Origin: Promicromonospora iranensis
GTDB lineage: Bacteria > Actinomycetota > Actinomycetes > Actinomycetales > Cellulomonadaceae
DNA: 64,000 nucleotides
Direction: 5' to 3'
NCBI RefSeq assembly: GCF_028994805.1
Contig: NZ_JAJQQP010000004.1
Location: 124,001 to 188,000, forward strand
In this document: one piece after another, positions 1-64,000 of the stretch
Layout: the number at the start of each line of letters is the position of its first letter
Numbering within the stretch: the stretch's first letter is position 1
Position numbers and translations under genes: made by a program
The notes under the pieces: generated by a model
Database searches by the model: none
What the model was told of the DNA's origin: nothing
The model's input: the letters and a program-made list of their open reading frames with translations, nothing else

Positions 1-504
1 GCCGTCGGTCCCGCCCAGGAAGGCGTCCCGGAGGCTCTCCGGCTCCTTGGTGAGCTGGTGCATGTCGACGATGTGCGCCAGGGAGCGCAGCCGGTGCAGC
101 TTGGCCAGCAGCTCCGAGCGCTGGACACGCTCCGGGAACGAGTGCAGCAGCACCACGGCGATGGCCACGAACACGATGTCGTTCACCGCGCTCTCGATGA
201 GCGGTAGCCAGTCGAGGCCGTTGTCCGGGGCATCGGTGAACGCGGACTCGATCGCGAAGCCGAACGCGACCAGCGCGACCAGCACCACGATCCCGATCAC
301 CGTGCGGGACCCGGCGCGGACGAGCCGGCTGCGCCGACGAGAGTCCTCCGAGGTGTCCGCCACCTGCTCGGTCAGGGCGACGAGCTCCTGCGCGACACGG
401 TGGATGCCCCGCTCAGGGAACCGCGCGCCGATGCGGTCGCACAGGCGGCGAGCTGTCTCGATGACAGGGACGGGCTCGAGCTTCTCCAGCGTTCTGGCGG
501 ACAC
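1..504 (-). CDS. Membrane protein of unknown function (3' part outside window)
   Basis: The reading frame runs from a GTG at 504 off the left edge, so only the first 168 residues are visible. The start is supported by a TACGCT -10 box (complement of 511-516) ending 6 nt upstream, which suggests a leaderless mRNA. The N-terminal half is charged and probably helical. Two hydrophobic segments follow: one containing VIGIVVLVALVAFGFAI and one containing IVFVAIAVVLLHSF. After the second segment comes a basic region with SELLAKLHRLRSLAHIVDMH. I do not recognise a family. The gene lies downstream of tsaD on the same strand but has its own promoter. Confidence 0.7.
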   Translation of the reverse strand, partial: MSARTLEKLEPVPVIETARRLCDRIGARFPERGIHRVAQELVALTEQVADTSEDSRRRSRLVRAGSRTVIGIVVLVALVAFGFAIESAFTDAPDNGLDWLPLIESAVNDIVFVAIAVVLLHSFPERVQRSELLAKLHRLRSLAHIVDMHQLTKEPESLRDAFLGGTDG

Positions 505-516
505 GGACGCAGCGTA

Positions 517-559
517 GAGCCATCGGCGGGCCGCGCGGGGGCATTTCAGCCGATGGCTC
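517..559. terminator. Hairpin downstream of tsaD
   Basis: An 11-bp perfect inverted repeat (GAGCCATCGGC at 517-527, its complement at 549-559) with a 21-nt loop lies between the tsaD stop (591) and the promoter of the next gene on the same strand. It probably ends tsaD transcription. No U-tract follows, as is usual in high-GC actinobacteria. Confidence 0.5.
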
Positions 560-590
560 GCGGCGGGCCGGTCAGCCGCCCGTCGCCGGG

Positions 591-1634
591 TCAGACGGTG
601 ATGGTCGTGAGTGGCATCGACGAGTCCACGGGGATGTCCAGGCTGCTCGGGGCGACCCCGGCGCGCACGACGGCGGAACCCAGCGCCGCGATCATCGCGC
701 CGTTGTCGGTGCAGTAGCGGATCGGCGGGATGCGCAGGTCGATCCCGGCCTCGGCGCAGCGCTTGGCCGCCATCTCCCGCAGCTGGCTGTTGGCCGAGAA
801 CCCGCCACCGATCACCAGCGTGTCCACACCGTGCTTGTGGCAGGCGGCGATGGTCTTGGCGGTCAGCACGTCGGCGACCGCCTCGGCGAACGAGGCGGCG
901 ACGTCGTTCACGGGGATGGCCTGCCCGGCGTCGGTGCGCGCCTCGACCCAGCGGGCGACCGCCGTCTTGAGGCCGGAGAACGAGAAGTCGTAGGCGTGCT
1001 TCGCCTGGTCCTTCGCGGCGGTGAGGCCACGGGGGAAGCGGATGGCCGTGGGGTCGCCCTCGCGTGCGAGCCGGTCGATGTGCGGGCCGCCGGGGTAGGG
1101 CAGCCCGAGCAGGCGGCCGACCTTGTCGAAGGCCTCGCCGGCGGCGTCGTCCAGGGTGGAGCCGAGCTCCGTGACGTTCGTGGCGATGTCGTCCACCATG
1201 AGCAGCGAGCTGTGGCCACCGCTGACGACGAGCGCCATCGCACGCTCCGGCAGCGGCCCGTCCACGAGCTGGTCCACGCACGCGTGCCCGATGACGTGGT
1301 TCACGCCGTACAGCGGCTTGTTGAGGCCGATCGAGAGGGCCTTCGCGGCGGACGCACCGATGGTGAGCGGTCCCACGAGGCCGGGGCCCGCGGTGACGGC
1401 GACCGCGTCGATCTCGGACAGGTCGACGTCGGCGTCACCGAGCGCCTTCTGGATGGTGGGGATCATCGCCTCGAGGTGGGCCCGGCTGGCGACCTCGGGA
1501 ATGATCCCGCCGTAGCGGGCGTGCTCTTCCATCGAGCTGGCGACGGCGTCGACCAGCAGCTCGTTTCCGCGCACCAGAGCGACACCGGTCTCGTCGCAGG
1601 AGGTCTCGATGCCGAGGACCAGGGGTTCTGCCAT
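591..1634 (-). CDS. tsaD: tRNA N6-adenosine threonylcarbamoyltransferase TsaD
   Basis: TsaD transfers the threonylcarbamoyl group to A37 of ANN-decoding tRNAs, working with TsaB/TsaE in the cytoplasm. The 347-residue product has the usual length and shows the family N-terminus [17 protein letters not shown], the metal-binding HVIGHAC motif (two His spaced as HxxxH), the [12 protein letters not shown] phosphate loop and a late [11 protein letters not shown] motif. The frame stays open far upstream, but ATG 1634 is the right start: homology begins there and a TAGGCT -10 box (complement of 1642-1647) ends 7 nt before it, so the mRNA is probably leaderless. It is divergent from the nitroreductase gene at 1746. 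The tsaD-groES-whiB-guaB neighbourhood is conserved in actinobacteria. Confidence 0.97.
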
Positions 1635-1697
1635 GTGCTCCAGCCTAATTGGTCGCGGTGGTTCAGTGGTGTGCCACCGCGTCGTGTGTCCGGGTTC

Positions 1698-1717
1698 ATA
1701 GTTGAATTCGGAACTAT
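1698..1717. promoter_or_regulatory. Operator-like palindrome before the nitroreductase gene
   Basis: ATAGTT (1698-1703) and AACTAT (1712-1717) form a 6+6 bp inverted repeat around GAATTCGG, in the 111-nt gap between divergent tsaD and the nitroreductase gene. It is AT-rich against a high-GC background and resembles MarR/HxlR/TetR-type sites by shape. No regulator gene is adjacent, so the binder is unknown. Confidence 0.4.
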
Positions 1718-1745
1718 CGCTGGGGGCAACCTTGTTGGCACCGGC

Positions 1746-2360
1746 ATGACCGAGACTCTTGAAGCTCCGGGCCTCGCCATCGACGACGCGACCGCCGACC
1801 GCCTGTTCCGCACGGCGCGCACCGTGACGACGTTCGCCGGGTCCGACGTGACCGACGAGCAGCTCGCCGCCGTCTACGACCTCATCAAGTGGGGCCCCAC
1901 CTCGATGAACGTCAGCCCGCTCCGGGTGCTGGTCGTCCGCACGCCGGAGGCGCGGGAGCGCCTCGTCGCGAACATGCCCGAGGGCAACCGGGAACGCGTG
2001 GCGAACGCGCCCGTCAGCCTCGTGCTCGCGTACGACCCCGAGTTCCACGAGCGCCTCGACGTGCTGGTCCCGCACCTGCCGGGCGCCCGCGAGATGTTCG
2101 CGGCCGACGACGAGGCCCGGGCCTCCGCCGCGCGGACCAACGCGCTGCTGCAGGCCGGCTACCTGATCGTGGGCCTGCGCGCCGCGGGCCTGTCCGCCGG
2201 GCCGATGCACGGCATCTACGACGGGATCGACGCGGAGTTCTTCACCGAGAGCGGCTGGAAGGGCTTCCTCGTCGTCAACGTCGGCTCCGCCGAGGGTGCC
2301 GAGACGAGCCGGCCCCGCGCTCCACGCCTCGAGTTCGACGAGGTCTCGCAGGTCGTCTGA
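1746..2360 (+). CDS. Nitroreductase-family FMN oxidoreductase, RutE/HadB-like
   Basis: This 204-residue protein matches the malonic semialdehyde reductase/RutE branch of the nitroreductase family, which binds FMN and uses NAD(P)H to reduce aldehydes or quinone/nitro substrates. Visible family features are the early [15 protein letters not shown] segment, the [21 protein letters not shown]-binding stretch and the late [13 protein letters not shown] motif. The ATG at 1746 was chosen because homology begins there; no Shine-Dalgarno or correctly spaced -10 box is obvious. No pyrimidine-degradation (rut) genes are nearby, so the true substrate is open. The ATAGTT/AACTAT palindrome upstream may control it. 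It converges on the YbdK-type ligase gene. Confidence 0.85.
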
Positions 2361-2377
2361 ACTCTTCGCTCCCGATA

Positions 2378-2419
2378 GTCGAGCTGGTCGAGACCTGGTG
2401 GGGTCTCGACCAGCTCGAC
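2378..2419. repeat. GTCGAG-family hairpin, convergent terminator
   Basis: An 18-bp perfect inverted repeat (2378-2395 with 2402-2419) with a 6-nt loop sits between the convergent ends of the nitroreductase (2360) and ligase (2451) genes. The stem holds GTCGAGACC/GGTCTCGAC, also found in the hairpin at 9021-9065. It is probably a bidirectional terminator. Confidence 0.65.
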
Positions 2420-2450
2420 CACCGGTTTCTTCCCACCAACGGTGAGCCGG

Positions 2451-3626
2451 TCAGACGGGTAGCGGGTGGCCCGCCCGCATCTCCGCCACCATCGCGCGCA
2501 CGACCGGCACCAGGTCGCCGTCGTGCGCCGCGGCCACTGCCTGCTGCCGCTGGTACGAGGCGCCCGTGCGGATGATCTCCCGGACACCGGCAAGCTCCGC
2601 CGTGCAGCCGAGCCGGTGCGCGACCGGCTCCAGCTCGACGAGCAGCTTGCCGATGGCGTCGACGACCGGCCCCTGGTTGCCGTCGGCGTCGAGGATCACC
2701 GTGGCGTCGAGGCCGTAGCGGGCCGAGCGGAACTTGTTCTCCTGCACGAACCACGACGGCAGGACCGGCAGGGTCCGGCCCTGGTCCAGCTGGGTCGACA
2801 GGTGCTCCACGAGGCAGTGCACCAGCGCGGCCAGCACGAGGGCCTCGGACAGGTTGGTCGGGCCGTCGCAGACCCGCACCTCGAGCGTGCCGAACTTCGG
2901 TGAGGGCCGCACGTCCCAGTGGACCTCGTTGAACGCCTCGACCGCGCCGACGTGCAGCATGTCGCCCGCGTACGACTCGAGCTCCTGCCAGGTCTCGAAC
3001 GGGACGGGCAGCCCCGAGCTGGGGATCTGCTGGAACAGCAGCGACCGGTTGGACGCGTATCCCGTGTGCTGGCCGGCCCAGTACGGCGACCCGGCCGACA
3101 GCGCCTGCAGGTGCGGGAAATAGGTGAGCATCGCGCGCATCAGCGGGAGCGCCTTGTCGCGGTGCTCGATCCCGACGTGGACGTGCAGTCCCCAGATGAT
3201 CAGCTGAGCGCCCCACACACCCGTGCGCTCCATGATGCGGGCGTAGCGATCCTTCTCGCCGACCTGCTGATCGGCGGCCCGCGCGAACGGGTGCGTGCCG
3301 CCACCCATCAGGTCGAGCCCCAGCGGGTCGGTCACCGCCCGCACGCGGTCGAGGGTGCGCGTGAGGTCCGTCCCGGCGTCCGCCACGGTGCGGCAGACGC
3401 CGGTCACCAGCTCGACCGTGTTCTTCATGAACTCGCCGGCCACGTGCGGCGCGTAGATCGCGGCGCCCTCCGGTGGTCCGACGGCGTCGCGCGCGAGGGC
3501 TTCGAGGACCTCCGGCGCGGACTGGGAGAGGTCTGCGGTGTCGGACCGGACCAACCCGATCTCCCACTCCAGGCCCACGGTCGAGCGTGGGGATTCGCCG
3601 AAGCCGAGCCGGGCCGGCGAGCTCAT
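2451..3626 (-). CDS. Carboxylate-amine ligase, YbdK/GCS2 family
   Basis: The 391-residue product belongs to the glutamate-cysteine ligase family 2 (YbdK). Members form gamma-glutamyl amide bonds with ATP; E. coli YbdK has weak glutamate-cysteine ligase activity. Visible features are the N-terminal VGLEWEIGLV motif, EFMKNTVELVTG, the LHVHVGI core strand and FGTLEVRVCDGPTNL. Actinobacteria often make mycothiol rather than glutathione, so a role in another small-molecule ligation is possible. Its ATG overlaps the stop of the upstream methyltransferase gene in an ATGA arrangement (3623-3626), which implies translational coupling. A GTCGAG hairpin follows the stop. Confidence 0.88.
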   Translation of the reverse strand: MSSPARLGFGESPRSTVGLEWEIGLVRSDTADLSQSAPEVLEALARDAVGPPEGAAIYAPHVAGEFMKNTVELVTGVCRTVADAGTDLTRTLDRVRAVTDPLGLDLMGGGTHPFARAADQQVGEKDRYARIMERTGVWGAQLIIWGLHVHVGIEHRDKALPLMRAMLTYFPHLQALSAGSPYWAGQHTGYASNRSLLFQQIPSSGLPVPFETWQELESYAGDMLHVGAVEAFNEVHWDVRPSPKFGTLEVRVCDGPTNLSEALVLAALVHCLVEHLSTQLDQGRTLPVLPSWFVQENKFRSARYGLDATVILDADGNQGPVVDAIGKLLVELEPVAHRLGCTAELAGVREIIRTGASYQRQQAVAAAHDGDLVPVVRAMVAEMRAGHPLPV

Positions 3627-4891
3627 ACGGGTCCCAGTGGTTCGACGAGAAGCACCTGTTGGTTGCCTGCCACACGTGTGAGCACGATCGTCGCCTCCTC
3701 GGTCCCGGTGAGCACGAGCTGCTTACGAAGTTGTTCAGGCACCACGGCGGTGCCGCGCTTCTTGATCGTGATGCGTCCGACGTTCCGGTCACGCAGGTAT
3801 GCCTTGAGCCGCTTCAGGCCGAACGGCATGGTGTCGAGAACCCGATAGCCGGTGGCGATCGGCGCCCGGGCGCCGACCGAGTCGGCGGGCCTGGCCGGCG
3901 GCAGGTCGGCCGGGCTGTCCGTGGTGACGTAGGCGATGGTCGGGTCGACGAGGCGTCCACCCAGCTCGGCGGCAGCCTGGCCGACGAGCCCGGCGCGGAT
4001 GACCGCCCCGTCGGGCTCGTAGAGGTACTGGCCGACGTCGCCGACGTCCGGCACGACGTCATCGCCCCGCACGGTGCGGCTCAGGGTGTGCTCCTTGCCG
4101 TCGCCGTCGGTGAACGTGCGCAGCACGAGCGCCGACCGCCCCGGACCGTCCGGGGCGAGCGGGCCGAACCAGAGCCCTGCCTCGACCACGTCGCCGTTGA
4201 CCGAGACCCACTGCGTCTCGGCGTCGTCGGGCAGTCCGTCGTGCGGAATGCCCGGGCCGACCTTGATGCCCACCGCGGGCACGGTCTCGCGTAGTGCCCA
4301 GACGGAGTCGAGCGAGGGCTCGTAGGCGCGCGGGTCGAAGATTCGGCGGCTCCGTGCGCCCGATCCGCCACTGACCCGGCGGGCCGGGTCAGCGTAGACG
4401 CCCTCGATGCCCTCGGCGCGCAGGTCGAGGGAGAGGCCGTCGGCGTGCCGCACGTCCGCCTCGGGGAAGTGGCGCAGGTTCCACTGCGCGATGGCGGCGG
4501 TGCACTCGTCCAGGTCGGTGGCGACCACACGGAGGCCGGTCCCCGCGAACGCGAGCGAGTCGGCACCGATGCCGCAGGTGAGGTCGGCGAGCGCGGTGAT
4601 ACCCGCGTCGAGGTAGCGCCGGGCGTGCAGCGCCGCGACGAGGAGCCGGGTGGCCTGCTCCAGGCCGTCCGCGGTGAAGAGCATCCCGTCGGCGAAGTCG
4701 CCGAACTTGGCCCGAGCCTTGGCGCGCAGCCTGGACTGGGTCACCACCGCGGCCGCGAGGTCCGGTGCCACGCCCTTGGCCCGCAGGGTCGTCACGGTCT
4801 TCATCGCGTGTCGCTCGTCATAGGGCGGGAGGGCACCAAGCAGGGCCCAGCCGTCTGGGCTGAGCAGTTTGCTCAGAATCGCCGCATCCAT
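3623..4891 (-). CDS. SAM-dependent methyltransferase with THUMP-like domain
   Basis: The 422-residue protein has a class I SAM-binding core with motif I ADLTCGIGADSLAFAG and the acidic end VVATDLDE, followed by VYADPARRVSGG, which resembles the catalytic DPxR motif of RNA-modifying enzymes. The C-terminal part (about 330-422), with GYRVLDTMPFGLKRLKAYL and ITIKKRGTAV, fits the THUMP-like domain found in actinobacterial homologues, pointing to an RNA substrate. The ATG at 4891 was selected because the conserved N-terminus (LLSPDGWALLGALPPYDER) starts just after it. The gene is translationally coupled to the YbdK-type ligase and divergent from groES. The exact substrate is not known. Confidence 0.85.
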   Translation of the reverse strand: MDAAILSKLLSPDGWALLGALPPYDERHAMKTVTTLRAKGVAPDLAAAVVTQSRLRAKARAKFGDFADGMLFTADGLEQATRLLVAALHARRYLDAGITALADLTCGIGADSLAFAGTGLRVVATDLDECTAAIAQWNLRHFPEADVRHADGLSLDLRAEGIEGVYADPARRVSGGSGARSRRIFDPRAYEPSLDSVWALRETVPAVGIKVGPGIPHDGLPDDAETQWVSVNGDVVEAGLWFGPLAPDGPGRSALVLRTFTDGDGKEHTLSRTVRGDDVVPDVGDVGQYLYEPDGAVIRAGLVGQAAAELGGRLVDPTIAYVTTDSPADLPPARPADSVGARAPIATGYRVLDTMPFGLKRLKAYLRDRNVGRITIKKRGTAVVPEQLRKQLVLTGTEEATIVLTRVAGNQQVLLVEPLGPV

Positions 4892-5017
4892 GGGAAGATC
4901 TTTCCACGTTTGTCCTGGTCGTGACGAGCGGCGCGACGCAACCTTTTCGTCGAGATGGCGAGATTCCGGTGTGGCGACCGCGCGTCGGGCGCACGTGGTG
5001 TGAGCCACTCCACCCGA

Positions 5018-5044
5018 TTGGCACTCGCCTTGACCGAGTGCTAG
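5018..5044. promoter_or_regulatory. CIRCE operator (HrcA site)
   Basis: The sequence TTGGCACTC, nine spacer bases, then GAGTGCTAG matches the CIRCE consensus (TTAGCACTC-N9-GAGTGCTAA) at 16 of 18 arm positions. HrcA represses groES/groEL by binding it. The groES -35 hexamer lies inside the spacer, so bound HrcA would block RNA polymerase. Confidence 0.93.
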
Positions 5045-5058
5045 CGCCGACCTAGATT
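5030..5058 (+). promoter_or_regulatory. groES promoter
   Basis: TTGACC (5030-5035) and TAGATT (5053-5058) are separated by exactly 17 bp and look like a strong housekeeping-sigma promoter. The -35 box overlaps the CIRCE spacer. Transcription would start near 5065, leaving an untranslated leader of about 160 nt before groES. Confidence 0.8.
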
Positions 5059-5224
5059 TGGGGTTGTTCACCGCCGCGGGATCCCGGTTCACGGGCCCGT
5101 GGGGGAGAACCCAGACGTTCGTGCCCGCCGGCACCCGCGACGACGGCGGACCGTCGAACGTTCGAGCCACTCAGTCCATCACGCAGCTGATCTCTCGATC
5201 CGCTCACGAAAGAGGAGGTCCGAC

Positions 5225-5521
5225 GTGTCGGTCCCCATCAAGCCGCTCGAGGACCGGATCGTCGTCAAGGCTCTCGAAGCCGAGACCACGACCGCTTCCG
5301 GCCTGGTCATCCCGGACACCGCCAAGGAGAAGCCCCAGGAGGGCGAGGTCCTGGCCGTTGGCCAGGGCCGTATCGACGACAACGGCAACCGTGTGCCGCT
5401 CGACGTCGCCGTCGGTGACAAGGTGATCTACTCCAAGTACGGCGGCACCGAGGTCAAGTACGCGGGTGAGGAGTACCTGGTGCTCTCGGCCCGCGACGTC
5501 CTCGCCGTGGTCGTGAGCTGA
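5225..5521 (+). CDS. groES: Co-chaperonin GroES (Hsp10)
   Basis: GroES caps the GroEL folding chamber. The 98-residue product has standard length, beginning [21 protein letters not shown] and including the mobile loop around [17 protein letters not shown] and the [23 protein letters not shown] core. The GTG at 5225 is fixed by a strong GAGGAGG ribosome site at 5212-5218. Control by HrcA is expected from the CIRCE element upstream. No groEL follows: a terminator and then the oppositely oriented whiB gene come next, so groES is monocistronic and its partner must lie elsewhere. Confidence 0.97.
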
Positions 5522-5545
5522 CTCCAGCCCACGCCAGCTAGAAGA

Positions 5546-5579
5546 CGAAGGCCCCGCACCTCTCGGTGCGGGGCCTTCG
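5546..5579 (+). terminator. groES terminator
   Basis: A 15-bp perfect GC-rich stem (5546-5560 with 5565-5579) with a TCTC loop begins 25 nt after the groES stop. It is a typical intrinsic-type hairpin without a long U-tract. Confidence 0.8.
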
Positions 5580-5617
5580 CCTTGCCCGACGCTCTTGCCG
5601 AGCGCAGCCTTGCCCGC

Positions 5618-5689
5618 CGAAGTAGTCGTCTCGCGAAGTAGTCCTGCAGCGGCAGCGCTGCGTGACTACTTCGCCAGACGACTACTTCG
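5618..5689. repeat. Long nested inverted repeat between groES and whiB
   Basis: Outer arms of 14 bp (5618-5631 with 5676-5689) and inner arms of 11 bp (5633-5643 with 5664-5674) form a near-continuous stem. Each arm contains GAAGTAGTC twice as a direct repeat, and the centre (CTGCAGCGGCAGCGCTGC) can pair as well. It lies in the convergent groES/whiB gap, after the ordinary groES terminator, and could terminate whiB transcription. Confidence 0.6.
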
Positions 5690-5719
5690 CCACGACGAGT
5701 GGTTCAGGTGCTGCGTGGT

Positions 5720-6007
5720 TCAGGCGGAGACGGACTTGCCGGCGAGGATGGCCGACCGCTCGTCCTCGCTGAGTCCGCCCCACACTCCGTACGGCTCGCG
5801 CACGCGGAGCGACTGCTCGCGGCACTGCATCATCACGGGGCAGGAGCGGCAGATCGCCTTGGCGGCCTCAGCACGCCTGCGGCGCGTCGACCCTCGCTCG
5901 CCCTCGGGGTGGAAGAACAGGGTGTCGTCCGCGTCGCGGCACGACCCCTGGTACTGCCATTCCCACAGTTCCATCACCGGACCGGGAAGCCTCGAGATCT
6001 CCGTCAT
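5720..6007 (-). CDS. WhiB-family iron-sulfur regulator, WhiB3/WhiD type
   Basis: WhiB-like proteins bind a 4Fe-4S cluster and act with the principal sigma factor to control development, redox and lipid genes. The 95-residue product carries the four ligands C23, C53, C56 and C62 (C-x29-C-x2-C-x5-C), the GVWGG turn and a short basic C-terminus. The segments LPGP..LW.WQ..G.C and FFHPEGERG are close to what I recall of M. tuberculosis WhiB3, which also lies between groES/groEL and guaB2, so it is probably the WhiB3/WhiD orthologue. The start at 6007 is set by a TAGGTT box ending 7 nt upstream (leaderless). The longer upstream frame has no such support. Confidence 0.92.
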   Translation of the reverse strand: MTEISRLPGPVMELWEWQYQGSCRDADDTLFFHPEGERGSTRRRRAEAAKAICRSCPVMMQCREQSLRVREPYGVWGGLSEDERSAILAGKSVSA

Positions 6008-6014
6008 GGCGAAC

Positions 6015-6043
6015 AACCTACAAGTTGTGCAGAAGTTGTTCAA
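6015..6043 (-). promoter_or_regulatory. whiB promoter
   Basis: On the minus strand TTGAAC (complement of 6038-6043) and TAGGTT (complement of 6015-6020) are 17 bp apart. The ATG at 6007 follows the -10 box by 7 nt, so the first transcribed base is probably the A of the start codon. Confidence 0.75.
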
Positions 6044-6197
6044 GGGGCAGTTTTTCAGCAACTGGCCTGAATCGGGTCAGGGGAACCGCGCCAGGGCTGA
6101 CCGGGTTTGTTCCGATCTCAACCGGATTACACCGAGATCGGCGGCACGCCGGGTTTCGCAGTGGCGCGGAGAGGCCTAGGTCGGCAGAATCGAGACC

Positions 6198-7412
6198 ATG
6201 ACATCTTCGCGGCCTGCCCAGAGCTCGGGCGGGTCACGTGCGTCCAGCCCCGGACTGGCCGTCGCCGCCGTAGCGAGACGCCTCGGGGTTGCGCCGGCGA
6301 CCCTCCGTACGTGGGACCGCCGGTACGGGCTCGGCCCGTCGGGTCGTACCGCCGGATCGCACCGCCGCTACACGCCGGACGACGTGGCCCGACTCCTCGT
6401 GATGCGCCGCCTCACGCTCGAGGGCGTCGCGCCGGTGGACGCCGCGCGGGCCGCGGTCGAGGCGGGGGAGGCAGAGCTCGAGGCGGCCACCCGGACCGCG
6501 CCCGCGCTGCCTGCCGTCGAGGTGGAGGCTGACTCGGAGGGCGCGGGGCCGGAGTTCGCCGAGACGTTCCTCGGCACGGTCGAGGCACCCACCGAGCCCG
6601 GTGCCGAGGACCCGCCGGGTGGCAAGGACGGGGAGGAGCCGAAGGAGGAGCCTCGTGGACGGGCGCGCCTGCGGGCGCTCCCCGGCGGGGCGACGGGTGG
6701 TGACGCACCTGCCGCAGCCGGGCCGCGGGCCGCCTCGGGCGCGGCCCCCGCGCCGACGTCGGGCCGGGTGTCCGCCCTGGTGGACGCCGCTCTGGCCTAC
6801 AGCAGGACCGCGTGCGACAACCTGCTCGCGCTGGGCCCCGAGGGAGATCCCGCGACGTGGTGGACCGATCTGGTCGAACCCGCCTGGCTGCGTCTCTCCG
6901 AGCGCACCGTCCTCGCGGGACCGGGCGAGATGCCCGAGGTGGTGCTCGCGACCGCCGCGCTGCGCGCGCTGCGTCACTACACCGAGGAGTTCGAGCGGGT
7001 GATGGTCGAGGCGGGCGGCCCGCCGGCCAACCACCCGAGCCGGATGCGCAAGATCGTCCTCGTGTTCGCCGCGCCCGACGAGGTGGTGCCGCTGTCGGCG
7101 CACGCCCTCGCCGCGGCGCTGGCCGCGCAGGGTTCGATGGCGCGGATCGTCACGGGTCCCGCGAGCACGCACCGCTCGGTCGAGCTGGTGACCATGGTCC
7201 GGCCGACGGCCGTGGTCCTGGCCACCACCCAGAACAAGCCGGACCTCGACGTCGTGCACGCGGTGAACGAGGCCTATCCGGAACTGCCGATCTTCGTGGG
7301 CCTGCGGGCCGACGCCGCGGCGACCGACCTGCCGTTCGGCCCGACCGTGCAGCGCGTGCGCTCGTTCACAGGGCTGTTGCACGAGGTGCTCGCGGTCATC
7401 AAGGCGAGGTGA
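6198..7412 (+). CDS. MerR-family regulator with degenerate B12-binding-like C-terminus
   Basis: The 404-residue protein has a MerR helix-turn-helix at about residues 20-90 (VAAVARRLGVAPATLRTWDRRYGL, then SHRRYTPDDVARLL), matching the MerR group that includes CarH/LitR. A long acidic, low-complexity linker rich in Glu, Ala and Pro (about 90-190) follows. The C-terminal part has the helical bundle and Rossmann-like layout of the cobalamin-binding module (KIVLVFAAPDEVVPLSAHALAAAL ... ELVTMVRPTAVVLATTQ). I do not see the DxHxxG histidine that ligates cobalamin, so it probably does not bind B12 in the usual base-off way. It lies between divergent whiB and co-directional guaB. Its target genes are unknown. 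Confidence 0.8.
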   Translation: MTSSRPAQSSGGSRASSPGLAVAAVARRLGVAPATLRTWDRRYGLGPSGRTAGSHRRYTPDDVARLLVMRRLTLEGVAPVDAARAAVEAGEAELEAATRTAPALPAVEVEADSEGAGPEFAETFLGTVEAPTEPGAEDPPGGKDGEEPKEEPRGRARLRALPGGATGGDAPAAAGPRAASGAAPAPTSGRVSALVDAALAYSRTACDNLLALGPEGDPATWWTDLVEPAWLRLSERTVLAGPGEMPEVVLATAALRALRHYTEEFERVMVEAGGPPANHPSRMRKIVLVFAAPDEVVPLSAHALAAALAAQGSMARIVTGPASTHRSVELVTMVRPTAVVLATTQNKPDLDVVHAVNEAYPELPIFVGLRADAAATDLPFGPTVQRVRSFTGLLHEVLAVIKAR

Positions 7413-7467
7413 CGCACGCCTCGGGCCGGCCGGCCCGCCCGCCCAGGATCTGTTGCGGTGCGGGCCG

Positions 7468-8994
<1,527 letters not shown>

Positions 8995-9020
8995 GTCCCG
9001 CGTCGGCCGAGGCCGTCCCC

Positions 9021-9065
9021 GTGGGCCGAGCCCGTCGAGACCAGGTCTCGACGGGCTCGACCCAC
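9021..9065. repeat. GTCGAG-family hairpin between guaB and the oxidase gene
   Basis: Arms 9021-9042 and 9044-9065 pair at 21 of 22 positions with a single-base loop. The inner stem GTCGAGACC/GGTCTCGAC is identical to that of 2378-2419. It lies between convergent 3' ends (guaB 8994, oxidase 9116) and probably ends both transcripts. A partial copy (GGTGGGGCTCGACC) follows directly. Confidence 0.65.
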
Positions 9066-9115
9066 GGTGGGGCTCGACCAACGGTTGAACAAGTTCGGCT
9101 GGTCCGGTCCGGGCG

Positions 9116-11080
<1,965 letters not shown>

Positions 11081-11719
11081 ATGAAGAACCGCACCAAGCT
11101 CGTCGCCGCCGTCGTCCTGACCGCCGCGGTAGCGGTCCCCGGGACTGCCTTCGCCGCCACGCACGTCTTCCGGCCCGACCCTGGCCGAGCCCACTCGTTC
11201 GTCACCGGGAACACCCCGCTCATCGCCGACGGCGTGGCGATCGGCAAGAACGTCTCCTGGTACAAGTCCTCCGGGCTCGGCCCGGCGGCCCGCAACACCG
11301 CACCCGGCGTGTCCACGGAGGAGCGCTACATCCCGACGGACGTCTTTCCGGGCGGCGAGCTGCCCGACGGCGTGACCCTCACCGAGGCCCAGGGCATCAA
11401 CGCCCTCACCCGGATCGGCGAGAACCTGGACAAGGCCGGCCTGTCCTACGACGACGTCGTCTCCATGCGCGTGTTCCTGCAGAACCCCGAGGGCGAGGAG
11501 AAGATGGACTTCGCCGGGTGGAACCGGGCCTACCGCCAGTTCTTCGCCAACACGAACCTGTCCACCGGCGAGGCGCTCGACGTCCAGCTCGGATCGGCGA
11601 CGACCGCGCCGATGGTCGTCAACGAGGCTCGTCCGTCGCGCTTCGCCCTGGAGGTCGAGAACCTGCCGGTGGACGGGTGGCTCGTCGAGGTCGAGGTCGA
11701 CGCGGTGTACTCCCGCTGA
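11081..11719 (+). CDS. Exported RidA/YjgF-family protein
   Basis: The 212-residue product has a clear signal peptide (basic MKNRTK, then LVAAVVLTAAVAVPGTAFA, cleavage near residue 26) followed by a RidA/YjgF domain. RidA enzymes hydrolyse reactive 2-imino acids to keto acids and ammonia. The Arg that anchors the imino-acid carboxylate is probably the one in ARPSRFALEV, in the same context as PTRSCVEV of E. coli RidA, and the end LVEVEVDAVYS matches the family terminus. ATG 11081 has a GGAGGAG ribosome site at 11070-11076. Most RidA proteins are cytoplasmic, so export is unusual. It is divergent from the Tat-exported oxidase, whose imine products it could clear. Confidence 0.85.
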   Translation: MKNRTKLVAAVVLTAAVAVPGTAFAATHVFRPDPGRAHSFVTGNTPLIADGVAIGKNVSWYKSSGLGPAARNTAPGVSTEERYIPTDVFPGGELPDGVTLTEAQGINALTRIGENLDKAGLSYDDVVSMRVFLQNPEGEEKMDFAGWNRAYRQFFANTNLSTGEALDVQLGSATTAPMVVNEARPSRFALEVENLPVDGWLVEVEVDAVYSR

Positions 11720-11744
11720 CCGACACCACGCCGCCGTCGAGCCA

Positions 11745-11774
11745 GGCCACGCCCCGGGCGCCCGGGGCGTGGCC
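11745..11774. terminator. Bidirectional terminator, ridA-like gene / exonuclease gene
   Basis: A 14-bp perfect GC stem (11745-11758 with 11761-11774) lies between the convergent stops at 11719 and 11793. Confidence 0.75.
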
Positions 11775-11792
11775 GCTGGGCTCGGTGCCGGT

Positions 11793-12515
11793 TCAGAACC
11801 CGGCCGAGTACTGCACCGGCCACACCCCCGACGCGCCCGGGCCGTCGAGGCCCTGCTCGCGACGCCATTCGTTGAAGCTCACCGCCCACTGCCGGTGCGC
11901 ACCGATCTGCTGCTGGTGCAGGTCCGTCAGCGACATGCGCGCCAGCTGCGGGAACCGGCGGGCCAGCGCCTCCAGCACGTCGAGCGTGGCGAGCACGTCG
12001 ACCTCGGCGGTGTGCAGGTCGCCGTCGGCGATGACGCCGTACCACTGCGACAGGTCGCCGAGGCGCCGCTTGCCCGTGCGGTACCGGTCCAGCCAGCGGT
12101 CGATCACCAGGGGGTCGACGACCGGCGCGACCGGGTGGCCCAGCCGCTGCGGGAGGGTCTTGAGCCCGTGGCGCAAGAGCTCGGCGTCGAGCAGGGAGAG
12201 GTCGAACGCCGCGTTGTAGGCGACCACGGGGACGTCGTCCGCCAGGTGCTTCGCGAGCTCCGTGGCGATCTCCTCGAGCGCCTCCCGCGGCTGGACGCCG
12301 TGGGCGCGGGCGTGCTCGGTGGAGATGCCGTGGATGGCCGCGGCCTCCTCCGGGATCTCCACGCCCGGATCCATCAGCCAGGTGCGGACCTCGGTGCCCA
12401 CGCCCGGCGTGCGCAGCACGAGGGCCGCCGTGACGATGCGGTCGCCCGCGACATCGACCCCCGTGGTCTCCGTGTCGAAGCCCAGCAGCGGCCTGTCGAT
12501 CCAGGTCTCGTTCAT
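11793..12515 (-). CDS. DEDDh 3'-5' exonuclease, DnaQ family
   Basis: The 240-residue protein has the DEDDh exonuclease motifs: Exo I FDTETTG (residues about 13-19), Exo II around VVAYNAAFDLSLLD, and Exo III HTAEVD with the H and D spaced as in DEDDh enzymes. The family includes the proofreading epsilon subunit and free-standing exonucleases. At this length, and with no other domain, it is better called a DnaQ-like exonuclease than dnaQ itself. It lacks the GIY-YIG/UvrC domain of longer actinobacterial homologues. The ATG at 12515 follows a GGGAGGACACC ribosome site. Its role may be in repair or nucleic-acid processing. Confidence 0.88.
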   Translation of the reverse strand: MNETWIDRPLLGFDTETTGVDVAGDRIVTAALVLRTPGVGTEVRTWLMDPGVEIPEEAAAIHGISTEHARAHGVQPREALEEIATELAKHLADDVPVVAYNAAFDLSLLDAELLRHGLKTLPQRLGHPVAPVVDPLVIDRWLDRYRTGKRRLGDLSQWYGVIADGDLHTAEVDVLATLDVLEALARRFPQLARMSLTDLHQQQIGAHRQWAVSFNEWRREQGLDGPGASGVWPVQYSAGF

Positions 12516-12673
12516 GGTGTCCTCCCTGCTCGTCCCGGTTTCCGGGCCGTGTCGTCCAGCACTGCCCGGTCGCCCGGTGCGTCCATGGAGAACCTTGCCA
12601 CCGCTCACCGACACTGTGGTTCGTCCCACCCGGCACATCACGGGATGCGGCGCGCTCCCTCAGGTCGGATGGG

Positions 12674-12679
12674 TAGGCT
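12674..12679 (+). promoter_or_regulatory. guaB3 -10 box, leaderless
   Basis: TAGGCT is followed by TGGCGG and the GTG start at 12686, the same geometry as guaB and guaA. Confidence 0.65.
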
Positions 12680-12685
12680 TGGCGG

Positions 12686-13810
12686 GTGAGCAACGAGATC
12701 GAGATCGGACGCGGCAAGCGCGGGCGGCGCGCCTATTCCTTCGACGACATCGCGGTGGTGCCGTCCCGTCGTACGCGTGACCCGAAGGACGTCTCGGTCG
12801 GCTGGCAGATCGACGCCTACCACTTCGACCTGCCGATCCTCGCGGCCCCGATGGACTCCGTGATGACCCCGGACAGCGCCGTCGCGCTCGGCCGGTTCGG
12901 CGGCCTCGGTGTGCTCGACCTCGAGGGCCTGTGGACCCGCTACGAATCGCCCGAGCCGCTGCTCGCCGAGATCGCGGCCCTGCCGGCTGACGAGGCGACG
13001 CGCCGGATGCAGGCGATCTACTCGGAGCCCATCAAGCCGGAGCTCATCACGCAGCGCCTCAAGGAGATCCGGGCGGCCGGTGTCACGGTCGCGGGCGCGC
13101 TGACCCCGCAGCGCACGCAGGAGTTCTACAAGACGGTGGTCGACGCCGGCGTCGACCTGTTCATCATCCGTGGCACCACCGTGTCGGCCGAGCACGTGTC
13201 GGGCAACGCCGAGCCGCTGAACCTCAAGCGGTTCATCTACGAGCTCGACGTGCCGGTCGTCGTCGGCGGGGCCTCGACGTACACCGCGGCGCTGCACCTG
13301 ATGCGCACGGGTGCGGCGGGCGTGCTCGTCGGGTTCGGCGGCGGTGCCGCCCACACCACCCGTGTCAGCCTCGGCATCCACGCACCCATGGCCACCTCGA
13401 TGGCCGACGTCGCCGCGGCCCGCCGCGACTACCTCGACGAGTCCGGCGGCCGCTACGTGCACGTCATCGCCGACGGCGGCGTGGGGCACTCCGGCGACAT
13501 CGTCAAGGCGGTGGCCTGCGGTGCGGACGCCGTGATGCTCGGTGCCGCGCTCGCGCGTGCGGCGGAGGCGCCGGGCCGGGGCTTCCACTGGGGCCCCGAG
13601 GCACACCACCCCCAGCTGCCGCGCGGCGAGCGTGTCGAGGTGGGCACGGTCGGCACGCTCGAGGAGATCCTCTTCGGGCCGGGCAAGCAGGCCGACGGCA
13701 CGCTGAACCTGGTCGGCGCGCTCCGGCGCGCCATGGCGACCACCGGCTACTCCGACCTCAAGGAGTTCCAGCGGGTCGAGGTCGTCGTGTCGCCGTACCA
13801 GCCGCGATGA
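12686..13810 (+). CDS. guaB3: GuaB3 family IMP dehydrogenase-related protein
   Basis: This 374-residue relative of IMP dehydrogenase lacks the CBS pair and keeps the TIM barrel (FDDIAVVPSRRTR, PILAAPMDSVMTP, VIADGGVGHSGDIVKAVACGADAVMLG). The loop that carries the catalytic cysteine in guaB (GPGSICTTR) reads GFGGGAAHTTR, with no cysteine, so ordinary IMPDH chemistry through a thioimidate is not expected. The actinobacterial GuaB3 I recall from M. tuberculosis (Rv3410c, beside guaB2) also lacks it, whereas cyanobacterial GuaB3 retains it. The GTG start is fixed by the TAGGCT box 6 nt upstream. The stop overlaps the next gene (ATGA). Its role in actinobacteria is unsettled. Confidence 0.93.
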   Translation: MSNEIEIGRGKRGRRAYSFDDIAVVPSRRTRDPKDVSVGWQIDAYHFDLPILAAPMDSVMTPDSAVALGRFGGLGVLDLEGLWTRYESPEPLLAEIAALPADEATRRMQAIYSEPIKPELITQRLKEIRAAGVTVAGALTPQRTQEFYKTVVDAGVDLFIIRGTTVSAEHVSGNAEPLNLKRFIYELDVPVVVGGASTYTAALHLMRTGAAGVLVGFGGGAAHTTRVSLGIHAPMATSMADVAAARRDYLDESGGRYVHVIADGGVGHSGDIVKAVACGADAVMLGAALARAAEAPGRGFHWGPEAHHPQLPRGERVEVGTVGTLEEILFGPGKQADGTLNLVGALRRAMATTGYSDLKEFQRVEVVVSPYQPR

Positions 13811-14286
13811 GCGCGGTGTCCGAGGACGAGCAGCTCGCTCCCGTCCTGGCCGCGGCTCCTGCTGCCGACGGCGAGTTCGTCGAGATCACCGACGCCGACG
13901 TCGAGCAGGTCGTCGAGCTGTGGAAGACCTGCGGGCTGACCCGGCCGTGGAACGACCCGTACGTCGATATCGCCGACGCACGCGCCGGTGAGGGCTCGAC
14001 CGTCCTGGCCGCTCGAGCCGGCGGCCGGGTGGCCGCGACAGCGATGGCCGGGCACGACGGGCACCGCGGCTGGCTCTACTACGTGGCCGTCGCGCCCGAG
14101 CTGCGGAGCACCGGCCTGGGCCGAGCGGCAGTCGTCGCGGCCGAGGCGTGGCTGGTCGCACGGGGTGCGCGCAAGATCCAGCTGATGGTGCGGACCGCCA
14201 ACACGGATGTGCTCGATTTCTACGGTCGGCTGGGTTACACCGACCAGGAGTGCACTGTTCTGGGGCGCTGGGTCGAGTCCGACTGA
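13807..14286 (+). CDS. GNAT acetyltransferase, YpeA-like
   Basis: The 159-residue protein has a GNAT fold with the acetyl-CoA loop VAPELRSTGLGRAAVVAAEAWL (R-x-x-G-x-G/A pattern) preceded by GWLYYVAV and followed by IQLMVRTANTDVLDFYGRLGYTDQE, a pattern typical of YpeA. The N-terminal 25 residues are extra and Ala/Glu-rich. It overlaps the guaB3 stop by 4 nt (ATGA) and so is translationally coupled. The physical link may be accidental, since no acetylated target is implied by the context. After its stop comes a different promoter region. Confidence 0.85.
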   Translation: MSAVSEDEQLAPVLAAAPAADGEFVEITDADVEQVVELWKTCGLTRPWNDPYVDIADARAGEGSTVLAARAGGRVAATAMAGHDGHRGWLYYVAVAPELRSTGLGRAAVVAAEAWLVARGARKIQLMVRTANTDVLDFYGRLGYTDQECTVLGRWVESD

Positions 14287-14326
14287 GGTGCGTCGAGCGA
14301 GGTGAGCGCACTGCGCCGCCCGCGCT

Positions 14327-14343
14327 GTGAAAATCAGTTTCAC
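14327..14343. promoter_or_regulatory. GTGAAA-N5-TTTCAC palindrome
   Basis: A perfect 6+6 bp inverted repeat with a 5-nt centre lies 35-51 nt upstream of the dehydrogenase -10 box (TAGGGT, 14378-14383). It has the form of a dimeric regulator site; which protein binds is unknown. Confidence 0.4.
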
Positions 14344-14390
14344 ACACCTATCAATACGTGGTGCAGGGTTTTGCGCGTAGGGTGGCGGCC

Positions 14391-16025
14391 ATGATCGACG
14401 ACGCAGCAGCCGACGCAGCGGCTAGTGGTGCGGTCGGCGGTGTGCTCGACCCGGAGCACCCGCAGGGGACGTTCGTCCTCGAGCCAGGGGTGATGGCCCC
14501 GCTGGTGGCTCGGATCGCAACCTCCGAGGGATCGGGCACCCATAGGTCCATGTGCCCCTTCACGGGCGCTCCGCTCGTGACGTTCCCGATCTCCTCCGCC
14601 GAGGACGTCGCCGCGTGCGCCGTCCGGGCGCGGGTGGCGCAGCGAAGTTGGGCACGACTGTCGGTGCGCGACCGGGCCGGAGTCCTCCAGCGGCTCGGCC
14701 GGATCGTCCTGGAGCGGCAGTCCGAGGCGCTGGACCTGATCCAGCTCGAGACCGGCAAGTCACGCCGTGCTGCCTTCGAGGAGATCGCGGACATCGCGCA
14801 GGTCGCCCGGCACTACGCCGTGCGGGGCGCGCGCTACCTCGCTTCGCGCCGGGTCCCGGGCATGGTCCCGCTGCTCGTCGGAGCGCAGGTGCACCGCCGT
14901 CCCGTCGGCGTGGTCGGTGCGATCGCGCCATGGAACTACCCGCTGGTGCTCGCGCTCTCCGAGGCGCTGCCCGCGCTCCTCGCAGGCAACGCGGTGGTGC
15001 TCAAGCCGGACCCGCAGACCACCCTCACCGCGCTCTGGGCCGCCGAGGCCCTGGACGACGCGGGCCTGCCTGCGGGCCTCTTCCAGGTCGTCGCGGGCGG
15101 CCCCGAGGTCGGTGAGGCGCTGATCGAGCACGTGGACCACATCTCGTTCACCGGCTCCACCGCCACCGGCCGCAAGGTCGCCGCGCGAGCGGGTGAACGC
15201 CTCATCGGAACCACGCTCGAGCTCGGCGGCAAGAACGCGCTCTACGTGACCGACGACGTCGACGTCGACGCGGCCGTCCCGGGCATCGTGCGGGCCTGCT
15301 TCTCGAACGCCGGTCAGCTGTGCGTGTCCGTCGAGCGTCTGGTCGTGCACGAGTCGGTCGCGGAGGAGTTCGTCGCGAAGTTCGTGCGTGCGGTGCGGAA
15401 CCTCCGGCTCAGCCCGGCCCTGGACTACTCGGCGGAGGTCGGTTCGCTCACCTCCGCCGCACAGCTCGACAAGGTGACGGCGCACGTGGACGACGCGCTC
15501 GCCCGGGGCGCCCGAGTACTCGCCGGCGGAGTGCACCGCGCCGACGTCGGCCCGTACTTCTATGCCCCGACGGTGCTCGACGACGTGCCCGCGCAGGCAG
15601 TGGTCGCGCGCGAGGAGACCTTCGGACCGGTCGTGACGATCTCGCGCGTCGACTGCGACGAGGAAGCCGTCGCCGTCGTGAACGACACCGAGTACGGCCT
15701 GCACTCGGCGGTCTGGTCCCGCGACGTCGGCCGGGCTCGCCGGATCGCCGCGCGCATCGAGGCGGGATCGGTGGCGATCAACGACGGGTACACGATGACC
15801 TGGGGTTCGGTCTCCGCGCCGCTCGGCGGCTGGAAGGCCTCCGGTGTCGGCGCCCGGCACGGGACCGCCTCCATCGACGGCCTCACCCGCCAGCAGACCG
15901 TCGTGACGTCCCGTGGGGCCCGGTTCGGTGCCACGCTCGACAGCCTCTACGGCCTGGGAGGCGACACCCCGAGCCGCGTGCTGACCACTGCCCTGGAGGC
16001 GATGCGCAAGCTGCGCATGCCGTGA
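14391..16025 (+). CDS. Succinate-semialdehyde dehydrogenase (GabD2-like)
   Basis: The 544-residue enzyme is an aldehyde dehydrogenase with the general base E277 in LELGGKNAL and the nucleophile C311 in NAGQLCVS, 34 residues apart as usual. GAIAPWNYPLVLAL and FTGSTATGRKV contribute to the NAD(P) site, and EETFGPVVTIS is a family signature. It resembles the actinobacterial GabD2 group that oxidises succinic semialdehyde to succinate. A GTG at 14358 is in frame, but ATG 14391 is preferred because TAGGGT (14378-14383) ends 7 nt before it. No gabT or 2-oxoglutarate decarboxylase gene is adjacent. The upstream palindrome suggests regulated expression. Confidence 0.88.
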   Translation: MIDDAAADAAASGAVGGVLDPEHPQGTFVLEPGVMAPLVARIATSEGSGTHRSMCPFTGAPLVTFPISSAEDVAACAVRARVAQRSWARLSVRDRAGVLQRLGRIVLERQSEALDLIQLETGKSRRAAFEEIADIAQVARHYAVRGARYLASRRVPGMVPLLVGAQVHRRPVGVVGAIAPWNYPLVLALSEALPALLAGNAVVLKPDPQTTLTALWAAEALDDAGLPAGLFQVVAGGPEVGEALIEHVDHISFTGSTATGRKVAARAGERLIGTTLELGGKNALYVTDDVDVDAAVPGIVRACFSNAGQLCVSVERLVVHESVAEEFVAKFVRAVRNLRLSPALDYSAEVGSLTSAAQLDKVTAHVDDALARGARVLAGGVHRADVGPYFYAPTVLDDVPAQAVVAREETFGPVVTISRVDCDEEAVAVVNDTEYGLHSAVWSRDVGRARRIAARIEAGSVAINDGYTMTWGSVSAPLGGWKASGVGARHGTASIDGLTRQQTVVTSRGARFGATLDSLYGLGGDTPSRVLTTALEAMRKLRMP

Positions 16026-16064
16026 GGTGAATGGTCGTCACCGCGCCCGGGTACGCTCGCGCGC

Positions 16065-16547
16065 ATGACGACGCAGCTCCATGCCTTCTGGAAGTCCGCC
16101 AACTCCCTGCCGGTCATCGGCGGGCTGCTCGGCAAGCGGATCTTCTCCCTGGTCTACTCCTTCAAGGCGCCGTACTTCGGCACCTTCGCCCCACGCGTGG
16201 TCGACATGCGGCCGAACCACGGCGAGGTGGTGGTGCCCAACCGGTGGCGCAACCGCAACCACATCGGCACCGTGCACGCGATCGCCGTCTGCAACGGGCT
16301 CGAGATGGCCATGGGCTCGCTCGCCGAGGCCACCGTGCCCGACGACAAGCGCTGGCTGCCGAAGGGCATGGAGGTGTCCTACCTCGCGAAGTCGACGGGC
16401 GACGTCACCTGCATCGCCGAGACCGACCAGGCGCAGTGGGACGGCGACGACCGGGACCTGCCGGTCCGGGTGCGCGGCGTCCTGGCCGACGGGACGGTCG
16501 TGGTCGAGGGCACCATCCACCTGTGGGTCACGCCGAAGAAGAAGTGA
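16065..16547 (+). CDS. DUF4442 hotdog-fold protein
   Basis: The 160-residue protein matches DUF4442, predicted hotdog-fold acyl-CoA thioesterase-like proteins. The helix-strand core includes NRNHIGTVHAIAVCNGLEMAMG, where the HIGTVH segment corresponds to the hotdog long helix entry, and the tail TVVVEGTIHLWVTPKKK. The ATG is set by TACGCT (16052-16057), which ends 7 nt upstream. It follows the dehydrogenase gene by about 40 nt but has its own leaderless promoter. Activity and substrate are not established from sequence. Confidence 0.85.
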   Translation: MTTQLHAFWKSANSLPVIGGLLGKRIFSLVYSFKAPYFGTFAPRVVDMRPNHGEVVVPNRWRNRNHIGTVHAIAVCNGLEMAMGSLAEATVPDDKRWLPKGMEVSYLAKSTGDVTCIAETDQAQWDGDDRDLPVRVRGVLADGTVVVEGTIHLWVTPKKK

Positions 16548-16571
16548 CCCGGTCCTGACGGGGCCGCGGGG

Positions 16572-17195
16572 TCAGCGGGCCCGGCGGCGGGGGAGGGAGC
16601 GGACCGCCGCCTTCCAGCTGGCCGGCAGCTCCCGCACGTGCCACCAGGCCGCCCGCACGGGCACCGCGCTCGCGGCGCTCACACCCACGCCCACGGCGTC
16701 CAGGCCGGCCTCGACACAGGAGTAGAGGGTGCGGCGCACGTGGTAGTCCTGCGTGACGACGACGGCGGTGCGCACGCCGTACAGGTCGTAGGCACGGCGG
16801 CAGGTGGCGGTGGTGTTGAAGCCCTCGCGGTCCAGCACGATCGCGTCGTCGGGAACACCGAGGTCGTTGTCCAGGAGCCAGCTGCGCATCGAGCCGGGCT
16901 CGTCGTACCGCGTGCCGTCGGTGTTGTCGTGCGCGTCGCCGCTCAGGATGACCGTGGGTGCGATACCGGCGCGGTACAGCTCGGCGCCGCCCTCGACGCG
17001 GCGGCGCAGGTACGTCGACGGCGTGCCGTCGCTGCGGAGCCCGGCTCCGAGCACGATGACGGCGTCGGCCTTCTCGATCTCGTTCGCGTCGTGCCGCACC
17101 CGGGCATGGCCGGTGCCCTGCACGACGGCGACCGGGACGACGAAGGCGACGGCGAGCACACCCGCGACGACAGCCGCGGCCTTGAGTGGAGTCAC
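16572..17195 (-). CDS. YdcF/SanA-family protein (DUF218)
   Basis: The 207-residue product has an N-terminal signal anchor (LKAAAVVAGVLAVAFVVPVAVV) and a DUF218 domain with ADAVIVLGAG, PTVILSGD, EGFNTTATCRRAYDLYGV and VVVTQDYHVRRTLYSC. SanA of enterobacteria belongs here and affects envelope permeability, so an extracytoplasmic envelope role is plausible. The GTG at 17195 is fixed by TAGCGT (complement of 17203-17208) ending 7 nt upstream. The gene follows DUF4031-HD on the same strand, separated by the hairpin at 17227-17296. It converges with the DUF4442 gene. Confidence 0.85.
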   Translation of the reverse strand: MTPLKAAAVVAGVLAVAFVVPVAVVQGTGHARVRHDANEIEKADAVIVLGAGLRSDGTPSTYLRRRVEGGAELYRAGIAPTVILSGDAHDNTDGTRYDEPGSMRSWLLDNDLGVPDDAIVLDREGFNTTATCRRAYDLYGVRTAVVVTQDYHVRRTLYSCVEAGLDAVGVGVSAASAVPVRAAWWHVRELPASWKAAVRSLPRRRAR

Positions 17196-17226
17196 GCGGG
17201 GAACGCTACCGCGTCCGTCCAGCGGC

Positions 17227-17296
17227 GTGTGGTCGGCAGCTCGTCACAAGGTCGGCAACTCGGACTGCCGACCACCTGACGTCTTGCCGACCACAC
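17227..17296. repeat. Nested GTCGGCA inverted repeat (copy 1 of dispersed family)
   Basis: Outer arms of 12 bp (17227-17238 with 17285-17296) enclose an inner 8-bp hairpin (17250-17257 with 17266-17273). All four arms contain GTCGGCA or its complement. The reverse complement of 17251-17280 matches 59442-59471 at 28 of 30 positions, which defines a dispersed element. It lies downstream of the DUF4031-HD stop and just before the ydcF promoter. Confidence 0.7.
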
Positions 17297-17314
17297 GGGG
17301 ACTTCCGGAAATCC

Positions 17315-18226
17315 TCACGCCGCCAGGGCCGACAGCTCCGCGGCTAGGTTTGCTTCTGCGCTCGGCTGCCAGCGGGCGGCGCCGGGCGCGGTGCGGAACA
17401 GCGGGCCACCGTCCAGGAGGGCGCGGAGCACCTGGGAACGGCCGGAGCGGAACAGGGGATCGGGCACGTCGCAGTACTCGGCGCGGACCTGGCGCGTGTA
17501 CCGGGTGTAGACGGCCGGGCTCCCGCCGAGCACGGCCAGGTCGGCGTCGCTGACCAGGCCGCCGACGACGTCGTCGGACGCCGGGGCATGGTCCGCCGTC
17601 ACCATGACCAGCCGCGCGATCTCGCTGACGTCCTCGCCCGAGACGCCGGTCCCGGCCAGCGGGCCGAGGAGCTCCGCCACCAGCCCGGCCGAGCGCTCCT
17701 CGTCCTGCCGCGCGACGCCGTCGTGCACCGCGTCGTGGAACCACAGGGCGAGACGAGCGTGCCAGAGCGCGCGCTCGGAGACGTGCGCCTCGGCCGCGAC
17801 GGAGTCGAGCGCGTCCAGTGCGACGGCCAGGTGCAGGGTCGTGTGGTAGACCCGGTGCGGCTCGCGCCAGCGGTCCACCAGGTCCTCGCCGGCCGTGCGG
17901 GCCAGGCCCGGATCGGCCCACAGGCCGTCCCACCGGGTCAGCAGGGCCGCTCGCTTGGCACGGTTCCGCTCGGCTCCGGAGACCCGCAGGCCCGAGGCCG
18001 CCAGCCGCCGGGCCAGGTCCCCGCCCTCGACGGGTATCGCGCCCGCCGCGACCAGCGCGTCGTACCGCTCGGCGGGGACGTCGTAGTGGTCGAGGTCGAA
18101 CGCGCGGTCGTGCACGCCTGCGGCTCGGGCGAAGAGGCGGAGCTCCCGCAGGGACCCGTCCGAGACCAGGTGGGAGAACAGGGTCCCGTGTGCGGGCCAG
18201 GTCGGCGGGTCGATGAAGAGGGCCAC
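17315..18226 (-). CDS. DUF4031-HD domain fusion
   Basis: The 303-residue protein starts with a DUF4031 domain (residues about 1-85: LFIDPPTWPAHGTLFSHLVSD, FDLDHYDVPAERYDALVAAGA) and continues with an HD-like metal phosphohydrolase domain. The metal motif is visible as YHTTLHL and LWFHDAVHDG, plus a later TADHAP. Substrate is unknown; HD proteins of this type often act on nucleotides. The frame is open upstream, but GTG 18226 is correct because DUF4031 begins there and TAGGCT (complement of 18234-18239) ends 7 nt before it. It is divergent from the unknown membrane protein gene at 18401. Confidence 0.85.
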   Translation of the reverse strand: MALFIDPPTWPAHGTLFSHLVSDGSLRELRLFARAAGVHDRAFDLDHYDVPAERYDALVAAGAIPVEGGDLARRLAASGLRVSGAERNRAKRAALLTRWDGLWADPGLARTAGEDLVDRWREPHRVYHTTLHLAVALDALDSVAAEAHVSERALWHARLALWFHDAVHDGVARQDEERSAGLVAELLGPLAGTGVSGEDVSEIARLVMVTADHAPASDDVVGGLVSDADLAVLGGSPAVYTRYTRQVRAEYCDVPDPLFRSGRSQVLRALLDGGPLFRTAPGAARWQPSAEANLAAELSALAA

Positions 18227-18400
18227 GGGGGAGAGCCTACGGCGCAGGGCGAGAGCGGATGCTCGGACGGCCGCGGAACCCCGGGGCCGGCGTGCGGCCA
18301 AGCATTGGAGGGCGCCGCTAGCATGACGTTCGCGGTGGTGGCCACGGTTCGACGGCCCGAACCGCATGCTGCTTGCCGGGCCGCCGAAGAAGGAGTCCTC

Positions 18401-19054
18401 TTGCCTACCCGTATCGGGTCGAGGAGCACGTTCGTCCGTCAGGGATGGATCGTGTTTCCCGTTGTCGTCGTCCTGGGAATGATCGCGATGGCGGTCGAGA
18501 TCGCAGGAAACGACGACTCATTGGCGGCGGGACTTGAAACTGCGCCATACACCGTGCCAGCAGTTTTGGCCCTTGTCGTGGTGCTCGCCGTTGCGATCGA
18601 AGTTCTTAGGGATCTCAGGACCGGTGCGCGTCTCCGGTACGTTGCTCGGCTGCGACCGGATGCCACGGTGCGGCCCGTACAGTCGTTCCACCCGATGGTC
18701 GAGATGGCTCTTCGACTGGACGTCAGCCCGAGGGGCGTGGGGTACAGGGAACTGTCGTGCCAGGTGCTCGCGATCCTTCCCGACCGGGTGGAGTACTGGG
18801 CGACCAGTGGCGACGAGCCACGTTGGTCCGTGCCTAGCATTTCGGAGGAGGTCAGACTTGTCGCGGTCAGGGTCGACCTGAGGAAGATCGACGTGCTCCA
18901 GATCGCCGATACGGGATCGCCCGCGAAGATCGAGGTGCGCCCGGTTCTCCGGCCGGTATGGACCTCCTACCGGGCAAAGTACCGCCAGGAAGCGATGGAG
19001 CAGCTGGTCCGGGACCTTGGTCACGAGCCCTCGGATGTTCTCGTTGAGCCGTAG
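18401..19054 (+). CDS. Membrane protein of unknown function, TTG start
   Basis: The 217-residue protein has two N-terminal membrane segments (IVFPVVVVLGMIAMAVEIA at about 18-36, AVLALVVVLAVAIEVL at about 53-68), then a soluble domain of about 145 residues beginning RTGARLRYVARLRPD. I recognise no family. TTG 18401 is chosen because AAGGAG (18390-18395) sits 5 nt upstream; an in-frame ATG at 18323 has no ribosome site. The coding sequence looks less GC-rich at third positions than its neighbours (for example around 18500-18600), which may mean acquisition or weak selection. It converges on the GH30-like gene. Confidence 0.65.
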   Translation: MPTRIGSRSTFVRQGWIVFPVVVVLGMIAMAVEIAGNDDSLAAGLETAPYTVPAVLALVVVLAVAIEVLRDLRTGARLRYVARLRPDATVRPVQSFHPMVEMALRLDVSPRGVGYRELSCQVLAILPDRVEYWATSGDEPRWSVPSISEEVRLVAVRVDLRKIDVLQIADTGSPAKIEVRPVLRPVWTSYRAKYRQEAMEQLVRDLGHEPSDVLVEP

Positions 19055-19082
19055 GGGCCTCCACGAACCACTGCCGGTCAGG

Positions 19083-22000
19083 TCAGGACCCGACAACCTG
19101 CCACGGGCCGTGCCGGTCCCCGGGTTCCTGGTTGCGGGTCCACCACTTCGCCCGGTAGCGATCGCCGTCATGCACCACGACGTCGCCCCGCACGAAGATC
19201 CGCGACGCCGTCCAGACGGCTGTGCCGTCCCCGGACCGGACGGCCTCCTGCCACGGTCCGTGCGGTGAGCCATCCGGCTCCTGACGGGTGGTCCAGGTCG
19301 CCCGGTAGTACGCCTTCTCGTGGAAGACCTCGTCGCCGGCGCGGTACCTCACCGACGTGTCCCAGACCGGCGCCGGCTCCCCGGGCACCTTCGCCATGAC
19401 CTCGATCTCGCTCACGATCATGTGCGTGTTGTCCCGCGCGGTCATGACCACCCGGACGGCGTCGGCGCGCACCCCGGCGGGCAGGTCGACCACCGGCGCG
19501 GCACCGTCGGACGTCACCGGGACCGGCTCGCCGACGGACCGCCACTCGCCGCCGACCCGGGCTTCGAGCGCCACGGCGCTCGCCCAGCTCAGGTGCGAGC
19601 CGTCGCGGAAGAAGCGGGTGACGACACGGGTGACGTCACGTTCCGCGGGCAGGGTCACGGTCAGTGTGTCCTGCGTGTTCTTGGCGTCGGAGCGCCAGTT
19701 GGACCAGCCCTTGTCGCTCAGGTCGCCGTTGATCACTCGCTCGGCCGGGTAGCCAGGCTCGGTGTAGGTGGCGGACGCCGTGGTGCCGTCCGCGAGAGCC
19801 ACGTTCGCCTCGCCCGGCTCGGTCACCAGCACACGGACGGTCGCGGGCAGGGTGGTGCCGTCCCCAGCATCGGCGGCGCCGGTCAGCTCGACCACGCCGA
19901 TCTCGTCGAAGGCGCCGTCGGGAGCCTCGTCCCACGTGACCGGACGCTCCACCTTCGCACCGCCGGCCGCGACGGCGGTGACCACAGCGGGCAGCACCGC
20001 CGAGCCGCCCACGTACGCCGCACCCTGGGCGGGCAGGGTCCGGTCCAGGGTATCGACGACGACGGTCGCCGTGGCCTCGACCGTGCCACCGGCCGGGATC
20101 GCCACGGTGCCGGTGACCTCGACGACCCCGGCCCGCGCCCACGCGTCGTCACCGGGCAGGTCCCAGGTCACGGGCAGCGCGCCGCGTGGCCCGGCCGGGT
20201 AGACCGGCGTGACGGTCTGTGGCAACTCGGGCGTGGTGCCCGGGACGGTGAACACATCGACCGGTTCGGTGCCCAGCACGGTCTCGTCGACGATCGCCCA
20301 GCGCTGGTTCGCGTTGGAGTTGGCCAGATACGTGCCGACGGGGGAGCCGTCGGCCCTCGCCTCGCCACCGACCTCGAGCAGGGTGCGCGATACCGCGTTG
20401 ACCAGCGTGTACGTGCCGTCCCCCGTGGTGGACAGCACCCAGCGGGCGGCGTCGGGAGTTTTGGTGGGGTCGGCCGGGGCGTCGACGAGCACCGCGGAGG
20501 TGTCCCCGCTGACCGCGAGCTGCTCCCCGGTGCCGACGTTGGTCACCGCGTAGCGCGTGCGGTGCGTGCCGGAGCCCTCGGGCGCGCCGAGGTCGGTGAG
20601 CGTCCACAGCTGCTCGGCCGCGGCGGAGTCGTCGGTGGAGATCTGCACCCCGCCGTCGCCGTCGGGCGCCAGCGAGAGGCCGGACTGGACGCCGTCGATC
20701 CGGAACACGTGACCGTCCTGCGCCAGCGGGGCGTCGTCCGCGACGCCGGAGACGCCGGCGACCAGGAACGTCGTGACGGACTCCGCCGGCACGGTGAGCG
20801 TCGCGGCGGCGTCCTGCACCGCTACCGGCTCGCCCTCGACGAGGTAGCCGTCGACGCTGGTGACGACGGGGGTGACCGTCGCGCCCGCGGCGACGTCCGC
20901 GAAACCGGAGAGGTCGAGGGTGACGTCTCGCTCCTCGGCCTGGTCGTTGATGTGCACGACGGTCGCGGCGTCACCGGAGGCTGAGACGGCGGCGGTGCTG
21001 TCCGTGTCGTCCACTCCGATCAGGCGGTCGCCCGGCGTGATGTGGTGCGTGAAGTTCTGGGTGACCCAGTACTTGGTGTTCGTGTAGATGGGGCAGGTCT
21101 CCAGCGTGTCCTGCTCGGTGCAGGAGAACGGGATCTGGATCTCGCCCCAGTTGCCGCCCTCGGGGCTCTCACCGCCGGGCGCCATGTTGTCGTAGTCCTC
21201 GACGGGCTGCCAGAACACCCACGCGGACGGTTCGAGCTCGCGCAGGTCGTCCACGATCTGGTGCGCGCTGCCCAGGCCGGACTCCATCGACTCGAAGTCC
21301 TGGCCGGTGGTGGACCAGGAGCCGCCGACCTCGCTCATCCACAGGGGCTTGTCCTCGCCCTTGGCGATGTCACGCACGGTGGTGCGCTGGCCGGTGCCGT
21401 AGGTGTGCACGTTGAGCTGCGACACCTGGTCGCGCACCGCGTCCGGGTAGGTGTTCCAGTTGGTGGCGAACCGGCCCGGGTTGGTCTCGTCCATCGCGGA
21501 GATCGCGGCGTCCGTCGTCGAGCCGTTGATCGCGTCGGCGAGAGCCGGGATCACCTGCTGCTGCAGGTCCGGGCCCATGTGGGCGCCTTCCTGGCGGCCG
21601 CCCGTCGGGTTGCCGTCGGCGCCGAGCTGGGTGCCCCAGTAGTTCGTGTTCGGCTCGTTGAACGGGTCGATGGTGTCGACGTCGATGCCGTGCGCGTCCT
21701 CGAGGCGCTCGGTCGCGCCGACGACGTAGGCGGCGAAGTCCTCGACGCTCTCGGGCTTGAGCTGGTCGGTGTTCGCGTCGAACCCGCCGGAGACGTATCC
21801 GCTGACGGTCTGGAACCAGGGAGGGGAGTTGCTGAACGTCTCCCAGTGGGTGATGTCGTCCTTGATGCGATCCACCCACCAGCGCTGCGTGGCGTCGGCG
21901 TCCGGGTTCCAGTGCCCGGGGTTCGCCGGGTCCCACCAGTCGACGTCCTCGCGGGTGGTGCCCTCCGGTGCCTTCCACCAGCCCTCGACGTCGGCGCCCG

Positions 22001-22370
22001 CGCGCAGGTAGTCGGGCACGTCGGGGGCGTTGCCGCCGCCGATGTTGTACCGGGCGATGTTGAGGTTCATCCCGTTCTCGCCGAACAGCATGTCGGCGAG
22101 TTCGTTCCGGACCTCGTCCGAGTAGCCGCCCGTGGCGTTCGCGAACCACACGAGGCTCGTACCCCAGCCCTCGAACGGCTCGCCCGCGTAGGACGGGTCC
22201 GGGCGCACGGTCACGCCCGGTGCCTCAGCGGCCGACGCGACGGTGATCGGGCCGGTGTCAGGCTGGGCGGCAGTGGCGGTCGCCGGGGGCAGGCCGGCCG
22301 CCAGCAGCGCGCTCGCCGTCAGGACGACGCCTGCGCGCCGCCGTCCTGCGTTCCTTCTGATCGAGCTCAT
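19083..22370 (-). CDS. Secreted GH30-like glycoside hydrolase with accessory modules
   Basis: The 1095-residue precursor has a signal peptide (RRNAGRRR then VVLTASALLAAGLPPA, cleavage near residue 35). The catalytic domain (about 55-540) resembles GH30 endo-beta-1,6-galactanases: FEGWGTSLVWFAN, NIARYNIGGGN, acid/base E239 in DPFNEPNTNYW and nucleophile E347 in LWMSEVGG. Then come a ricin-type lectin domain (about 553-700), two Ig-like Big_4-type repeats (about 720-880), a discoidin/F5-8C-type domain with ERVINGDLSDKGWSNW (about 885-1010) and two CBM5/12 chitin-type modules ending HGPWQEA and HGPWQVV. It should attack plant or fungal polysaccharide outside the cell. ATG 22370 follows GAGGAGGG. 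Two LacI-type operators precede it; exact substrate is unproven. Confidence 0.88.
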   Translation of the reverse strand: MSSIRRNAGRRRAGVVLTASALLAAGLPPATATAAQPDTGPITVASAAEAPGVTVRPDPSYAGEPFEGWGTSLVWFANATGGYSDEVRNELADMLFGENGMNLNIARYNIGGGNAPDVPDYLRAGADVEGWWKAPEGTTREDVDWWDPANPGHWNPDADATQRWWVDRIKDDITHWETFSNSPPWFQTVSGYVSGGFDANTDQLKPESVEDFAAYVVGATERLEDAHGIDVDTIDPFNEPNTNYWGTQLGADGNPTGGRQEGAHMGPDLQQQVIPALADAINGSTTDAAISAMDETNPGRFATNWNTYPDAVRDQVSQLNVHTYGTGQRTTVRDIAKGEDKPLWMSEVGGSWSTTGQDFESMESGLGSAHQIVDDLRELEPSAWVFWQPVEDYDNMAPGGESPEGGNWGEIQIPFSCTEQDTLETCPIYTNTKYWVTQNFTHHITPGDRLIGVDDTDSTAAVSASGDAATVVHINDQAEERDVTLDLSGFADVAAGATVTPVVTSVDGYLVEGEPVAVQDAAATLTVPAESVTTFLVAGVSGVADDAPLAQDGHVFRIDGVQSGLSLAPDGDGGVQISTDDSAAAEQLWTLTDLGAPEGSGTHRTRYAVTNVGTGEQLAVSGDTSAVLVDAPADPTKTPDAARWVLSTTGDGTYTLVNAVSRTLLEVGGEARADGSPVGTYLANSNANQRWAIVDETVLGTEPVDVFTVPGTTPELPQTVTPVYPAGPRGALPVTWDLPGDDAWARAGVVEVTGTVAIPAGGTVEATATVVVDTLDRTLPAQGAAYVGGSAVLPAVVTAVAAGGAKVERPVTWDEAPDGAFDEIGVVELTGAADAGDGTTLPATVRVLVTEPGEANVALADGTTASATYTEPGYPAERVINGDLSDKGWSNWRSDAKNTQDTLTVTLPAERDVTRVVTRFFRDGSHLSWASAVALEARVGGEWRSVGEPVPVTSDGAAPVVDLPAGVRADAVRVVMTARDNTHMIVSEIEVMAKVPGEPAPVWDTSVRYRAGDEVFHEKAYYRATWTTRQEPDGSPHGPWQEAVRSGDGTAVWTASRIFVRGDVVVHDGDRYRAKWWTRNQEPGDRHGPWQVVGS

Positions 22371-22422
22371 CGTTGAGCCCTCCTCTCGCGTCAGTGCGAC
22401 GGGTCGGCACGTACCGTGCTGA

Positions 22423-22470
22423 TGTTGACGTGAACAACGACGCGTACGCGAACGGATGTTGACGTCACCA
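22423..22470. promoter_or_regulatory. Tandem LacI-type operators upstream of the GH30-like gene
   Basis: TGTTGACGTGAACA (22423-22436) is a palindrome of form TGTTnACGTnAACA, and TGTTGACGTCACCA (22457-22470) matches it at 12 of 14 positions, 34 bp away. The perfect palindrome CGCGTACGCG (22441-22450) lies between them. Central ACGT/CG with TGTT arms is typical of LacI-family sugar regulators. The gap separates the secreted glycosidase from the end of ackA, so the glycosidase is the likely target. Confidence 0.55.
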
Positions 22471-22545
22471 TGGATGAAGGCGATCCTCCTCGGCGAGGCC
22501 GAGGACGTCAAGCCTTCGCCGTCGTCTCCTGCCGACCCGGAGGGC

Positions 22546-23763
22546 TCAGCCTTCGACGAGCGCCATCGCCTGGCGCGCGATCGCCAGCTCCTCGTCGGTC
22601 GGGACGACCATGACGAGAGGCGCCTCGGCGCCGTGCCCGGCCGAGATCACGCGCGCCTCGTCCGACCGGGCCTCGTTGGCCGCCGGGTCGATCGTCAGAC
22701 CGAGGAACTTCAGCCCGCGCACCACCCCTGAACGCACGCGGTGGTCGTTCTCACCGACGCCCGCCGTGAACGTGAGCACGTCGATGCCGCCCAGCACCGC
22801 GGCGTACGCGCCCACGTACTTGCGCAGCCGGTGCAGGTAGACGTCCAGCGCCAGCCGCGCGTCGGCGTCGCCGGCCGCCACGAGCTTCTGCAGCTCACGC
22901 ATGTCGCCCACCCCGGACAGGCCGAGGATCCCGGAACGCTTGTTGAGCAGCGTGTCGACCTCCTCGGCCGCCATCCCCTCGCGGATCAGGTGGAACACGA
23001 TGCCGGCGTCGATGTCGCCGGAGCGGGTACCCATGACCAGGCCCTCGAGCGGTGTCAGGCCCATCGAGGTGTCGACCGGCTCGCCGCCCAGCACCGCCGA
23101 CGCCGACGCACCGTTGCCCAGGTGCAGCACCACCTGGCGCAACGTCTCGGGGCTGCGACCCTCGGCCGCCAGCTTCTCGGCGACAACGGGGTGCGCGGCC
23201 ACCGCCGACGACACGAACTGGTGCGACGTGCCGTGGAACCCGTAGCGGCGCACGCCGTGCTCGGCGGCGACCTCGCGGTCCAGCGCGTACGTCGAGGCCG
23301 CCTTCGGGAGCGTCGTGAAGAAGGCCGTGTCGAACACGGCGACGTGCGGCACGTCCAGCAGCTCGCGCGCGACCTCGATGCCGGTCACGTTGGCCGGGTT
23401 GTGCAGCGGCGCCAGCGGGACGAGGTCGCGCACGCCGGCCACGACGTCGTCGTCGACCAGGGTGGGGGCGCTGAACACCTCGCCGCCGTGCACCACCCGG
23501 TGCCCGACGGCGGCGATGCCCGCCTCGGCGAGCGACGGGCCCACCTCGTCGAACAGGCCGATCACGATCCGGAGCGCCTCGCCGTGGTCCGGCACAGGCA
23601 GGTCGCGCACCGTCTTCTCGCCCTTGGCCTCGTGCTTGACCGTCCCGGAGGTCTCACCGATGCGCTCGACGACGCCCGCGGCGAGCGCCTCGCCCGAGGC
23701 GGGGTCGACGAGCTGGTACTTCAGCGAGGAAGACCCAGAATTCAGAACGAGAACTGTCGACAT
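22546..23763 (-). CDS. ackA: Acetate kinase
   Basis: AckA converts acetyl phosphate plus ADP to acetate plus ATP. The 405-residue protein has standard length and the family signatures VLVLNSGSSSLKYQLVD at the N-terminus, GHRVVHGG, FDTAFFTTLP, YGFHGTSHQFVS, HLGNGAS, DTSMGLTPLEGLVMGTRSGD and FTAGVGEND. It is the last gene of the xfp-pta-ackA cluster, 64 nt after pta, with GAAAGG ahead of ATG 23763. The gap contains a hairpin that may tune expression relative to pta. It completes the phosphoketolase route by yielding ATP from acetyl phosphate. Confidence 0.97.
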   Translation of the reverse strand: MSTVLVLNSGSSSLKYQLVDPASGEALAAGVVERIGETSGTVKHEAKGEKTVRDLPVPDHGEALRIVIGLFDEVGPSLAEAGIAAVGHRVVHGGEVFSAPTLVDDDVVAGVRDLVPLAPLHNPANVTGIEVARELLDVPHVAVFDTAFFTTLPKAASTYALDREVAAEHGVRRYGFHGTSHQFVSSAVAAHPVVAEKLAAEGRSPETLRQVVLHLGNGASASAVLGGEPVDTSMGLTPLEGLVMGTRSGDIDAGIVFHLIREGMAAEEVDTLLNKRSGILGLSGVGDMRELQKLVAAGDADARLALDVYLHRLRKYVGAYAAVLGGIDVLTFTAGVGENDHRVRSGVVRGLKFLGLTIDPAANEARSDEARVISAGHGAEAPLVMVVPTDEELAIARQAMALVEG

Positions 23764-23780
23764 GCCACGGGCCTTTCAGG

Positions 23781-23839
23781 TTGTGAGCGTGATCGTTGCG
23801 GGTTTGCGACCGTTCTGGGCGCAACGGTCACGCTCGCAC
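23781..23839. repeat. TTGTGAGCGTGA hairpin between pta and ackA (copy 1)
   Basis: The left arm 23781-23800 pairs with 23820-23839 at 17 of 20 positions around a 19-nt loop. The left arm is 19 of 20 identical to the complement of 62664-62683, so it is a dispersed repeat. The right arm covers the pta stop codon (23828-23830). Because pta and ackA are co-directional, it may attenuate or stabilise rather than simply terminate. Confidence 0.6.
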
Positions 23840-25951
23840 GGAGGTGGTCTGGGCCTGGATCGCCGTGATGGCCACCGTGTTCACGATGTCCTGGACCAGG
23901 GCGCCGCGGGACAGGTCGTTCACCGGCTTGTTCAGGCCCTGCAGCACCGGCCCGACGGCGACCGCACCCGCCGACCGCTGCACCGCCTTGTACGTGTTGT
24001 TGCCCGTGTTCAGGTCCGGGAACACGAACACGGTGGCGCGGCCGGCGACGTCGGACTCGGGCAGCTTGGACGCGGCGACCGAGGCGTCGACGGCGGCGTC
24101 GTACTGGATCGGGCCCTCGACGTCGAGCTCGGGGGTGCGCTCGCGGACGAGCTCCGTCGCCGTGCGGACCTTGTCCACGTCGGCCCCCGTGCCGGACGTG
24201 CCGGTGGAGTAGGAGAGCATCGCGATGCGCGGCTCGACGCCGAACTGCCGGGCCGTGGCGGCCGAGGAGACGGCGATGTCGGAGAGCTCGTCCGACGTCG
24301 GATCGACGATGACGGCGCAGTCGCCGTAGACGAGCACCCGGTCCTCGAGGCACATGAAGAACACCGAGGACACGGAAGACGTCCCCGGCTTGGTCTTGAT
24401 GATCTCGAACGACGGCCGGATGGTGTGCGCCGTCGAGTGTGCGGCGCCGGAGACCATGCCGTCGGCCAGGCCCAGGTGCACCATCATCGTGCCGAAGTAG
24501 GAGACGTCGGTGACGATCTCCCGTGCCCGTTCGACGGTCATGCCCTTGTGGGCACGCAGCCGGGTGTACTCCGCCGCGAACTGCTCCACGTGCTCCGGGT
24601 CGTGGGGCGACAGCACGCGGGCGGCCTCGATGTCGAGGCCCAGCTCGGCGGCGCGGGCACGGACCGGCTCCTCGTCCCCCAGGATGGTCAGGTCCGCGAT
24701 GTGGCGGGCGAGCACCGTCGACGCGGCACGCAGGATCCGGTCGTCGGAGCCCTCGGGCAGCACGATGTGGCGACGGTCGGCGCGCGCCCGCTCGATCAGC
24801 TGGTACCCGAACATGAGCGGCGTGACCACCTGCGGCCGGGGCAGGTCGAGCCGGGCGGCGAGCGCCGCCGAGTCGACGTTGCGCTCGAACAGGGCGCGGG
24901 CCGTCTCGACCTTGCGCACCGAGCTCTTGTCCACCCGGCCGCGCGTGGTGGCCGCCTGACGGGCGGCGCGGTACGTGCCGAGCTCGGTGGTGATGATCGG
25001 CAGCTTGGGGCGCATCGCCTCCAGCAGCTCGGCGGGCCGGCCCTGCGGGTAGAACCCACCGTTGAGGATGATCCCGGCGAGCGACGGGAACGACGGCGTC
25101 ATGTGCGTGGCGAGCAGCCCGATCAGGAGGTCGATGCGGTCACCCGGGGTGATGACGACAGCGCCGTCGGTCAGCCGTTCGAGCAGGTGCTCGAAGCTCA
25201 TGGCGCCGACCTGCAGCTCGAGCGCCTCACGGCCGAGCAGCTCGGGGTCACCCAGGACGAGGGTGCCGTCCACGGCCTCCAGGAGCTGGCCCACGGTCGG
25301 GGCCTGCAGGAACGGCTCTTCGGGGATGGTCCACACGGGCAGGTCGGGCTGCGCCTCGGCCAGCACGGTACGGACGTCCAGGGCGCTGTGCGTGTCGGCG
25401 CGGTTGACGACCAGCCCGATCGCCTGCGCGTGGTGTGCCGCCAGCTCGGCGAGGCTGACGTCGGCCAGGGCACGGATGCCCTCGGGGGTGCGCTCGCGGC
25501 CCGAGACCACGAGCAGCACCGGCGCGCCGAGGTTCGCCGCGATGCGCGCGTTGAACGAGAGCTCGGTGGGCCCGGCGACGTCGGTGTAGTCGGTGCCGAG
25601 CACCACCACCGAGTCGCAGCGTGCGGCGAGGTCGTGGAACCGGGACACGATGCGGCTCAGCGCGGCGTCGGGATCGGCGTGCAGGTCCGCGTAGGTGACG
25701 CCGACGGCGTCGTCGTACCCGACGTCGACGCCGTCGTGCTCCAGGAGGAGCTCCAGGACGTGGTCGCGCCGGCCGCTCGTGTCCTCGGCCTCGGTGGCGC
25801 GCGACACGGGCCGGAAGACCCCGACCCGCTGGCCCTGGCGGACCAGCAGGTCGAGGACGCCGAGGGCGACCGTCGACTTCCCGCTCTCGCCCTCGGGGGA
25901 AGCAATGACGATGCTGCGGGTTGCGCCGGTCACAGGTCGCTCCGTGTTCAC
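23828..25951 (-). CDS. pta: Phosphate acetyltransferase with DRTGG regulatory region
   Basis: Pta interconverts acetyl-CoA and acetyl phosphate. The roughly 707-residue long-form enzyme has an N-terminal P-loop/BioD-like domain (SPEGESGKSTVALGVLDLL), a DRTGG domain near the middle (GDRIDLLIGLLA) and the C-terminal catalytic PTA domain (VLPEGSDDRILRAA, MVSGAAHSTAHTIRPSFEII, VFPDLNTGNNTYKAVQRSA). The GTG at 25951 lies 16 nt after the xfp stop; an in-frame GTG at 25984 would overlap xfp, and neither has a strong ribosome site, so the exact start is uncertain. The gene connects phosphoketolase-derived acetyl phosphate to acetyl-CoA. Confidence 0.95.
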   Translation of the reverse strand: MNTERPVTGATRSIVIASPEGESGKSTVALGVLDLLVRQGQRVGVFRPVSRATEAEDTSGRRDHVLELLLEHDGVDVGYDDAVGVTYADLHADPDAALSRIVSRFHDLAARCDSVVVLGTDYTDVAGPTELSFNARIAANLGAPVLLVVSGRERTPEGIRALADVSLAELAAHHAQAIGLVVNRADTHSALDVRTVLAEAQPDLPVWTIPEEPFLQAPTVGQLLEAVDGTLVLGDPELLGREALELQVGAMSFEHLLERLTDGAVVITPGDRIDLLIGLLATHMTPSFPSLAGIILNGGFYPQGRPAELLEAMRPKLPIITTELGTYRAARQAATTRGRVDKSSVRKVETARALFERNVDSAALAARLDLPRPQVVTPLMFGYQLIERARADRRHIVLPEGSDDRILRAASTVLARHIADLTILGDEEPVRARAAELGLDIEAARVLSPHDPEHVEQFAAEYTRLRAHKGMTVERAREIVTDVSYFGTMMVHLGLADGMVSGAAHSTAHTIRPSFEIIKTKPGTSSVSSVFFMCLEDRVLVYGDCAVIVDPTSDELSDIAVSSAATARQFGVEPRIAMLSYSTGTSGTGADVDKVRTATELVRERTPELDVEGPIQYDAAVDASVAASKLPESDVAGRATVFVFPDLNTGNNTYKAVQRSAGAVAVGPVLQGLNKPVNDLSRGALVQDIVNTVAITAIQAQTTSVRA

Positions 25952-25967
25952 TCTGCGGGATTTGCTG

Positions 25968-28472
25968 CTACTCGTTGTCTCCACCAGTGCCGAGCGTAGC
26001 GTCAACCTGGCCGCCGTCCGCCAGGTCCTGGGCGTCCGGCCAGACCCAGTCGCGCACCTCGGGGATGTCGTCGCCGTGCTCGCGGGTCCAGGCACGCGCG
26101 CGGTGCCGGGCATCCTGCATGCGCTGGCGCAGTCCCGCCTGCGCGCTGCCGAGCGACGGGACCCGGTCGATGACATCGATCACAAGGTGGTACCGGTCGA
26201 GGTCGTTGAGCATGACCATGTCGAACGGCGTGGTCGTGGTGCCCTCCTCCTTGTACCCGCGCACGTGGATGTGCGGGTGGCCCGCACGACGGTAGGTGAG
26301 GCGGTGGATGAGCCACGGGTAGCCGTGGTAGGCGAAGATGATCGGTCGGTCGTTGGTGAACAGGCCGTCGAACTGCGAGTCCGTGAGGCCGTGCGGGTGC
26401 TCGGTGGCGTCCTGCAGCCGCATGAGGTCGACGACGTTCACCACACGCACCTTCAGGTCGGGCAGCTCCCGGCGCAGGAGGTCCGCCGCGGCGAGCACCT
26501 CCAGGGTCGGCACGTCACCGGCGCAGCCCAGGACGACGTCCGGCTTCTCGCCGGGCTTCTCGGTGCCTGCCCACTCCCAGATGCCGAGCCCGCGCGTGCA
26601 GTGCTCGATGGCGGACTCCATGTCCAGGAAGTTGGGCGCCGGCTGCTTGCCCGCCACCACGACGTTCACGTACTGGCGGCTGCGCAGGCAGTGGTCGTAG
26701 GTGCTGAGCAGGGTGTTGGCGTCCGGCGGCAGGTAGACCCGCACGATCTCCGCCTTCTTGTTCACGACGTGGTCGATGAACCCCGGGTCCTGGTGGCTGA
26801 ACCCGTTGTGGTCCTGCCGCCACACGTGGCTGGAGAGCAGGTAGTTCAGGGACGCGATCGGTCGCCGCCACGGGATGTGGTTGGTGACCTTGAGCCACTT
26901 GGCGTGCTGGTTGAACATCGAGTCGACGATGTGGATGAACGCCTCGTAGCTCGTCAGCAGCCCATGCCGGCCCGTGAGCAGGTAGCCCTCGAGCCAGCCC
27001 TGCACCTGGTGCTCGCTGAGCATCTCCATGACCCGGCCCGCGCGGGCCATGTGGTCGTCCACCTCCGGCCCGATGTACTCGGCGTTCCACTGCTTGTCCG
27101 TCGCTTCGTACACGGCCTGCAGGCGGTTCGACGCCGTCTCGTCCGGGCCGAAGATGCGGAAGCTGTTCGGGTTCAGCCGGATCACGTCGGTGAGCCACTG
27201 GCCCAGCACGCGCGGCGCCTCCGACGTGGACCCGCCGGGCGTCGGGACGTCCACCGCGTACTCGCGGAAGTCCGGCAGGCGCAGGTCCTTGAGCAGCAGC
27301 CCGCCGTTCGCGTGCGGGGTGGCGCTCATCCGCAGGGGGCCCTCCGGCGCGAGCTCGGCGATCTCGGGCAGCACCCGGCCGTCGTCGTCGAACAGCTCCT
27401 CCGGGCGGTACGACTTCAGCCAGGCCTCGAGGACCCGCAGGTGCTCGTCGGTGTCGCGGGCGCTCGCGAGCGGCACCTGGTGCGCGCGCCACGACCCCGT
27501 CGTCTTCTTGCCGTCGATCTCGGCCGGGCCGCTCCACCCCTTGGGGGTGCGGAACACGATCATCGGCCAGGTGGGTCGGCTCAGGTCGCCCTTCGCCGCG
27601 CGTGCCTTGATCGCGGCGATCTCGTCGAGCACCTCGTCGAGCAGGGCGGCGAACCGGCGGTGCGTCTCGAGCGGTGACTCGCTCTCGTCGTACCCGCCCT
27701 CGAAGAAGTACGGCTTGTGCCCGTAGCCGACCATGAGGTCGTGCAGCTCCTGCTCGGGGATGCGCGCCAGGACGGTCGGGTTGGCGATCTTGTAGCCGTT
27801 GAGGTGCAGGATCGGCAGCACGACGCCGTCCTGGGCCGGGTTGAGGAACTTGTTCGAGTGCCAGGAGGTCGCGAGCGGACCGGTCTCGGCCTCGCCGTCG
27901 CCCACCACCGCCGCGACGAGCAGGTCGGGGTTGTCGAACGCCGCGCCGTACGCATGGCTCAGGGAGTAGCCGAGCTCACCGCCCTCGTGGATCGACCCGG
28001 GCGTCTCCGGCGCGACGTGGCTGGGGATGCCGCCCGGGAAGGAGAACTGCCGGAAGAGGCGCTTGACGCCCTCTGTGTCCTGGGTGATGTCGCTGTAGAC
28101 CTCGGAGTAGGTGCCGTCCAGGTACGCCGAGGCGACCAGGCCGGGACCGCCGTGGCCGGGGCCGGTGACGTAGACCGTCTCCTGCTCTCGTTCCTTGATC
28201 GCCCGGTTCAGGTGCGCGTAGAGGAAGTTCAGGCCCGGCGTGGTGCCCCAGTGGCCCAGCAGGCGCGGCTTCACGTGCTCGGGCACGAGCGGCTCGCGCA
28301 GGAGCGGGTTGTCCAGGAGGTAGATCTGGCCGACCGAGAGGTAGTTCGCGGCCCGCCACCAGGCGTGGATGCGCTCCAGGTCGGTGGGCTCCAGCTCGGC
28401 GACGCCGGTGGCGCGCCAGGCGGGGGCCGGGGAGTCGGTGGCCGGGGTGTCGGTGGCTACGGTCGTGGTCAT
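25968..28472 (-). CDS. xfp: Xylulose-5-phosphate/fructose-6-phosphate phosphoketolase
   Basis: The 834-residue TPP enzyme splits xylulose 5-phosphate or fructose 6-phosphate with phosphate to acetyl phosphate plus glyceraldehyde 3-phosphate or erythrose 4-phosphate. Visible signatures are [23 protein letters not shown], the TPP motif [37 protein letters not shown] and [11 protein letters not shown]. It is first in the operon with pta and ackA, forming the phosphoketolase bypass of glycolysis found in bifidobacteria and some actinobacteria. ATG 28472 has TAGGAG about 10 nt upstream. The N-terminal 15 residues are Thr/Pro-rich and dispensable-looking. Confidence 0.97.
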
Positions 28473-28646
28473 CGCTCACGCTCCTACGGGGAGTGACGTG
28501 CGGGATCTGTGCCGGCTTGGCTGCCTGATTCATTCGAACGCAGAACGGCCGGGCACGCGAGACGTGTGCTCTGTGACGAGCCAGACCCGGGGTCATCCGG
28601 GTGACGGGTGCCTCTGACCCGTCCGCTGGCGGTTACCGTTGAGACT

Positions 28647-29549
28647 ATGCCTGTCAGTGCCCCCAGCACACCCGCGTCGAGGGCGATCGACGCCGATCCG
28701 CCCCCCGAGCGACGCACCTTCCTCCAGGTCGCCCGGCAGCCCCGCATGATCGGCCTGCTGCTCGTGTTCGTGCTCGCAGCGTTCGTGTGCGGCCGGCTGG
28801 GCGCGTGGCAGCTGGACCGCGCGTACGAGCGTGCGGAGCTGGCCGCGCAGCAGGAGGCGGTCGAGGCCGCTGCCGCAGGCCCGTCGTGGCTGGGGGACGT
28901 GCTGGCGCCGCAGGAGACCTTCCCCGGCGAGCTCGTGGGGCGCGAGGTCCAGGTGTCCGGCGAGTTCGAGCCCGGCGGTTCCGTCCTGGTGCCCGGCCGC
29001 GCCCTGGAAGGGCAGACCGGCTACCTCGTCCTGACCCCCTTCCGGGTGTCCGACGACGGGACGGGCGGCGAGTCCTGGGCGGACCTGTCCGGTGCGCCGG
29101 TGCTCGCCGTCGTCCAGGGCTGGGTGGCCGCACCCGCCGCCGCCGAGGCGCTGACCCATCCGCAGGGCGAGGTCACGCTGACGGGCTGGCTGCAGGTGGG
29201 CGAGTCGACGTCGGGCAGCGCGGCCGTGGTGGACGGGCAGACCGAGCAGATCGCCCTCAGCGCGCTGGTCAACGAGTGGGGCGGCCCGATCTACACGGGC
29301 TACCTCGTGGCCAACGAAGGGCCGGGCTCGCCGGAGAGCGGGGGAGTCGCGGCCCTGCCACGACCCACCATCGACGGCGGTTCGGGCGCCAACCTGCAGA
29401 ACGTGTTCTACGCGCTCCAGTGGTGGGTGTTCGGCGGGTTCGCCGTGCTCCTGTGGATCCGCCTGGTGCGCGACGAGATGGCCGGCGGGCGACGGGGCGG
29501 CGAGCCCACCGACGCCGACACGGGGATCGCCGGACTGCCGTCGGTGTGA
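28647..29549 (+). CDS. SURF1-family cytochrome oxidase assembly protein
   Basis: SURF1 proteins help heme insertion into cytochrome c oxidase. The 300-residue product has the expected two membrane segments, one near the N-terminus (MIGLLLVFVLAAFVCGRLGAWQLDRA, the FxxLGxWQLxR-like signature) and one near the C-terminus (QNVFYALQWWVFGGFAVLLWIRLVRDE), with a large extracytoplasmic domain containing GREVQVSGEF and VLVPGRALEGQTGYLVLTPFR. A TACCGT box (28634-28639) ends 7 nt before ATG 28647 and fixes the start over the in-frame upstream extension. No oxidase subunit genes are in the window. Confidence 0.92.
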   Translation: MPVSAPSTPASRAIDADPPPERRTFLQVARQPRMIGLLLVFVLAAFVCGRLGAWQLDRAYERAELAAQQEAVEAAAAGPSWLGDVLAPQETFPGELVGREVQVSGEFEPGGSVLVPGRALEGQTGYLVLTPFRVSDDGTGGESWADLSGAPVLAVVQGWVAAPAAAEALTHPQGEVTLTGWLQVGESTSGSAAVVDGQTEQIALSALVNEWGGPIYTGYLVANEGPGSPESGGVAALPRPTIDGGSGANLQNVFYALQWWVFGGFAVLLWIRLVRDEMAGGRRGGEPTDADTGIAGLPSV

Positions 29550-29557
29550 GGCCCGCA

Positions 29558-29604
29558 CGTCGGTCGAGCGTGTCGAGATCCCGTCCCGGCACGCTCGACC
29601 GACG
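29558..29604. repeat. GTCGAG-family hairpin, SURF1/patB convergent gap
   Basis: A 15-bp perfect inverted repeat (29558-29572 with 29590-29604) encloses a 17-nt loop holding TCGAGATCCCGTC. It lies between the convergent stops at 29549 and 29610 and shares the GTCGAG core with the hairpins at 2.4 and 9.0 kb, though the arms differ. Confidence 0.6.
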
Positions 29605-29609
29605 CCTGG

Positions 29610-30779
29610 TCAGCGGTCCAGGCTCGCCAGCATCTGGCCGACGGCCTGCTCCAGGATCGGACGCGGCATCGCGGCGTTGAGCCGGACGAAGCCGTGGCCC
29701 GCCTCGCCGCACCGGCCGCCGTCGACGAGGACGACACCCGCGCGCTCGCTGAAGTAGCCGGCCAGGCTGTCCCTGCCGACCGGCAGGTCCAGGCCTCGAC
29801 AGTCCAGCCAGGCCAGGTACGTGCCCTCGGGGGCGCGGTAGCCGATCCCCGTCCCGTCGAGCAGCTCGCCCAGCCGGGTGACGTTGCCGTGCAGGTAGCC
29901 GATCGTGTCGTCCAGCCAGTCCCGGCCCTCGGTGTAGGCGACCCGGTTCGCCAGGACGCCCAGCGTCGACGCGCCCTCCTCGACCCGGTGGCCCACCGCG
30001 CGCCAGAGCGTCGCGTCCGCGTCGTTGGACAGGACCAGCTGCGCACACTTGAGACCGGGCAGGTTCCACGCCTTCGAGGCGGAGGTCGCCGTGACGGTGT
30101 GCCCCGCCGTCGTCTCGTTCAGGGACGCGTACGGGACGTGCCGGTGCCCCGGCTGGAGGAGCGGGGCGTGGATCTCGTCGGAGAAGACCCGCCCGCCGTG
30201 GCGGTCCACCACCTCGGCCACGGCCAGCATCTCGGCGGGCTCCAGCACGCGGCCGATCGGGTTGTGCGGGTTGCACAGCACCAGCAGGTGGCCCCCCGCG
30301 CGGAACGCGGCGTCGAGCGCGTCGAGGTCGTAGCCGTACCGGCCGTCGGCGTCGCGCAGCATCGGGACCTGGATCACCTCGCGGCGCAGCGCACCCGGCA
30401 GCGTGAGGAAGGGCATGTACGCGGGGGTGGGCAGGATGACCGGTGACCCGGGGCGGGAGAAGTGCGTGATGGTGTGCTCGAGCGCGGTCAGCACGTCGGG
30501 CACCGAGCGCACCTGCTCCGGGTCCACCGTCCAGGAGTACCGGTCCGCGGCGAACGACGTGTACGCGTCGACCATGCCGGACACCAGGGACGCCGGGAGG
30601 TAGCCGAGCATGCTGCGGTCCACCGCGTCGTGCAGCGCGGCGGCGATCGGGGGCGCGACGGGGAAGTCCATCTCCGCGACCCAGGCGCCGATCTTGCCGG
30701 GGAAGGCCGTCCACTTGTGGCTGCCGTTCTCGCGGAGCCGGTCGGCGGTGAGGGAGTCGAAGGCGTGGGCGTTCACCAT
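29610..30779 (-). CDS. PLP-dependent C-S lyase, PatB/MalY family
   Basis: The 389-residue fold-type I aminotransferase relative shows KWTAFPGKIGAWVAEMDFPVAP at the N-terminus (family W-x-A-x-MDF motif), LCNPHNPIGRV, FSDEIHAPLL and the PLP lysine in SASKAWNLPGLKCAQ. PatB/MalY enzymes are cystathionine beta-lyases that release thiols from S-conjugates of cysteine. ATG 30779 or GTG 30776 could be the start; neither has a clear ribosome site. It is monocistronic and divergent from the unknown gene at 30930. No methionine-synthesis genes are adjacent. Confidence 0.9.
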   Translation of the reverse strand: MVNAHAFDSLTADRLRENGSHKWTAFPGKIGAWVAEMDFPVAPPIAAALHDAVDRSMLGYLPASLVSGMVDAYTSFAADRYSWTVDPEQVRSVPDVLTALEHTITHFSRPGSPVILPTPAYMPFLTLPGALRREVIQVPMLRDADGRYGYDLDALDAAFRAGGHLLVLCNPHNPIGRVLEPAEMLAVAEVVDRHGGRVFSDEIHAPLLQPGHRHVPYASLNETTAGHTVTATSASKAWNLPGLKCAQLVLSNDADATLWRAVGHRVEEGASTLGVLANRVAYTEGRDWLDDTIGYLHGNVTRLGELLDGTGIGYRAPEGTYLAWLDCRGLDLPVGRDSLAGYFSERAGVVLVDGGRCGEAGHGFVRLNAAMPRPILEQAVGQMLASLDR

Positions 30780-30929
30780 CGCATTGAATCAGGTACGCCA
30801 CGGCTCCCGTTCGCGGGTCCAGGGATGCGCAAGGATGGGCGGACGATCGCCGTCGGTGCTGGTCCCTGCCTCGTGCGGGGGCGTTCTGGCCGGTGGCCCC
30901 GCGGCAGGACCTGAACCGAGAGGACGACG

Positions 30930-31742
30930 ATGACTGATGCCGGACCCTGGACCGGATCCGCCTGGTGGGAGCATCTGGTGCGGGCGGTGCCGCTCGCCGG
31001 AGAGGTCGCGCGGAGCGAGGTGCAGGCCGGGCTCGACGCCGGCCTCGACGCGGCGCTGATGACCGACGGGTTCGTGATGGAGCTGGTCTCGGCACAGCTC
31101 GTGGAGCGGGTACGGGCCCAGGACGCCGCTGCTCGCGACGCGATGATCGCGCTGGGCGCGGAGCTGGAGGCCGGGCCGCCCGTCGTCAGCGAGGACGTCG
31201 TCAGCGCCTACCTCATCCATGTCCCGTCTCCCGACCAGCAGGGCGGGGAGATCGCCGACGGGCTGGGTCCGCGGGTGCGGGCCGCGCTCGACCAGGACCG
31301 CGACCACCGGAACGAGCCGGCGGTCACCGCGTTCCTCGAGCGCCTGCTCCGGGCGGTACCCGCCCTCCGGCCGCTCGCCGACGCCGAACGCTACGGCTAC
31401 CACGACGAGGTGCTGGCGCACCCGTTCCTCGGCGACGTCGCCGAGCGCGAGCTCGCGCTGCTCACGGGCGGGGCGTCCCTCGAGATCGACGACGACTGGA
31501 CCGAGGAGGACCGGGCGGAGGCGCTCCGGCTGTTCACGTCCGACGACCCGGATCCCGCGGCGGAGGTCCGGGCGGTGCTCGACCTCCTCGAGGCGGAGCT
31601 CGGGGCGGATCCCGACGTCGACCGGCTCATCACCACGGCGTTCGTCGAGATGCTGCCCTACGAGGACGAGCCGGGCACCGAGATCGTCGGGCTGCTCGGC
31701 CCCGGTCTGCGGGCGGAGCTGGCCGCGCGGCGGGACGCATGA
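30930..31742 (+). CDS. Acidic soluble protein of unknown function
   Basis: The 270-residue protein is mostly helical and very acidic, with clusters such as LEIDDDWTEEDRAEALRLF and TSDDPDPAAEVRAVLDLLEAELGADPDVD. There is no signal peptide, membrane segment or motif that I recognise. GAGAGGACG precedes ATG 30930. It sits alone between the divergent PatB-like gene and the convergent DUF3817 gene and ends in a GC hairpin. Compositionally it matches its neighbours, so transfer is not suggested. It could be an immunity- or scaffold-like protein, but nothing visible decides this. Confidence 0.7.
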   Translation: MTDAGPWTGSAWWEHLVRAVPLAGEVARSEVQAGLDAGLDAALMTDGFVMELVSAQLVERVRAQDAAARDAMIALGAELEAGPPVVSEDVVSAYLIHVPSPDQQGGEIADGLGPRVRAALDQDRDHRNEPAVTAFLERLLRAVPALRPLADAERYGYHDEVLAHPFLGDVAERELALLTGGASLEIDDDWTEEDRAEALRLFTSDDPDPAAEVRAVLDLLEAELGADPDVDRLITTAFVEMLPYEDEPGTEIVGLLGPGLRAELAARRDA

Positions 31743-31748
31743 CGTGAC

Positions 31749-31772
31749 GCGGCCGGGCTCGGGCCCGGCCGC
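31749..31772. terminator. Convergent terminator
   Basis: GCGGCCGGGC (31749-31758) pairs with 31763-31772 around TCGG. It lies between the stops at 31742 and 31796 and can serve both genes. Confidence 0.7.
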
Positions 31773-31795
31773 GGCGTCAGGCCCGTTCGGCGGCG

Positions 31796-32203
31796 TCAGG
31801 CCAGGTAGCGCTTCTCCAGCGCGACGAGCTTCGCGTCGGCCTCGCCGTGGATCTTCTTCTCCAGCACGAACGACATCACCGGAACGACACCGGCGAGGAC
31901 CATCGTGACGAGACGGCCGAAGCCCCAGCGCATCTTCGACCACAGGTCGGCGACCGTGACGAGGTACGCCACGTAGATCCAGCCGTGGGCGAACGGCACC
32001 CACGCGATGTACTGCATCACGCCGTCGACGTCGGTCAGCGCGCCCAGGCCGTACTTGATGCCCATCTCGACGCACAGGATCAGCAGCATGACGCCGGTCA
32101 GGACCGCCATGAAGCGGTAGCGCGCCATGGCGCCGCGCGCCTTGCGGATCGCGACGGCGGCGGCCTCGGCGGAGATCTCGGGAGCGGTCTGAGGGGTACT
32201 CAC
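31796..32203 (-). CDS. DUF3817 integral membrane protein
   Basis: The 135-residue protein matches DUF3817, a family of small actinobacterial membrane proteins with three membrane helices; here FMAVLTGVMLLILCVEMGIKY, YIAWVPFAHGWIYVAYLVTVA and LVTMVLAGVVPVMSFVLEKK. The HGW motif in the second helix is family-typical. Function is unknown. I place the start at GTG 32203 because a TATCCT box (complement of 32212-32217) ends 8 nt before it; ATG 32209 is the alternative and would add two residues. It is divergent from the ABC exporter operon at 32297. Confidence 0.85.
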   Translation of the reverse strand: MSTPQTAPEISAEAAAVAIRKARGAMARYRFMAVLTGVMLLILCVEMGIKYGLGALTDVDGVMQYIAWVPFAHGWIYVAYLVTVADLWSKMRWGFGRLVTMVLAGVVPVMSFVLEKKIHGEADAKLVALEKRYLA

Positions 32204-32296
32204 AACCATCGAGGATATGCCTTTCCCGAGGGTGGTCCCAGCCGCCGGTGGATAAAGCGTGGATCGATGTCAGTGGTCCTCCGTACGGTGTTGGTC

Positions 32297-34108
32297 GTGC
32301 GCTCCCTCCCCTTCGCCGATCCCGGCACCCCGCCGCTGCGCGGACCACTCACCCTGCTCCTGTGGCTTGCCCGGAAGCAGGTGCGGGTGCTGCTCGTGGC
32401 GATGGTGTTCGGCGTGGTGGGGTTCACCTGCAGCGCCTTCCAGCCGTTCTTCCTGGGCCGGATCATCGACAGCGCCACCGCGTCCGGGCTGGACCGGACC
32501 ACGTGGACCTGGGCCGGCGTGATGCTCGCTGTCGGCCTGGTGTGGATCGCGTCCAACGCGATAGGGCACCGGTGGGACATCGCGGCGTGGATGCACGCGG
32601 CGTTCCGCACGTCCCAGCTGGTGACACGCACCGTGTCGCGGTCCGGGCACAACATCACCAAGGAGCTGCCCACGGGCGAGGTGGTGTCGTCGGTCGCCAA
32701 CGACACGATGCGCATCGGCGAGGTCTTCGCCATCGCGGGGCAGACGATCGGCAGCATCACCACCTACGGCATCGTCGTGGTGCTGATGCTCGACCAGTCG
32801 CTCACCCTGGGACTGGTCATCGCGCTCGGCCTGCCGGTGGTGGCCGCCATCCTCGCCCTGCTGGTCAAGCCGCTGCAGAAGCGGCAGAAGGACCAGCGCG
32901 ACGCCCAGGGGCGGCTCACCACGCTCGGCGCGGACACGGTCTCCGGCCTGCGCATCCTGCGCGGCATCGGCGGCGAGAAGGTCTTCACGGGCCGGTACCG
33001 GACGCAGTCGCAGAAGGTGCGCCAGGCCGGCGTCGACGTAGCGGGCACCCAGTCGGTGCTCGACGCCCTGCAGATCCTGCTGCCGGGACTCTTCATCGCG
33101 CTCGTCGTGTACCTCGGCGCGGTCGAGGCCATCGCCGGGCGCATCACCACGGGCCAGCTCGTCGCGTTCTACGGGTACGCGTCGTTCCTGTCGTGGCCGG
33201 TGCACCTCCTCGTGCAGTCGGTCAACGTCGTGACCAAGGCGCACGTCGCGGCCGGCAAGGTGGTCAAGGTGCTGCAGGTCGTGCCGGCGACCGGCGCGGA
33301 CGAGTCGACGGCACCGATGCCGCCCGCCGGTGTCCCGCTGGTCGACGAGACGACGGGCGTCACGCTCCGTGCGGGTCGGGTCGTGGCCCTCGTGAGCGCG
33401 GACCCGGACGAGTCGGCGGACGTGGCGATCCGGATGGGCCGCTTCGACGACCAGGGCGAGGCCGGTACCCCGGTCACGCTCGGCGGTGTCCGGCTGGCCG
33501 ACCTCGACAAGGACGAGCTGCGGGAGCGCATCGTCGTTGCCGACGCGACGCCGTCGCTGTTCTCGGGCCGGCTCGCGGGCGAGCTCGACGTCCGGGACTC
33601 CGCGGACCGTGAGGCGCTGCTGCGGGCCATGCACCTCGCCGACGCGCACGACGTGCTGGACTCGCTGCCCGACGGCATCGAGGGCGAGATCCCGGAGAAG
33701 GGGCGCTCGCTGTCCGGCGGCCAGCGGCAGCGGGTGGCCCTGGCCCGAGCGCTGCTGACCGATCCCGAGATCCTGGTGCTGATCGAGCCCACCTCAGCGG
33801 TCGACGCCCACACCGAGGCGCGCATCGCGCAGCGGCTCACCGAGTGGCGTCGCGGCAGGACCACCCTGATCGTCACGGCGAGCCCCCTGGTGCTCGACCA
33901 TGTCGACGACGTCATCTTCCTGGAGGACGGGAGGGTCGTCACGCACGGGACGCACCGAGAGCTGCTGGACCTGCCCACCACGGCGGAGGGTGGGCAGGAA
34001 GCGGCCCGCTACCGCCGGGTCGTGGGCCGGTCGCTGGACGACGACCTCGACGCAGAGCTCGACGCGCTGCTGGACACTGCCGACGCACAGGAAGGAGGCA
34101 CGGCATGA
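32297..34108 (+). CDS. ABC exporter half-transporter with degenerate ATPase
   Basis: The 603-residue fusion has a six-helix transmembrane domain (about 20-320) and a C-terminal ATPase domain. The ATPase lost most catalytic motifs: the Walker A position (about 365-374) reads LVSADPDESA with no GxxGxGK; the Walker B aspartate is I496 (LVLIEPTS, E497 kept); the Q-loop reads VVADATPSLFSG; and the H-loop histidine is missing in IVTASPLVLDHVDD. The signature LSGGQ (472-476) is intact. It can therefore contribute only its signature to the partner encoded next. The start is GTG 32297, set by TACGGT (32284-32289) ending 7 nt upstream; an in-frame ATG at 32267 lacks such support. Cargo unknown. Confidence 0.88.
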   Translation: MRSLPFADPGTPPLRGPLTLLLWLARKQVRVLLVAMVFGVVGFTCSAFQPFFLGRIIDSATASGLDRTTWTWAGVMLAVGLVWIASNAIGHRWDIAAWMHAAFRTSQLVTRTVSRSGHNITKELPTGEVVSSVANDTMRIGEVFAIAGQTIGSITTYGIVVVLMLDQSLTLGLVIALGLPVVAAILALLVKPLQKRQKDQRDAQGRLTTLGADTVSGLRILRGIGGEKVFTGRYRTQSQKVRQAGVDVAGTQSVLDALQILLPGLFIALVVYLGAVEAIAGRITTGQLVAFYGYASFLSWPVHLLVQSVNVVTKAHVAAGKVVKVLQVVPATGADESTAPMPPAGVPLVDETTGVTLRAGRVVALVSADPDESADVAIRMGRFDDQGEAGTPVTLGGVRLADLDKDELRERIVVADATPSLFSGRLAGELDVRDSADREALLRAMHLADAHDVLDSLPDGIEGEIPEKGRSLSGGQRQRVALARALLTDPEILVLIEPTSAVDAHTEARIAQRLTEWRRGRTTLIVTASPLVLDHVDDVIFLEDGRVVTHGTHRELLDLPTTAEGGQEAARYRRVVGRSLDDDLDAELDALLDTADAQEGGTA

Positions 34109-35850
34109 GCACGGGAAAGATCCTGCCGATCGCCGATGCCGCCGAGACCTGGCGGTACACCCGCACGCTGCTCGCACGGCACAAGGCACCCTTGATCGTC
34201 ATCACCGTGGCGAACACGGTGGCTGCCATGGCCGGGCTGGTCGGCCCGCTGGTGCTGGGCAAGCTCGTCGACGCGGTCATCGGCGGAACCACGGTCGAGG
34301 TGGCGCGCAACCTGGTGCTCGTCGCGGTCGCCGCCGTGGTGCTGCAGGCGCTGATCACCCGGTTCGCACAGCGGCGCGCCATGGTGTTCGGCGAGACGGT
34401 GTTCGCCGACATGCGTGAGGAGTTCGTCGAGACGGTCACCGCGCTGCCGCTGTCCACGGTCGAGACCGCGGGCACCGGCGACCTCATCGCCCGCACCACG
34501 CGTGACGTCAGCCGGATCCAGAACGCCGTGCGCTTCGGGGTGCCGCGCCTGGTGATCGCCGTGGTCACGCTCGTGCTGACGGTCGTGATGAGCATGGTCG
34601 TGTCGCCGCTGGTGGCGCTGGGCATGTTCGTCGGTGTCCCGGTGCTCGTCGCGGTGGCGCGCTGGTACCTCAAGCGAGCGACGCCTGCCTATCAGCGGGA
34701 GTCCGCGGCGTACGCCCGGCTCGACGGCACCGTCACCGAGTCCGTCGAGGGCGCACGCACCATCGACGCGCTGCGGATCGGCCGCCGACGGACCACGCGT
34801 GGCGACGACGACCTGCACGAGGCGTTCGAGGCGGAGATCGGCACGCTCAACCTGCGGACCGTGCTGTTCCCGGGCGTGGACTTCGCGTTCATGCTCGCGC
34901 CCATCACGGTGCTCGTCTGGGGCGGTTTCCTCGCCTCGGAGGGCACCGTGACCATCGGCATGGTCGCCACGATCGTCATGTACGCCTACCAGCTGCAGGG
35001 GCCGATCTGGGAGCTCATCTTCTGGCTCGACGAGATCCAGGTGGCCGCGACGTCCCTGTCGCGGATCATCGGTGTCCGTCTGGTGCCGGCCGACCGCACG
35101 CCCGGTGACGCGCAGCCCACCGACGAGCACGTCCAGGGCAGCGGTGTGCGCTACGCCTACCGCGAGGGCACCGACGTGCTGCACGGCATCGACCTCGACC
35201 TCCGGGTGGGGGAGCGGCTGGCGATCGTCGGGCCGTCGGGCTCGGGCAAGTCGACCCTCGGCCGCATGCTGGCCGGCATCCACCCGCCCACCGGTGGGCA
35301 GGTGCTGGTCGGCGGCGTGCCGCTGGTGGACCTGCCGCTGGAGGACCTGCGCAAGCACGTGGCACTCGTGACCCAGGAGCACCACGTGTTCGTCGGGTCG
35401 CTGGCGGAGAACCTGCGGCTCGCGAAGATCGACGCGGACGACGACGAGCTGATGGGCGCGCTGCGGGCGGTCGACGCGCACGGCTGGGTCGAGTCGCTCG
35501 ACGACGGCCTCGCGACGGAGATCGGATCGGGCGGCTACAAGCTCACTCCGGCGCAGGCACAGCAGATCGCGCTCGCGCGACTGGTGCTGCTCGACCCGCA
35601 CACGCTGGTGCTCGACGAGGCCACCTCGTTGCTGGACCCGCGCGCCGCCCGGCACCTGGAGCGCTCGCTCAACGCGGTGCTCGAGGGTCGCACGGTGGTC
35701 GCCATCGCGCACCGCCTGCACACGGCGCACGACGCCGACCGCGTGGCGGTGCTCGACGGGGGCCGCATCACCGAGATCGGTCCGCACGACGAGCTGGTCG
35801 CGGCAGGCGGCGAGTACGCGAAGCTCTGGCACAGCTGGCAGCACGAGTAG
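34105..35850 (+). CDS. ABC exporter half-transporter, catalytic partner
   Basis: The 581-residue partner has six membrane helices (about 15-320) and an ATPase with intact Walker A (GPSGSGKST, K382), Q-loop (VTQEHHVF), Walker B (LVLDEATS, D504-E505) and H-loop (IAHRLHT). Its signature is degenerate: KLTPAQAQQIALAR (LTPAQ at 480-484) replaces LSGGQ. With the previous protein it forms a heterodimer with one working site (this Walker A plus the partner's LSGGQ) and one dead site. The ATG overlaps the preceding stop (ATGA) behind AAGGAGG at 34092-34098, so the two are made together. Substrate is unknown; heterodimers of this type export drugs, lipids or peptides. Confidence 0.93.
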   Translation: MSTGKILPIADAAETWRYTRTLLARHKAPLIVITVANTVAAMAGLVGPLVLGKLVDAVIGGTTVEVARNLVLVAVAAVVLQALITRFAQRRAMVFGETVFADMREEFVETVTALPLSTVETAGTGDLIARTTRDVSRIQNAVRFGVPRLVIAVVTLVLTVVMSMVVSPLVALGMFVGVPVLVAVARWYLKRATPAYQRESAAYARLDGTVTESVEGARTIDALRIGRRRTTRGDDDLHEAFEAEIGTLNLRTVLFPGVDFAFMLAPITVLVWGGFLASEGTVTIGMVATIVMYAYQLQGPIWELIFWLDEIQVAATSLSRIIGVRLVPADRTPGDAQPTDEHVQGSGVRYAYREGTDVLHGIDLDLRVGERLAIVGPSGSGKSTLGRMLAGIHPPTGGQVLVGGVPLVDLPLEDLRKHVALVTQEHHVFVGSLAENLRLAKIDADDDELMGALRAVDAHGWVESLDDGLATEIGSGGYKLTPAQAQQIALARLVLLDPHTLVLDEATSLLDPRAARHLERSLNAVLEGRTVVAIAHRLHTAHDADRVAVLDGGRITEIGPHDELVAAGGEYAKLWHSWQHE

Positions 35851-35965
35851 CGCGGTGATGTCCAGGGGAGAGGTCCCCACGCGTTTTCCGTGCGCCGGGA
35901 CACGGGATGTGGAACCTTCTCCCGGTCGGCCGCCACAGGGCCGGAAGCTCACGAGAGGGAGACGC

Positions 35966-36613
35966 ATGAGGCGCACGTCGGGTCGGGTTGTCGCACTGCT
36001 GGTGACGGGGGTGCTCGCACTGGGCGGGTGCACCGCCGGATCGGGGGACGACGCGGTGGACGACGGCTCAGCGGTCGGCGAGGCGGCTGCCGCCGGCGAG
36101 CCGGCGGCCCCTGTCGAGGCGACCGGTTCCGCGCGGACCGTGACCGGATCCATGGCCGAGACGACGGCGGACGTGCCCGGCGACGCGGGGATGCCCGGCA
36201 CGCTGACCCTCATCCTGCGTGCGGTCGAGGTGTCCGAGCAGACCATGACGGTGCGCTGGGCGATGCGCTGGGACGGTGACGACGCCGAGCCGGACGCGGC
36301 CCTGTCCTACTACGACATGGGCCTCGGTACGGCGGTGAGCGTGATCGACCCGACCAACCTCAAGGCCTACCGCCCGTTCTGCACCGACGGCACCTGGAAG
36401 GGCGAGGCCGTCGAGGCCGTCCGGTGCAAGGCCTCGATGCTCGCCTCTGCGCGTGACGAGGTGGGCAGCAGGTTCCCGAACCACGGCACGGTGGAGGGGT
36501 GGGCGTCGCTGCCCGCCCCGGAGGGTCGGCCGGCGACCGTCGACGTGATGCCGATCGAGGGTCTGCCCGGGTTCACCCAGGCCGAGGTGACCTACCTGGA
36601 CGGCGACTCGTGA
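35966..36613 (+). CDS. Lipoprotein of unknown function
   Basis: The 215-residue precursor has a lipoprotein signal: MRRTSGR, VVALLVTGVLALGGC with the lipobox cysteine at about residue 22. An Asp/Glu/Ala-rich spacer follows, then a beta-rich domain (about 65-210) with TLTLILRAVEVSEQTMTVRWAMRW and two further cysteines (RPFCTDGTW, AVRCKAS) that could form a disulfide. GAGAGGGAG precedes the ATG. Its stop overlaps the GTG of the OmpA-like gene (GTGA at 36610-36613), so the two are translationally coupled and probably act together at the cell surface. No family is recognised. Confidence 0.8.
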   Translation: MRRTSGRVVALLVTGVLALGGCTAGSGDDAVDDGSAVGEAAAAGEPAAPVEATGSARTVTGSMAETTADVPGDAGMPGTLTLILRAVEVSEQTMTVRWAMRWDGDDAEPDAALSYYDMGLGTAVSVIDPTNLKAYRPFCTDGTWKGEAVEAVRCKASMLASARDEVGSRFPNHGTVEGWASLPAPEGRPATVDVMPIEGLPGFTQAEVTYLDGDS

Positions 36614-37269
36614 CCCTGGTGGCCGGTGCGCTGGCGGCGGCGCTCGCCCTCGGTGCGGCGGGGACGGACGGGACGGCCGCGCCGACGCCGTCCGCCGACC
36701 CGGCGCTCATGGCGGAGATCACCGAGCGGCAGCAGGCGGACCTCGAGGAGCTCTCGGCGGTGACGGTCACGGACGCGATGCGGGCCGCCGCGACCCTCGA
36801 CCTGGCGGCGGAGGACGCTCGTTGGGACCTTTCGGCGGAGGACGCCACCTGGGACCTGCACCCGGACGACTCCACCACCCCGCTCGAGACCGTGGTCGAG
36901 GAGGACGAGACGACGACGGTGCGGCTGACGTCCGACCTCCTGTTCCAGTTCGGCAAGCACCAGATCACGCGAACCGCCGGCGCGGCGGTCGCTGACCTGC
37001 TCGACGAGGTCCCCCAGGGCGCGAAGGTCGCCGTCGACGGTCACACCGACTCGATCGGTGACGACGGGTTCAACCGCGGGCTGTCCGAACGCCGTGCCGA
37101 CGCCGTCGCCGACGTTCTTCGCAGCGCCCGCCCCGACCTGCGCCTGACGGTGAAGGGCCATGGCGAGACGCAACCCATCGCGGAGAACATGGTGGACGGC
37201 AAGGACAACCCGGTGGGGCGGGCCAAGAACCGACGGGTCGAGATCAGCTACGACGCGCCCGCGGACTGA
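36610..37269 (+). CDS. OmpA-like peptidoglycan-binding protein
   Basis: The 219-residue protein ends in an OmpA_C-like domain (about 110-215) with LLFQFGKHQITRTAGAAV, DGHTDSIGDDGFNRGLSERRADAV (the Asp and Arg positions that contact diaminopimelate) and KGHGETQP..N...GRAKNRRVEI. The N-terminus is hydrophobic (LVAGALAAALALGAAG) but lacks a basic residue, so export relies on a weak signal or on an unseen start. Between them lies a tandem repeat of AEDARWDLS/AEDATWDLH. It is coupled to the lipoprotein gene. Its last 22 nt overlap the convergent iclR gene. OmpA domains in Gram-positives usually tether proteins to the wall. Confidence 0.87.
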   Translation: MTLVAGALAAALALGAAGTDGTAAPTPSADPALMAEITERQQADLEELSAVTVTDAMRAAATLDLAAEDARWDLSAEDATWDLHPDDSTTPLETVVEEDETTTVRLTSDLLFQFGKHQITRTAGAAVADLLDEVPQGAKVAVDGHTDSIGDDGFNRGLSERRADAVADVLRSARPDLRLTVKGHGETQPIAENMVDGKDNPVGRAKNRRVEISYDAPAD

Positions 37270-38039
37270 CCCAGACCCGCGGAGATGCGGGCGGCGGTGT
37301 CCCGCACCACGGGCACGAGGCCCTCGAGCCGCTCGGGCGGCATGTACGGGCGGGTCGCCGTGACGCTCACGGCCGCCACGATCGAACCCGACGCATCCCG
37401 CACCGGGGCGGCGACACAGAGGATCCCCGGCTCGTTCTCCTCCAGGTCGAAGGTGACGTCTCGTCCGGCCGAGGTCTCCATGACCCGGACGAACGTGTCG
37501 GCGGTGAGCACGTCCCGCGCCAGGCCGCCGTCGGCCGTCGCCCCGGCCGGACGTTCGGCGACGAACTGCGCCCGCCAGCGGTCCGGGCTGTCCAGGAGCA
37601 GGGCCTTGCCGATGCCGGTGCGGGTCAGCGGCATGCGGTGCCCGACCTGGGAGCGCATCACCGCCCCGCGTGTCCCGGGGATCTTGTCGAGGTAGAGCAC
37701 CTGTCCGCGGTCCTCGATCGCGAGGTGGACGGTGTCGTGCACGCGCTCGGCGAGTGCACGCAGGACCGGTGCGGCCACCCCCGTCACCGGGTTCTCCTGC
37801 AGGGCCTGGTAGCCGAGCTCGATCAGGGCGGGGCCGAGCGCGTACGCGCCGTCGTCGAGCTGGCGGAGGTAGCGCGTCGCGAGGAGCAGCTGGAGCAGGC
37901 GGTGGGTGGTGCTGCGGCCCACCCCTGTCTCCTCCGCGATCTCCCGCAGCCGGGTCCGCCCGCGTGCGACGGCGTTGACGACGGCGATGCCCCGGGCGAG
38001 CGTCTGCGTGCCCGGAGGAGGGGCGGACGGTACGGCCAT
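37248..38039 (-). CDS. IclR-family regulator of galactonate genes
   Basis: The 263-residue regulator has an N-terminal winged helix-turn-helix (TRLREIAEETGVGRSTTHRLLQLL, about 29-52) and an IclR effector domain (TGIGKALLLDS, GILCVAAPVRDASGSIVAAVSVTATR). The divergent position next to dgoK-dgoA-dgoD makes it the probable repressor of that operon, sensing a pathway intermediate such as galactonate or 2-keto-3-deoxygalactonate. The ATG is set by TAGCCT (complement of 38046-38051) ending 6 nt upstream. Its 3' end overlaps that of the OmpA-like gene by 22 nt, an antisense overlap. Confidence 0.92.
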   Translation of the reverse strand: MAVPSAPPPGTQTLARGIAVVNAVARGRTRLREIAEETGVGRSTTHRLLQLLLATRYLRQLDDGAYALGPALIELGYQALQENPVTGVAAPVLRALAERVHDTVHLAIEDRGQVLYLDKIPGTRGAVMRSQVGHRMPLTRTGIGKALLLDSPDRWRAQFVAERPAGATADGGLARDVLTADTFVRVMETSAGRDVTFDLEENEPGILCVAAPVRDASGSIVAAVSVTATRPYMPPERLEGLVPVVRDTAARISAGLGQSAGAS

Positions 38040-38045
38040 CGGGCG

Positions 38046-38101
38046 AGGCTATCCCGATAATAGGGACGCGGTACGGATATTCGGGACGCCGGTTCTACCG
38101 T
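38046..38101. promoter_or_regulatory. Divergent iclR / dgoK promoters with operator repeats
   Basis: The iclR -10 box (complement of 38046-38051, TAGCCT) and the dgoK -10 box (TACCGT, 38096-38101) flank two direct repeats, GATAATAGGGACG (38056-38068) and GATATTCGGGACG (38076-38088), matching at 11 of 13 positions and 20 bp apart. The first also sits in TCCC-N7-GGGA (38052-38066). Repeats on one helix face between divergent leaderless promoters are what an IclR tetramer would need. Confidence 0.55.
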
Positions 38102-38108
38102 CCGGAAC

Positions 38109-39116
38109 ATGGCTCACGACGCACCGCCGCGCGACGCCGCGCTGGTCGCCCTCGACTGGGGCACCACCACGTTCCGCGCCTGGCTCATGGACGGCACCGG
38201 CTCGGTGCTCGACGATGTCCGGACGGACGACGGAGCCCTGGCGGTCTCGGGCCGGGCGGACTCCGCCCAGGAGCGGTCGACCGCCTTCGAGGAGACCTTC
38301 ACGCGCCTGTGCGGCCCCTGGCTCACCCAGCACCCCGGTGTGCCGGTGCTGTGCGCCGGGATGGCGGGCTCGAACCACGGCTGGGCCGAGGCCGGGTACC
38401 TCGACGTGCCGGCGGAGCTCAGCGACCTCGCCGGGCGGCTGACCGTCGTGCCGGCCGGGGACTCGGTGGTCCACATCGTGCCCGGGCTACGGGCCACGGG
38501 CGCGGACCCGGACGTCCTGCGCGGCGAGGAGGTCCAGCTCGCCGGGGCGCTCGCCGTGCCGGCCGACCAGCCGGAGACGGTGGTGCTGCCGGGCACGCAC
38601 TCCAAGTGGGTGCGCCTGGACGCCACCCGCGTCACCGGCTTCACCACTGCCATGACCGGCGAGCTCTACGCCCTGCTGATGCGGGACAGCATCCTCGCGC
38701 GGCTCGCGACGGGAGAGCCCGGCACCGAGGTCACCGAAGCCTTCACCCGCGGCCTCGACACCGAGGCCGCACAGGGGGACGAACGCGCGCTGACCGCCCT
38801 GCTCTTCACGGCGCGGCCGCTCGTGCTCGCCGGCCGGCTCGATCCCACCGAGGTGGCCGACTACGTCTCCGGCCTGCTGATCGGCGCCGAGGTCCGGCAC
38901 TCGCTGCGCGGCGCCTCCTCCGGCGTCGTCGCGCTGTGCGGGCCCCCGGCGACCGAGCATCGCTATCGCTTCGCGCTGGAGCGCGGCGGTGCGTCCGTCC
39001 GCACGGTCGGGGAGGACGCCGCCGCCCACGGGCTGTGGCGCGTCGCACTGGACGCCGGTCTGGTGCCGGCGAGCCCGAACCCGTCCGCCCCGAGCACCGA
39101 GGAGCAGCCCGCATGA
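38109..39116 (+). CDS. dgoK: 2-dehydro-3-deoxygalactonokinase
   Basis: DgoK phosphorylates 2-keto-3-deoxygalactonate, the second step of D-galactonate breakdown. The 335-residue sugar-kinase fold protein opens with ALVALDWGTTTFRAWLMD (phosphate-1 motif) and has VLCAGMAGSNHGWAEAGYLDVPA, TVVLPGTHSKWVRLD and the late ALCGPPATEHRYRFALE. It is the first gene of dgoK-dgoA-dgoD, transcribed divergently from iclR. The start follows TACCGT by 7 nt (leaderless). The stop overlaps dgoA (ATGA). Confidence 0.93.
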   Translation: MAHDAPPRDAALVALDWGTTTFRAWLMDGTGSVLDDVRTDDGALAVSGRADSAQERSTAFEETFTRLCGPWLTQHPGVPVLCAGMAGSNHGWAEAGYLDVPAELSDLAGRLTVVPAGDSVVHIVPGLRATGADPDVLRGEEVQLAGALAVPADQPETVVLPGTHSKWVRLDATRVTGFTTAMTGELYALLMRDSILARLATGEPGTEVTEAFTRGLDTEAAQGDERALTALLFTARPLVLAGRLDPTEVADYVSGLLIGAEVRHSLRGASSGVVALCGPPATEHRYRFALERGGASVRTVGEDAAAHGLWRVALDAGLVPASPNPSAPSTEEQPA

Positions 39117-39721
39117 CCAACCGGCCCACCGGCCTCGTGGCCATCCTCCGCGGCGTGACGCCCGACGAGGCGGTCGCCGTGGCGGAGGCGGTCCTCGACG
39201 CCGGGTTCGACGCCGTCGAGGTGCCCTACAACTCCCCGGACCCGCTGGAGTCCATCCGCCGGATCCGGGCGGCCGGCCCACCGGACCGCCGCGTCGGGGC
39301 GGGCACCGTCCTCACCCCGGACGACGTGCGCCGCGCCGCCGACGCGGGGGCGTCCCTCATCGTCTCCCCCCACACACGGGCGGACGTCGTCGCGGAGACC
39401 GTGCGGCTCGGCCTGGCGAGCTACCCGGGGGCGGCCACACCGACCGAGGCGTTCGCGGCGCTCGACGCCGGTGCGCGCGCCGTGAAGCTGTTCCCGAGCA
39501 CCACCATCGGCATCGACGGCATGCGGGCCTGGGCGAGCGTGCTCCCGCCCGGGACGGAGCTCGTGCCAGTTGGCGGCGTCGACGCCACCAACCTCGCCGC
39601 CTGGGCGGCCGCGGGTGCGTCCGGCGCCGGTGTCGGGACCTCCCTCTACCGGCCGGGCGACGCGCCGGAGACGGTCGGCGTGCGAGCCGCGGAGCTCGTC
39701 CGGATCTGGCACGACAGCTGA
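39113..39721 (+). CDS. dgoA: 2-dehydro-3-deoxy-6-phosphogalactonate aldolase
   Basis: DgoA splits 2-keto-3-deoxy-6-phosphogalactonate into pyruvate and glyceraldehyde 3-phosphate. The 202-residue class I aldolase has [18 protein letters not shown], the EVPYNSPDP strand, [19 protein letters not shown] and the Schiff-base lysine in AVKLFPSTT; these match the galactonate (KDPGal) rather than gluconate (KDPG) type. It overlaps dgoK by 4 nt and is followed after 34 nt by dgoD. Its products enter central carbon metabolism. Confidence 0.93.
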
Positions 39722-39755
39722 ACCCGCACCACCCGAACCGACCGAGAGGCACGCC

Positions 39756-40904
39756 GTGAAGATCACGTCGATGACGACATTCGCCCTGCCGCCGCGCTGG
39801 CTCTTCCTCAGGATCGAGACCGACGAAGGGATCGTCGGCTGGGGCGAGCCGGTCCTCGAGGGCCGGGCCGCCAGCGTCGCCGCCGCCGTCGAGGAGCTGT
39901 CGGACTACCTGATCGGCAAGGACCCCCGCCGGATCGAGGAGCACTGGACGGTCCTGTACCGCGCCGGGTTCTACCGCGGTGGCGGCATCCACATGAGCGC
40001 GCTCGCCGGCATCGACCAGGCGCTCTGGGACATCACGGGCAAGGCGCTCGGCGTGCCCGTGCACGAGCTGCTCGGCGGCCGGGTGCGCGACCGCATCAAG
40101 GTCTACTCGTGGATCGGCGGCGACCGGCCCGCCGAGACCGCCGCCCAGGCGAAGGACGCCGTCGAGCGGGGCTTCTCCGCGGTCAAGATGAACGGCCCGG
40201 AGGAGCTGCAGTACCTCGACTCGCGCGACAAGGTGGAGAAGGTCGTCGCCAACGTCGCGGCGGTGCGTGAGGCGGTCGGACCGGACATCGGCATCGGCGT
40301 CGACTTCCACGGGCGCGTGCACCGCCCCATGGCGCGCGTGCTGCTCGACGCGCTGCAGCCGTTCCACCTCATGTTCGTCGAGGAGCCCGTGCTGTCCGAG
40401 CACGTCGACGGCATCGCCGACGTGCTGCGGAACTCAGCCACGCCGATCGCGCTGGGGGAGCGGCTGTACTCCCGGTGGGACTTCAAGGACGTCATCACCT
40501 CGGGTGTGGTCGACATCATCCAGCCCGACCTCTCCCACGCCGGCGGGATCACCGAGGTCCGCAAGATCGCGGCGATGGCCGAGGCCTACGACATCGCCGT
40601 CGCCCCGCACTGCCCGCTCGGCCCCGTGGCCCTGGCCGCGTGCCTCCAGCTCGACGCCGTCGCCTACAACGCGGTGATCCAGGAGCAGAGCCTCGGCATC
40701 CACTACAACACCTCGAACGACCTGCTCGACTACATCGCGGACCCGACGGTCTTCGCCTACGACGCCGGCTCCGTGGCCATCCCGCAGGGGCCAGGTCTCG
40801 GGATCGAGGTCAACGAGGACTACGTCCGCGAACGTGCGGCCGAGGGGCACCGCTGGCGCAACCCGGTCTGGCGGCACACCGACGGCTCGTTCGCCGAGTG
40901 GTGA
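39756..40904 (+). CDS. dgoD: D-galactonate dehydratase
   Basis: DgoD dehydrates D-galactonate to 2-keto-3-deoxygalactonate, the first step. The 382-residue enolase-superfamily enzyme has the standard DgoD length and shows [58 protein letters not shown] (metal Asp and His), FVEEPV (metal Glu), [12 protein letters not shown] and the catalytic-base strand [18 protein letters not shown] 39756 follows GAGAGG. It completes galactonate use with dgoK and dgoA; no permease gene is in the operon, so uptake must be encoded elsewhere. Confidence 0.94.
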
Positions 40905-40968
40905 CGGGGCGGCGCCGGGGGTGCGGGACATAACACAGGCGCGGGGCGCCCGGCCGCCGTCCGGCACA

Positions 40969-40974
40969 TAGACT
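40969..40974 (+). promoter_or_regulatory. guaA -10 box, leaderless
   Basis: TAGACT is followed by TGGTGC and the guaA GTG at 40981. It is almost identical to the guaB box and spacing (7468-7480). Confidence 0.7.
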
Positions 40975-40980
40975 TGGTGC

Positions 40981-42591
40981 GTGACGTCACCCGCCACCGC
41001 TGGTTCAGCCCAGCCAGAGAGCCAGTTCCAGACCCCCCGCCCGGTCATCGTCGTCGACTTCGGCGCGCAGTACGCCCAGCTCATCGCGCGCCGGGTGCGC
41101 GAGGCGAAGGTGTACTCGGAGATCGTGCCGCACACGTGGTCCGTCGAGCAGATGCTCGCCAAGGACCCGGCGGCCATCATCCTGTCGGGCGGACCCTCCT
41201 CCGTGTACGCGGCGGGCGCCCCGTTCGTGGACCCCAAGCTGTTCGAGGCCGGCGTGCCGGTCATGGGCATCTGCTACGGGTTCCAGGCCATGGCGCAGGC
41301 GCTGGGTGGCGAGGTGGCCCAGACCGGCCTGAGCGAGTACGGCGGCACCGAGGTCGAGGTCTGTGCCTCCGGCGTGCTGCTCGCCGGCACGCCCGAGCAC
41401 CAGACCGCCTGGATGAGCCACGGCGACGCCGTGCACAAGGCGCCCGTCGGGTTCGAGATCCTCGCGACGTCGAGCGGCTCGCCCGTCGCAGCCTTCGAGG
41501 ACACCCGCCGCCGTCTGTACGGCGTGCAGTGGCACCCCGAGGTGAAGCACTCGGCGCACGGCCAGGCCGTGCTCGAGCACTTCCTCTACGAGGGCGCCGG
41601 GCTCGCCCCCGACTGGACCCCCGACAACGTCATCGCCGACCAGGTCGCCGCGATCAAGGCGCAGATCGGCGACGCCCGGGTCATCTGCGCGCTGTCCGGC
41701 GGCGTCGACTCCGCTGTGGCCGCGGCGCTCGTGCAGCGGGCCGTCGGCGACCAGCTCACCTGCGTGCACGTCGACCACGGCCTCATGCGGGCCGGCGAGG
41801 TCGAGCAGATCGAGAACGACTTCGTCGCCTCGACCGGCGTGCGTCTCATCGTCCGCGACGAGAAGGAGCGCTTCCTGACGGCGCTCGCGGGCGTCAGCGA
41901 CCCGGAGACCAAGCGCAAGATCATCGGCCGCGAGTTCATCCGCGTCTTCGAGGACGCGCAGCGGGACATCGTCGCCGAGGCCGGCGAGCACGGCGAGGAC
42001 GTGAAGTTCCTGGTGCAGGGCACCCTGTACCCGGACGTCGTGGAGTCCGGCGGCGGCGAGGGCGCCGCCAACATCAAGAGCCACCACAACGTGGGCGGCC
42101 TGCCCGACGACCTGGACTTCGACCTCGTCGAGCCCCTGCGGACCCTGTTCAAGGACGAGGTCCGTGCGGTGGGCCGCGAGCTCGGCGTGCCCGAGGAGAT
42201 CGTCTCGCGCCAGCCGTTCCCCGGCCCGGGCCTGGGCATCCGGATCGTCGGCGAGATCACCGCCGAGCGCCTGGAGATCCTGCGCCGTGCCGACGCGATC
42301 GCGCGTGAGGAGCTGACCAGGGCGGGGCTGGACAACGAGATCTGGCAGTGCCCCGTGGTGCTGCTCGCCGACGTGCGCAGCGTCGGCGTCCAGGGCGACG
42401 GCCGCACGTACGGCCACCCGATCGTGCTGCGCCCGGTGTCGTCCGAGGACGCGATGACCGCGGACTGGACCCGCCTGCCCTACGACGTGCTGTCGACGAT
42501 CTCGACGCGCATCACCAACGAGGTGCGTGAGGTCAACCGCGTGGTGCTCGACGTGACGAGCAAGCCGCCGGGCACCATCGAGTGGGAGTGA
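40981..42591 (+). CDS. guaA: GMP synthase (glutamine-hydrolysing)
   Basis: GuaA amidates XMP to GMP. The 536-residue two-domain protein has an N-terminal class I glutamine amidotransferase ([30 protein letters not shown], catalytic Cys in [26 protein letters not shown]) and a C-terminal ATP-pyrophosphatase with the P-loop [16 protein letters not shown], plus [18 protein letters not shown] and KPPGTIEWE at the end. The GTG start is set by the TAGACT box. It is monocistronic and ends in a GC hairpin. Together with guaB it supplies the GMP pathway. Confidence 0.98.
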
Positions 42592-42597
42592 CCTCCT

Positions 42598-42629
42598 GCG
42601 GCCCTGTCCCTCTCCGGGGACGGGGCCGC
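42598..42629 (+). terminator. guaA terminator
   Basis: GCGGCCCTGTCCC (42598-42610) pairs with 42617-42629 (one G-U) around a 6-nt loop, 7 nt after the guaA stop and facing the convergent prepilin peptidase gene. Confidence 0.7.
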
Positions 42630-42645
42630 GGTGCTGTGCGGAGGG

Positions 42646-43272
42646 TCATCCGCCGCTGAGCCGTGCCCAGGTCAGCCCGACGACGGTGCCCAGCAGCATG
42701 TACGGCCCGAAGGCGATGCCGGTCTTCCAGCCCGCCTGCCGCCCGAGCAGCAGGACTGCCGCGGCGACACCGGCCAGGAGATGTGCGGCGAAGACGCCGA
42801 CCAGGAGCATGGTCCACGAGTGCCAGGTCAGCACCGCGCCGAGGGCGAGCGCGAGCTTGACGTCCCCGTACCCGAGGCCGCCGCGCGGCGTGACGTGGTA
42901 GAGCAGCTGGTAGACGGCGAAGAACGCCAGGCCGCCCAGCGCCGCCCGCCCGAGCGCAGCCCAGTCGCCGGTGCCGAGCGCTGCCAGGGCGAGCAGTACC
43001 GCTGTCGCCCAGGTGAGGGGGTACACCAGCGCGTTCGGCAGCCGGTGGGTGCGCGCGTCGATGACGCCGAGCGCCGCGCCCAGGGCGGCGAGCACGAGGT
43101 ACGCGGGCGTGAGCCAGCCCGGTCCGCTCGCCCAGACCGCCCACGCGGCAGCCAGGGCGGCGGTCACCGCGATCGTCGGCGCGTACGGCGCCACCTCGCC
43201 CCGGGCCCGCCGGTACAGCCGGACGGCGAAGGGCGCGGCCGGGCTCGTCGCGGCGGGTTCGGTGGGGCTCAC
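42646..43272 (-). CDS. Prepilin peptidase, A24 family
   Basis: The 208-residue polytopic membrane protein has the two catalytic aspartates of type IV prepilin peptidases, one in GVIDARTHRLPN and one in GGLGYGDVKLALALG, set in six or so hydrophobic segments. It lacks the N-terminal methyltransferase and zinc-finger part, as in many actinobacterial TadV-like enzymes. These peptidases process type IVb/Tad pilins, but no pilus genes are in this window. GTG 43272 follows TAGCCT (complement of 43279-43284) by 6 nt, so the mRNA is probably leaderless. Confidence 0.9.
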   Translation of the reverse strand: MSPTEPAATSPAAPFAVRLYRRARGEVAPYAPTIAVTAALAAAWAVWASGPGWLTPAYLVLAALGAALGVIDARTHRLPNALVYPLTWATAVLLALAALGTGDWAALGRAALGGLAFFAVYQLLYHVTPRGGLGYGDVKLALALGAVLTWHSWTMLLVGVFAAHLLAGVAAAVLLLGRQAGWKTGIAFGPYMLLGTVVGLTWARLSGG

Positions 43273-43328
43273 CGGCCGAGGCTATCGGCGCCCGTCCGGC
43301 ACCGCACGACACCGCGCGAAGGGATGGA

Positions 43329-43415
43329 CCGAACGTAGGGATGATCGTCGGATGAGCGCTGATCATGCGACCAGACCTACGTTCGGCGGAAGGGCGCGAC
43401 CAGGCCTACGTTCGG
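43329..43415. repeat. CCGAACGTAGG inverted and direct repeats
   Basis: CCGAACGTAGG (43329-43339) can pair with either of two copies of its complement (43376-43386 and 43405-43415). The two right copies belong to a 29-bp-spaced direct repeat (GCGACCAG-CCTACGTTCGGC, from 43368 and 43397). The last copy covers the stop codon of the glycosyltransferase gene. ATGATC (43341-43346) and GATCAT (43361-43366) form a hairpin inside. Mutually exclusive folds are possible. Confidence 0.6.
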
Positions 43416-44617
43416 CCGGGGGCTGTTGCCAGGGCCGCCGCCTCCCGGTAGGCCCGCTCCGTGGTGGCCAGCACCTCCGGCCAGTCCACGCCGGACGGCG
43501 GCGTCGCGGCGCGCTCCAGCAGCCCGTCGAGCAGGTCCGGTTCGGTCACGAGTCGCACGAGTGCCGAGGCGAGCGCGGCGTCGTCGGGGACGAGGAGGCC
43601 GGCGGCACCGTCGCCCACCCGCTCGGCCACGCCAGACTCGGCGTGGGCGACCACGGCGAGCCCGGCGGCCTGCGCCTCGAGTGCGGCGATGCCGAAGGCC
43701 TCGTCCGGGGAGGGCGCGACGAAGACGTCGGCCCGCGCGTAGAGCCGCTTGAGCTCCGTGCTGGTGAGGCGTCCGGGCAGGGAGACGACGTCGCGCAGCC
43801 CGCGCTCGGCGACGAAGCGGCGTGCGGCCGCCCGTTCCGGGCCGTCACCGGCGAGGGTCACGAACAGCGCTCCGGCGGGGAGCCGAGGCACCACGTCGGC
43901 GATCGCTGCGAGCAGCGGCAGCATCCGCTTGCGCGGTGCGAACCGGGCAGCAGCCACGAAGTGCACCCCTGAACCCTCGGGCCGTGCGTCGCGCTCGGTA
44001 CGAGGTACCCGCCAGGTGTCCAGGTCGAGGCCGTTGGGCAGGATCGCGACGTCGGCCCCGCCGGCTCCCGTCCCGTCGGTGCCCGGCCCGGCGCCCCGAC
44101 GCACGAGCCGCCGCAGCGGCGCCGCCGTCAGCTCGCTCACCGCCGACCACCGCACGGGCAGGCGCGACCAGCGGACCACGGCGTCGGCCCCGGCGAACAG
44201 ACGCCAGGCACCGCCCCACACGCTGTGCACGGTCAGCACGGCGGGCAGGCCCAGCCGGGTCACGGGTCTGAGCGCGGCCTGCGCGGTCGGGGCGAGCACC
44301 CCCATGTGCAGGTGCACGACGTCGGGCCGCTCGCCCCGGGCGATCGCCGCCCGGAGGCGGGCGGTCACGTGGGCGGTGGAGCGGGGGTGGATCGGCCAGC
44401 CGCCCGGGACGCGCGCGGCGACGCGGTGCACGGTGACGCCGTCCTCGTCGGTGGTGCTCACCCCGTGCGCGCCGGGGGCGGCCGGGGTGGTGGTGATGAC
44501 CTCGACGTCGTGGCCGGCCGCCGCCTGCTGGCCGGCGAGACGGCTCACCTGGGCCTCGATCCCGCCGAGCAACGGGAGATAGGTGTCCGACACGTGAGTG
44601 ATGCGCACGCTGGTCAT
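43406..44617 (-). CDS. Glycosyltransferase family 4
   Basis: The 403-residue GT-B enzyme has an N-terminal domain with ITHVSDTYLPLLGGIEAQVSRLA (glycine-rich acceptor loop) and DVVHLHMGVLAP, and a C-terminal donor domain with FVAAARFAPRKRMLPLLAA, LAGDGPERAAARRF and the EX7E-type stretch SPDEAFGIAALEAQAAGL. Such enzymes add sugars to lipids or polysaccharides of the envelope. ATG 44617 is used; the upstream extension has no homology. No acceptor-pathway genes adjoin it. The CCGAACGTAGG repeat covers its stop. Confidence 0.9.
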   Translation of the reverse strand: MTSVRITHVSDTYLPLLGGIEAQVSRLAGQQAAAGHDVEVITTTPAAPGAHGVSTTDEDGVTVHRVAARVPGGWPIHPRSTAHVTARLRAAIARGERPDVVHLHMGVLAPTAQAALRPVTRLGLPAVLTVHSVWGGAWRLFAGADAVVRWSRLPVRWSAVSELTAAPLRRLVRRGAGPGTDGTGAGGADVAILPNGLDLDTWRVPRTERDARPEGSGVHFVAAARFAPRKRMLPLLAAIADVVPRLPAGALFVTLAGDGPERAAARRFVAERGLRDVVSLPGRLTSTELKRLYARADVFVAPSPDEAFGIAALEAQAAGLAVVAHAESGVAERVGDGAAGLLVPDDAALASALVRLVTEPDLLDGLLERAATPPSGVDWPEVLATTERAYREAAALATAPGRT

Positions 44618-44687
44618 CCTCGCACCAGGGAGGCCGTGGGTGCGGCGTAGCGGGAGCGCGCACAGGAAGATCCCGTCCGCCACACCC

Positions 44688-44720
44688 GCCGAGCGGGCCC
44701 TCGGTGAGGGCCCGCTCGGC
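44688..44720 (-). terminator. Terminator for the PspC operon
   Basis: A 15-bp perfect GC stem (44688-44702 with 44706-44720) and GGT loop follows the gene ending at 44748 on the minus strand. Confidence 0.75.
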
Positions 44721-44747
44721 CGGTGGTCGCGTACGGGGCGGGCCGCC

Positions 44748-45389
44748 CTAGCGCCGGCGGAGGCTGGAGACCACCGAGCCGACGACGAGGATCACGCCCG
44801 CCGCGCCCAGCAGGACGATGAGGGCGACGCCCAGGTCGAACATCACGCCCGCGGAGACCGCGAGGATGCCCAGCCCGACCGCGATCACGATCAGCCCCCA
44901 CACCGCCGTCCCGACACGCGGGCCGCGCCGTGCGGCGGCCTGTGCGGTCTGAGCGGGCTGGACCTGCTGGACGGTCTGTCCCGGGGCCGGCTGGGACTCC
45001 GCGGCCCCGGACCCGGTGCCCGACGCCGGAGCGGTCGCCTCGGGCGTGTCCCGTACCTCGGGCGCAGGGTCGCGCAGCGGGGCGAGCGGGTCGGAGTCGT
45101 CGTGCGCCGGGGCGTCCTGGACGGCGGCCGCTGCCGCCTCCTGCTCCTGTGCCCGTGCCGCGGCGACGCCGTAGGCCGGGTGCACCTCGCCCTCGGGCGC
45201 GGGTCCCTGGGGGAGCTGTTGGGTGGCCTGGGCGATCTCCTGGGTCGGCGGGGTCTCCGCCGCGGGGAGCACCTCGGTGGTGTCCGGGTCCTGCGGGTTC
45301 TTGTTGTCCATGGTTTCGCTCGTGTCCTGGCCCTCGGGCCGGCTCGGTGTCTTGCTCGGGTTCTTGTGGTCGCTCGTGTGCTCGGTCAT
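44748..45389 (-). CDS. Membrane protein with long disordered cytoplasmic tail
   Basis: The 213-residue protein has a disordered N-terminal 145 residues rich in Pro, Gln, Ala, Glu and Asp (TQEIAQATQQLPQGP, AQEQEAAAAAVQDAPAHDD), then two membrane helices (VWGLIVIAVGLGILAVSAGVM and GVALIVLLGAAGVILVVGSVV) and SSLRRR. I recognise no family; the helical pair looks like those in PspC-operon partners. It follows the PspC gene by 11 nt on the same strand, so it is probably part of that envelope system, perhaps a signalling or scaffold partner. Confidence 0.75.
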   Translation of the reverse strand: MTEHTSDHKNPSKTPSRPEGQDTSETMDNKNPQDPDTTEVLPAAETPPTQEIAQATQQLPQGPAPEGEVHPAYGVAAARAQEQEAAAAAVQDAPAHDDSDPLAPLRDPAPEVRDTPEATAPASGTGSGAAESQPAPGQTVQQVQPAQTAQAAARRGPRVGTAVWGLIVIAVGLGILAVSAGVMFDLGVALIVLLGAAGVILVVGSVVSSLRRR

Positions 45390-45400
45390 GGCGCGCTCCC

Positions 45401-46990
45401 TCACTTGGTCTCGCTCACGATGACTTCGCCGGCGCCGGCCTCGATCTCGAGGCTCAGCACCGCGCCGTCCTCTCCTACCTCGTCGCTCGCGAAGTAGGTG
45501 TCGGAGCCGACGCCGCTCGTTGCCCGGTCCTGGTCGTCGACCTGCCACTGGACGACGCCCGCGGCGACGTAGGCGTTGGCCTCCACCGCCACGTCCTGCG
45601 GCACCACCACGACGGTCTGGCCCGCACCCAGCTGGATCGGGACGACCACGGGCTCACCCGGCTCGACCTCGGACAGGTCGAGCTCGGTGAGGTCGATGAC
45701 GGGGTCGCCCCACTGGACGTAGAAGCCGTTCTCCGCCTCCCGCAGGGTCTGCACGGTGGCGGTGCCCTCGGTGAGGGTCGCCGCGTCCGGGTAGTGGGAG
45801 CCCGACACATAGCTCTCGATCTCGCGACCGCTCGACACGGCGTCGTCCATCCAGTACGGGCCCACGGCCCCGGCGACCATCACGTACGTGAAGCCGAACA
45901 GCATGGCGACGATCGAGAAGAACCCGAGGATGCCGCTGGTCCGGCCGCGCATGGCGGAGACGAGGATCGCGATACCGAGCGTCACCGTCCCGACACCCAG
46001 CCAGATCGCCGCGATCTGGGCGGTGTCGTCGGGCAGGCCGAGGGCGTTCAGCCGGTGCAGGCCCAGGAGCAGTGCGCCGGTCAGCAGGATGACACCCACC
46101 GTGATCCCGACGGTGGTGCCGCCCGGGCCACGGTGGGGGCGGGCCGGGGGCGGGGTGTAGTTCGGCGGAGGCGTCGGGGTCGGGCCGGACCGGTACGGCG
46201 CCTGCGTCGGGCGGTACGGGGCAGGGCCGGCGCCGGTCGCGTAGACCAGGCCGTCGGACCGGCGGTAGTCCACCGGCGGCGCGGGCGTGAAGTGGGCGGT
46301 GGTGCCGGGCTCACCGGGCCGCGGGGGCGCAGCGGGACCGGTCGGTGCACCAGGGACCGGTGCCCCGGGGACCGCGGCGCGGCGGGCGGCGGAGCTCTCG
46401 CGGCTCCGCTGCACACCCTGCACGATCAGGTACAACACCACGCCCAGCACGGCCAGCCAGAAGAGGAAGCCGAGCCACTCCCAGTCGCCGCCGTCCCACC
46501 AGCCACCCGGGCCGCCCCAGGCGAAGCCGGTCAGGAACACGGCCACCGAGCCGAGCATGGCCACGTCGAAGTCACCGCGTGCCGCCTCCTGGAGGTGGAT
46601 GCGGCCGTCGCGCTCGGGGAGCAGCGCCCAGCCGATGCCGTAGAGGATGAGGCCGAGCCCGCCGAGGAAGAAGCTCACGATCAGCAGGCCGCGGACCAGC
46701 AGCGGGTCCCAGCCGATCCGCTCGGCGACGCCGCCGGCGACGCCGCCCACCCAGCGCTGGTCGGAGCGGGGGAACAGGGCGCGGCGGATCGACGCGAAGA
46801 AGCCGGACTCCGGGTAGGGCTTCTGCCCGGGGGCGGCAGGTGCAGGATCGACCGTCGGGTCGGTCGCTGGATCGGCAGCCGGCTCGAAGGCCGGGCCGGC
46901 GTCGTTGTCGTCCGGGCCGACCGGCCTGGCGTCGGCCGAACCGCCCGGCTGGTTCGTGGCGCCCTCAGGACGCGTCTCGTCGGTGCTCAT
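45401..46990 (-). CDS. PspC-domain membrane protein, LiaF-like
   Basis: The 529-residue protein starts with a disordered, acidic region (1-55), then a PspC domain (about 60-125: FASIRRALFPRSDQRWVGGVAGGVAERIGWDPLLVRGLLIVSFFLGG). Further helices, a Pro-rich linker and three or so more membrane segments follow. The soluble C-terminus (about 410-529) is a beta-rich LiaF/toastrack-like domain (IDLTELDLSEVEPGEPVVVPIQLGAGQTVVVVPQDVAVEANAYV). PspC/LiaF proteins hold the cognate kinase in check and sense envelope stress. It is divergent from the PspC-kinase gene at 47126. ATG 46990 has GGAGGC nearby. Confidence 0.87.
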   Translation of the reverse strand: MSTDETRPEGATNQPGGSADARPVGPDDNDAGPAFEPAADPATDPTVDPAPAAPGQKPYPESGFFASIRRALFPRSDQRWVGGVAGGVAERIGWDPLLVRGLLIVSFFLGGLGLILYGIGWALLPERDGRIHLQEAARGDFDVAMLGSVAVFLTGFAWGGPGGWWDGGDWEWLGFLFWLAVLGVVLYLIVQGVQRSRESSAARRAAVPGAPVPGAPTGPAAPPRPGEPGTTAHFTPAPPVDYRRSDGLVYATGAGPAPYRPTQAPYRSGPTPTPPPNYTPPPARPHRGPGGTTVGITVGVILLTGALLLGLHRLNALGLPDDTAQIAAIWLGVGTVTLGIAILVSAMRGRTSGILGFFSIVAMLFGFTYVMVAGAVGPYWMDDAVSSGREIESYVSGSHYPDAATLTEGTATVQTLREAENGFYVQWGDPVIDLTELDLSEVEPGEPVVVPIQLGAGQTVVVVPQDVAVEANAYVAAGVVQWQVDDQDRATSGVGSDTYFASDEVGEDGAVLSLEIEAGAGEVIVSETK

Positions 46991-47035
46991 GCCTCCATGC
47001 TGGTCGACGGGCGCCCGCTCCGGCATCGGGACCTG

Positions 47036-47124
47036 CCCTGAACCAACCCTGGTTACCCCTGCGCGGCACCCTGAGATCGGGGCTCATCCGTGTTCAGGGG
47101 GGCCCGGACGTGTGACGATCAGGG
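47036..47124. promoter_or_regulatory. Four CCCTGA/TCAGGG boxes in the divergent PspC/kinase promoter
   Basis: CCCTGA occurs at 47036-47041 and 47069-47074, and its complement TCAGGG at 47094-47099 and 47119-47124. Spacings are 33, 25 and 25 bp. CCCTGAAC (47036-47043) and GTTCAGGG (47092-47099) form an 8-bp inverted repeat, and AACCA-N4-TGGTT (47041-47054) overlaps it. The cluster lies between divergent PspC and histidine-kinase genes, where autoregulation by the response regulator is expected. Confidence 0.5.
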
Positions 47125-47125
47125 T

Positions 47126-48535
47126 GTGAACCAGAGACTTACCCTCCGTCGGCCGGGCAAGGCCGGACCGGGATACAGCGGCCGCTGGGTGGCCGGCGTC
47201 GCCGCGGGCCTGGCGGCGCACACGGGCGTGCCCGTGTGGCTGGTCCGGCTCGGGTTCCTGATCCTCGTGTGGTTCGCGGGCGCGGGCCTGGTGGCCTACG
47301 TCTTCTGGTGGGCCACCGTGCCCGCCGGGGTCCCCACGGTGCCCGACGACACGGTGCCCGTCGAGCGGCGCCGCCTCGCGCCGCGCCTGACCACCGACGC
47401 GAACGCCGACGCCGGGGCCGCCGACCGGGCGGCGTCCCTCGTCGACCGGGTGCGGCTCTCCGGGCCGGTGTCCCGGCTCGCGGTGCGTGACATCTGGATC
47501 GGTGTGGTCCTGCTGTCGAGCGCCGCGCTGATGATCGCGCTCCGCGCGGACTGGGACCCGGTCGCATCCTGGGTGCTGCCGGCGCTCATCGGCCTGGGCG
47601 GCGTCGCCCTGGCCTGGAGCCAGGTCGACGCGACCGAGCGGGACCGCTGGGTAGGCGGCTCGAGCGGCGGCCTGCGGTCGCGGACGGCGCTGCTGCGCCT
47701 CGCGGGCGGCGTCGTGCTGACCATGCTCGGCGTCCTGATGCTCGTCGGGCAGGACACCCCCGCGAGCGTGCTGATGCAGGCCACCATCGCGTCGGTGGCG
47801 ATGGTCGCCGGCATCGCGCTCGTCTCGCTGCCCTGGTGGTTCCGGCTCGTGCGCCAGCTCGGCGACGAGCGCGCCGCCCACGCCCGCGAGGCCGAGCGCG
47901 CCGACATCGCCGCCCACCTGCACGACTCGGTGCTCCAGACCCTCGCCCTGATCCGCGCCCAGGCGTCCGACCCGGAGGCCGTGTCCCGCATGGCCCGCGC
48001 CCAGGAGCGCGAGCTGCGCGGATGGCTCTACGACGACCGCCAGGAGCCCGGCACGTCGGTGGCCGCCGAGCTGAAGGAGCTCGTCGCCGAGATCGAGGAC
48101 GCCGTCGCGCCGCTCACCGTGGAGACCGTCGTGGTGGGCGACTGCCCGCCGACCGAGGCCACCTCGGCGCTGCTGCAGGCGGCTCGGGAGGCGCTGCTCA
48201 ACGCGTTCAAGCACGGTGCGCCGCCCGTGTCCGTATACCTTGAGGTCACCGACGCCGTGGCCGAGGTGTTCGTCCGCGACCGCGGCGACGGCTTCGACCT
48301 CGAGGAGATCGCGCAGGACCGGTTCGGTGTCCGGGAGTCGATCCTCGGCCGGGTCCGCCGTCGCGGCGGTACCGCCGAGGTGGTCAGCCGGCCCGGCTGG
48401 GGTACCGAGGTGCGGCTCCGGATGCCGGTGGACAAGCCGGCGAACGGCGACAAGAAGACCGAGAAGAACGGCAGGGCGCGGGCCACGGCGGCCCCCGGCG
48501 CTGTGCCCACCCCAGCGGAAGGTGCGACGAGATGA
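47126..48535 (+). CDS. PspC-domain sensor histidine kinase, NarL-type partner
   Basis: The 469-residue kinase begins with a PspC domain (about 15-75: GRWVAGVAAGLAAHTGVPVWLVRLGFLILVWFAGAGLVAYVFWW), has further membrane helices up to about 250, then a HisKA_3-like box EAERADIAAHLHDSVLQTLALI (phosphorylated His) and an HATPase domain with the N-box EALLNAFKHG, FVRDRGDGFDLEE and PGWGTEVRLRMP. It should phosphorylate the response regulator encoded next, with a 4-nt overlap (ATGA). The start is GTG 47126; no strong ribosome site or well-formed -10 box is seen. With the divergent PspC protein it forms a LiaFSR-like envelope-stress system. Confidence 0.93.
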   Translation: MNQRLTLRRPGKAGPGYSGRWVAGVAAGLAAHTGVPVWLVRLGFLILVWFAGAGLVAYVFWWATVPAGVPTVPDDTVPVERRRLAPRLTTDANADAGAADRAASLVDRVRLSGPVSRLAVRDIWIGVVLLSSAALMIALRADWDPVASWVLPALIGLGGVALAWSQVDATERDRWVGGSSGGLRSRTALLRLAGGVVLTMLGVLMLVGQDTPASVLMQATIASVAMVAGIALVSLPWWFRLVRQLGDERAAHAREAERADIAAHLHDSVLQTLALIRAQASDPEAVSRMARAQERELRGWLYDDRQEPGTSVAAELKELVAEIEDAVAPLTVETVVVGDCPPTEATSALLQAAREALLNAFKHGAPPVSVYLEVTDAVAEVFVRDRGDGFDLEEIAQDRFGVRESILGRVRRRGGTAEVVSRPGWGTEVRLRMPVDKPANGDKKTEKNGRARATAAPGAVPTPAEGATR

Positions 48536-49227
48536 CAACCCAGGCGACGGCGGCGGGCGGCGGGCTGGTGCCGCTCCCGGTGCCCGTGGTGCTCGTGGAC
48601 GACCACCACCTGTTCCGGACGGGCGTGCGTGCCTCGCTGGACGACCGGGTGACCGTCGTGGGCGAGGCGTCCGACGTCGACACCGCGGTGGCCCAGGTGC
48701 ACGAGCACCGTCCGCCCGTCGTGCTGCTCGACGTGCACCTGCCCGGCGGCAACGGCGGTGGCGGCGCCGAGGTGGTGCAGCGCTGCACCGACCTGCTGGC
48801 CGAGGGGGTGCGGTTCCTCGCGCTGTCGGTGTCCGACGCCGCGGAGGACGTCGTCTCCGTCATCCGGGCCGGTGCGCGGGGCTACGTCACGAAGAACATC
48901 GCCCCGTCGGAGCTGTCGTCGGCGGTGGTGCAGGTGGCCGGCGGCGACGCCGTCTTCTCGCCGCGGCTGGCCGGGTTCGTGCTGGACGCGTTCGGCGCGT
49001 CCGCGAACGACATCGCCGTCGCGGACGACGAGCTCGACCGGCTCTCGAAGCGGGAGCAGGAGGTCATGCGACTCATCGCGCGCGGCTACTCCTACCGCGA
49101 GGTCGCGAGCGAGCTGTTCATCTCGATCAAGACCGTGGAGACCCACGTGAGCGCGGTGCTCCGCAAGCTGCAGCTCTCGTCGCGCTACGAGCTGACCCGC
49201 TGGGCGGTCGCGCGCCGGCTGCTCTGA
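48532..49227 (+). CDS. NarL/LuxR-family response regulator
   Basis: The 231-residue protein has a receiver domain (about 18-140) with VVLVDDHHLFRTGVRASL, phospho-acceptor Asp in VVLLDVHLPGGNG, the signalling Ser in FLALSVSD and the Lys in GYVTKN, and a C-terminal LuxR helix-turn-helix (about 165-228: LSKREQEVMRLIARGYSYREVASELFISIKTVETHVSAVLRKL). It overlaps the kinase stop by 4 nt. It probably controls the PspC promoter region and envelope genes, in line with the TCAGGG boxes. Confidence 0.95.
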   Translation: MTTQATAAGGGLVPLPVPVVLVDDHHLFRTGVRASLDDRVTVVGEASDVDTAVAQVHEHRPPVVLLDVHLPGGNGGGGAEVVQRCTDLLAEGVRFLALSVSDAAEDVVSVIRAGARGYVTKNIAPSELSSAVVQVAGGDAVFSPRLAGFVLDAFGASANDIAVADDELDRLSKREQEVMRLIARGYSYREVASELFISIKTVETHVSAVLRKLQLSSRYELTRWAVARRLL

Positions 49228-49459
49228 GGTCCGACCCGGACGGCCGCAGGGACGGGTGCCGACATCTCATCCGTGGTTTGGCGGATTCCGAGGGGATGAA
49301 GATGATCGGAACGCGTCCTACCTGCTAGTTCGCGTTGATACGCTGCTGTGCCCCAGCGGGGGAGCGTTTTGTCGGAGGGGGCTTCGGCGCGGTTGTTGCT
49401 GCTCGTGCCGAGCTGATGACGGCTGACCCGACCGATTCGAGACGAAGAAACCAACCTCC

Positions 49460-50173
49460 ATGCGGACGAGTCGACTCATCAGCCTCATGATCGCGCTGAT
49501 CGCCGCCATCATCTGGATGGTGAGCACCTACGCGAACGCGTCGAACTCCTGGGACCCCTTGAACTTCGTCCTGCGGATCGCAGCGGGTGCCGTGACCATC
49601 GCTGCCACGGCGGAGTGGCTCGTGCTGAGCGTCCGCGAGAGCCGCAGGGAGGGGATCCACTCCGGCGGTCCCCGGCGGAAGCGGGCAGCCCGGCGCCGTG
49701 CCCCGGCAGTGCCGGGCACCGCGCTCGAGGTGGCGCACCCCGAACCGGTGGTGTCGAGCCCCGAGCCCGCGGTGCCTGACGAGCCCGCGGTGCGGCGCAG
49801 CGCGGGATCCGGGACCGTGGCCGACAAGGTCGTGTCGGTGTTCGGCCGCCGACGTTCGCCGGCCCAGGACCTGGCGGTGGTCGCGGGCGGAGGGGCCGTG
49901 CTGGTCGTCGCGTACCTGATGGAGCGCAAGGTCCGGCGCGTCGTCGTGCGGGTCGGGCTGGACGCGGCGTCGGCGGCGTCCCTGGAGTCGGCGCTGGGCG
50001 CGGCGCCGCACCGGGTGTTCGGGGCGAAGCCGCCCACACGCGGGGTGTTCGACCGCTCCGCGTACACGCAGCTCGAAGGGGCCTCGGGGTCCGGGGCCTG
50101 GAGCATCGCGGTCCCGACGGTCGACGTCGACCTGCTGCGCTACGTCCTCGCGCGGGCCGAAGAGGTTCGCTGA
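49460..50173 (+). CDS. Membrane protein of unknown function
   Basis: The 237-residue protein has two N-terminal helices (ISLMIALIAAIIWMVS and LNFVLRIAAGAVTIAATAEWLVL), then a basic Arg-rich stretch with KRAARRRAPAVPG, a Pro/Glu/Val linker and a C-terminal module that includes a hydrophobic segment (LAVVAGGGAVLVVAYL). I recognise no family. No ribosome site or -10 box fits the ATG well. The 232 bp before it hold no other gene. It is co-directional with the response regulator but separated, and may not belong to that operon. Confidence 0.6.
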   Translation: MRTSRLISLMIALIAAIIWMVSTYANASNSWDPLNFVLRIAAGAVTIAATAEWLVLSVRESRREGIHSGGPRRKRAARRRAPAVPGTALEVAHPEPVVSSPEPAVPDEPAVRRSAGSGTVADKVVSVFGRRRSPAQDLAVVAGGGAVLVVAYLMERKVRRVVVRVGLDAASAASLESALGAAPHRVFGAKPPTRGVFDRSAYTQLEGASGSGAWSIAVPTVDVDLLRYVLARAEEVR

Positions 50174-50184
50174 CCGCAGGCAGA

Positions 50185-50215
50185 GGGCGGGACCACCTGG
50201 CTGGTGGTCCCGCCC
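50185..50215. terminator. Bidirectional terminator
   Basis: GGGCGGGACCACC (50185-50197) pairs perfectly with 50203-50215 around TGGCT, between the stop at 50173 and the M6 protease stop at 50270. Confidence 0.75.
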
Positions 50216-50269
50216 CTGTGTGCTGCTACTGCCGTCCGGACAGCGGTGCTGCCTGCCCGGCGGTGTGGA

Positions 50270-53122
50270 TCACCGCCCCGAGAGCGGCGGGGTGATCTGG
50301 ATCAGGGCCGAGGTGTTGCCCTTGAACGCCTTCTTGAGATGGATCACGGTGCCGTAGCCGACGCCGTCGTCCGCCGGGTCCCCGGTACCGGTGATGGCAC
50401 CGATGCCGTAGTCGTGCCCGAACTCGTCCGGCAGGAGCTGACCGCGCTCGTCGACCATCCGCACCGTGTAGGGCGAGTTGTCGACGGACGGCACCACTGT
50501 CGACGCGTCGTTGTCGCGGTAGTACAGACCGCCGTTGTCGTTCAGCTCCAGCCCCGGGTACCAGCCCGAGTCGTCCGTGAACGTGCGCACCGGTGCCTGC
50601 GCCCCGAAGTCCGTGCAGAACTCCTCCGTGGTGTCCTCACCCGTGATGCACTCGGTGAACGGGTACGTCGGCCGGAGGCCGAACGCCACGTTCGAGGACT
50701 GCGCACGGGACGGGACGTTCTTCAGCACCGACGTGTCCGGCGTGGCCGAGTCGTCGCGGCGCAGCGGGTCGAAGTGGCTGTCCACCAGCAGCAGACCACC
50801 CTTCGGCCCGGTGCTCGGGAGCGCCGCCAGGTTGCTCAGCACGTGGTTGGCGTTGCCGTACGTGGTGTCGCGGTACCAGACCAGCATGCCGGGAGCGTTG
50901 TAGGCGATCTTCTCGACCTTCCACGCGTCGGACTGCGGTGCGGCGTACGTGGAGTCGTAGCCGTACTTGAGCCCCTTGTCGAAGCCGTCCAGGTTGCGCC
51001 ACTCGACCAGGTAGTACTGCGCCTGGACCGACGAGCCGGACGTGCGGTGCCAGCCGGCACCGCTGGTGTCGACGAACGTCGTCGTCTCGGTGCTCCAGCC
51101 CGGGTCCTCCGACTCCGCGTCATCGCTCCAGACGACCGTGTCACCGCTGGTGAGCTCGAAGTCGTCCGAGAACCAGCCGCGCTCGAGGAAGGCGGCGTCG
51201 GTGGCGTAGCGCAGCCGGACGTCCACGGTGGTCCCGGCGAACGCGGACAGGTCCACGTTGAGGTGGGCCCAGCCCTCGGTGCTGCCGGTGAGGCCGTACT
51301 TCTTGTTGCCGAAGTCGGTGATGCGGCCGTTCGGGTCCGCGTAGTCGTCCGGTGTGGTGACCTCCGCGCCCGAGTCGTCGAAGACCTTCTGCTCCTGCCA
51401 CGTGGCGCCACCGTCGGTGGAGACCTCGACGAAGCCGTAGTCCCAGTCCTCCTCGATGACGTAGTCGGCCCAGAAGGAGAACGTGGCGTCGACCGGCACG
51501 TCCTCGATGGTGCGCGCCAGACGCGCGTCCGCCCAGTCCTGGTCGGCCCCGGAGTACCACATGTTCTCGCCGCTGTGCGGCGTGCCCAGCGTGATCTCCT
51601 TGTCCGGCAGGTTGACCTTGACGCCGTCCTCGGTGCCCTTCAGGGGGCGGGAGGCCTGGCCCACCTTGACAGCGGTCCTGTCGTCTCCCGGGTTCACCTC
51701 GACCGGGTCGACCCAGCCCAGCACCCACTTGTCCCAGATGCCCATGTGCGTGGGCATCGACTGGAAGATGGGGCCCGAGTGCGAGCCGGAGCTCATCAGG
51801 TCCCAGAAGTCGACGTCGGAGTCGCCGCCGCTCCCGGTGTCGTACAGGTCGGGCAGACCGAGGTCGTGGCCGTACTCGTGGGCGAACACGCCCACGCCGG
51901 AGTCCTCCGGCTGCACGATGTAGTTGGACAGCTTCAGGTCGGTGCCCGGGATGGGGGCGCCTCCCGCGACGGCCGACGAGTGGGCCCAGATGGCGTACGT
52001 GCCCTGTTCGCCGCCGCCACCCGACTTGTCCTCGCCCGCGTGGACGAGCACCACGTGGTCGATCACGCCGTCCGGCTCGAAGAGGTTGCCGTCGTCGTCG
52101 CGGTCGGCCTGGTCCTCGATGTCGTAGTCGGCCCACGGGAAGTCGGGGCGCATCTCGGCGAGTGCCGCCACGGCGTCGATGGGCAGCTGGCCCGGCCCGA
52201 GGGGGTTGTCGGGGTGGCCGTTCATGGTCTGGTAGGCGCCGGCCTCCCACTCGCCCTCGTCGTTCTTGAAGCAGCGCTGAGCGCCGTAGTACCCCTCGGA
52301 GTGCGGCACCCTGATCCAGGGCGTGGCCTCGCCCGAGACGGTGTACGCGCCGCGGGACATCTCCTCGTACATGTTCTTCATGGTGTAGCCGGAGATGTCG
52401 ATGCCCGGCTTGCCGTCCGGCCCCGTGAGGTCGGGACGGACGCGCTCGGTGATGCCTTCTTCGGTGAAGAGCATCTTGTCGAAGTGCTCGGACGAGAAGT
52501 CCTCGACCCACATCGTGTTGTTGTCCGCCTGCGATGCGTCGGCCGGGTTCGGGATGTTGTTGTGCAGCGGGCCGTTCTGGACGTTGCCCGGCATGCACTC
52601 CGACGATCCCCAGTGGGTGGGCACCATCTGGTCGGTGAAGTCGTCGTTCGCGTTCTCGTTGAACTCGACCAGGATCGTCAGGAGCTTGGCCTCCTGGGTC
52701 TGCGGAGCGCGCTTGTAACGGGACTCCTTGATCTTCTTGGGGCTGGAGCCCGTGACGACTGCCCGGTTCTCGAGCTCGGCCAGCTGCTGTGCCGCCGCGG
52801 GGTTGCCGCCGGCGAACTTCTTGTCGACCTCGTCGGAGGCGGCCTGGACGGAGGTGTCGACGCTGACGCCGGTCTCGCCCTCCGCCTTGTGGACGATGGT
52901 GCGGCCGCGGGGCGTGATCTCGACGTCGTCGTCGATCTCTGGCTGTGCGGCGACATCGGCGTAGTTGATGTAGTGCTCGGAGCTCCGGACGGCCGGTGCA
53001 CCGCTGTCGGTGGCCGACGCCGTCGTCGCTCCTCCGGTCGCGGCGAGCCCGGCGACGGCGAGTGCGATGGCAGGCATCGCGGCCACCGTGCACCGCAGCG
53101 CACGTCGTTTCTGTGTTCTCAT
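50270..53122 (-). CDS. Secreted M6-family metalloprotease (immune inhibitor A-like)
   Basis: The 950-residue precursor has a signal peptide (MRTQKRRALR, then AMPAIALAVAGLAATGGATTASA, cleavage near 38) and a propeptide. The catalytic domain carries HExxHxxGxxD at 415-425 (HEYGHDLGLPD), so H415, H419 and D425 should bind zinc with E416 catalytic. Downstream regions (about 510-700) contain jelly-roll, MAM-like strands (FSFWADYVIEEDWDYGFVEVS), and the C-terminus is beta-rich. It is in the immune inhibitor A peptidase group that degrades extracellular proteins. ATG 53122 follows GGGAG. It is monocistronic; the long hairpin lies upstream of its promoter. Confidence 0.94.
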   Translation of the reverse strand: MRTQKRRALRCTVAAMPAIALAVAGLAATGGATTASATDSGAPAVRSSEHYINYADVAAQPEIDDDVEITPRGRTIVHKAEGETGVSVDTSVQAASDEVDKKFAGGNPAAAQQLAELENRAVVTGSSPKKIKESRYKRAPQTQEAKLLTILVEFNENANDDFTDQMVPTHWGSSECMPGNVQNGPLHNNIPNPADASQADNNTMWVEDFSSEHFDKMLFTEEGITERVRPDLTGPDGKPGIDISGYTMKNMYEEMSRGAYTVSGEATPWIRVPHSEGYYGAQRCFKNDEGEWEAGAYQTMNGHPDNPLGPGQLPIDAVAALAEMRPDFPWADYDIEDQADRDDDGNLFEPDGVIDHVVLVHAGEDKSGGGGEQGTYAIWAHSSAVAGGAPIPGTDLKLSNYIVQPEDSGVGVFAHEYGHDLGLPDLYDTGSGGDSDVDFWDLMSSGSHSGPIFQSMPTHMGIWDKWVLGWVDPVEVNPGDDRTAVKVGQASRPLKGTEDGVKVNLPDKEITLGTPHSGENMWYSGADQDWADARLARTIEDVPVDATFSFWADYVIEEDWDYGFVEVSTDGGATWQEQKVFDDSGAEVTTPDDYADPNGRITDFGNKKYGLTGSTEGWAHLNVDLSAFAGTTVDVRLRYATDAAFLERGWFSDDFELTSGDTVVWSDDAESEDPGWSTETTTFVDTSGAGWHRTSGSSVQAQYYLVEWRNLDGFDKGLKYGYDSTYAAPQSDAWKVEKIAYNAPGMLVWYRDTTYGNANHVLSNLAALPSTGPKGGLLLVDSHFDPLRRDDSATPDTSVLKNVPSRAQSSNVAFGLRPTYPFTECITGEDTTEEFCTDFGAQAPVRTFTDDSGWYPGLELNDNGGLYYRDNDASTVVPSVDNSPYTVRMVDERGQLLPDEFGHDYGIGAITGTGDPADDGVGYGTVIHLKKAFKGNTSALIQITPPLSGR

Positions 53123-53305
53123 GCATTCTCCCAGATCAGGCCGTCGACATTGGTCGCGTGACGGCACGGCAGAAGGCCGCGGAAGATGGCGGCGTCTGCA
53201 TGCCTACAGGAACCTGGCCCACTACGAAAGGGGATCTGGAATCTTTTCGGACATTGGTAGGAGAATTCACCCGTAGAAAACTTTCGGGCGAAATCGCCGG
53301 AGATA

Positions 53306-53369
53306 CGTTGAGTGCTGGGTATCTGCTGGGTTGATGGCCTTCGCGCCAGCAGATACCCAGCACTCAACG
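53306..53369. repeat. 24-bp perfect inverted repeat at the end of the siroheme synthase gene
   Basis: Arms 53306-53329 and 53346-53369 are perfect complements with a 16-nt loop. The right arm contains the stop codon region of the siroheme synthase gene (53364-53366), and the whole lies upstream of the M6 protease promoter. It would terminate the sulfite operon; its size exceeds a typical terminator. Confidence 0.65.
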
Positions 53370-54647
53370 AGCTTGTTGCGCCCAGGCGGGCGAGAGGCGG
53401 ACTACCGCGCCCACCACGATGACCGCGGGGGGCTGCACGCCGGCCTCGGCCGCGCGGGCGGCGATCGTGGCCAGCGTGCCGACCGTGACGCGCTGCCCCG
53501 GGCCGTAGCCGTCCTCGACCACGGCGGCCGGGGTGTCGGCGGGGCGGTCAGCGGTCACCAGGGCGTCGGCGGTCTCGGCCAGCCGGGTGACGCCCATGAG
53601 CAGCACGAGCGTGTGATCGGCGCCGCCCGGCACCTCGGCCGCGCCGTCGTGCCCGGTCAGGACGCTGAAGCCGCGCGCGACACCGCGGTGCGTGACCGGG
53701 ATGCCCGCCGCGGCGGGGACCGACACGGCGCTGGTCACACCCGGCACCACCTCGACCTCGATGCCCGCTGTGCGGCACGCCGCGAGCTCCTCGCCGCCGC
53801 GGCCGAACACGTACGGGTCACCGCCCTTGAGGCGCACGACGTCGCGCCCTGCCTGGGCGTGCTGGATCAGCAGCGCGTTGATCTCGTGCTGCGGCACCGG
53901 GTGGTTGCCGCTCGTCTTGCCGACGTCGATGACCTCGACGTCGGGCGAGAGCTCGTGGAGCAGCGCGCGCGGGCCGAGCCGGTCGATGATCACGACGTCG
54001 GCCTGCGCGAGCGCCGTGCGGCCGCGCGCCGTGATGAGGCCGGTGTCGCCGGGGCCGCCGCCGACGAGCCAGACCCGGCCGGGGGACTGCGGCGTCGGAC
54101 GGCGCCGGCGCAGCGGCAGGCTGCCGGACTGGAGGGCTGCCGACACCGCGTCCCGGATCGCCGTCGCCCGTCGCGGGTCGCGTCCTGCGGTCACCGAGAC
54201 GGTCACCTCGGCGTCGTCGGTCAGGGTGGTGCGGGCCACGGCCGGGACCCATGCGCTGCCCACCGAGGCGTCGCCCGCGGTGACGCAGAAGACCCGGGCG
54301 CGCTCGGCGTCGTCGGACACCCGGCGGTCCACCTCGGCCGAACCCGTCGCCGTGTGCACGAGCCACGCCTCGTCGAGGTCGCCCGTCCGGTAGGCGCGGG
54401 CGGCGAGATCCACCGCGCCGGGAGCCGACACGCGGGCCAGGACCGCCAGCTCCTCGCACACGTCCGGTGCGACCACACGCACCCGCGCGCCCGCCTCGAC
54501 GAGCGCCCGGGCACGGCGCGCGGCGACCGGCCCGCCGCCGACCACCACGACGAGCCGCCCGGCGATCTTCAGCCCCAGGGGGTAGATCTCGTGCGCCACC
54601 CCTCCATCGTGCGCCTCGGCGGTGGGCAACGGCGCGGCGTCAGACAT
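53364..54647 (-). CDS. cysG: Siroheme synthase: precorrin-2 dehydrogenase/uroporphyrinogen-III methyltransferase
   Basis: The 427-residue fusion has an N-terminal CysG-type NAD-binding domain (about 25-170: LKIAGRLVVVVGGGPVAARRARALVEAGARVRVVAP) and a C-terminal SUMT domain (about 190-427: VWLVGGGPGDTGLITARGRTAL, VIIDRL, VRLKGGDPYVFGRGGEE, VVPGVTSAVSVPAAAGIPVTHRGV). It makes siroheme for sulfite reductase, which is why it is the last gene of the sir-cysH operon. The start at 54647 overlaps the cysH stop by 8 nt. The N-terminal ferrochelatase capacity is not certain from sequence. Confidence 0.93.
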   Translation of the reverse strand: MSDAAPLPTAEAHDGGVAHEIYPLGLKIAGRLVVVVGGGPVAARRARALVEAGARVRVVAPDVCEELAVLARVSAPGAVDLAARAYRTGDLDEAWLVHTATGSAEVDRRVSDDAERARVFCVTAGDASVGSAWVPAVARTTLTDDAEVTVSVTAGRDPRRATAIRDAVSAALQSGSLPLRRRRPTPQSPGRVWLVGGGPGDTGLITARGRTALAQADVVIIDRLGPRALLHELSPDVEVIDVGKTSGNHPVPQHEINALLIQHAQAGRDVVRLKGGDPYVFGRGGEELAACRTAGIEVEVVPGVTSAVSVPAAAGIPVTHRGVARGFSVLTGHDGAAEVPGGADHTLVLLMGVTRLAETADALVTADRPADTPAAVVEDGYGPGQRVTVGTLATIAARAAEAGVQPPAVIVVGAVVRLSPAWAQQAR

Positions 54648-55500
54648 GGAGACCGCACTCGTCCTTGTCGAGGCCGGCCCACCGGCCGGAGCGCGCGTCC
54701 TCGCCGGGCAGCGGCCGAGCGGTGCACGGTTCGCAGCCGACCGACGGGTAGCCGTCGGCGAGCAGCGGGTTGACGACGAGGCCGTGCCGCGCGGCATAGT
54801 CGGCGACCTCGTCGTCGGTCCACGCGGCGATCGGGTTGATCTTGACCACGCCGTTGCGCTCGTCCCAGCTGACGAGCGGCGCGTTGGCGCGTGCGGCGGT
54901 CTCGCTGCGGCGCACGCCGGTGGCCCAGGCCTCGTAGTTCTCCAGCGCCTTCTTCATCGGCGCCACCTTGCGCATGGCGCAGCAGGCCTCGGGGTCGCGG
55001 TCGTGCAGCTTCGGTCCGTACTTCGCGTCCTGCTCGGCCACGCTCAGCTCGGGGCGCACGTCCACGACGTTCACGTCCAGCTCGATCTCGACGGCGCCGC
55101 GGGTGCCCAGCGTCTCGGCGAAGTGGTAGCCCGTGTCACCGAACAGCACGTCCACGAACGGGAACTGCTCGGCCACGAGGTGCGACAGCACGGTGTCCTG
55201 CATCGAGGACGCCACCGCCATGTACGGACCGAACTCCCGCACGGCCCACGCGATGACCGCCTGGGCGTTCGCCTCCGGCGTGTCCCCGCACGCGTTCAGC
55301 TGCGCCTGGCCGCGCTCCACCACGGCCCGCAGCTCCCCGGGGGTCCGACGGCGGCGCTTGGCCCGCGCGGCCGGCCGCATGGCACGGATGCTCTCGCGGG
55401 CGGCGGCCCGGGCGCGCACCCGCGCCAGCCGCGGGTTCACCCCCGAGCCCGGCCCGGAGAGCGACAGAGAGGAAATCGCCGCGGCTTCCGTCGTGGTCAT
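54640..55500 (-). CDS. cysH: Adenylylsulfate (APS) reductase
   Basis: CysH reduces APS to sulfite with electrons from thioredoxin. The 286-residue protein has the ATP-pyrophosphatase-like fold and the iron-sulfur cysteines of APS reductases: the CC pair in PEACCAMRKVAP and the pair in GCEPCTARP, so it uses APS rather than PAPS. FGDTGYHFAETL is a family motif; the ECGLH end carries the catalytic cysteine. The stop overlaps cysG, and the ATG overlaps the sir stop (ATGA at 55497-55500), so the operon is translationally coupled. An N-terminal 60 residues rich in Ala/Arg is extra. Confidence 0.95.
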   Translation of the reverse strand: MTTTEAAAISSLSLSGPGSGVNPRLARVRARAAARESIRAMRPAARAKRRRRTPGELRAVVERGQAQLNACGDTPEANAQAVIAWAVREFGPYMAVASSMQDTVLSHLVAEQFPFVDVLFGDTGYHFAETLGTRGAVEIELDVNVVDVRPELSVAEQDAKYGPKLHDRDPEACCAMRKVAPMKKALENYEAWATGVRRSETAARANAPLVSWDERNGVVKINPIAAWTDDEVADYAARHGLVVNPLLADGYPSVGCEPCTARPLPGEDARSGRWAGLDKDECGLHV

Positions 55501-57212
55501 CGAAGAGCCTCCTCGTCGGCGCGGTGTGCCCACTGTGCGAACGTCTCTTCGCCGTCGTGGTCGGCGTCGTACCGGCGGACCACGCGCTCCACGTAGTCGC
55601 CGATCCCGTCGGCGGTCACCTTGAGCCCGCGCACCGTGCGGCCGAGCCCGGCGTCGTCCCGGTCCAGCGACGTCAGGCCGCCACCGAGGTGGACCTGGAA
55701 GCCGGGCACCTGGTTGCCGTCGTCGTCCATCACGAGCTGACCCTTGAGGCCGATGTCGGCCGTCTGGATGCGGGCGCACGAGTTGGGGCAGCCGTTGACG
55801 TGCAGGCTCAGCGGCTTGAGGTTGTCCAGGTCTCCCAGCCGCTCCTCGAGCTGCGTGATCGCCTCGGCCGACGTCGCCTTGGTCTCGACGATCGCGAGCT
55901 TGCAGTACTCGATGCCGGTGCAGGCGATCGTGTTCCGGCGGAAGATGCTCGGTCGCGCCTGCAGCCCGAGCTCGGCGAGGCCGGCGACGAGCGGCTCGAC
56001 CTCCGCCTCGGCGACGTCGAGAACCAGGAGCTTCTGCTGCGGGGTGAGGCGGATCCTGCTGCTGCCGTGCGCCTCGGCGAGGTCCGCGAGCTGCGCGAGG
56101 ATCTCGCCCGAGACGCGGCCCACGGTCGGCGCCGCACCGATGTAGAAGCGGCCGTCGTGCTGCTCGTGGATGCCCACGTGGTCGCCGCGCTCGTCGAGGC
56201 CCAGCGACGCGGGCGACGGCGGATCGATGCTGTCGCGGAGCTTGTAGCCCAGGTACTCGTCCTCCAGGACCTGGCGGAACTTCTCCACGCCCCAGTCCGC
56301 GAGCAGGAACTTCAGGCGGGCCTTGTTGCGCAGCCGGCGGTAGCCGTAGTCACGGAAGATGCGGACCACGCCGTGCCAGACCTCGGGCGCCTCCTCGGCG
56401 GAGACGAAGGCGTTCAAGCGCTCCGCGAGACGCGGCGCCGTCGACAGCGCGCCGCCCACCCACACGTCGTACCCGATGCCCAGCTCCGGGTGATCGACGG
56501 CGACGAACGAGATGTCGTTGATCTGGTGCACCACGTCCAGGCTCGGGTGGCCCGTGATCGCCGACTTGAACTTGCGCGGCAGGTTCGCCAGCGCAGGGTC
56601 GCCGATGAACCGCCTCTGGATCTCCTCGATCACCGGTGTCGGGTCGATGAGCTCGTCCTTCGCGACCCCCGCGACCGGGCTGCCGAGGATGACGCGCGGC
56701 ACGTCGCCGCAGGCCTCCGTGGTGCTCAGCCCCACGGCCTCCAGGCGACGCCAGATCTCGGGCATCGACTCGACCTCGATCCAGTGCAGCTGGAGGTTCT
56801 GGCGGTCGGTGATGTCCGCGGAGTCGCGGCCGAAGTCGGTGCTGATGTCCGCGATGACGCGCAGCTGCTCGGTGGTCAGCGCCCCGCCGTCGATCCGGAC
56901 GCGCAGCATGAAGTACTTGTCCTCGAGCTCGTGCGGCTCCAGCGTCGCGGTCTTGCCGCCGTCGATCCCCGGCTTGCGCTGCGTGTACAGGCCCCACCAG
57001 CGGAACCGGCCGTGCAGGTCGTCGCCGGGGATGGAGTCGAAGCCCTCCTTGGCGTAAACCTGCTCGATGCGCTCGCGGACCTTGAGCGGGTCGGACTCCG
57101 CCTTGAACTCCTCGTTGTGGTTCAGCGGAGCGGTGCCGTCGATCTTCCACTGGCCGTTCGGGCGAGCGGGTCGCTTGGTCGTGCGGGGCTGGGCAGGGGC
57201 CGTGTTGACCAT
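55497..57212 (-). CDS. sir: Assimilatory sulfite reductase (ferredoxin-type)
   Basis: Sir reduces sulfite to sulfide with siroheme and a 4Fe-4S cluster. The 571-residue protein has two NIR_SIR repeats; the cluster/siroheme ligands are the cysteines in CTGIEYCKLA (C-x5-C) and NGCPNSCAR (C-x3-C). ITDRQNLQLHWIE and GYDVWVGGALST are family motifs. It is the first large gene of sir-cysH-cysG and is preceded by a cysteine-rich uORF at 57372-57476 with about 160 nt between. ATG 57212 is chosen because the homology begins with it; the ribosome site is weak. Confidence 0.95.
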   Translation of the reverse strand: MVNTAPAQPRTTKRPARPNGQWKIDGTAPLNHNEEFKAESDPLKVRERIEQVYAKEGFDSIPGDDLHGRFRWWGLYTQRKPGIDGGKTATLEPHELEDKYFMLRVRIDGGALTTEQLRVIADISTDFGRDSADITDRQNLQLHWIEVESMPEIWRRLEAVGLSTTEACGDVPRVILGSPVAGVAKDELIDPTPVIEEIQRRFIGDPALANLPRKFKSAITGHPSLDVVHQINDISFVAVDHPELGIGYDVWVGGALSTAPRLAERLNAFVSAEEAPEVWHGVVRIFRDYGYRRLRNKARLKFLLADWGVEKFRQVLEDEYLGYKLRDSIDPPSPASLGLDERGDHVGIHEQHDGRFYIGAAPTVGRVSGEILAQLADLAEAHGSSRIRLTPQQKLLVLDVAEAEVEPLVAGLAELGLQARPSIFRRNTIACTGIEYCKLAIVETKATSAEAITQLEERLGDLDNLKPLSLHVNGCPNSCARIQTADIGLKGQLVMDDDGNQVPGFQVHLGGGLTSLDRDDAGLGRTVRGLKVTADGIGDYVERVVRRYDADHDGEETFAQWAHRADEEALR

Positions 57213-57371
57213 GTGTGGGGTCCTGTTCGTGCGGGGCGCGCGGGCGTGGAGCTGATGCTGGGGGAGTTGTGCGCGTCGTACGGGCACAGGCGACCGGTTC
57301 CCGGGTGTGACCAGGGACTCAGTGCTGCGGGCCGGCGGCGCGCGCTGACCTTGCAGGGGCGAAGGGGCGCG

Positions 57372-57476
57372 TCAGAGCTGACAGCTGCGACAGCAGTCGC
57401 AGGCACAGGTCGGCATGGCACACATGGGCATCTCGTGACGGGTGGTCACGAGGAAGATGCGCGCTGCCTTGGTCAT
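57372..57476 (-). CDS. Cysteine-rich leader peptide (polycysteine uORF) of the sir operon
   Basis: A 34-codon frame begins at ATG 57476, ends with TGA at 57372-57374, and lies 159 nt upstream of sir. It encodes six cysteines at positions 19, 24, 26, 28, 29 and 32, five of them within nine codons near the end. A TAACGT -10 box (complement of 57484-57489) ends 7 nt before the ATG, so it is leaderless. Polycysteine leaderless uORFs are described in mycobacteria as cysteine-responsive attenuators of sulfur-assimilation operons; the position and content here match that class. The peptide itself probably has no function beyond ribosome stalling. Confidence 0.8.
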   Translation of the reverse strand: MTKAARIFLVTTRHEMPMCAMPTCACDCCRSCQL

Positions 57477-57483
57477 GGCGATG

Positions 57484-57489
57484 ACGTTA
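57484..57489 (-). promoter_or_regulatory. -10 box of the sir operon and uORF
   Basis: TAACGT on the minus strand is separated from the uORF ATG by CATCGCC (7 nt). A transcript starting at the A of that ATG would also carry sir-cysH-cysG. Confidence 0.65.
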
Positions 57490-57521
57490 ACCGCCGGTGG
57501 TGAAGGGCGGAAGGGGACGTC

Positions 57522-57564
57522 CACATAGTGGATGTCTATCGGGTACATCGATGTTGCCTATGTG
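57522..57564. promoter_or_regulatory. Nested palindromes between the sir uORF and a divergent membrane gene
   Basis: CACATAG (57522-57528) and CTATGTG (57558-57564) are perfect complements. Inside, GATGT (57531-57535) pairs with ACATC (57545-57549). A further CCCTAC (57568-57573)/GTAGGG (57581-57586) pair lies beside them. The AT-rich symmetry about 50-90 nt upstream of the uORF start suggests a sulfur or redox regulator site. Confidence 0.4.
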
Positions 57565-57626
57565 TTACCCTACTGGAACGGTAGGGAATGGGAGGGGTCG
57601 CCTGGCCCACAGCTAGGCTGACGGCC

Positions 57627-57980
57627 ATGGAATTCCTTTACAACGTCTTCGTCTTCGTGCACTTCGCGAGCTGGGCCCTCGTGTTCGGAGGCGCCATCGC
57701 GTCGATGCGGACCAAGGCCCTCTACAAGGGTGTCTCGCACGGTGCCATGGGTGCCGTCGTCGCGGGCGTCATCATGGTCGGCATTGCGGAGATGGGCGGC
57801 CTGTGGGACGACGGCGGTCCCTCGATGGCGAAGATCGGCGTCAAGCTGGTCATCGCGCTTGCCGTCGCCGTGCTGGCCGTGCTCGCCGTCCGCAAGGGCG
57901 AGGACGTCTCCCAGGGCCTCAAGGGCTCGGTGCTCGGGCTCACCCTGGTGAACATCCTGGTCGCCGTCTTCTGGAACTGA
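57627..57980 (+). CDS. Small integral membrane protein
   Basis: The 117-residue protein has about four membrane helices: FLYNVFVFVHFASWALVFGGA, GAMGAVVAGVIMVGIAEMGG, GVKLVIALAVAVLAVLAV and GSVLGLTLVNILVAVFWN. The FVHFASWALVFGGAI start with a His in the first helix is typical of a conserved actinobacterial family of unknown function. A TAGGCT box (57614-57619) ends 7 nt before ATG 57627 (leaderless). It is divergent from the sir operon and shares the palindrome-rich region with it. It converges on the N-acetyltransferase gene. Confidence 0.8.
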   Translation: MEFLYNVFVFVHFASWALVFGGAIASMRTKALYKGVSHGAMGAVVAGVIMVGIAEMGGLWDDGGPSMAKIGVKLVIALAVAVLAVLAVRKGEDVSQGLKGSVLGLTLVNILVAVFWN

Positions 57981-57991
57981 TCGAGCGACCG

Positions 57992-58834
57992 CTACGGGGT
58001 CGACATCCACTTCCGGTGGGTGGCCAGGCTCCGGTCGAACAGGCCGCGCAGCGCGTCGTCGTCGATGCCCTGCAGCGCGATGCCCAGCGTCACCAGGCCG
58101 TCCCGCCAGTCGTCGTACGTCGTCAGCTCGGCGAAGTCGGTCCGGGACCCGGTGCGGGAGAACAGGCAGCCGCGCAGGGTCTCCGCGGCGTCGGGCAGGC
58201 GGCGCTGGACCACCAGCAGGCGGGCGTACGTCCCGTCGTCCGGCGCGGTGAGGCGGCGGTGTGCCGCCGCCTCCTGCGCCGGGGTCAGCCTGCCGTCGAA
58301 GAGGTCCACGGCGCTGAAGCTGCCCGCGGGATCGTGGTGGAACGTCCAGCCGCCGTCGCGCAGCTCGAGCCGGTAGGTGAACGGGCCCTGCCGGTGCAGG
58401 CCCGCGATCATCGGGAGCGGCTCGTGGAGGCCGTCACCGAAGCCCACGTCGGGCCACCAGGCGCCGCCGGGGTTGCTCTCGGTGGGCAGCCCTCGGACGT
58501 ACAGCGCCAGGTGCCCGACCTGCGGGTTCTGCTGCTCCGCCGCGGTCTCCCAGTTGTGGCCCCAGGCCGGCACGACGTCGTAGCCGAGGGCACGGAGCGC
58601 CACCGTCATGACGCCGTTGTGGTGAAAGCAGTAGCCGGCGTTGCCGCCCGCGGCCACCCGCTGCAGGGTCGCCTCCGCGTCGACGGGCGGCGGGGTGCCG
58701 AGCATGGTGTGCAGGTTCTCGTACGGGATCCGCTCGGCATGCCGCCGGTGGATCTCGAACAGGGTCTCGACGCTCACCGGAGGCCGCTCGTCGAGGCCGA
58801 GCCGAGCCAGGTAGCCGGCCACTGCGTGTGTCAT
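57992..58834 (-). CDS. Arylamine N-acetyltransferase (NAT)
   Basis: NAT enzymes transfer acetyl from acetyl-CoA to arylamines or hydrazines. The 280-residue protein has the catalytic triad C69 (GGNAGYCFHHNG), H108 (VGHLALYV) and D129 (WPDVGFG), with spacing close to the 69-107-122 layout of known NATs. The usual RGGxCFE around the cysteine is changed (GYCFHHN), which may alter substrate choice. The start is ATG 58834, fixed by TACCCT (complement of 58842-58847) ending 7 nt upstream; an ATG at 58852 is in frame but unsupported. It is divergent from the DUF456 gene. Confidence 0.87.
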   Translation of the reverse strand: MTHAVAGYLARLGLDERPPVSVETLFEIHRRHAERIPYENLHTMLGTPPPVDAEATLQRVAAGGNAGYCFHHNGVMTVALRALGYDVVPAWGHNWETAAEQQNPQVGHLALYVRGLPTESNPGGAWWPDVGFGDGLHEPLPMIAGLHRQGPFTYRLELRDGGWTFHHDPAGSFSAVDLFDGRLTPAQEAAAHRRLTAPDDGTYARLLVVQRRLPDAAETLRGCLFSRTGSRTDFAELTTYDDWRDGLVTLGIALQGIDDDALRGLFDRSLATHRKWMSTP

Positions 58835-58926
58835 GGAGAGCAGGGTAGACATGTACCGCTCTGTCCGGGTTGCTCGATCAGCCGGCTGTGACCGAGCAGG
58901 GGTCGTGGGACCGCTAAGGTTCGGCC

Positions 58927-59409
58927 GTGAGCGTTCTGGGAGAAGTACTCGTCGGCGTGGCCATCCTGGTGGGACTGATCGGCATCGTCGTCCAGGTGTT
59001 GCCTGGCTCGGTGCTGGTGCTGGGCGGCATCCTCGTCTGGGCGATCATGACGGGCGGGGTCGAGGCGTGGGTGGTCTTCGGCATCGCCGCGGCCGCCATC
59101 GCCACCGCCGAGATCGCCCAGTGGGTGATCGCCGGCAAGCACCTGCGCAAGGCCAAGGTGCCGTGGCCCACCCTCGCCGTCGGTGGGATCGCCGGCATCA
59201 TCGGCTTCTTCGTGCTGCCGGTGATCGGCCTGTTCCTCTTCTTCGTCGGCGCGATCTTCCTGCTGGAGTGGGCGCGGCACAAGAACGTGTCGACGGCGTG
59301 GGGGTCCACCAAGACGGCCGTCCAGGCGACGCTGATCACCATCGGCGTGCAGCTCATCGGTGCACTGTTCGCCTCGGGCGCCTGGGTGGTCGGCCTCCTC
59401 GTCACCTAG
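58927..59409 (+). CDS. DUF456 membrane protein
   Basis: The 160-residue protein matches DUF456, with about four or five membrane helices (LVGVAILVGLIGIVVQVLPG, VLVLGGILVWAIM, VVFGIAAAAIATAEIAQWV, GGIAGIIGFFVLPVIGLFLFFVG) and glycine-zipper-like GIAGIIGFF. Function is unknown. The GTG at 58927 is set by TAAGGT (58915-58920) ending 6 nt upstream, so it is leaderless. It is followed 17 nt after its stop by a 31-bp perfect inverted repeat and converges on the PaaI-like gene. Confidence 0.87.
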   Translation: MSVLGEVLVGVAILVGLIGIVVQVLPGSVLVLGGILVWAIMTGGVEAWVVFGIAAAAIATAEIAQWVIAGKHLRKAKVPWPTLAVGGIAGIIGFFVLPVIGLFLFFVGAIFLLEWARHKNVSTAWGSTKTAVQATLITIGVQLIGALFASGAWVVGLLVT

Positions 59410-59425
59410 TGATTGAGGATGCGGC

Positions 59426-59495
59426 GGGTGGTCGGTAGTACGTCAGGTAGTCGGCATTCCGAGTTGCCGACTACCTGACGTACTACCGACCACCC
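59426..59495. repeat. 31-bp perfect inverted repeat (GTCGGCA family, copy 2)
   Basis: Arms 59426-59456 and 59465-59495 are perfect complements with an 8-nt loop, between the convergent stops at 59409 and 59507. Bases 59442-59471 match the complement of 17251-17280 at 28 of 30 positions. This is the strongest hairpin in the window and should terminate both genes. Confidence 0.75.
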
Positions 59496-59506
59496 TTGTC
59501 CGCCCG

Positions 59507-60061
59507 TTACGGGTGCGAGGGCGGGATGTCGAAGATCAGCAGTGTGCTCGTCGCCGTCGCCACCACCGCGCCGCTCCCGTCCCGGGCGACGGCCTCGGTG
59601 AAGCCGACCCGGGAGCCGGCCTTGACCACCGTGCCTTCCGCGGTGAGCGGGCCGCTGTTGGCGCGCACGGCCTTGACGTAGCTGACCTTGATCTCCACCG
59701 ACGTGTAGCCCTTGCCCTGGGGCAGCACCGACTGCATGGCGCAGCCGCACACGGTGTCCAGGATCGTGCAGAGCACGCCCCCGTGGACCGTGCCGATCGG
59801 GTTGTAGCCGGACTCGTCGGGCGAGCACCGGAACGTGACCCGCCCCTCCTCCACGACGTCGATGTCGAGGCCGAAGTGCGCGGCGATCGGCGGGGGCGGG
59901 ATGATGCCGTCCCGCATCCGGCGCAGGAACTCGACCCCGGTCGTGAGCGGGGCCTGCGCGGCGATCTGCATCGGGTCGTACCAGGTGAGCTCGCGGGTAC
60001 GCGGCTCGCCCCAGGCCTCGTGAGCGCTCGTGGGGGCGTCTGTCTGCTGTGTTTCGGACAT
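59507..60061 (-). CDS. PaaI-family hotdog thioesterase
   Basis: The 184-residue protein has a PaaI-type hotdog fold: FRCSPDESGYNPIGTVHGGVLCTILDTVCGCAMQSVLP, where the N-x-x-G-x-VHGG motif includes the usual catalytic Asn/Gly-His-Gly-Gly region and the following Asp, then GYTSVEIKVSYVKAV and AEGTVVKAGSRVGFTEAVA. It probably hydrolyses aryl- or acyl-CoA esters. ATG 60061 is set by TACCCT (complement of 60069-60074) ending 7 nt upstream. Its -10 box overlaps that of the divergent S9 peptidase gene. Confidence 0.88.
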   Translation of the reverse strand: MSETQQTDAPTSAHEAWGEPRTRELTWYDPMQIAAQAPLTTGVEFLRRMRDGIIPPPPIAAHFGLDIDVVEEGRVTFRCSPDESGYNPIGTVHGGVLCTILDTVCGCAMQSVLPQGKGYTSVEIKVSYVKAVRANSGPLTAEGTVVKAGSRVGFTEAVARDGSGAVVATATSTLLIFDIPPSHP

Positions 60062-60068
60062 GCTGGCA

Positions 60069-60078
60069 AGGGTAATGT
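60069..60078. promoter_or_regulatory. Overlapping divergent -10 boxes, thioesterase and S9 peptidase
   Basis: TACCCT on the minus strand (60069-60074) and TAATGT on the plus strand (60073-60078) share two bases. Each ends 7 nt before its own start codon (60061 and 60086). The whole intergenic gap is 24 bp. Confidence 0.65.
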
Positions 60079-60085
60079 CCGAGTC

Positions 60086-62128
60086 ATGCAGGCAGCCGAC
60101 CTTCCCCTGATCCGCACCGTCTCCAGGCCCACCGTCCACCCCGACGGCACCTGGGCCGTCGTCTCGGTGACCCGTCCCGACCTCGACGCGGACGCCACCG
60201 TAGGGCAGCTCTGGCGGGTGCCGCTGGTCTCGACGGGCTCGGCCGGCGGTGGCGGCTCGACCGGCGGCGCGGCAGGCGCGGAGCCGCGCCGCCTCACCCG
60301 TGGCTTCCGCGACACCGCTCCGCGCCTCTCGCCCGACGGCGCGTTGGTCGCCTTCCTGCGCGCGCAGCCGCAGTCGGCGCCGCAGCTGTGGGTGCTGCCG
60401 GCCGACGGCGGCGAGGCCGTGCAGGTCACGGACCGCAAGCTGGGGGTGAGCGACTTCCGCTGGTCGCCCGACGGTCGCCGGCTGGCGTTCCTGAGCCGTG
60501 AGCCCCAGCCGGGCCGGTACGGCTCGGTCGAGGGCATAGCGCCGGGCGCCGAGCGACCGCGCCGCATCACCGAGTGGAGCTGGACGCGCAACGGGCTGGG
60601 CTATCACCGGGACCGCCCGCAGCACGTGTTCCTCGTCGACGTGCCGGACGTCGTTGGCGAGCCCGTGCTGCAGCCGGCCCCGACCGCGGAGGGTGAGCCC
60701 GAGCCGCGCCCCACGGTGCCGGAGCCGCGTCGGCTGACCACCGACGACGTCGACCACAGCGGCATCGCCTTCACCCCGGACGGCGGCTCGGTCGGCGTCA
60801 TCGCCGAGCGCGAGCAGCGCGCCGGGCAGGTGGCCACCGGCGTCGTGCGTGTGCTGCCGCTGAGCGTCCCGGCGACCGGTGGCGGCTCCGACGTCGACCT
60901 CGGCACGCTCGGCCCGCAGGCGATCGCGTTCGGCCCCGGCGGTGAGCTGTACGTCGTCGCGCAGGACCTGGGCGCGGAGGGCAAGGACTTCGTGGCCCGG
61001 AACGCCGCGCTGTACGTGCTCTCCGCGTGGGCCGACCCCGTGCCACGCCGGCTCACCGACCCCGAGACGCAGGAGGTCGGCGGTGTACCCCTGCCCCTGG
61101 GGGACGGCGGCGTGCTGCTCACCCTCGCGAGCCGCGGCACCCAGCAGGTGGTCCGAGTCTCCGACGACGGTGCTATGACCCAGCTGACCAGCGGCGACGT
61201 CGTGGTGTCGGAGTTCGCCGTCGGGGGTGGGACCCTCGCCGTCTCGTATGCCGACCCCGGGACCTACGGCGACCTGGGGGTCGCGGCCCTGGACGGTGCC
61301 GAAGGGGGCGTGCCCCGGCCTCGGACGGACTTCTCCGCGCCGCTGCGCGCGACCGGCCTCGTCACCCCGAAGGAGCTGACCGTCACCGGGCGCGACGGGT
61401 ACCCGGTGCACGGCTGGGTGGCCGTCCCGGAGGGGACGGGCAGGCACCCGACGCTGCTGATGATCCACGGCGGCCCCTACGCCTCCTACGGTGTCGACCT
61501 GTTCGACGAGACGCAGGTGCTCGTCGACGCCGGGTACGCCGTCGTCTACTGCAACCCGCGCGGCTCCGCGGGCTACGGGCAGGCGCACGGCCGGGCGATC
61601 CGGCAGGCGATGGGCACCGTGGACCTGCACGACGTGCTGGACTTCCTGGACGGCGCCGTGGCCACGGACGGGCGCCTGGACGGGTCCCGTGTGGGGGTGC
61701 TCGGTGGTTCGTACGGCGGATACCTCACGGCGTGGACCATCGCGCACGACCACCGGTTCGCGGGCGCGATCGTGGAGCGGGGTTTCCTCGACCCGGAGGT
61801 GTTCTTCGGGACCAGCGACATCGGCTCGTTCTTCGGCCTCGAGTACGTGGGCGAGACCCCGGAGCAGGTGGCCGCGCAGTCCCCGCAGGCCGTCGCCGGA
61901 CAGGTCCGCACGCCCACGCTCGTCGTCCACTCGGAGCTCGACCTGCGCTGCCCGCTGTCCCAGGCGGAGCGCTACTACTCGACGCTCAAGCGGCACGGCG
62001 TGGAGACGGAGCTGGTGGTCTTCCCGGGCGAGAACCACGAGCTGTCCCGTTCCGGGCGCCCGCGGCACCGGCAGGAGCGCTTCGAGCTGATCCTCGACTG
62101 GTGGAAGCGGCACCTGCCGGTGGGATGA
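60086..62128 (+). CDS. S9-family prolyl oligopeptidase-like peptidase
   Basis: The 680-residue protein has an N-terminal beta-propeller (about 1-410, WD40-like repeats such as TAPRLSPDGALVAFLRAQP and DFRWSPDGRRLAFLSRE) and a C-terminal alpha/beta-hydrolase peptidase domain (about 420-680). The catalytic Ser is S542 in GGSYGGY, followed by the Asp in VVHSELDLRCPLSQ and the His in FPGENHEL. No signal peptide is visible, so it is cytoplasmic. ATG 60086 is set by TAATGT (60073-60078). It is the acylaminoacyl-/dipeptidyl-peptidase type that trims short peptides. Confidence 0.92.
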   Translation: MQAADLPLIRTVSRPTVHPDGTWAVVSVTRPDLDADATVGQLWRVPLVSTGSAGGGGSTGGAAGAEPRRLTRGFRDTAPRLSPDGALVAFLRAQPQSAPQLWVLPADGGEAVQVTDRKLGVSDFRWSPDGRRLAFLSREPQPGRYGSVEGIAPGAERPRRITEWSWTRNGLGYHRDRPQHVFLVDVPDVVGEPVLQPAPTAEGEPEPRPTVPEPRRLTTDDVDHSGIAFTPDGGSVGVIAEREQRAGQVATGVVRVLPLSVPATGGGSDVDLGTLGPQAIAFGPGGELYVVAQDLGAEGKDFVARNAALYVLSAWADPVPRRLTDPETQEVGGVPLPLGDGGVLLTLASRGTQQVVRVSDDGAMTQLTSGDVVVSEFAVGGGTLAVSYADPGTYGDLGVAALDGAEGGVPRPRTDFSAPLRATGLVTPKELTVTGRDGYPVHGWVAVPEGTGRHPTLLMIHGGPYASYGVDLFDETQVLVDAGYAVVYCNPRGSAGYGQAHGRAIRQAMGTVDLHDVLDFLDGAVATDGRLDGSRVGVLGGSYGGYLTAWTIAHDHRFAGAIVERGFLDPEVFFGTSDIGSFFGLEYVGETPEQVAAQSPQAVAGQVRTPTLVVHSELDLRCPLSQAERYYSTLKRHGVETELVVFPGENHELSRSGRPRHRQERFELILDWWKRHLPVG

Positions 62129-62141
62129 GAGCATCGACCCC

Positions 62142-62615
62142 GTGCAGATCATTACCGCCCCGCTCACCCAGCTCGACGTCACCATCGCCTATGGGGTCTG
62201 GAAGCTGCGCCAGGACGTGTTCGTCGTCGAGCAGGACTGCCCGTACGAGGACCTCGACGGGCGCGACCTCGAGCCCACCACCGTGCACGTGGTGATGCTC
62301 GGCGAGGCGGCCCCCGACTCGGTGTCCGACGGCGGGACCCGCGTGCTCGGCACGGCCCGCGTCCTGGACGACGGCGGGGAGTGGCGCATCGGCCGGGTGG
62401 CCCTGGTCAAGGGCGCGCGGGGCAAAGGGCTGTCCGACGAGCTCATGCGTGCGGCGCTGCGCCACATCGAGGCGGCCGACGACGACCGCGACATCGTGCT
62501 GGACGCCCAGTCGCCCTTGACCCGTTGGTACGGCAAGCACGGGTTCGGTGAGGACGGGGCGGAGTTCCTGGAGGACGGCATCCCGCACACGCCGATGCGC
62601 TTGGTGCGAGGCTGA
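62142..62615 (+). CDS. GNAT acetyltransferase, ElaA-like
   Basis: The 157-residue protein matches the ElaA group: YGVWKLRQDVFVVEQDCPYEDLDGRDLEPTTVHV at the N-terminal part is distinctive, then GTARVLDDGGEWRIGRVALVKGARGKGLSDELMRAAL (acetyl-CoA loop), IVLDAQSPLTRWYGKHGFGEDGAEF. GTG 62142 lies 14 nt after the S9 peptidase stop, so it may be cotranscribed with that gene. The substrate of ElaA proteins is not known. It is followed by the TTGTGAGCGTGA hairpin and converges on the sugar transferase gene. Confidence 0.88.
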   Translation: MQIITAPLTQLDVTIAYGVWKLRQDVFVVEQDCPYEDLDGRDLEPTTVHVVMLGEAAPDSVSDGGTRVLGTARVLDDGGEWRIGRVALVKGARGKGLSDELMRAALRHIEAADDDRDIVLDAQSPLTRWYGKHGFGEDGAEFLEDGIPHTPMRLVRG

Positions 62616-62624
62616 CCCCCTTGG

Positions 62625-62683
62625 TTGTGGGCGCGACCGTTGCGACGACGTGTCGGGCTGAGGCGCAACGGTCACGCTCACAA
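62625..62683. repeat. TTGTGAGCGTGA hairpin (copy 2)
   Basis: Arms 62625-62644 and 62664-62683 match at 18 of 20 positions around a 19-nt loop, between convergent stops at 62615 and 62695. The right arm is nearly the complement of 23781-23800 (19 of 20). The loop length equals that of copy 1. Confidence 0.65.
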
Positions 62684-62694
62684 CAAGAACGGCG

Positions 62695-64000
62695 TCAGTA
62701 GGCGCCTCGGCCGGAGACGACTGCGCGGGCGGTCTGGGCCAGGATCAGCAGGTCGAGGAACGGCGTCCAGTTCTCGGCGTAGTAGACGTCGAGCCGGACC
62801 GCCTCCTCCCAGGACAGGTCCGACCGCCCGGTGACCTGCCACAGGCCGGTCATGCCGGGCTTGACCAGCAGCCGGCGCTTCATGCGCTCCTCGTAGGCCG
62901 CGACCTCGTGGGGCAGCGGCGGGCGCGGGCCGACGAGACTCATGTGCCCGCACAGCACGTTGAAGAGCTGGGGCAGCTCGTCGAGCGAGTACCGGCGCAG
63001 CACCCGGCCCACGCGGCTGATACGCGGGTCGGCGCGCATCTTGAACAGCGGGCCGTCGGCTTCGTTGACGGCGGCCAGGGCCGGAACGTCCCGGTCCGCG
63101 CCGACGTACATGGTGCGGAACTTGACCATCGGGAAGAGGCGCCCGCCGCGGCCGACGCGCTGCGACAGGTAGAAGACCGGCCCTCGGCTGGTCGTCGCCA
63201 CGGCCAGCGTGATGGCCAGCAGGATCGGCAGGACCAGGATCGTCAGGACCGCGGTCAGGACCCAGTCCATCACCTGCTTCACGGAGAACTTGGGTCCCAC
63301 GAACCGGGGTGTGTCCACGTGCAGCAGTGACATCCCCGGCGCAGGGGAGACGGTGATCCGCGGGACCGCGACGTCGGCCAGCTCCGCGGTGAGCATCAGG
63401 TCGACGCCGTACCGTTCGAGCTCCCAGCCCAGCTGCCGCACGACATCGGCGGTGATCTCGTGCGAGCTGCACACCGCCACGGCACCGGCTCCTACCTCGT
63501 GCGCCGTCTGGCCGACTGCGCTCAGGTCGCCGAGGACAGGGACGCCGCCCACGCGCTCGCCCTGCCGGAGCCCGCCGGTCGGCATGCACACACCCACCAC
63601 CACGAACTCCTGCTCCGGCGCACCGTTCAGCAGCCGGATCAGGCGTCCGGTCTGCTCCCTGCTGCCCACCGCCAGGAGGATGGTCAGCCCGCCGTCACCG
63701 CGGCGGCGCTGCCGCAGCAGGTGCTGCCGCCACGCGTAGCGCGACGCGACGAGGCCGACCATGCCGAGCGGGAAGGCGACCAGGAGCAGGGTGCGCGCCT
63801 CCGAGTAGGCGGTCACCCACGCGATCAGGACGATCAGGCTGAACGACTTCCAGGTGGCGTCGAGGACCTTCTGGTACTCCGACATACCCCGGCCGAAGAA
63901 CCGCACGTCGTAGGCGCGGTTCGTGGCCAGTGCCGCCAACCATGCCGTGGCCAGGAGCAGGCCGGCGGCGGCCTGCATCGGCTCGATCGAGGACGACGGC
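62695..64000 (-). CDS. Polyprenyl glycosylphosphotransferase (bacterial sugar transferase), 5' end outside
   Basis: The frame is open to the right edge (about 434 residues visible), so the N-terminus is missing. Visible are membrane helices (GLLLATAWLAALATNRAY and LIVLIAWVTAYSEARTLLLVAFPLGMVGLVASR), a Rossmann-like domain (LTILLAVGSREQTGRLIRLL) and the C-terminal sugar transferase domain with a membrane re-entrant helix, FPMVKFRTMY, SLDELPQLFNVLCGHMSLVGPRPPLP and RRLLVKPGMTGLWQVTGRSDLSWEEAVRLDVYYAENW. Such enzymes move a sugar-1-phosphate onto undecaprenyl phosphate to begin exopolysaccharide. A polysaccharide cluster may lie beyond the window. Confidence 0.93.
   Translation of the reverse strand, partial: PSSSIEPMQAAAGLLLATAWLAALATNRAYDVRFFGRGMSEYQKVLDATWKSFSLIVLIAWVTAYSEARTLLLVAFPLGMVGLVASRYAWRQHLLRQRRRGDGGLTILLAVGSREQTGRLIRLLNGAPEQEFVVVGVCMPTGGLRQGERVGGVPVLGDLSAVGQTAHEVGAGAVAVCSSHEITADVVRQLGWELERYGVDLMLTAELADVAVPRITVSPAPGMSLLHVDTPRFVGPKFSVKQVMDWVLTAVLTILVLPILLAITLAVATTSRGPVFYLSQRVGRGGRLFPMVKFRTMYVGADRDVPALAAVNEADGPLFKMRADPRISRVGRVLRRYSLDELPQLFNVLCGHMSLVGPRPPLPHEVAAYEERMKRRLLVKPGMTGLWQVTGRSDLSWEEAVRLDVYYAENWTPFLDLLILAQTARAVVSGRGAY

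Follow-up and report, generated by a model that had tools for sequence, protein, structure and literature searches.

A leaderless-type cysteine-rich uORF upstream of sir-cysH-cysG in Promicromonospora iranensis as a candidate cysteine-responsive leader

Introduction

The stretch of Promicromonospora iranensis DNA analysed here (the window; 64,000 nucleotides of contig NZ_JAJQQP010000004.1) carries sulfate assimilation genes on its minus strand, preceded by a short upstream open reading frame (uORF) rich in Cys codons. This raises the question of whether the frame serves as a leader that adjusts the expression of these genes to the supply of cysteine and, if so, at which step of expression it would act. 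The genome carrying the window comprises 5.84 Mb in 31 contigs.

The E. coli trp attenuator is the classical example of such control, with sensor codons near the stop of the leader frame and alternative pairing of segments 2, 3, and 4. Leaderless polycysteine attenuators have reportedly been described in M. smegmatis by Canestrari and colleagues in 2020, with ribosome stalling opening the sequestered Shine-Dalgarno (SD) sequence of the next gene. That work (Canestrari et al. 2020) is cited in the accessible text of Smith et al. 2022 (PMC9094748), PMC9031893, and PMC13236596. A leaderless Cys-rich uORF before nirA/Msmeg_4527 in mycobacteria is described in the accessible part of Shell et al. 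2015 (PMC4633059), and leaders with Cys runs were predicted in Mycobacterium, Propionibacterium acnes, and Bifidobacterium longum, according to the accessible part of Seliverstov et al. 2005 (PMC1262725).

Results

The first gene of the presumed operon, sir (55497-57212, minus strand; PF01077, PF03460), belongs to the nitrite/sulfite reductase family and is followed by cysH of the phosphoadenylyl-sulfate reductase family (54640-55494, minus strand, range as searched; PF01507) and the siroheme synthase gene cysG (53364-54641, minus strand, range as searched; PF00590, PF13241). The operon is presumed because of gene order. No NCBIfam equivalog was matched by the sir protein at or above cut-off, and it is the cysH-cysG context that leads us to call it a sulfite rather than a nitrite reductase. 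The likely sir start is the ATG at 57212, with an SD sequence AGGA at 57221-57224 (minus strand), 8 nt before it.

The uORF occupies 57372-57476 on the minus strand and has 34 codons, from an ATG at 57476-57474 to a TGA ending at 57372, with the translation MTKAARIFLVTTRHEMPMCAMPTCACDCCRSCQL. Its six Cys codons are codons 19, 24, 26, 28, 29, and 32, five of them within codons 24-32, and its stop lies 159 nt from the likely sir start. A -10 box, TAACGT (57484-57489, minus strand), has its end 7 nt upstream of the ATG. The first-pass annotation had described the frame with its start, stop, and coordinates, the number and clustering of the Cys codons, the distance to sir, and the box, and all of these were borne out. 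The locus thus has a trait expected of leaderless polycysteine attenuators: a short frame ahead of a cysteine-pathway operon, with its Cys codons bunched towards the stop. Weak matches to the uORF peptide elsewhere in its own genome (L158, L159) were rejected as chance on inspection.

Within the genus, a TANNNT box at a spacing of exactly 7 precedes the frame in all 11 sir loci. The length of the uORF differs by +3 in three loci and by -9 in one; as these are multiples of three, the reading frame is kept. Conservation of the Cys codons had been proposed as a check of the leader model, and the outcome is mixed: codons 26, 29, and 32 are invariant in the genus peptides (11/11), whereas the other three vary, with codons 19 and 24 each present in 8/11 loci and codon 28 in 2/11, giving totals of 3 to 6 Cys codons per uORF. 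The Cys cluster is thus kept in the genus and its exact codons partly so, and the fact that only 3/6 Cys codons are invariant counts against the leader model.

The survey was widened to 95 sir loci from the 121 genomes of the window's family, made up of the 30 best loci and 65 more, with weak paralogue matches and secondary fragments omitted and two genomes contributing two loci each. A looser rule (TANNNT 5-8 nt before an ATG, GTG, or TTG, a frame of 10-60 aa, and at least 2 Cys) was satisfied by 67/95 loci. Under a strict rule (TANNNT at a spacing of 6-8, ATG or GTG, 15-50 aa, and three or more Cys among the last 14), such a frame was found in 61/95 loci compared with 0/1900 dinucleotide shuffles and 1/95 antisense sequences. 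Sixty-five of the 95 loci formed the working set for later analyses. Among the 30 loci outside this set, a short Cys-rich frame is present in 16, and two of these (L060, L096) also have a TANNNT box. In 14/95 loci no such frame was found under either rule, which counts against the leader model. These counts confirm that the Cys-rich uORF before sir is real, and the indels and the wide presence among genera also speak against a chance frame.

Upstream of the box, a predicted operator, CCACTATGTGGAC, is located at 57519-57531 (minus strand) and begins 55 nt before the uORF ATG. In 58/65 family loci a similar site, defined as sharing at least 9 of 13 letters, starts 52-56 nt upstream of the uORF start; of mononucleotide shuffles, 11% attain this score at any position within 130 nt. 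That a promoter element keeps a constant distance to the start codon speaks for a leaderless transcript, and both signs of a leaderless start are present in the sequence: TANNNT 7 nt before the ATG and the fixed operator distance. We infer that the transcript starts at the uORF ATG, with which the operator spacing is in agreement. No sigma-70 consensus (TTGACA/TATAAT) was found in a scan of 57150-57700, so that the -10 part alone is recognisable.

The surrounding region holds other conserved elements. The operator-like site forms the last 13 bases of a conserved block, CATAGGCAACATCGATG...GATAGACATCCACTATGTGGAC, at 57519-57564. An inverted repeat, TTACCCTAC...GTAGGGAA (plus strand), lies at 57565-57588, upstream of the sir promoter and before a divergent gene at 57630, and is kept with small changes in the genus. 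The divergent gene (57630-57977, plus strand) encodes a small protein of 116 codons which appears hydrophobic by eye and had no NCBIfam or Pfam match.

Inside the uORF, an 8-bp RNA hairpin, H1 (CTCGTGAC-N5-GTCACGAG), is predicted at 57432-57452 (minus strand). A stem of at least 7 bp starting at uORF nt 22-27 was found in 42/65 loci. Shuffling of synonymous codons gave a mean z of 1.48 over the 65 loci, with single-locus p mostly 0.005 to 0.2 in hairpin-bearing loci, and is no more than suggestive of H1. Covariation was then counted in 40 of the 65 loci (29 distinct rows), chosen after the synonymous-codon shuffle test. Left out were 22 loci lacking an alignable LVT-type region, most of which have no hairpin there, as well as L014 and L078, whose loop lengths differ, and L003, which is a copy. 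In the selected loci, 5/8 pairs had changes on both sides (as high in 4/500 shuffles), 95.7% of cells were paired compared with 84.3% in shuffles, 23 cells had both sides changed compared with 5.5, and the covariation score was 0.350 compared with 0.149; none of 500 shuffles reached any of the last three values, although the counts are inflated by related sequences. Further pair types showed no excess (8 compared with 8.4; as high in 409/500 shuffles), and versions of H1 slid along the sequence were at most 51.7% paired.

Some of the paired changes in H1 swap two amino acids together, for example Val and His for Thr and Arg, which implies that selection acts at least partly on the RNA. The first-pass annotation had drawn attention to a His codon before the Cys cluster; the codon is there, but given the covariation of H1 it is, together with the Val codon, better explained by the RNA hairpin than by a peptide signal. 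A second possible hairpin, H2 (TGCGAC-N4-GTCGCA; 57386-57401, minus strand), spans Cys codons, and its arms are unchanged in 11/11 genus loci, leaving no covariation to read.

The spacer between the uORF and sir occurs in the window's lineage in a short form of 57-62 nt and a long form of mostly about 130-160 nt. In the window, segment A (CGCGCC; 57366-57371, minus strand) directly follows the uORF stop and is a possible partner of the spacer 5' arm (B5), and a conserved spacer block, segment B (57308-57354, minus strand), is the counterpart of a hairpin, B, seen in other genera, with 5' arm B5 and 3' arm B3. Pairing was assessed by swapping segments between species in 22 of the 65 loci and for 21 segment pairs, in which the B5 and B3 segments share 2 nt, C overlaps with SD, and results involving the "mid" segment are unreliable since this segment is empty or nearly so in some loci. 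The arms of hairpin B pair more stably with their own partners than after swapping (-20.8 versus -17.3 kcal/mol; 0/2000 permutations). The pair A:B5 gave p 0.042, one of 21 segment pairs and not significant after correction; the fit of segment A to the C and SD segments is worse than after swapping, and B3:SD showed no coevolution (p 0.43).

Because a joint alignment of the region after the stop is too conserved and partly out of register, exact complements were counted instead. The B5 stem 5-mer has its exact complement within 20 nt after the uORF stop in 30/31 loci compared with 0.017 expected per locus, in a set restricted to loci with the element, containing related sequences, and with the motif defined after viewing them. 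As B5 fits B3, and A holds the B5 complement, B5 has two possible partners. Mutually exclusive pairing of the post-stop segment and the hairpin is thus partially supported, from genera other than the window's. Within the genus the spacer is nearly invariant, and the changes, one in the window and two in L010, break presumed stem pairs; the window's presumed B stem has one mismatch. A riboswitch was rejected, as none of 4227 Rfam families matched at E up to 10 over 57000-57900.

Beyond the family, 60 sir loci from the class were examined, representing 25 family labels outside the window's own and drawn from the 194 of 246 genomes with a match. A leader with LVxRRHVD...C was found in 39/60 loci and 18/25 labels, compared with 0/60 antisense, and a [TC]ANNNT box lies 5-8 nt before an in-frame start in 25/39 of these leaders under a loose rule applied without a control. 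The strict LVxRRHVD motif is absent from all 95 loci of the window's family. Among four LVxRRHVD-type peptides scanned, two pass the NCBIfam model NF042934, one passes neither model, and one, the L113 leader from another family, passes NF042936 at 49.7 bits. The window peptide matched no NCBIfam family at E up to 10 and reached neither the NF042936 cut-off (45 bits; five family relatives also gave nothing) nor the NF042934 cut-off (27 bits). The NF042934 profile had no matches in the whole of the window's own genome, and control genomes gave none either. Fitting neither model, the window peptide represents a variant leader. When the profiles of the window-family and class-wide peptides were compared, a weak similarity around LVxxRH emerged (hhalign probability 35.6%, P 0.00039), which is suggestive of common descent of the two kinds of leader peptide.

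Among named sir loci, 20/80 have a Cys-rich frame, and the genera include Promicromonospora, Antribacter, Myceligenerans, Oerskovia, Cellulosimicrobium, Sanguibacter, Sediminihabitans, Paraoerskovia, Isoptericola, Luteimicrobium, Cellulomonas, and Pengzhenrongella. Loci of Arthrobacter, Pseudarthrobacter, Microbacterium, and Brevibacterium had none under the same rule, one Arthrobacter locus having just 62 nt upstream. In the NF042934-type leaders (L122, L129, L113, and others), the amino acids RRHVD are constant and their codons varied, a hint that these leaders have their own role at the level of the peptide.

A comparable frame precedes another cysteine gene. Upstream of cysK in the genus, a frame led by an SD sequence was found, with GGGAGGACGTC followed by TTG (ATG in L261), which in the window's genome ends in MCATDCCPRGCL before the stop. 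In 11/13 genus genomes, three or more of the last 14 codons of this frame encode Cys. Upstream of cysN, no frame with both a box and Cys codons was found in 1500 nt, and a Cys-rich frame without a box lies about 1.2 kb upstream. Joint ribosome-mediated control of cysteine genes has been proposed for mycobacteria, and the frames described here suggest that several cysteine genes may likewise be under joint control by ribosomes. The cysK promoter region (L240, the window's genome) also holds a near-palindrome, TGAGACAGATCTTGTCTCA, which is identical in 12/13 genus genomes and which we take to resemble the McbR site of Corynebacterium.

Discussion

The leaderless-type Cys-rich uORF is probably a cysteine-responsive leader of sir-cysH-cysG that acts by ribosome stalling, a reading to which we assign a probability of roughly 0.8 on the basis of sequence comparison, which shows the frame, its promoter spacing, its conservation in the family, H1, and, in other genera, hairpin B. 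Weighing against it, besides the variable Cys codons and the loci without a frame, are the lack of a gain in SD accessibility in models of a stalled ribosome, the weak fit of A:B5, the missing excess of further pair types in H1, the genus changes that break presumed spacer stem pairs, and the absence of a terminator-like site and of a sigma-70 consensus in the region scanned. The mRNA of sir-cysH-cysG would begin at the ATG of the 34-codon frame and be translated without a leader. When charged tRNA-Cys is scarce, the ribosome would stall at the clustered Cys codons towards the end of the frame, and the leader RNA would refold so as to raise expression of an operon making sulfide for cysteine; the direction of the switch, like the cysteine response itself, we infer. 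In related genera, B5 of the GC-rich spacer hairpin may pair either with B3 or with A. The first-pass annotation had likened the frame to the leaderless polycysteine uORFs of mycobacteria, and this likeness is supported by the 61/95 family loci, the fixed promoter distance, and the nirA/Msmeg_4527 case.

As to the controlled step, translation and transcription appear equally probable to us, each at a little under even odds. Translation attenuation, in which the leader RNA hides the sir SD sequence and a stalled ribosome frees it, is the mechanism for which the accessible text of PMC13236596 cites mycobacteria. Minimum-energy folding predicts, for the window and also for L003, that the SD (ACAGG) base-pairs with CCTGT in uORF codons 23-24, which include a Cys codon. 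A CCTG at 57287-57290 (minus strand) is complementary to CAGG of the sir SD and a possible anti-SD; such a CCTG is found 71-78 nt before the sir start in 11/11 genus loci. However, CCTGT is missing from 3/11 uORFs, the SD partners vary among the 11 genus folds, and opening the SD costs no more in the window than in shuffles (2.0 versus 3.1 kcal/mol). Loci with short spacers (L013, L015-L018) have a helix over the SD, which L013 retains with different letters and at an opening cost of 14.0 kcal/mol versus 7.9 in shuffles, yet L013 lacks a switch, and the helix is not clearly above shuffles in L015 and L018. In equilibrium models, run on 32 of the 65 loci for each placement, SD accessibility showed no gain when a ribosome occupied the last Cys codon (mean change -0.23 kcal/mol, shuffles 0.02; 20 shuffles per locus) or the first one of the end cluster (-0.63 kcal/mol, shuffles -0.30; 12 shuffles per locus). 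Single loci in the last-Cys test behaved as predicted (L034, 3.5; L079, 2.4 kcal/mol) or oppositely (L074, -6.9). SD sequestration relieved by a stalled ribosome is thus unsupported as a general rule in both placements, and the lack of B3:SD coevolution also stands against it. With transcription attenuation, either trp-like or Rho-dependent, hairpin B or Rho would terminate transcription in the spacer unless the ribosome stalls. The arrangement of A, B5, and B3 is that of the trp leader, and Rho was proposed for mycobacterial cys leaders in PMC1262725, where the accessible text calls the prediction weak; on the other hand, no U-tract terminator-like site occurs in 57150-57700, and the swap test supports A:B5 weakly.

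Two further explanations dispense with tRNA-Cys charging. An arrest peptide or small protein, in which the Cys residues themselves matter, is suggested by the class-wide leaders, which hold LVxRRHVD and one Cys at the amino-acid level. In the window's family, however, much of the peptide is variable and amino acids change in pairs that preserve RNA pairing, as with the Val/His to Thr/Arg exchange in H1, and we consider this explanation distinctly improbable here. That the frame is a chance one, with control exerted solely through the conserved upstream operator, is hardly credible: a well-placed operator-like site is indeed present, but the frame is not produced by shuffling, its indels preserve the reading frame, and it recurs in many genera.

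The leader interpretation can be set against known systems. The mycobacterial nirA (Msmeg_4527) uORF, represented by NF042936 (leader_Ms4527A), has the same downstream gene family, a leaderless start, and Cys codons, but the peptide of L113, LVARRHVDYKRVCSACC, differs from the LVTTRHEM...C.CDCC..C of the window, which scores nothing on that model. NF042934 (cis_reg_atten, putative leader peptide) likewise sits before sir in many actinobacterial families, although its leaders often have a single Cys and an RRHVD core, whereas the window's family is without the strict motif. The M. smegmatis polycysteine attenuators, as far as the accessible literature describes them, likewise have clustered Cys codons in a leaderless uORF that precedes genes of the cysteine pathway and differ in the SD sequestration for which the window's family gives no general support. 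In the Cys-run leaders of PMC1262725, too, the Cys runs sit close to the stop of a short frame ahead of cys genes and an intrinsic terminator is lacking, but these leaders come from other taxa, and the accessible text reports no conserved terminator hairpins, whereas hairpins are conserved in the window's family. As in the E. coli trp attenuator, sensor codons lie near the stop and possible alternative pairing follows right after it; the differences are the absence of a U-tract terminator, the leaderless-type start, and Cys in place of Trp. In Streptomyces lividans, the leader metL (before metNIQ) ends in ARCMCRRMCAF with three Cys codons, according to Table 4 of PMC8079986 in its accessible part, and it might be a cysteine leader.

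Extension of such control beyond mycobacteria, presented as a new idea by the first-pass annotation, had already been predicted in 2005 in the accessible text of PMC1262725, and NCBIfam has models for such leaders. A literature search, mostly without subscription papers, returned no report of such a leader in Promicromonospora or its family and no description of a hairpin like H1. New here are the covarying hairpin in the uORF, the conserved spacer hairpin with a second possible partner for its 5' arm, and the SD-led cysK uORF. A wider history can be sketched, which we hold tentatively and on balance doubt. An ancient sir leader, shared by actinobacteria and consisting of the peptide and a GTG...CAC hairpin through the Val/His codons, may have been remodelled in the Promicromonospora/Cellulomonas lineage: a leader with mostly one Cys would have become a polycysteine sensor that counts codons and operates a three-way RNA switch, joined in Promicromonospora by an SD-led cysK counterpart.

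Many families of the class have leaders before sulfite reductase, and in one lineage these take a distinct polycysteine form that escapes the NCBIfam models. The covarying hairpin within the frame is a concrete, testable element, and the short and long spacers that occur naturally in the lineage allow control of translation to be separated from control of transcription.
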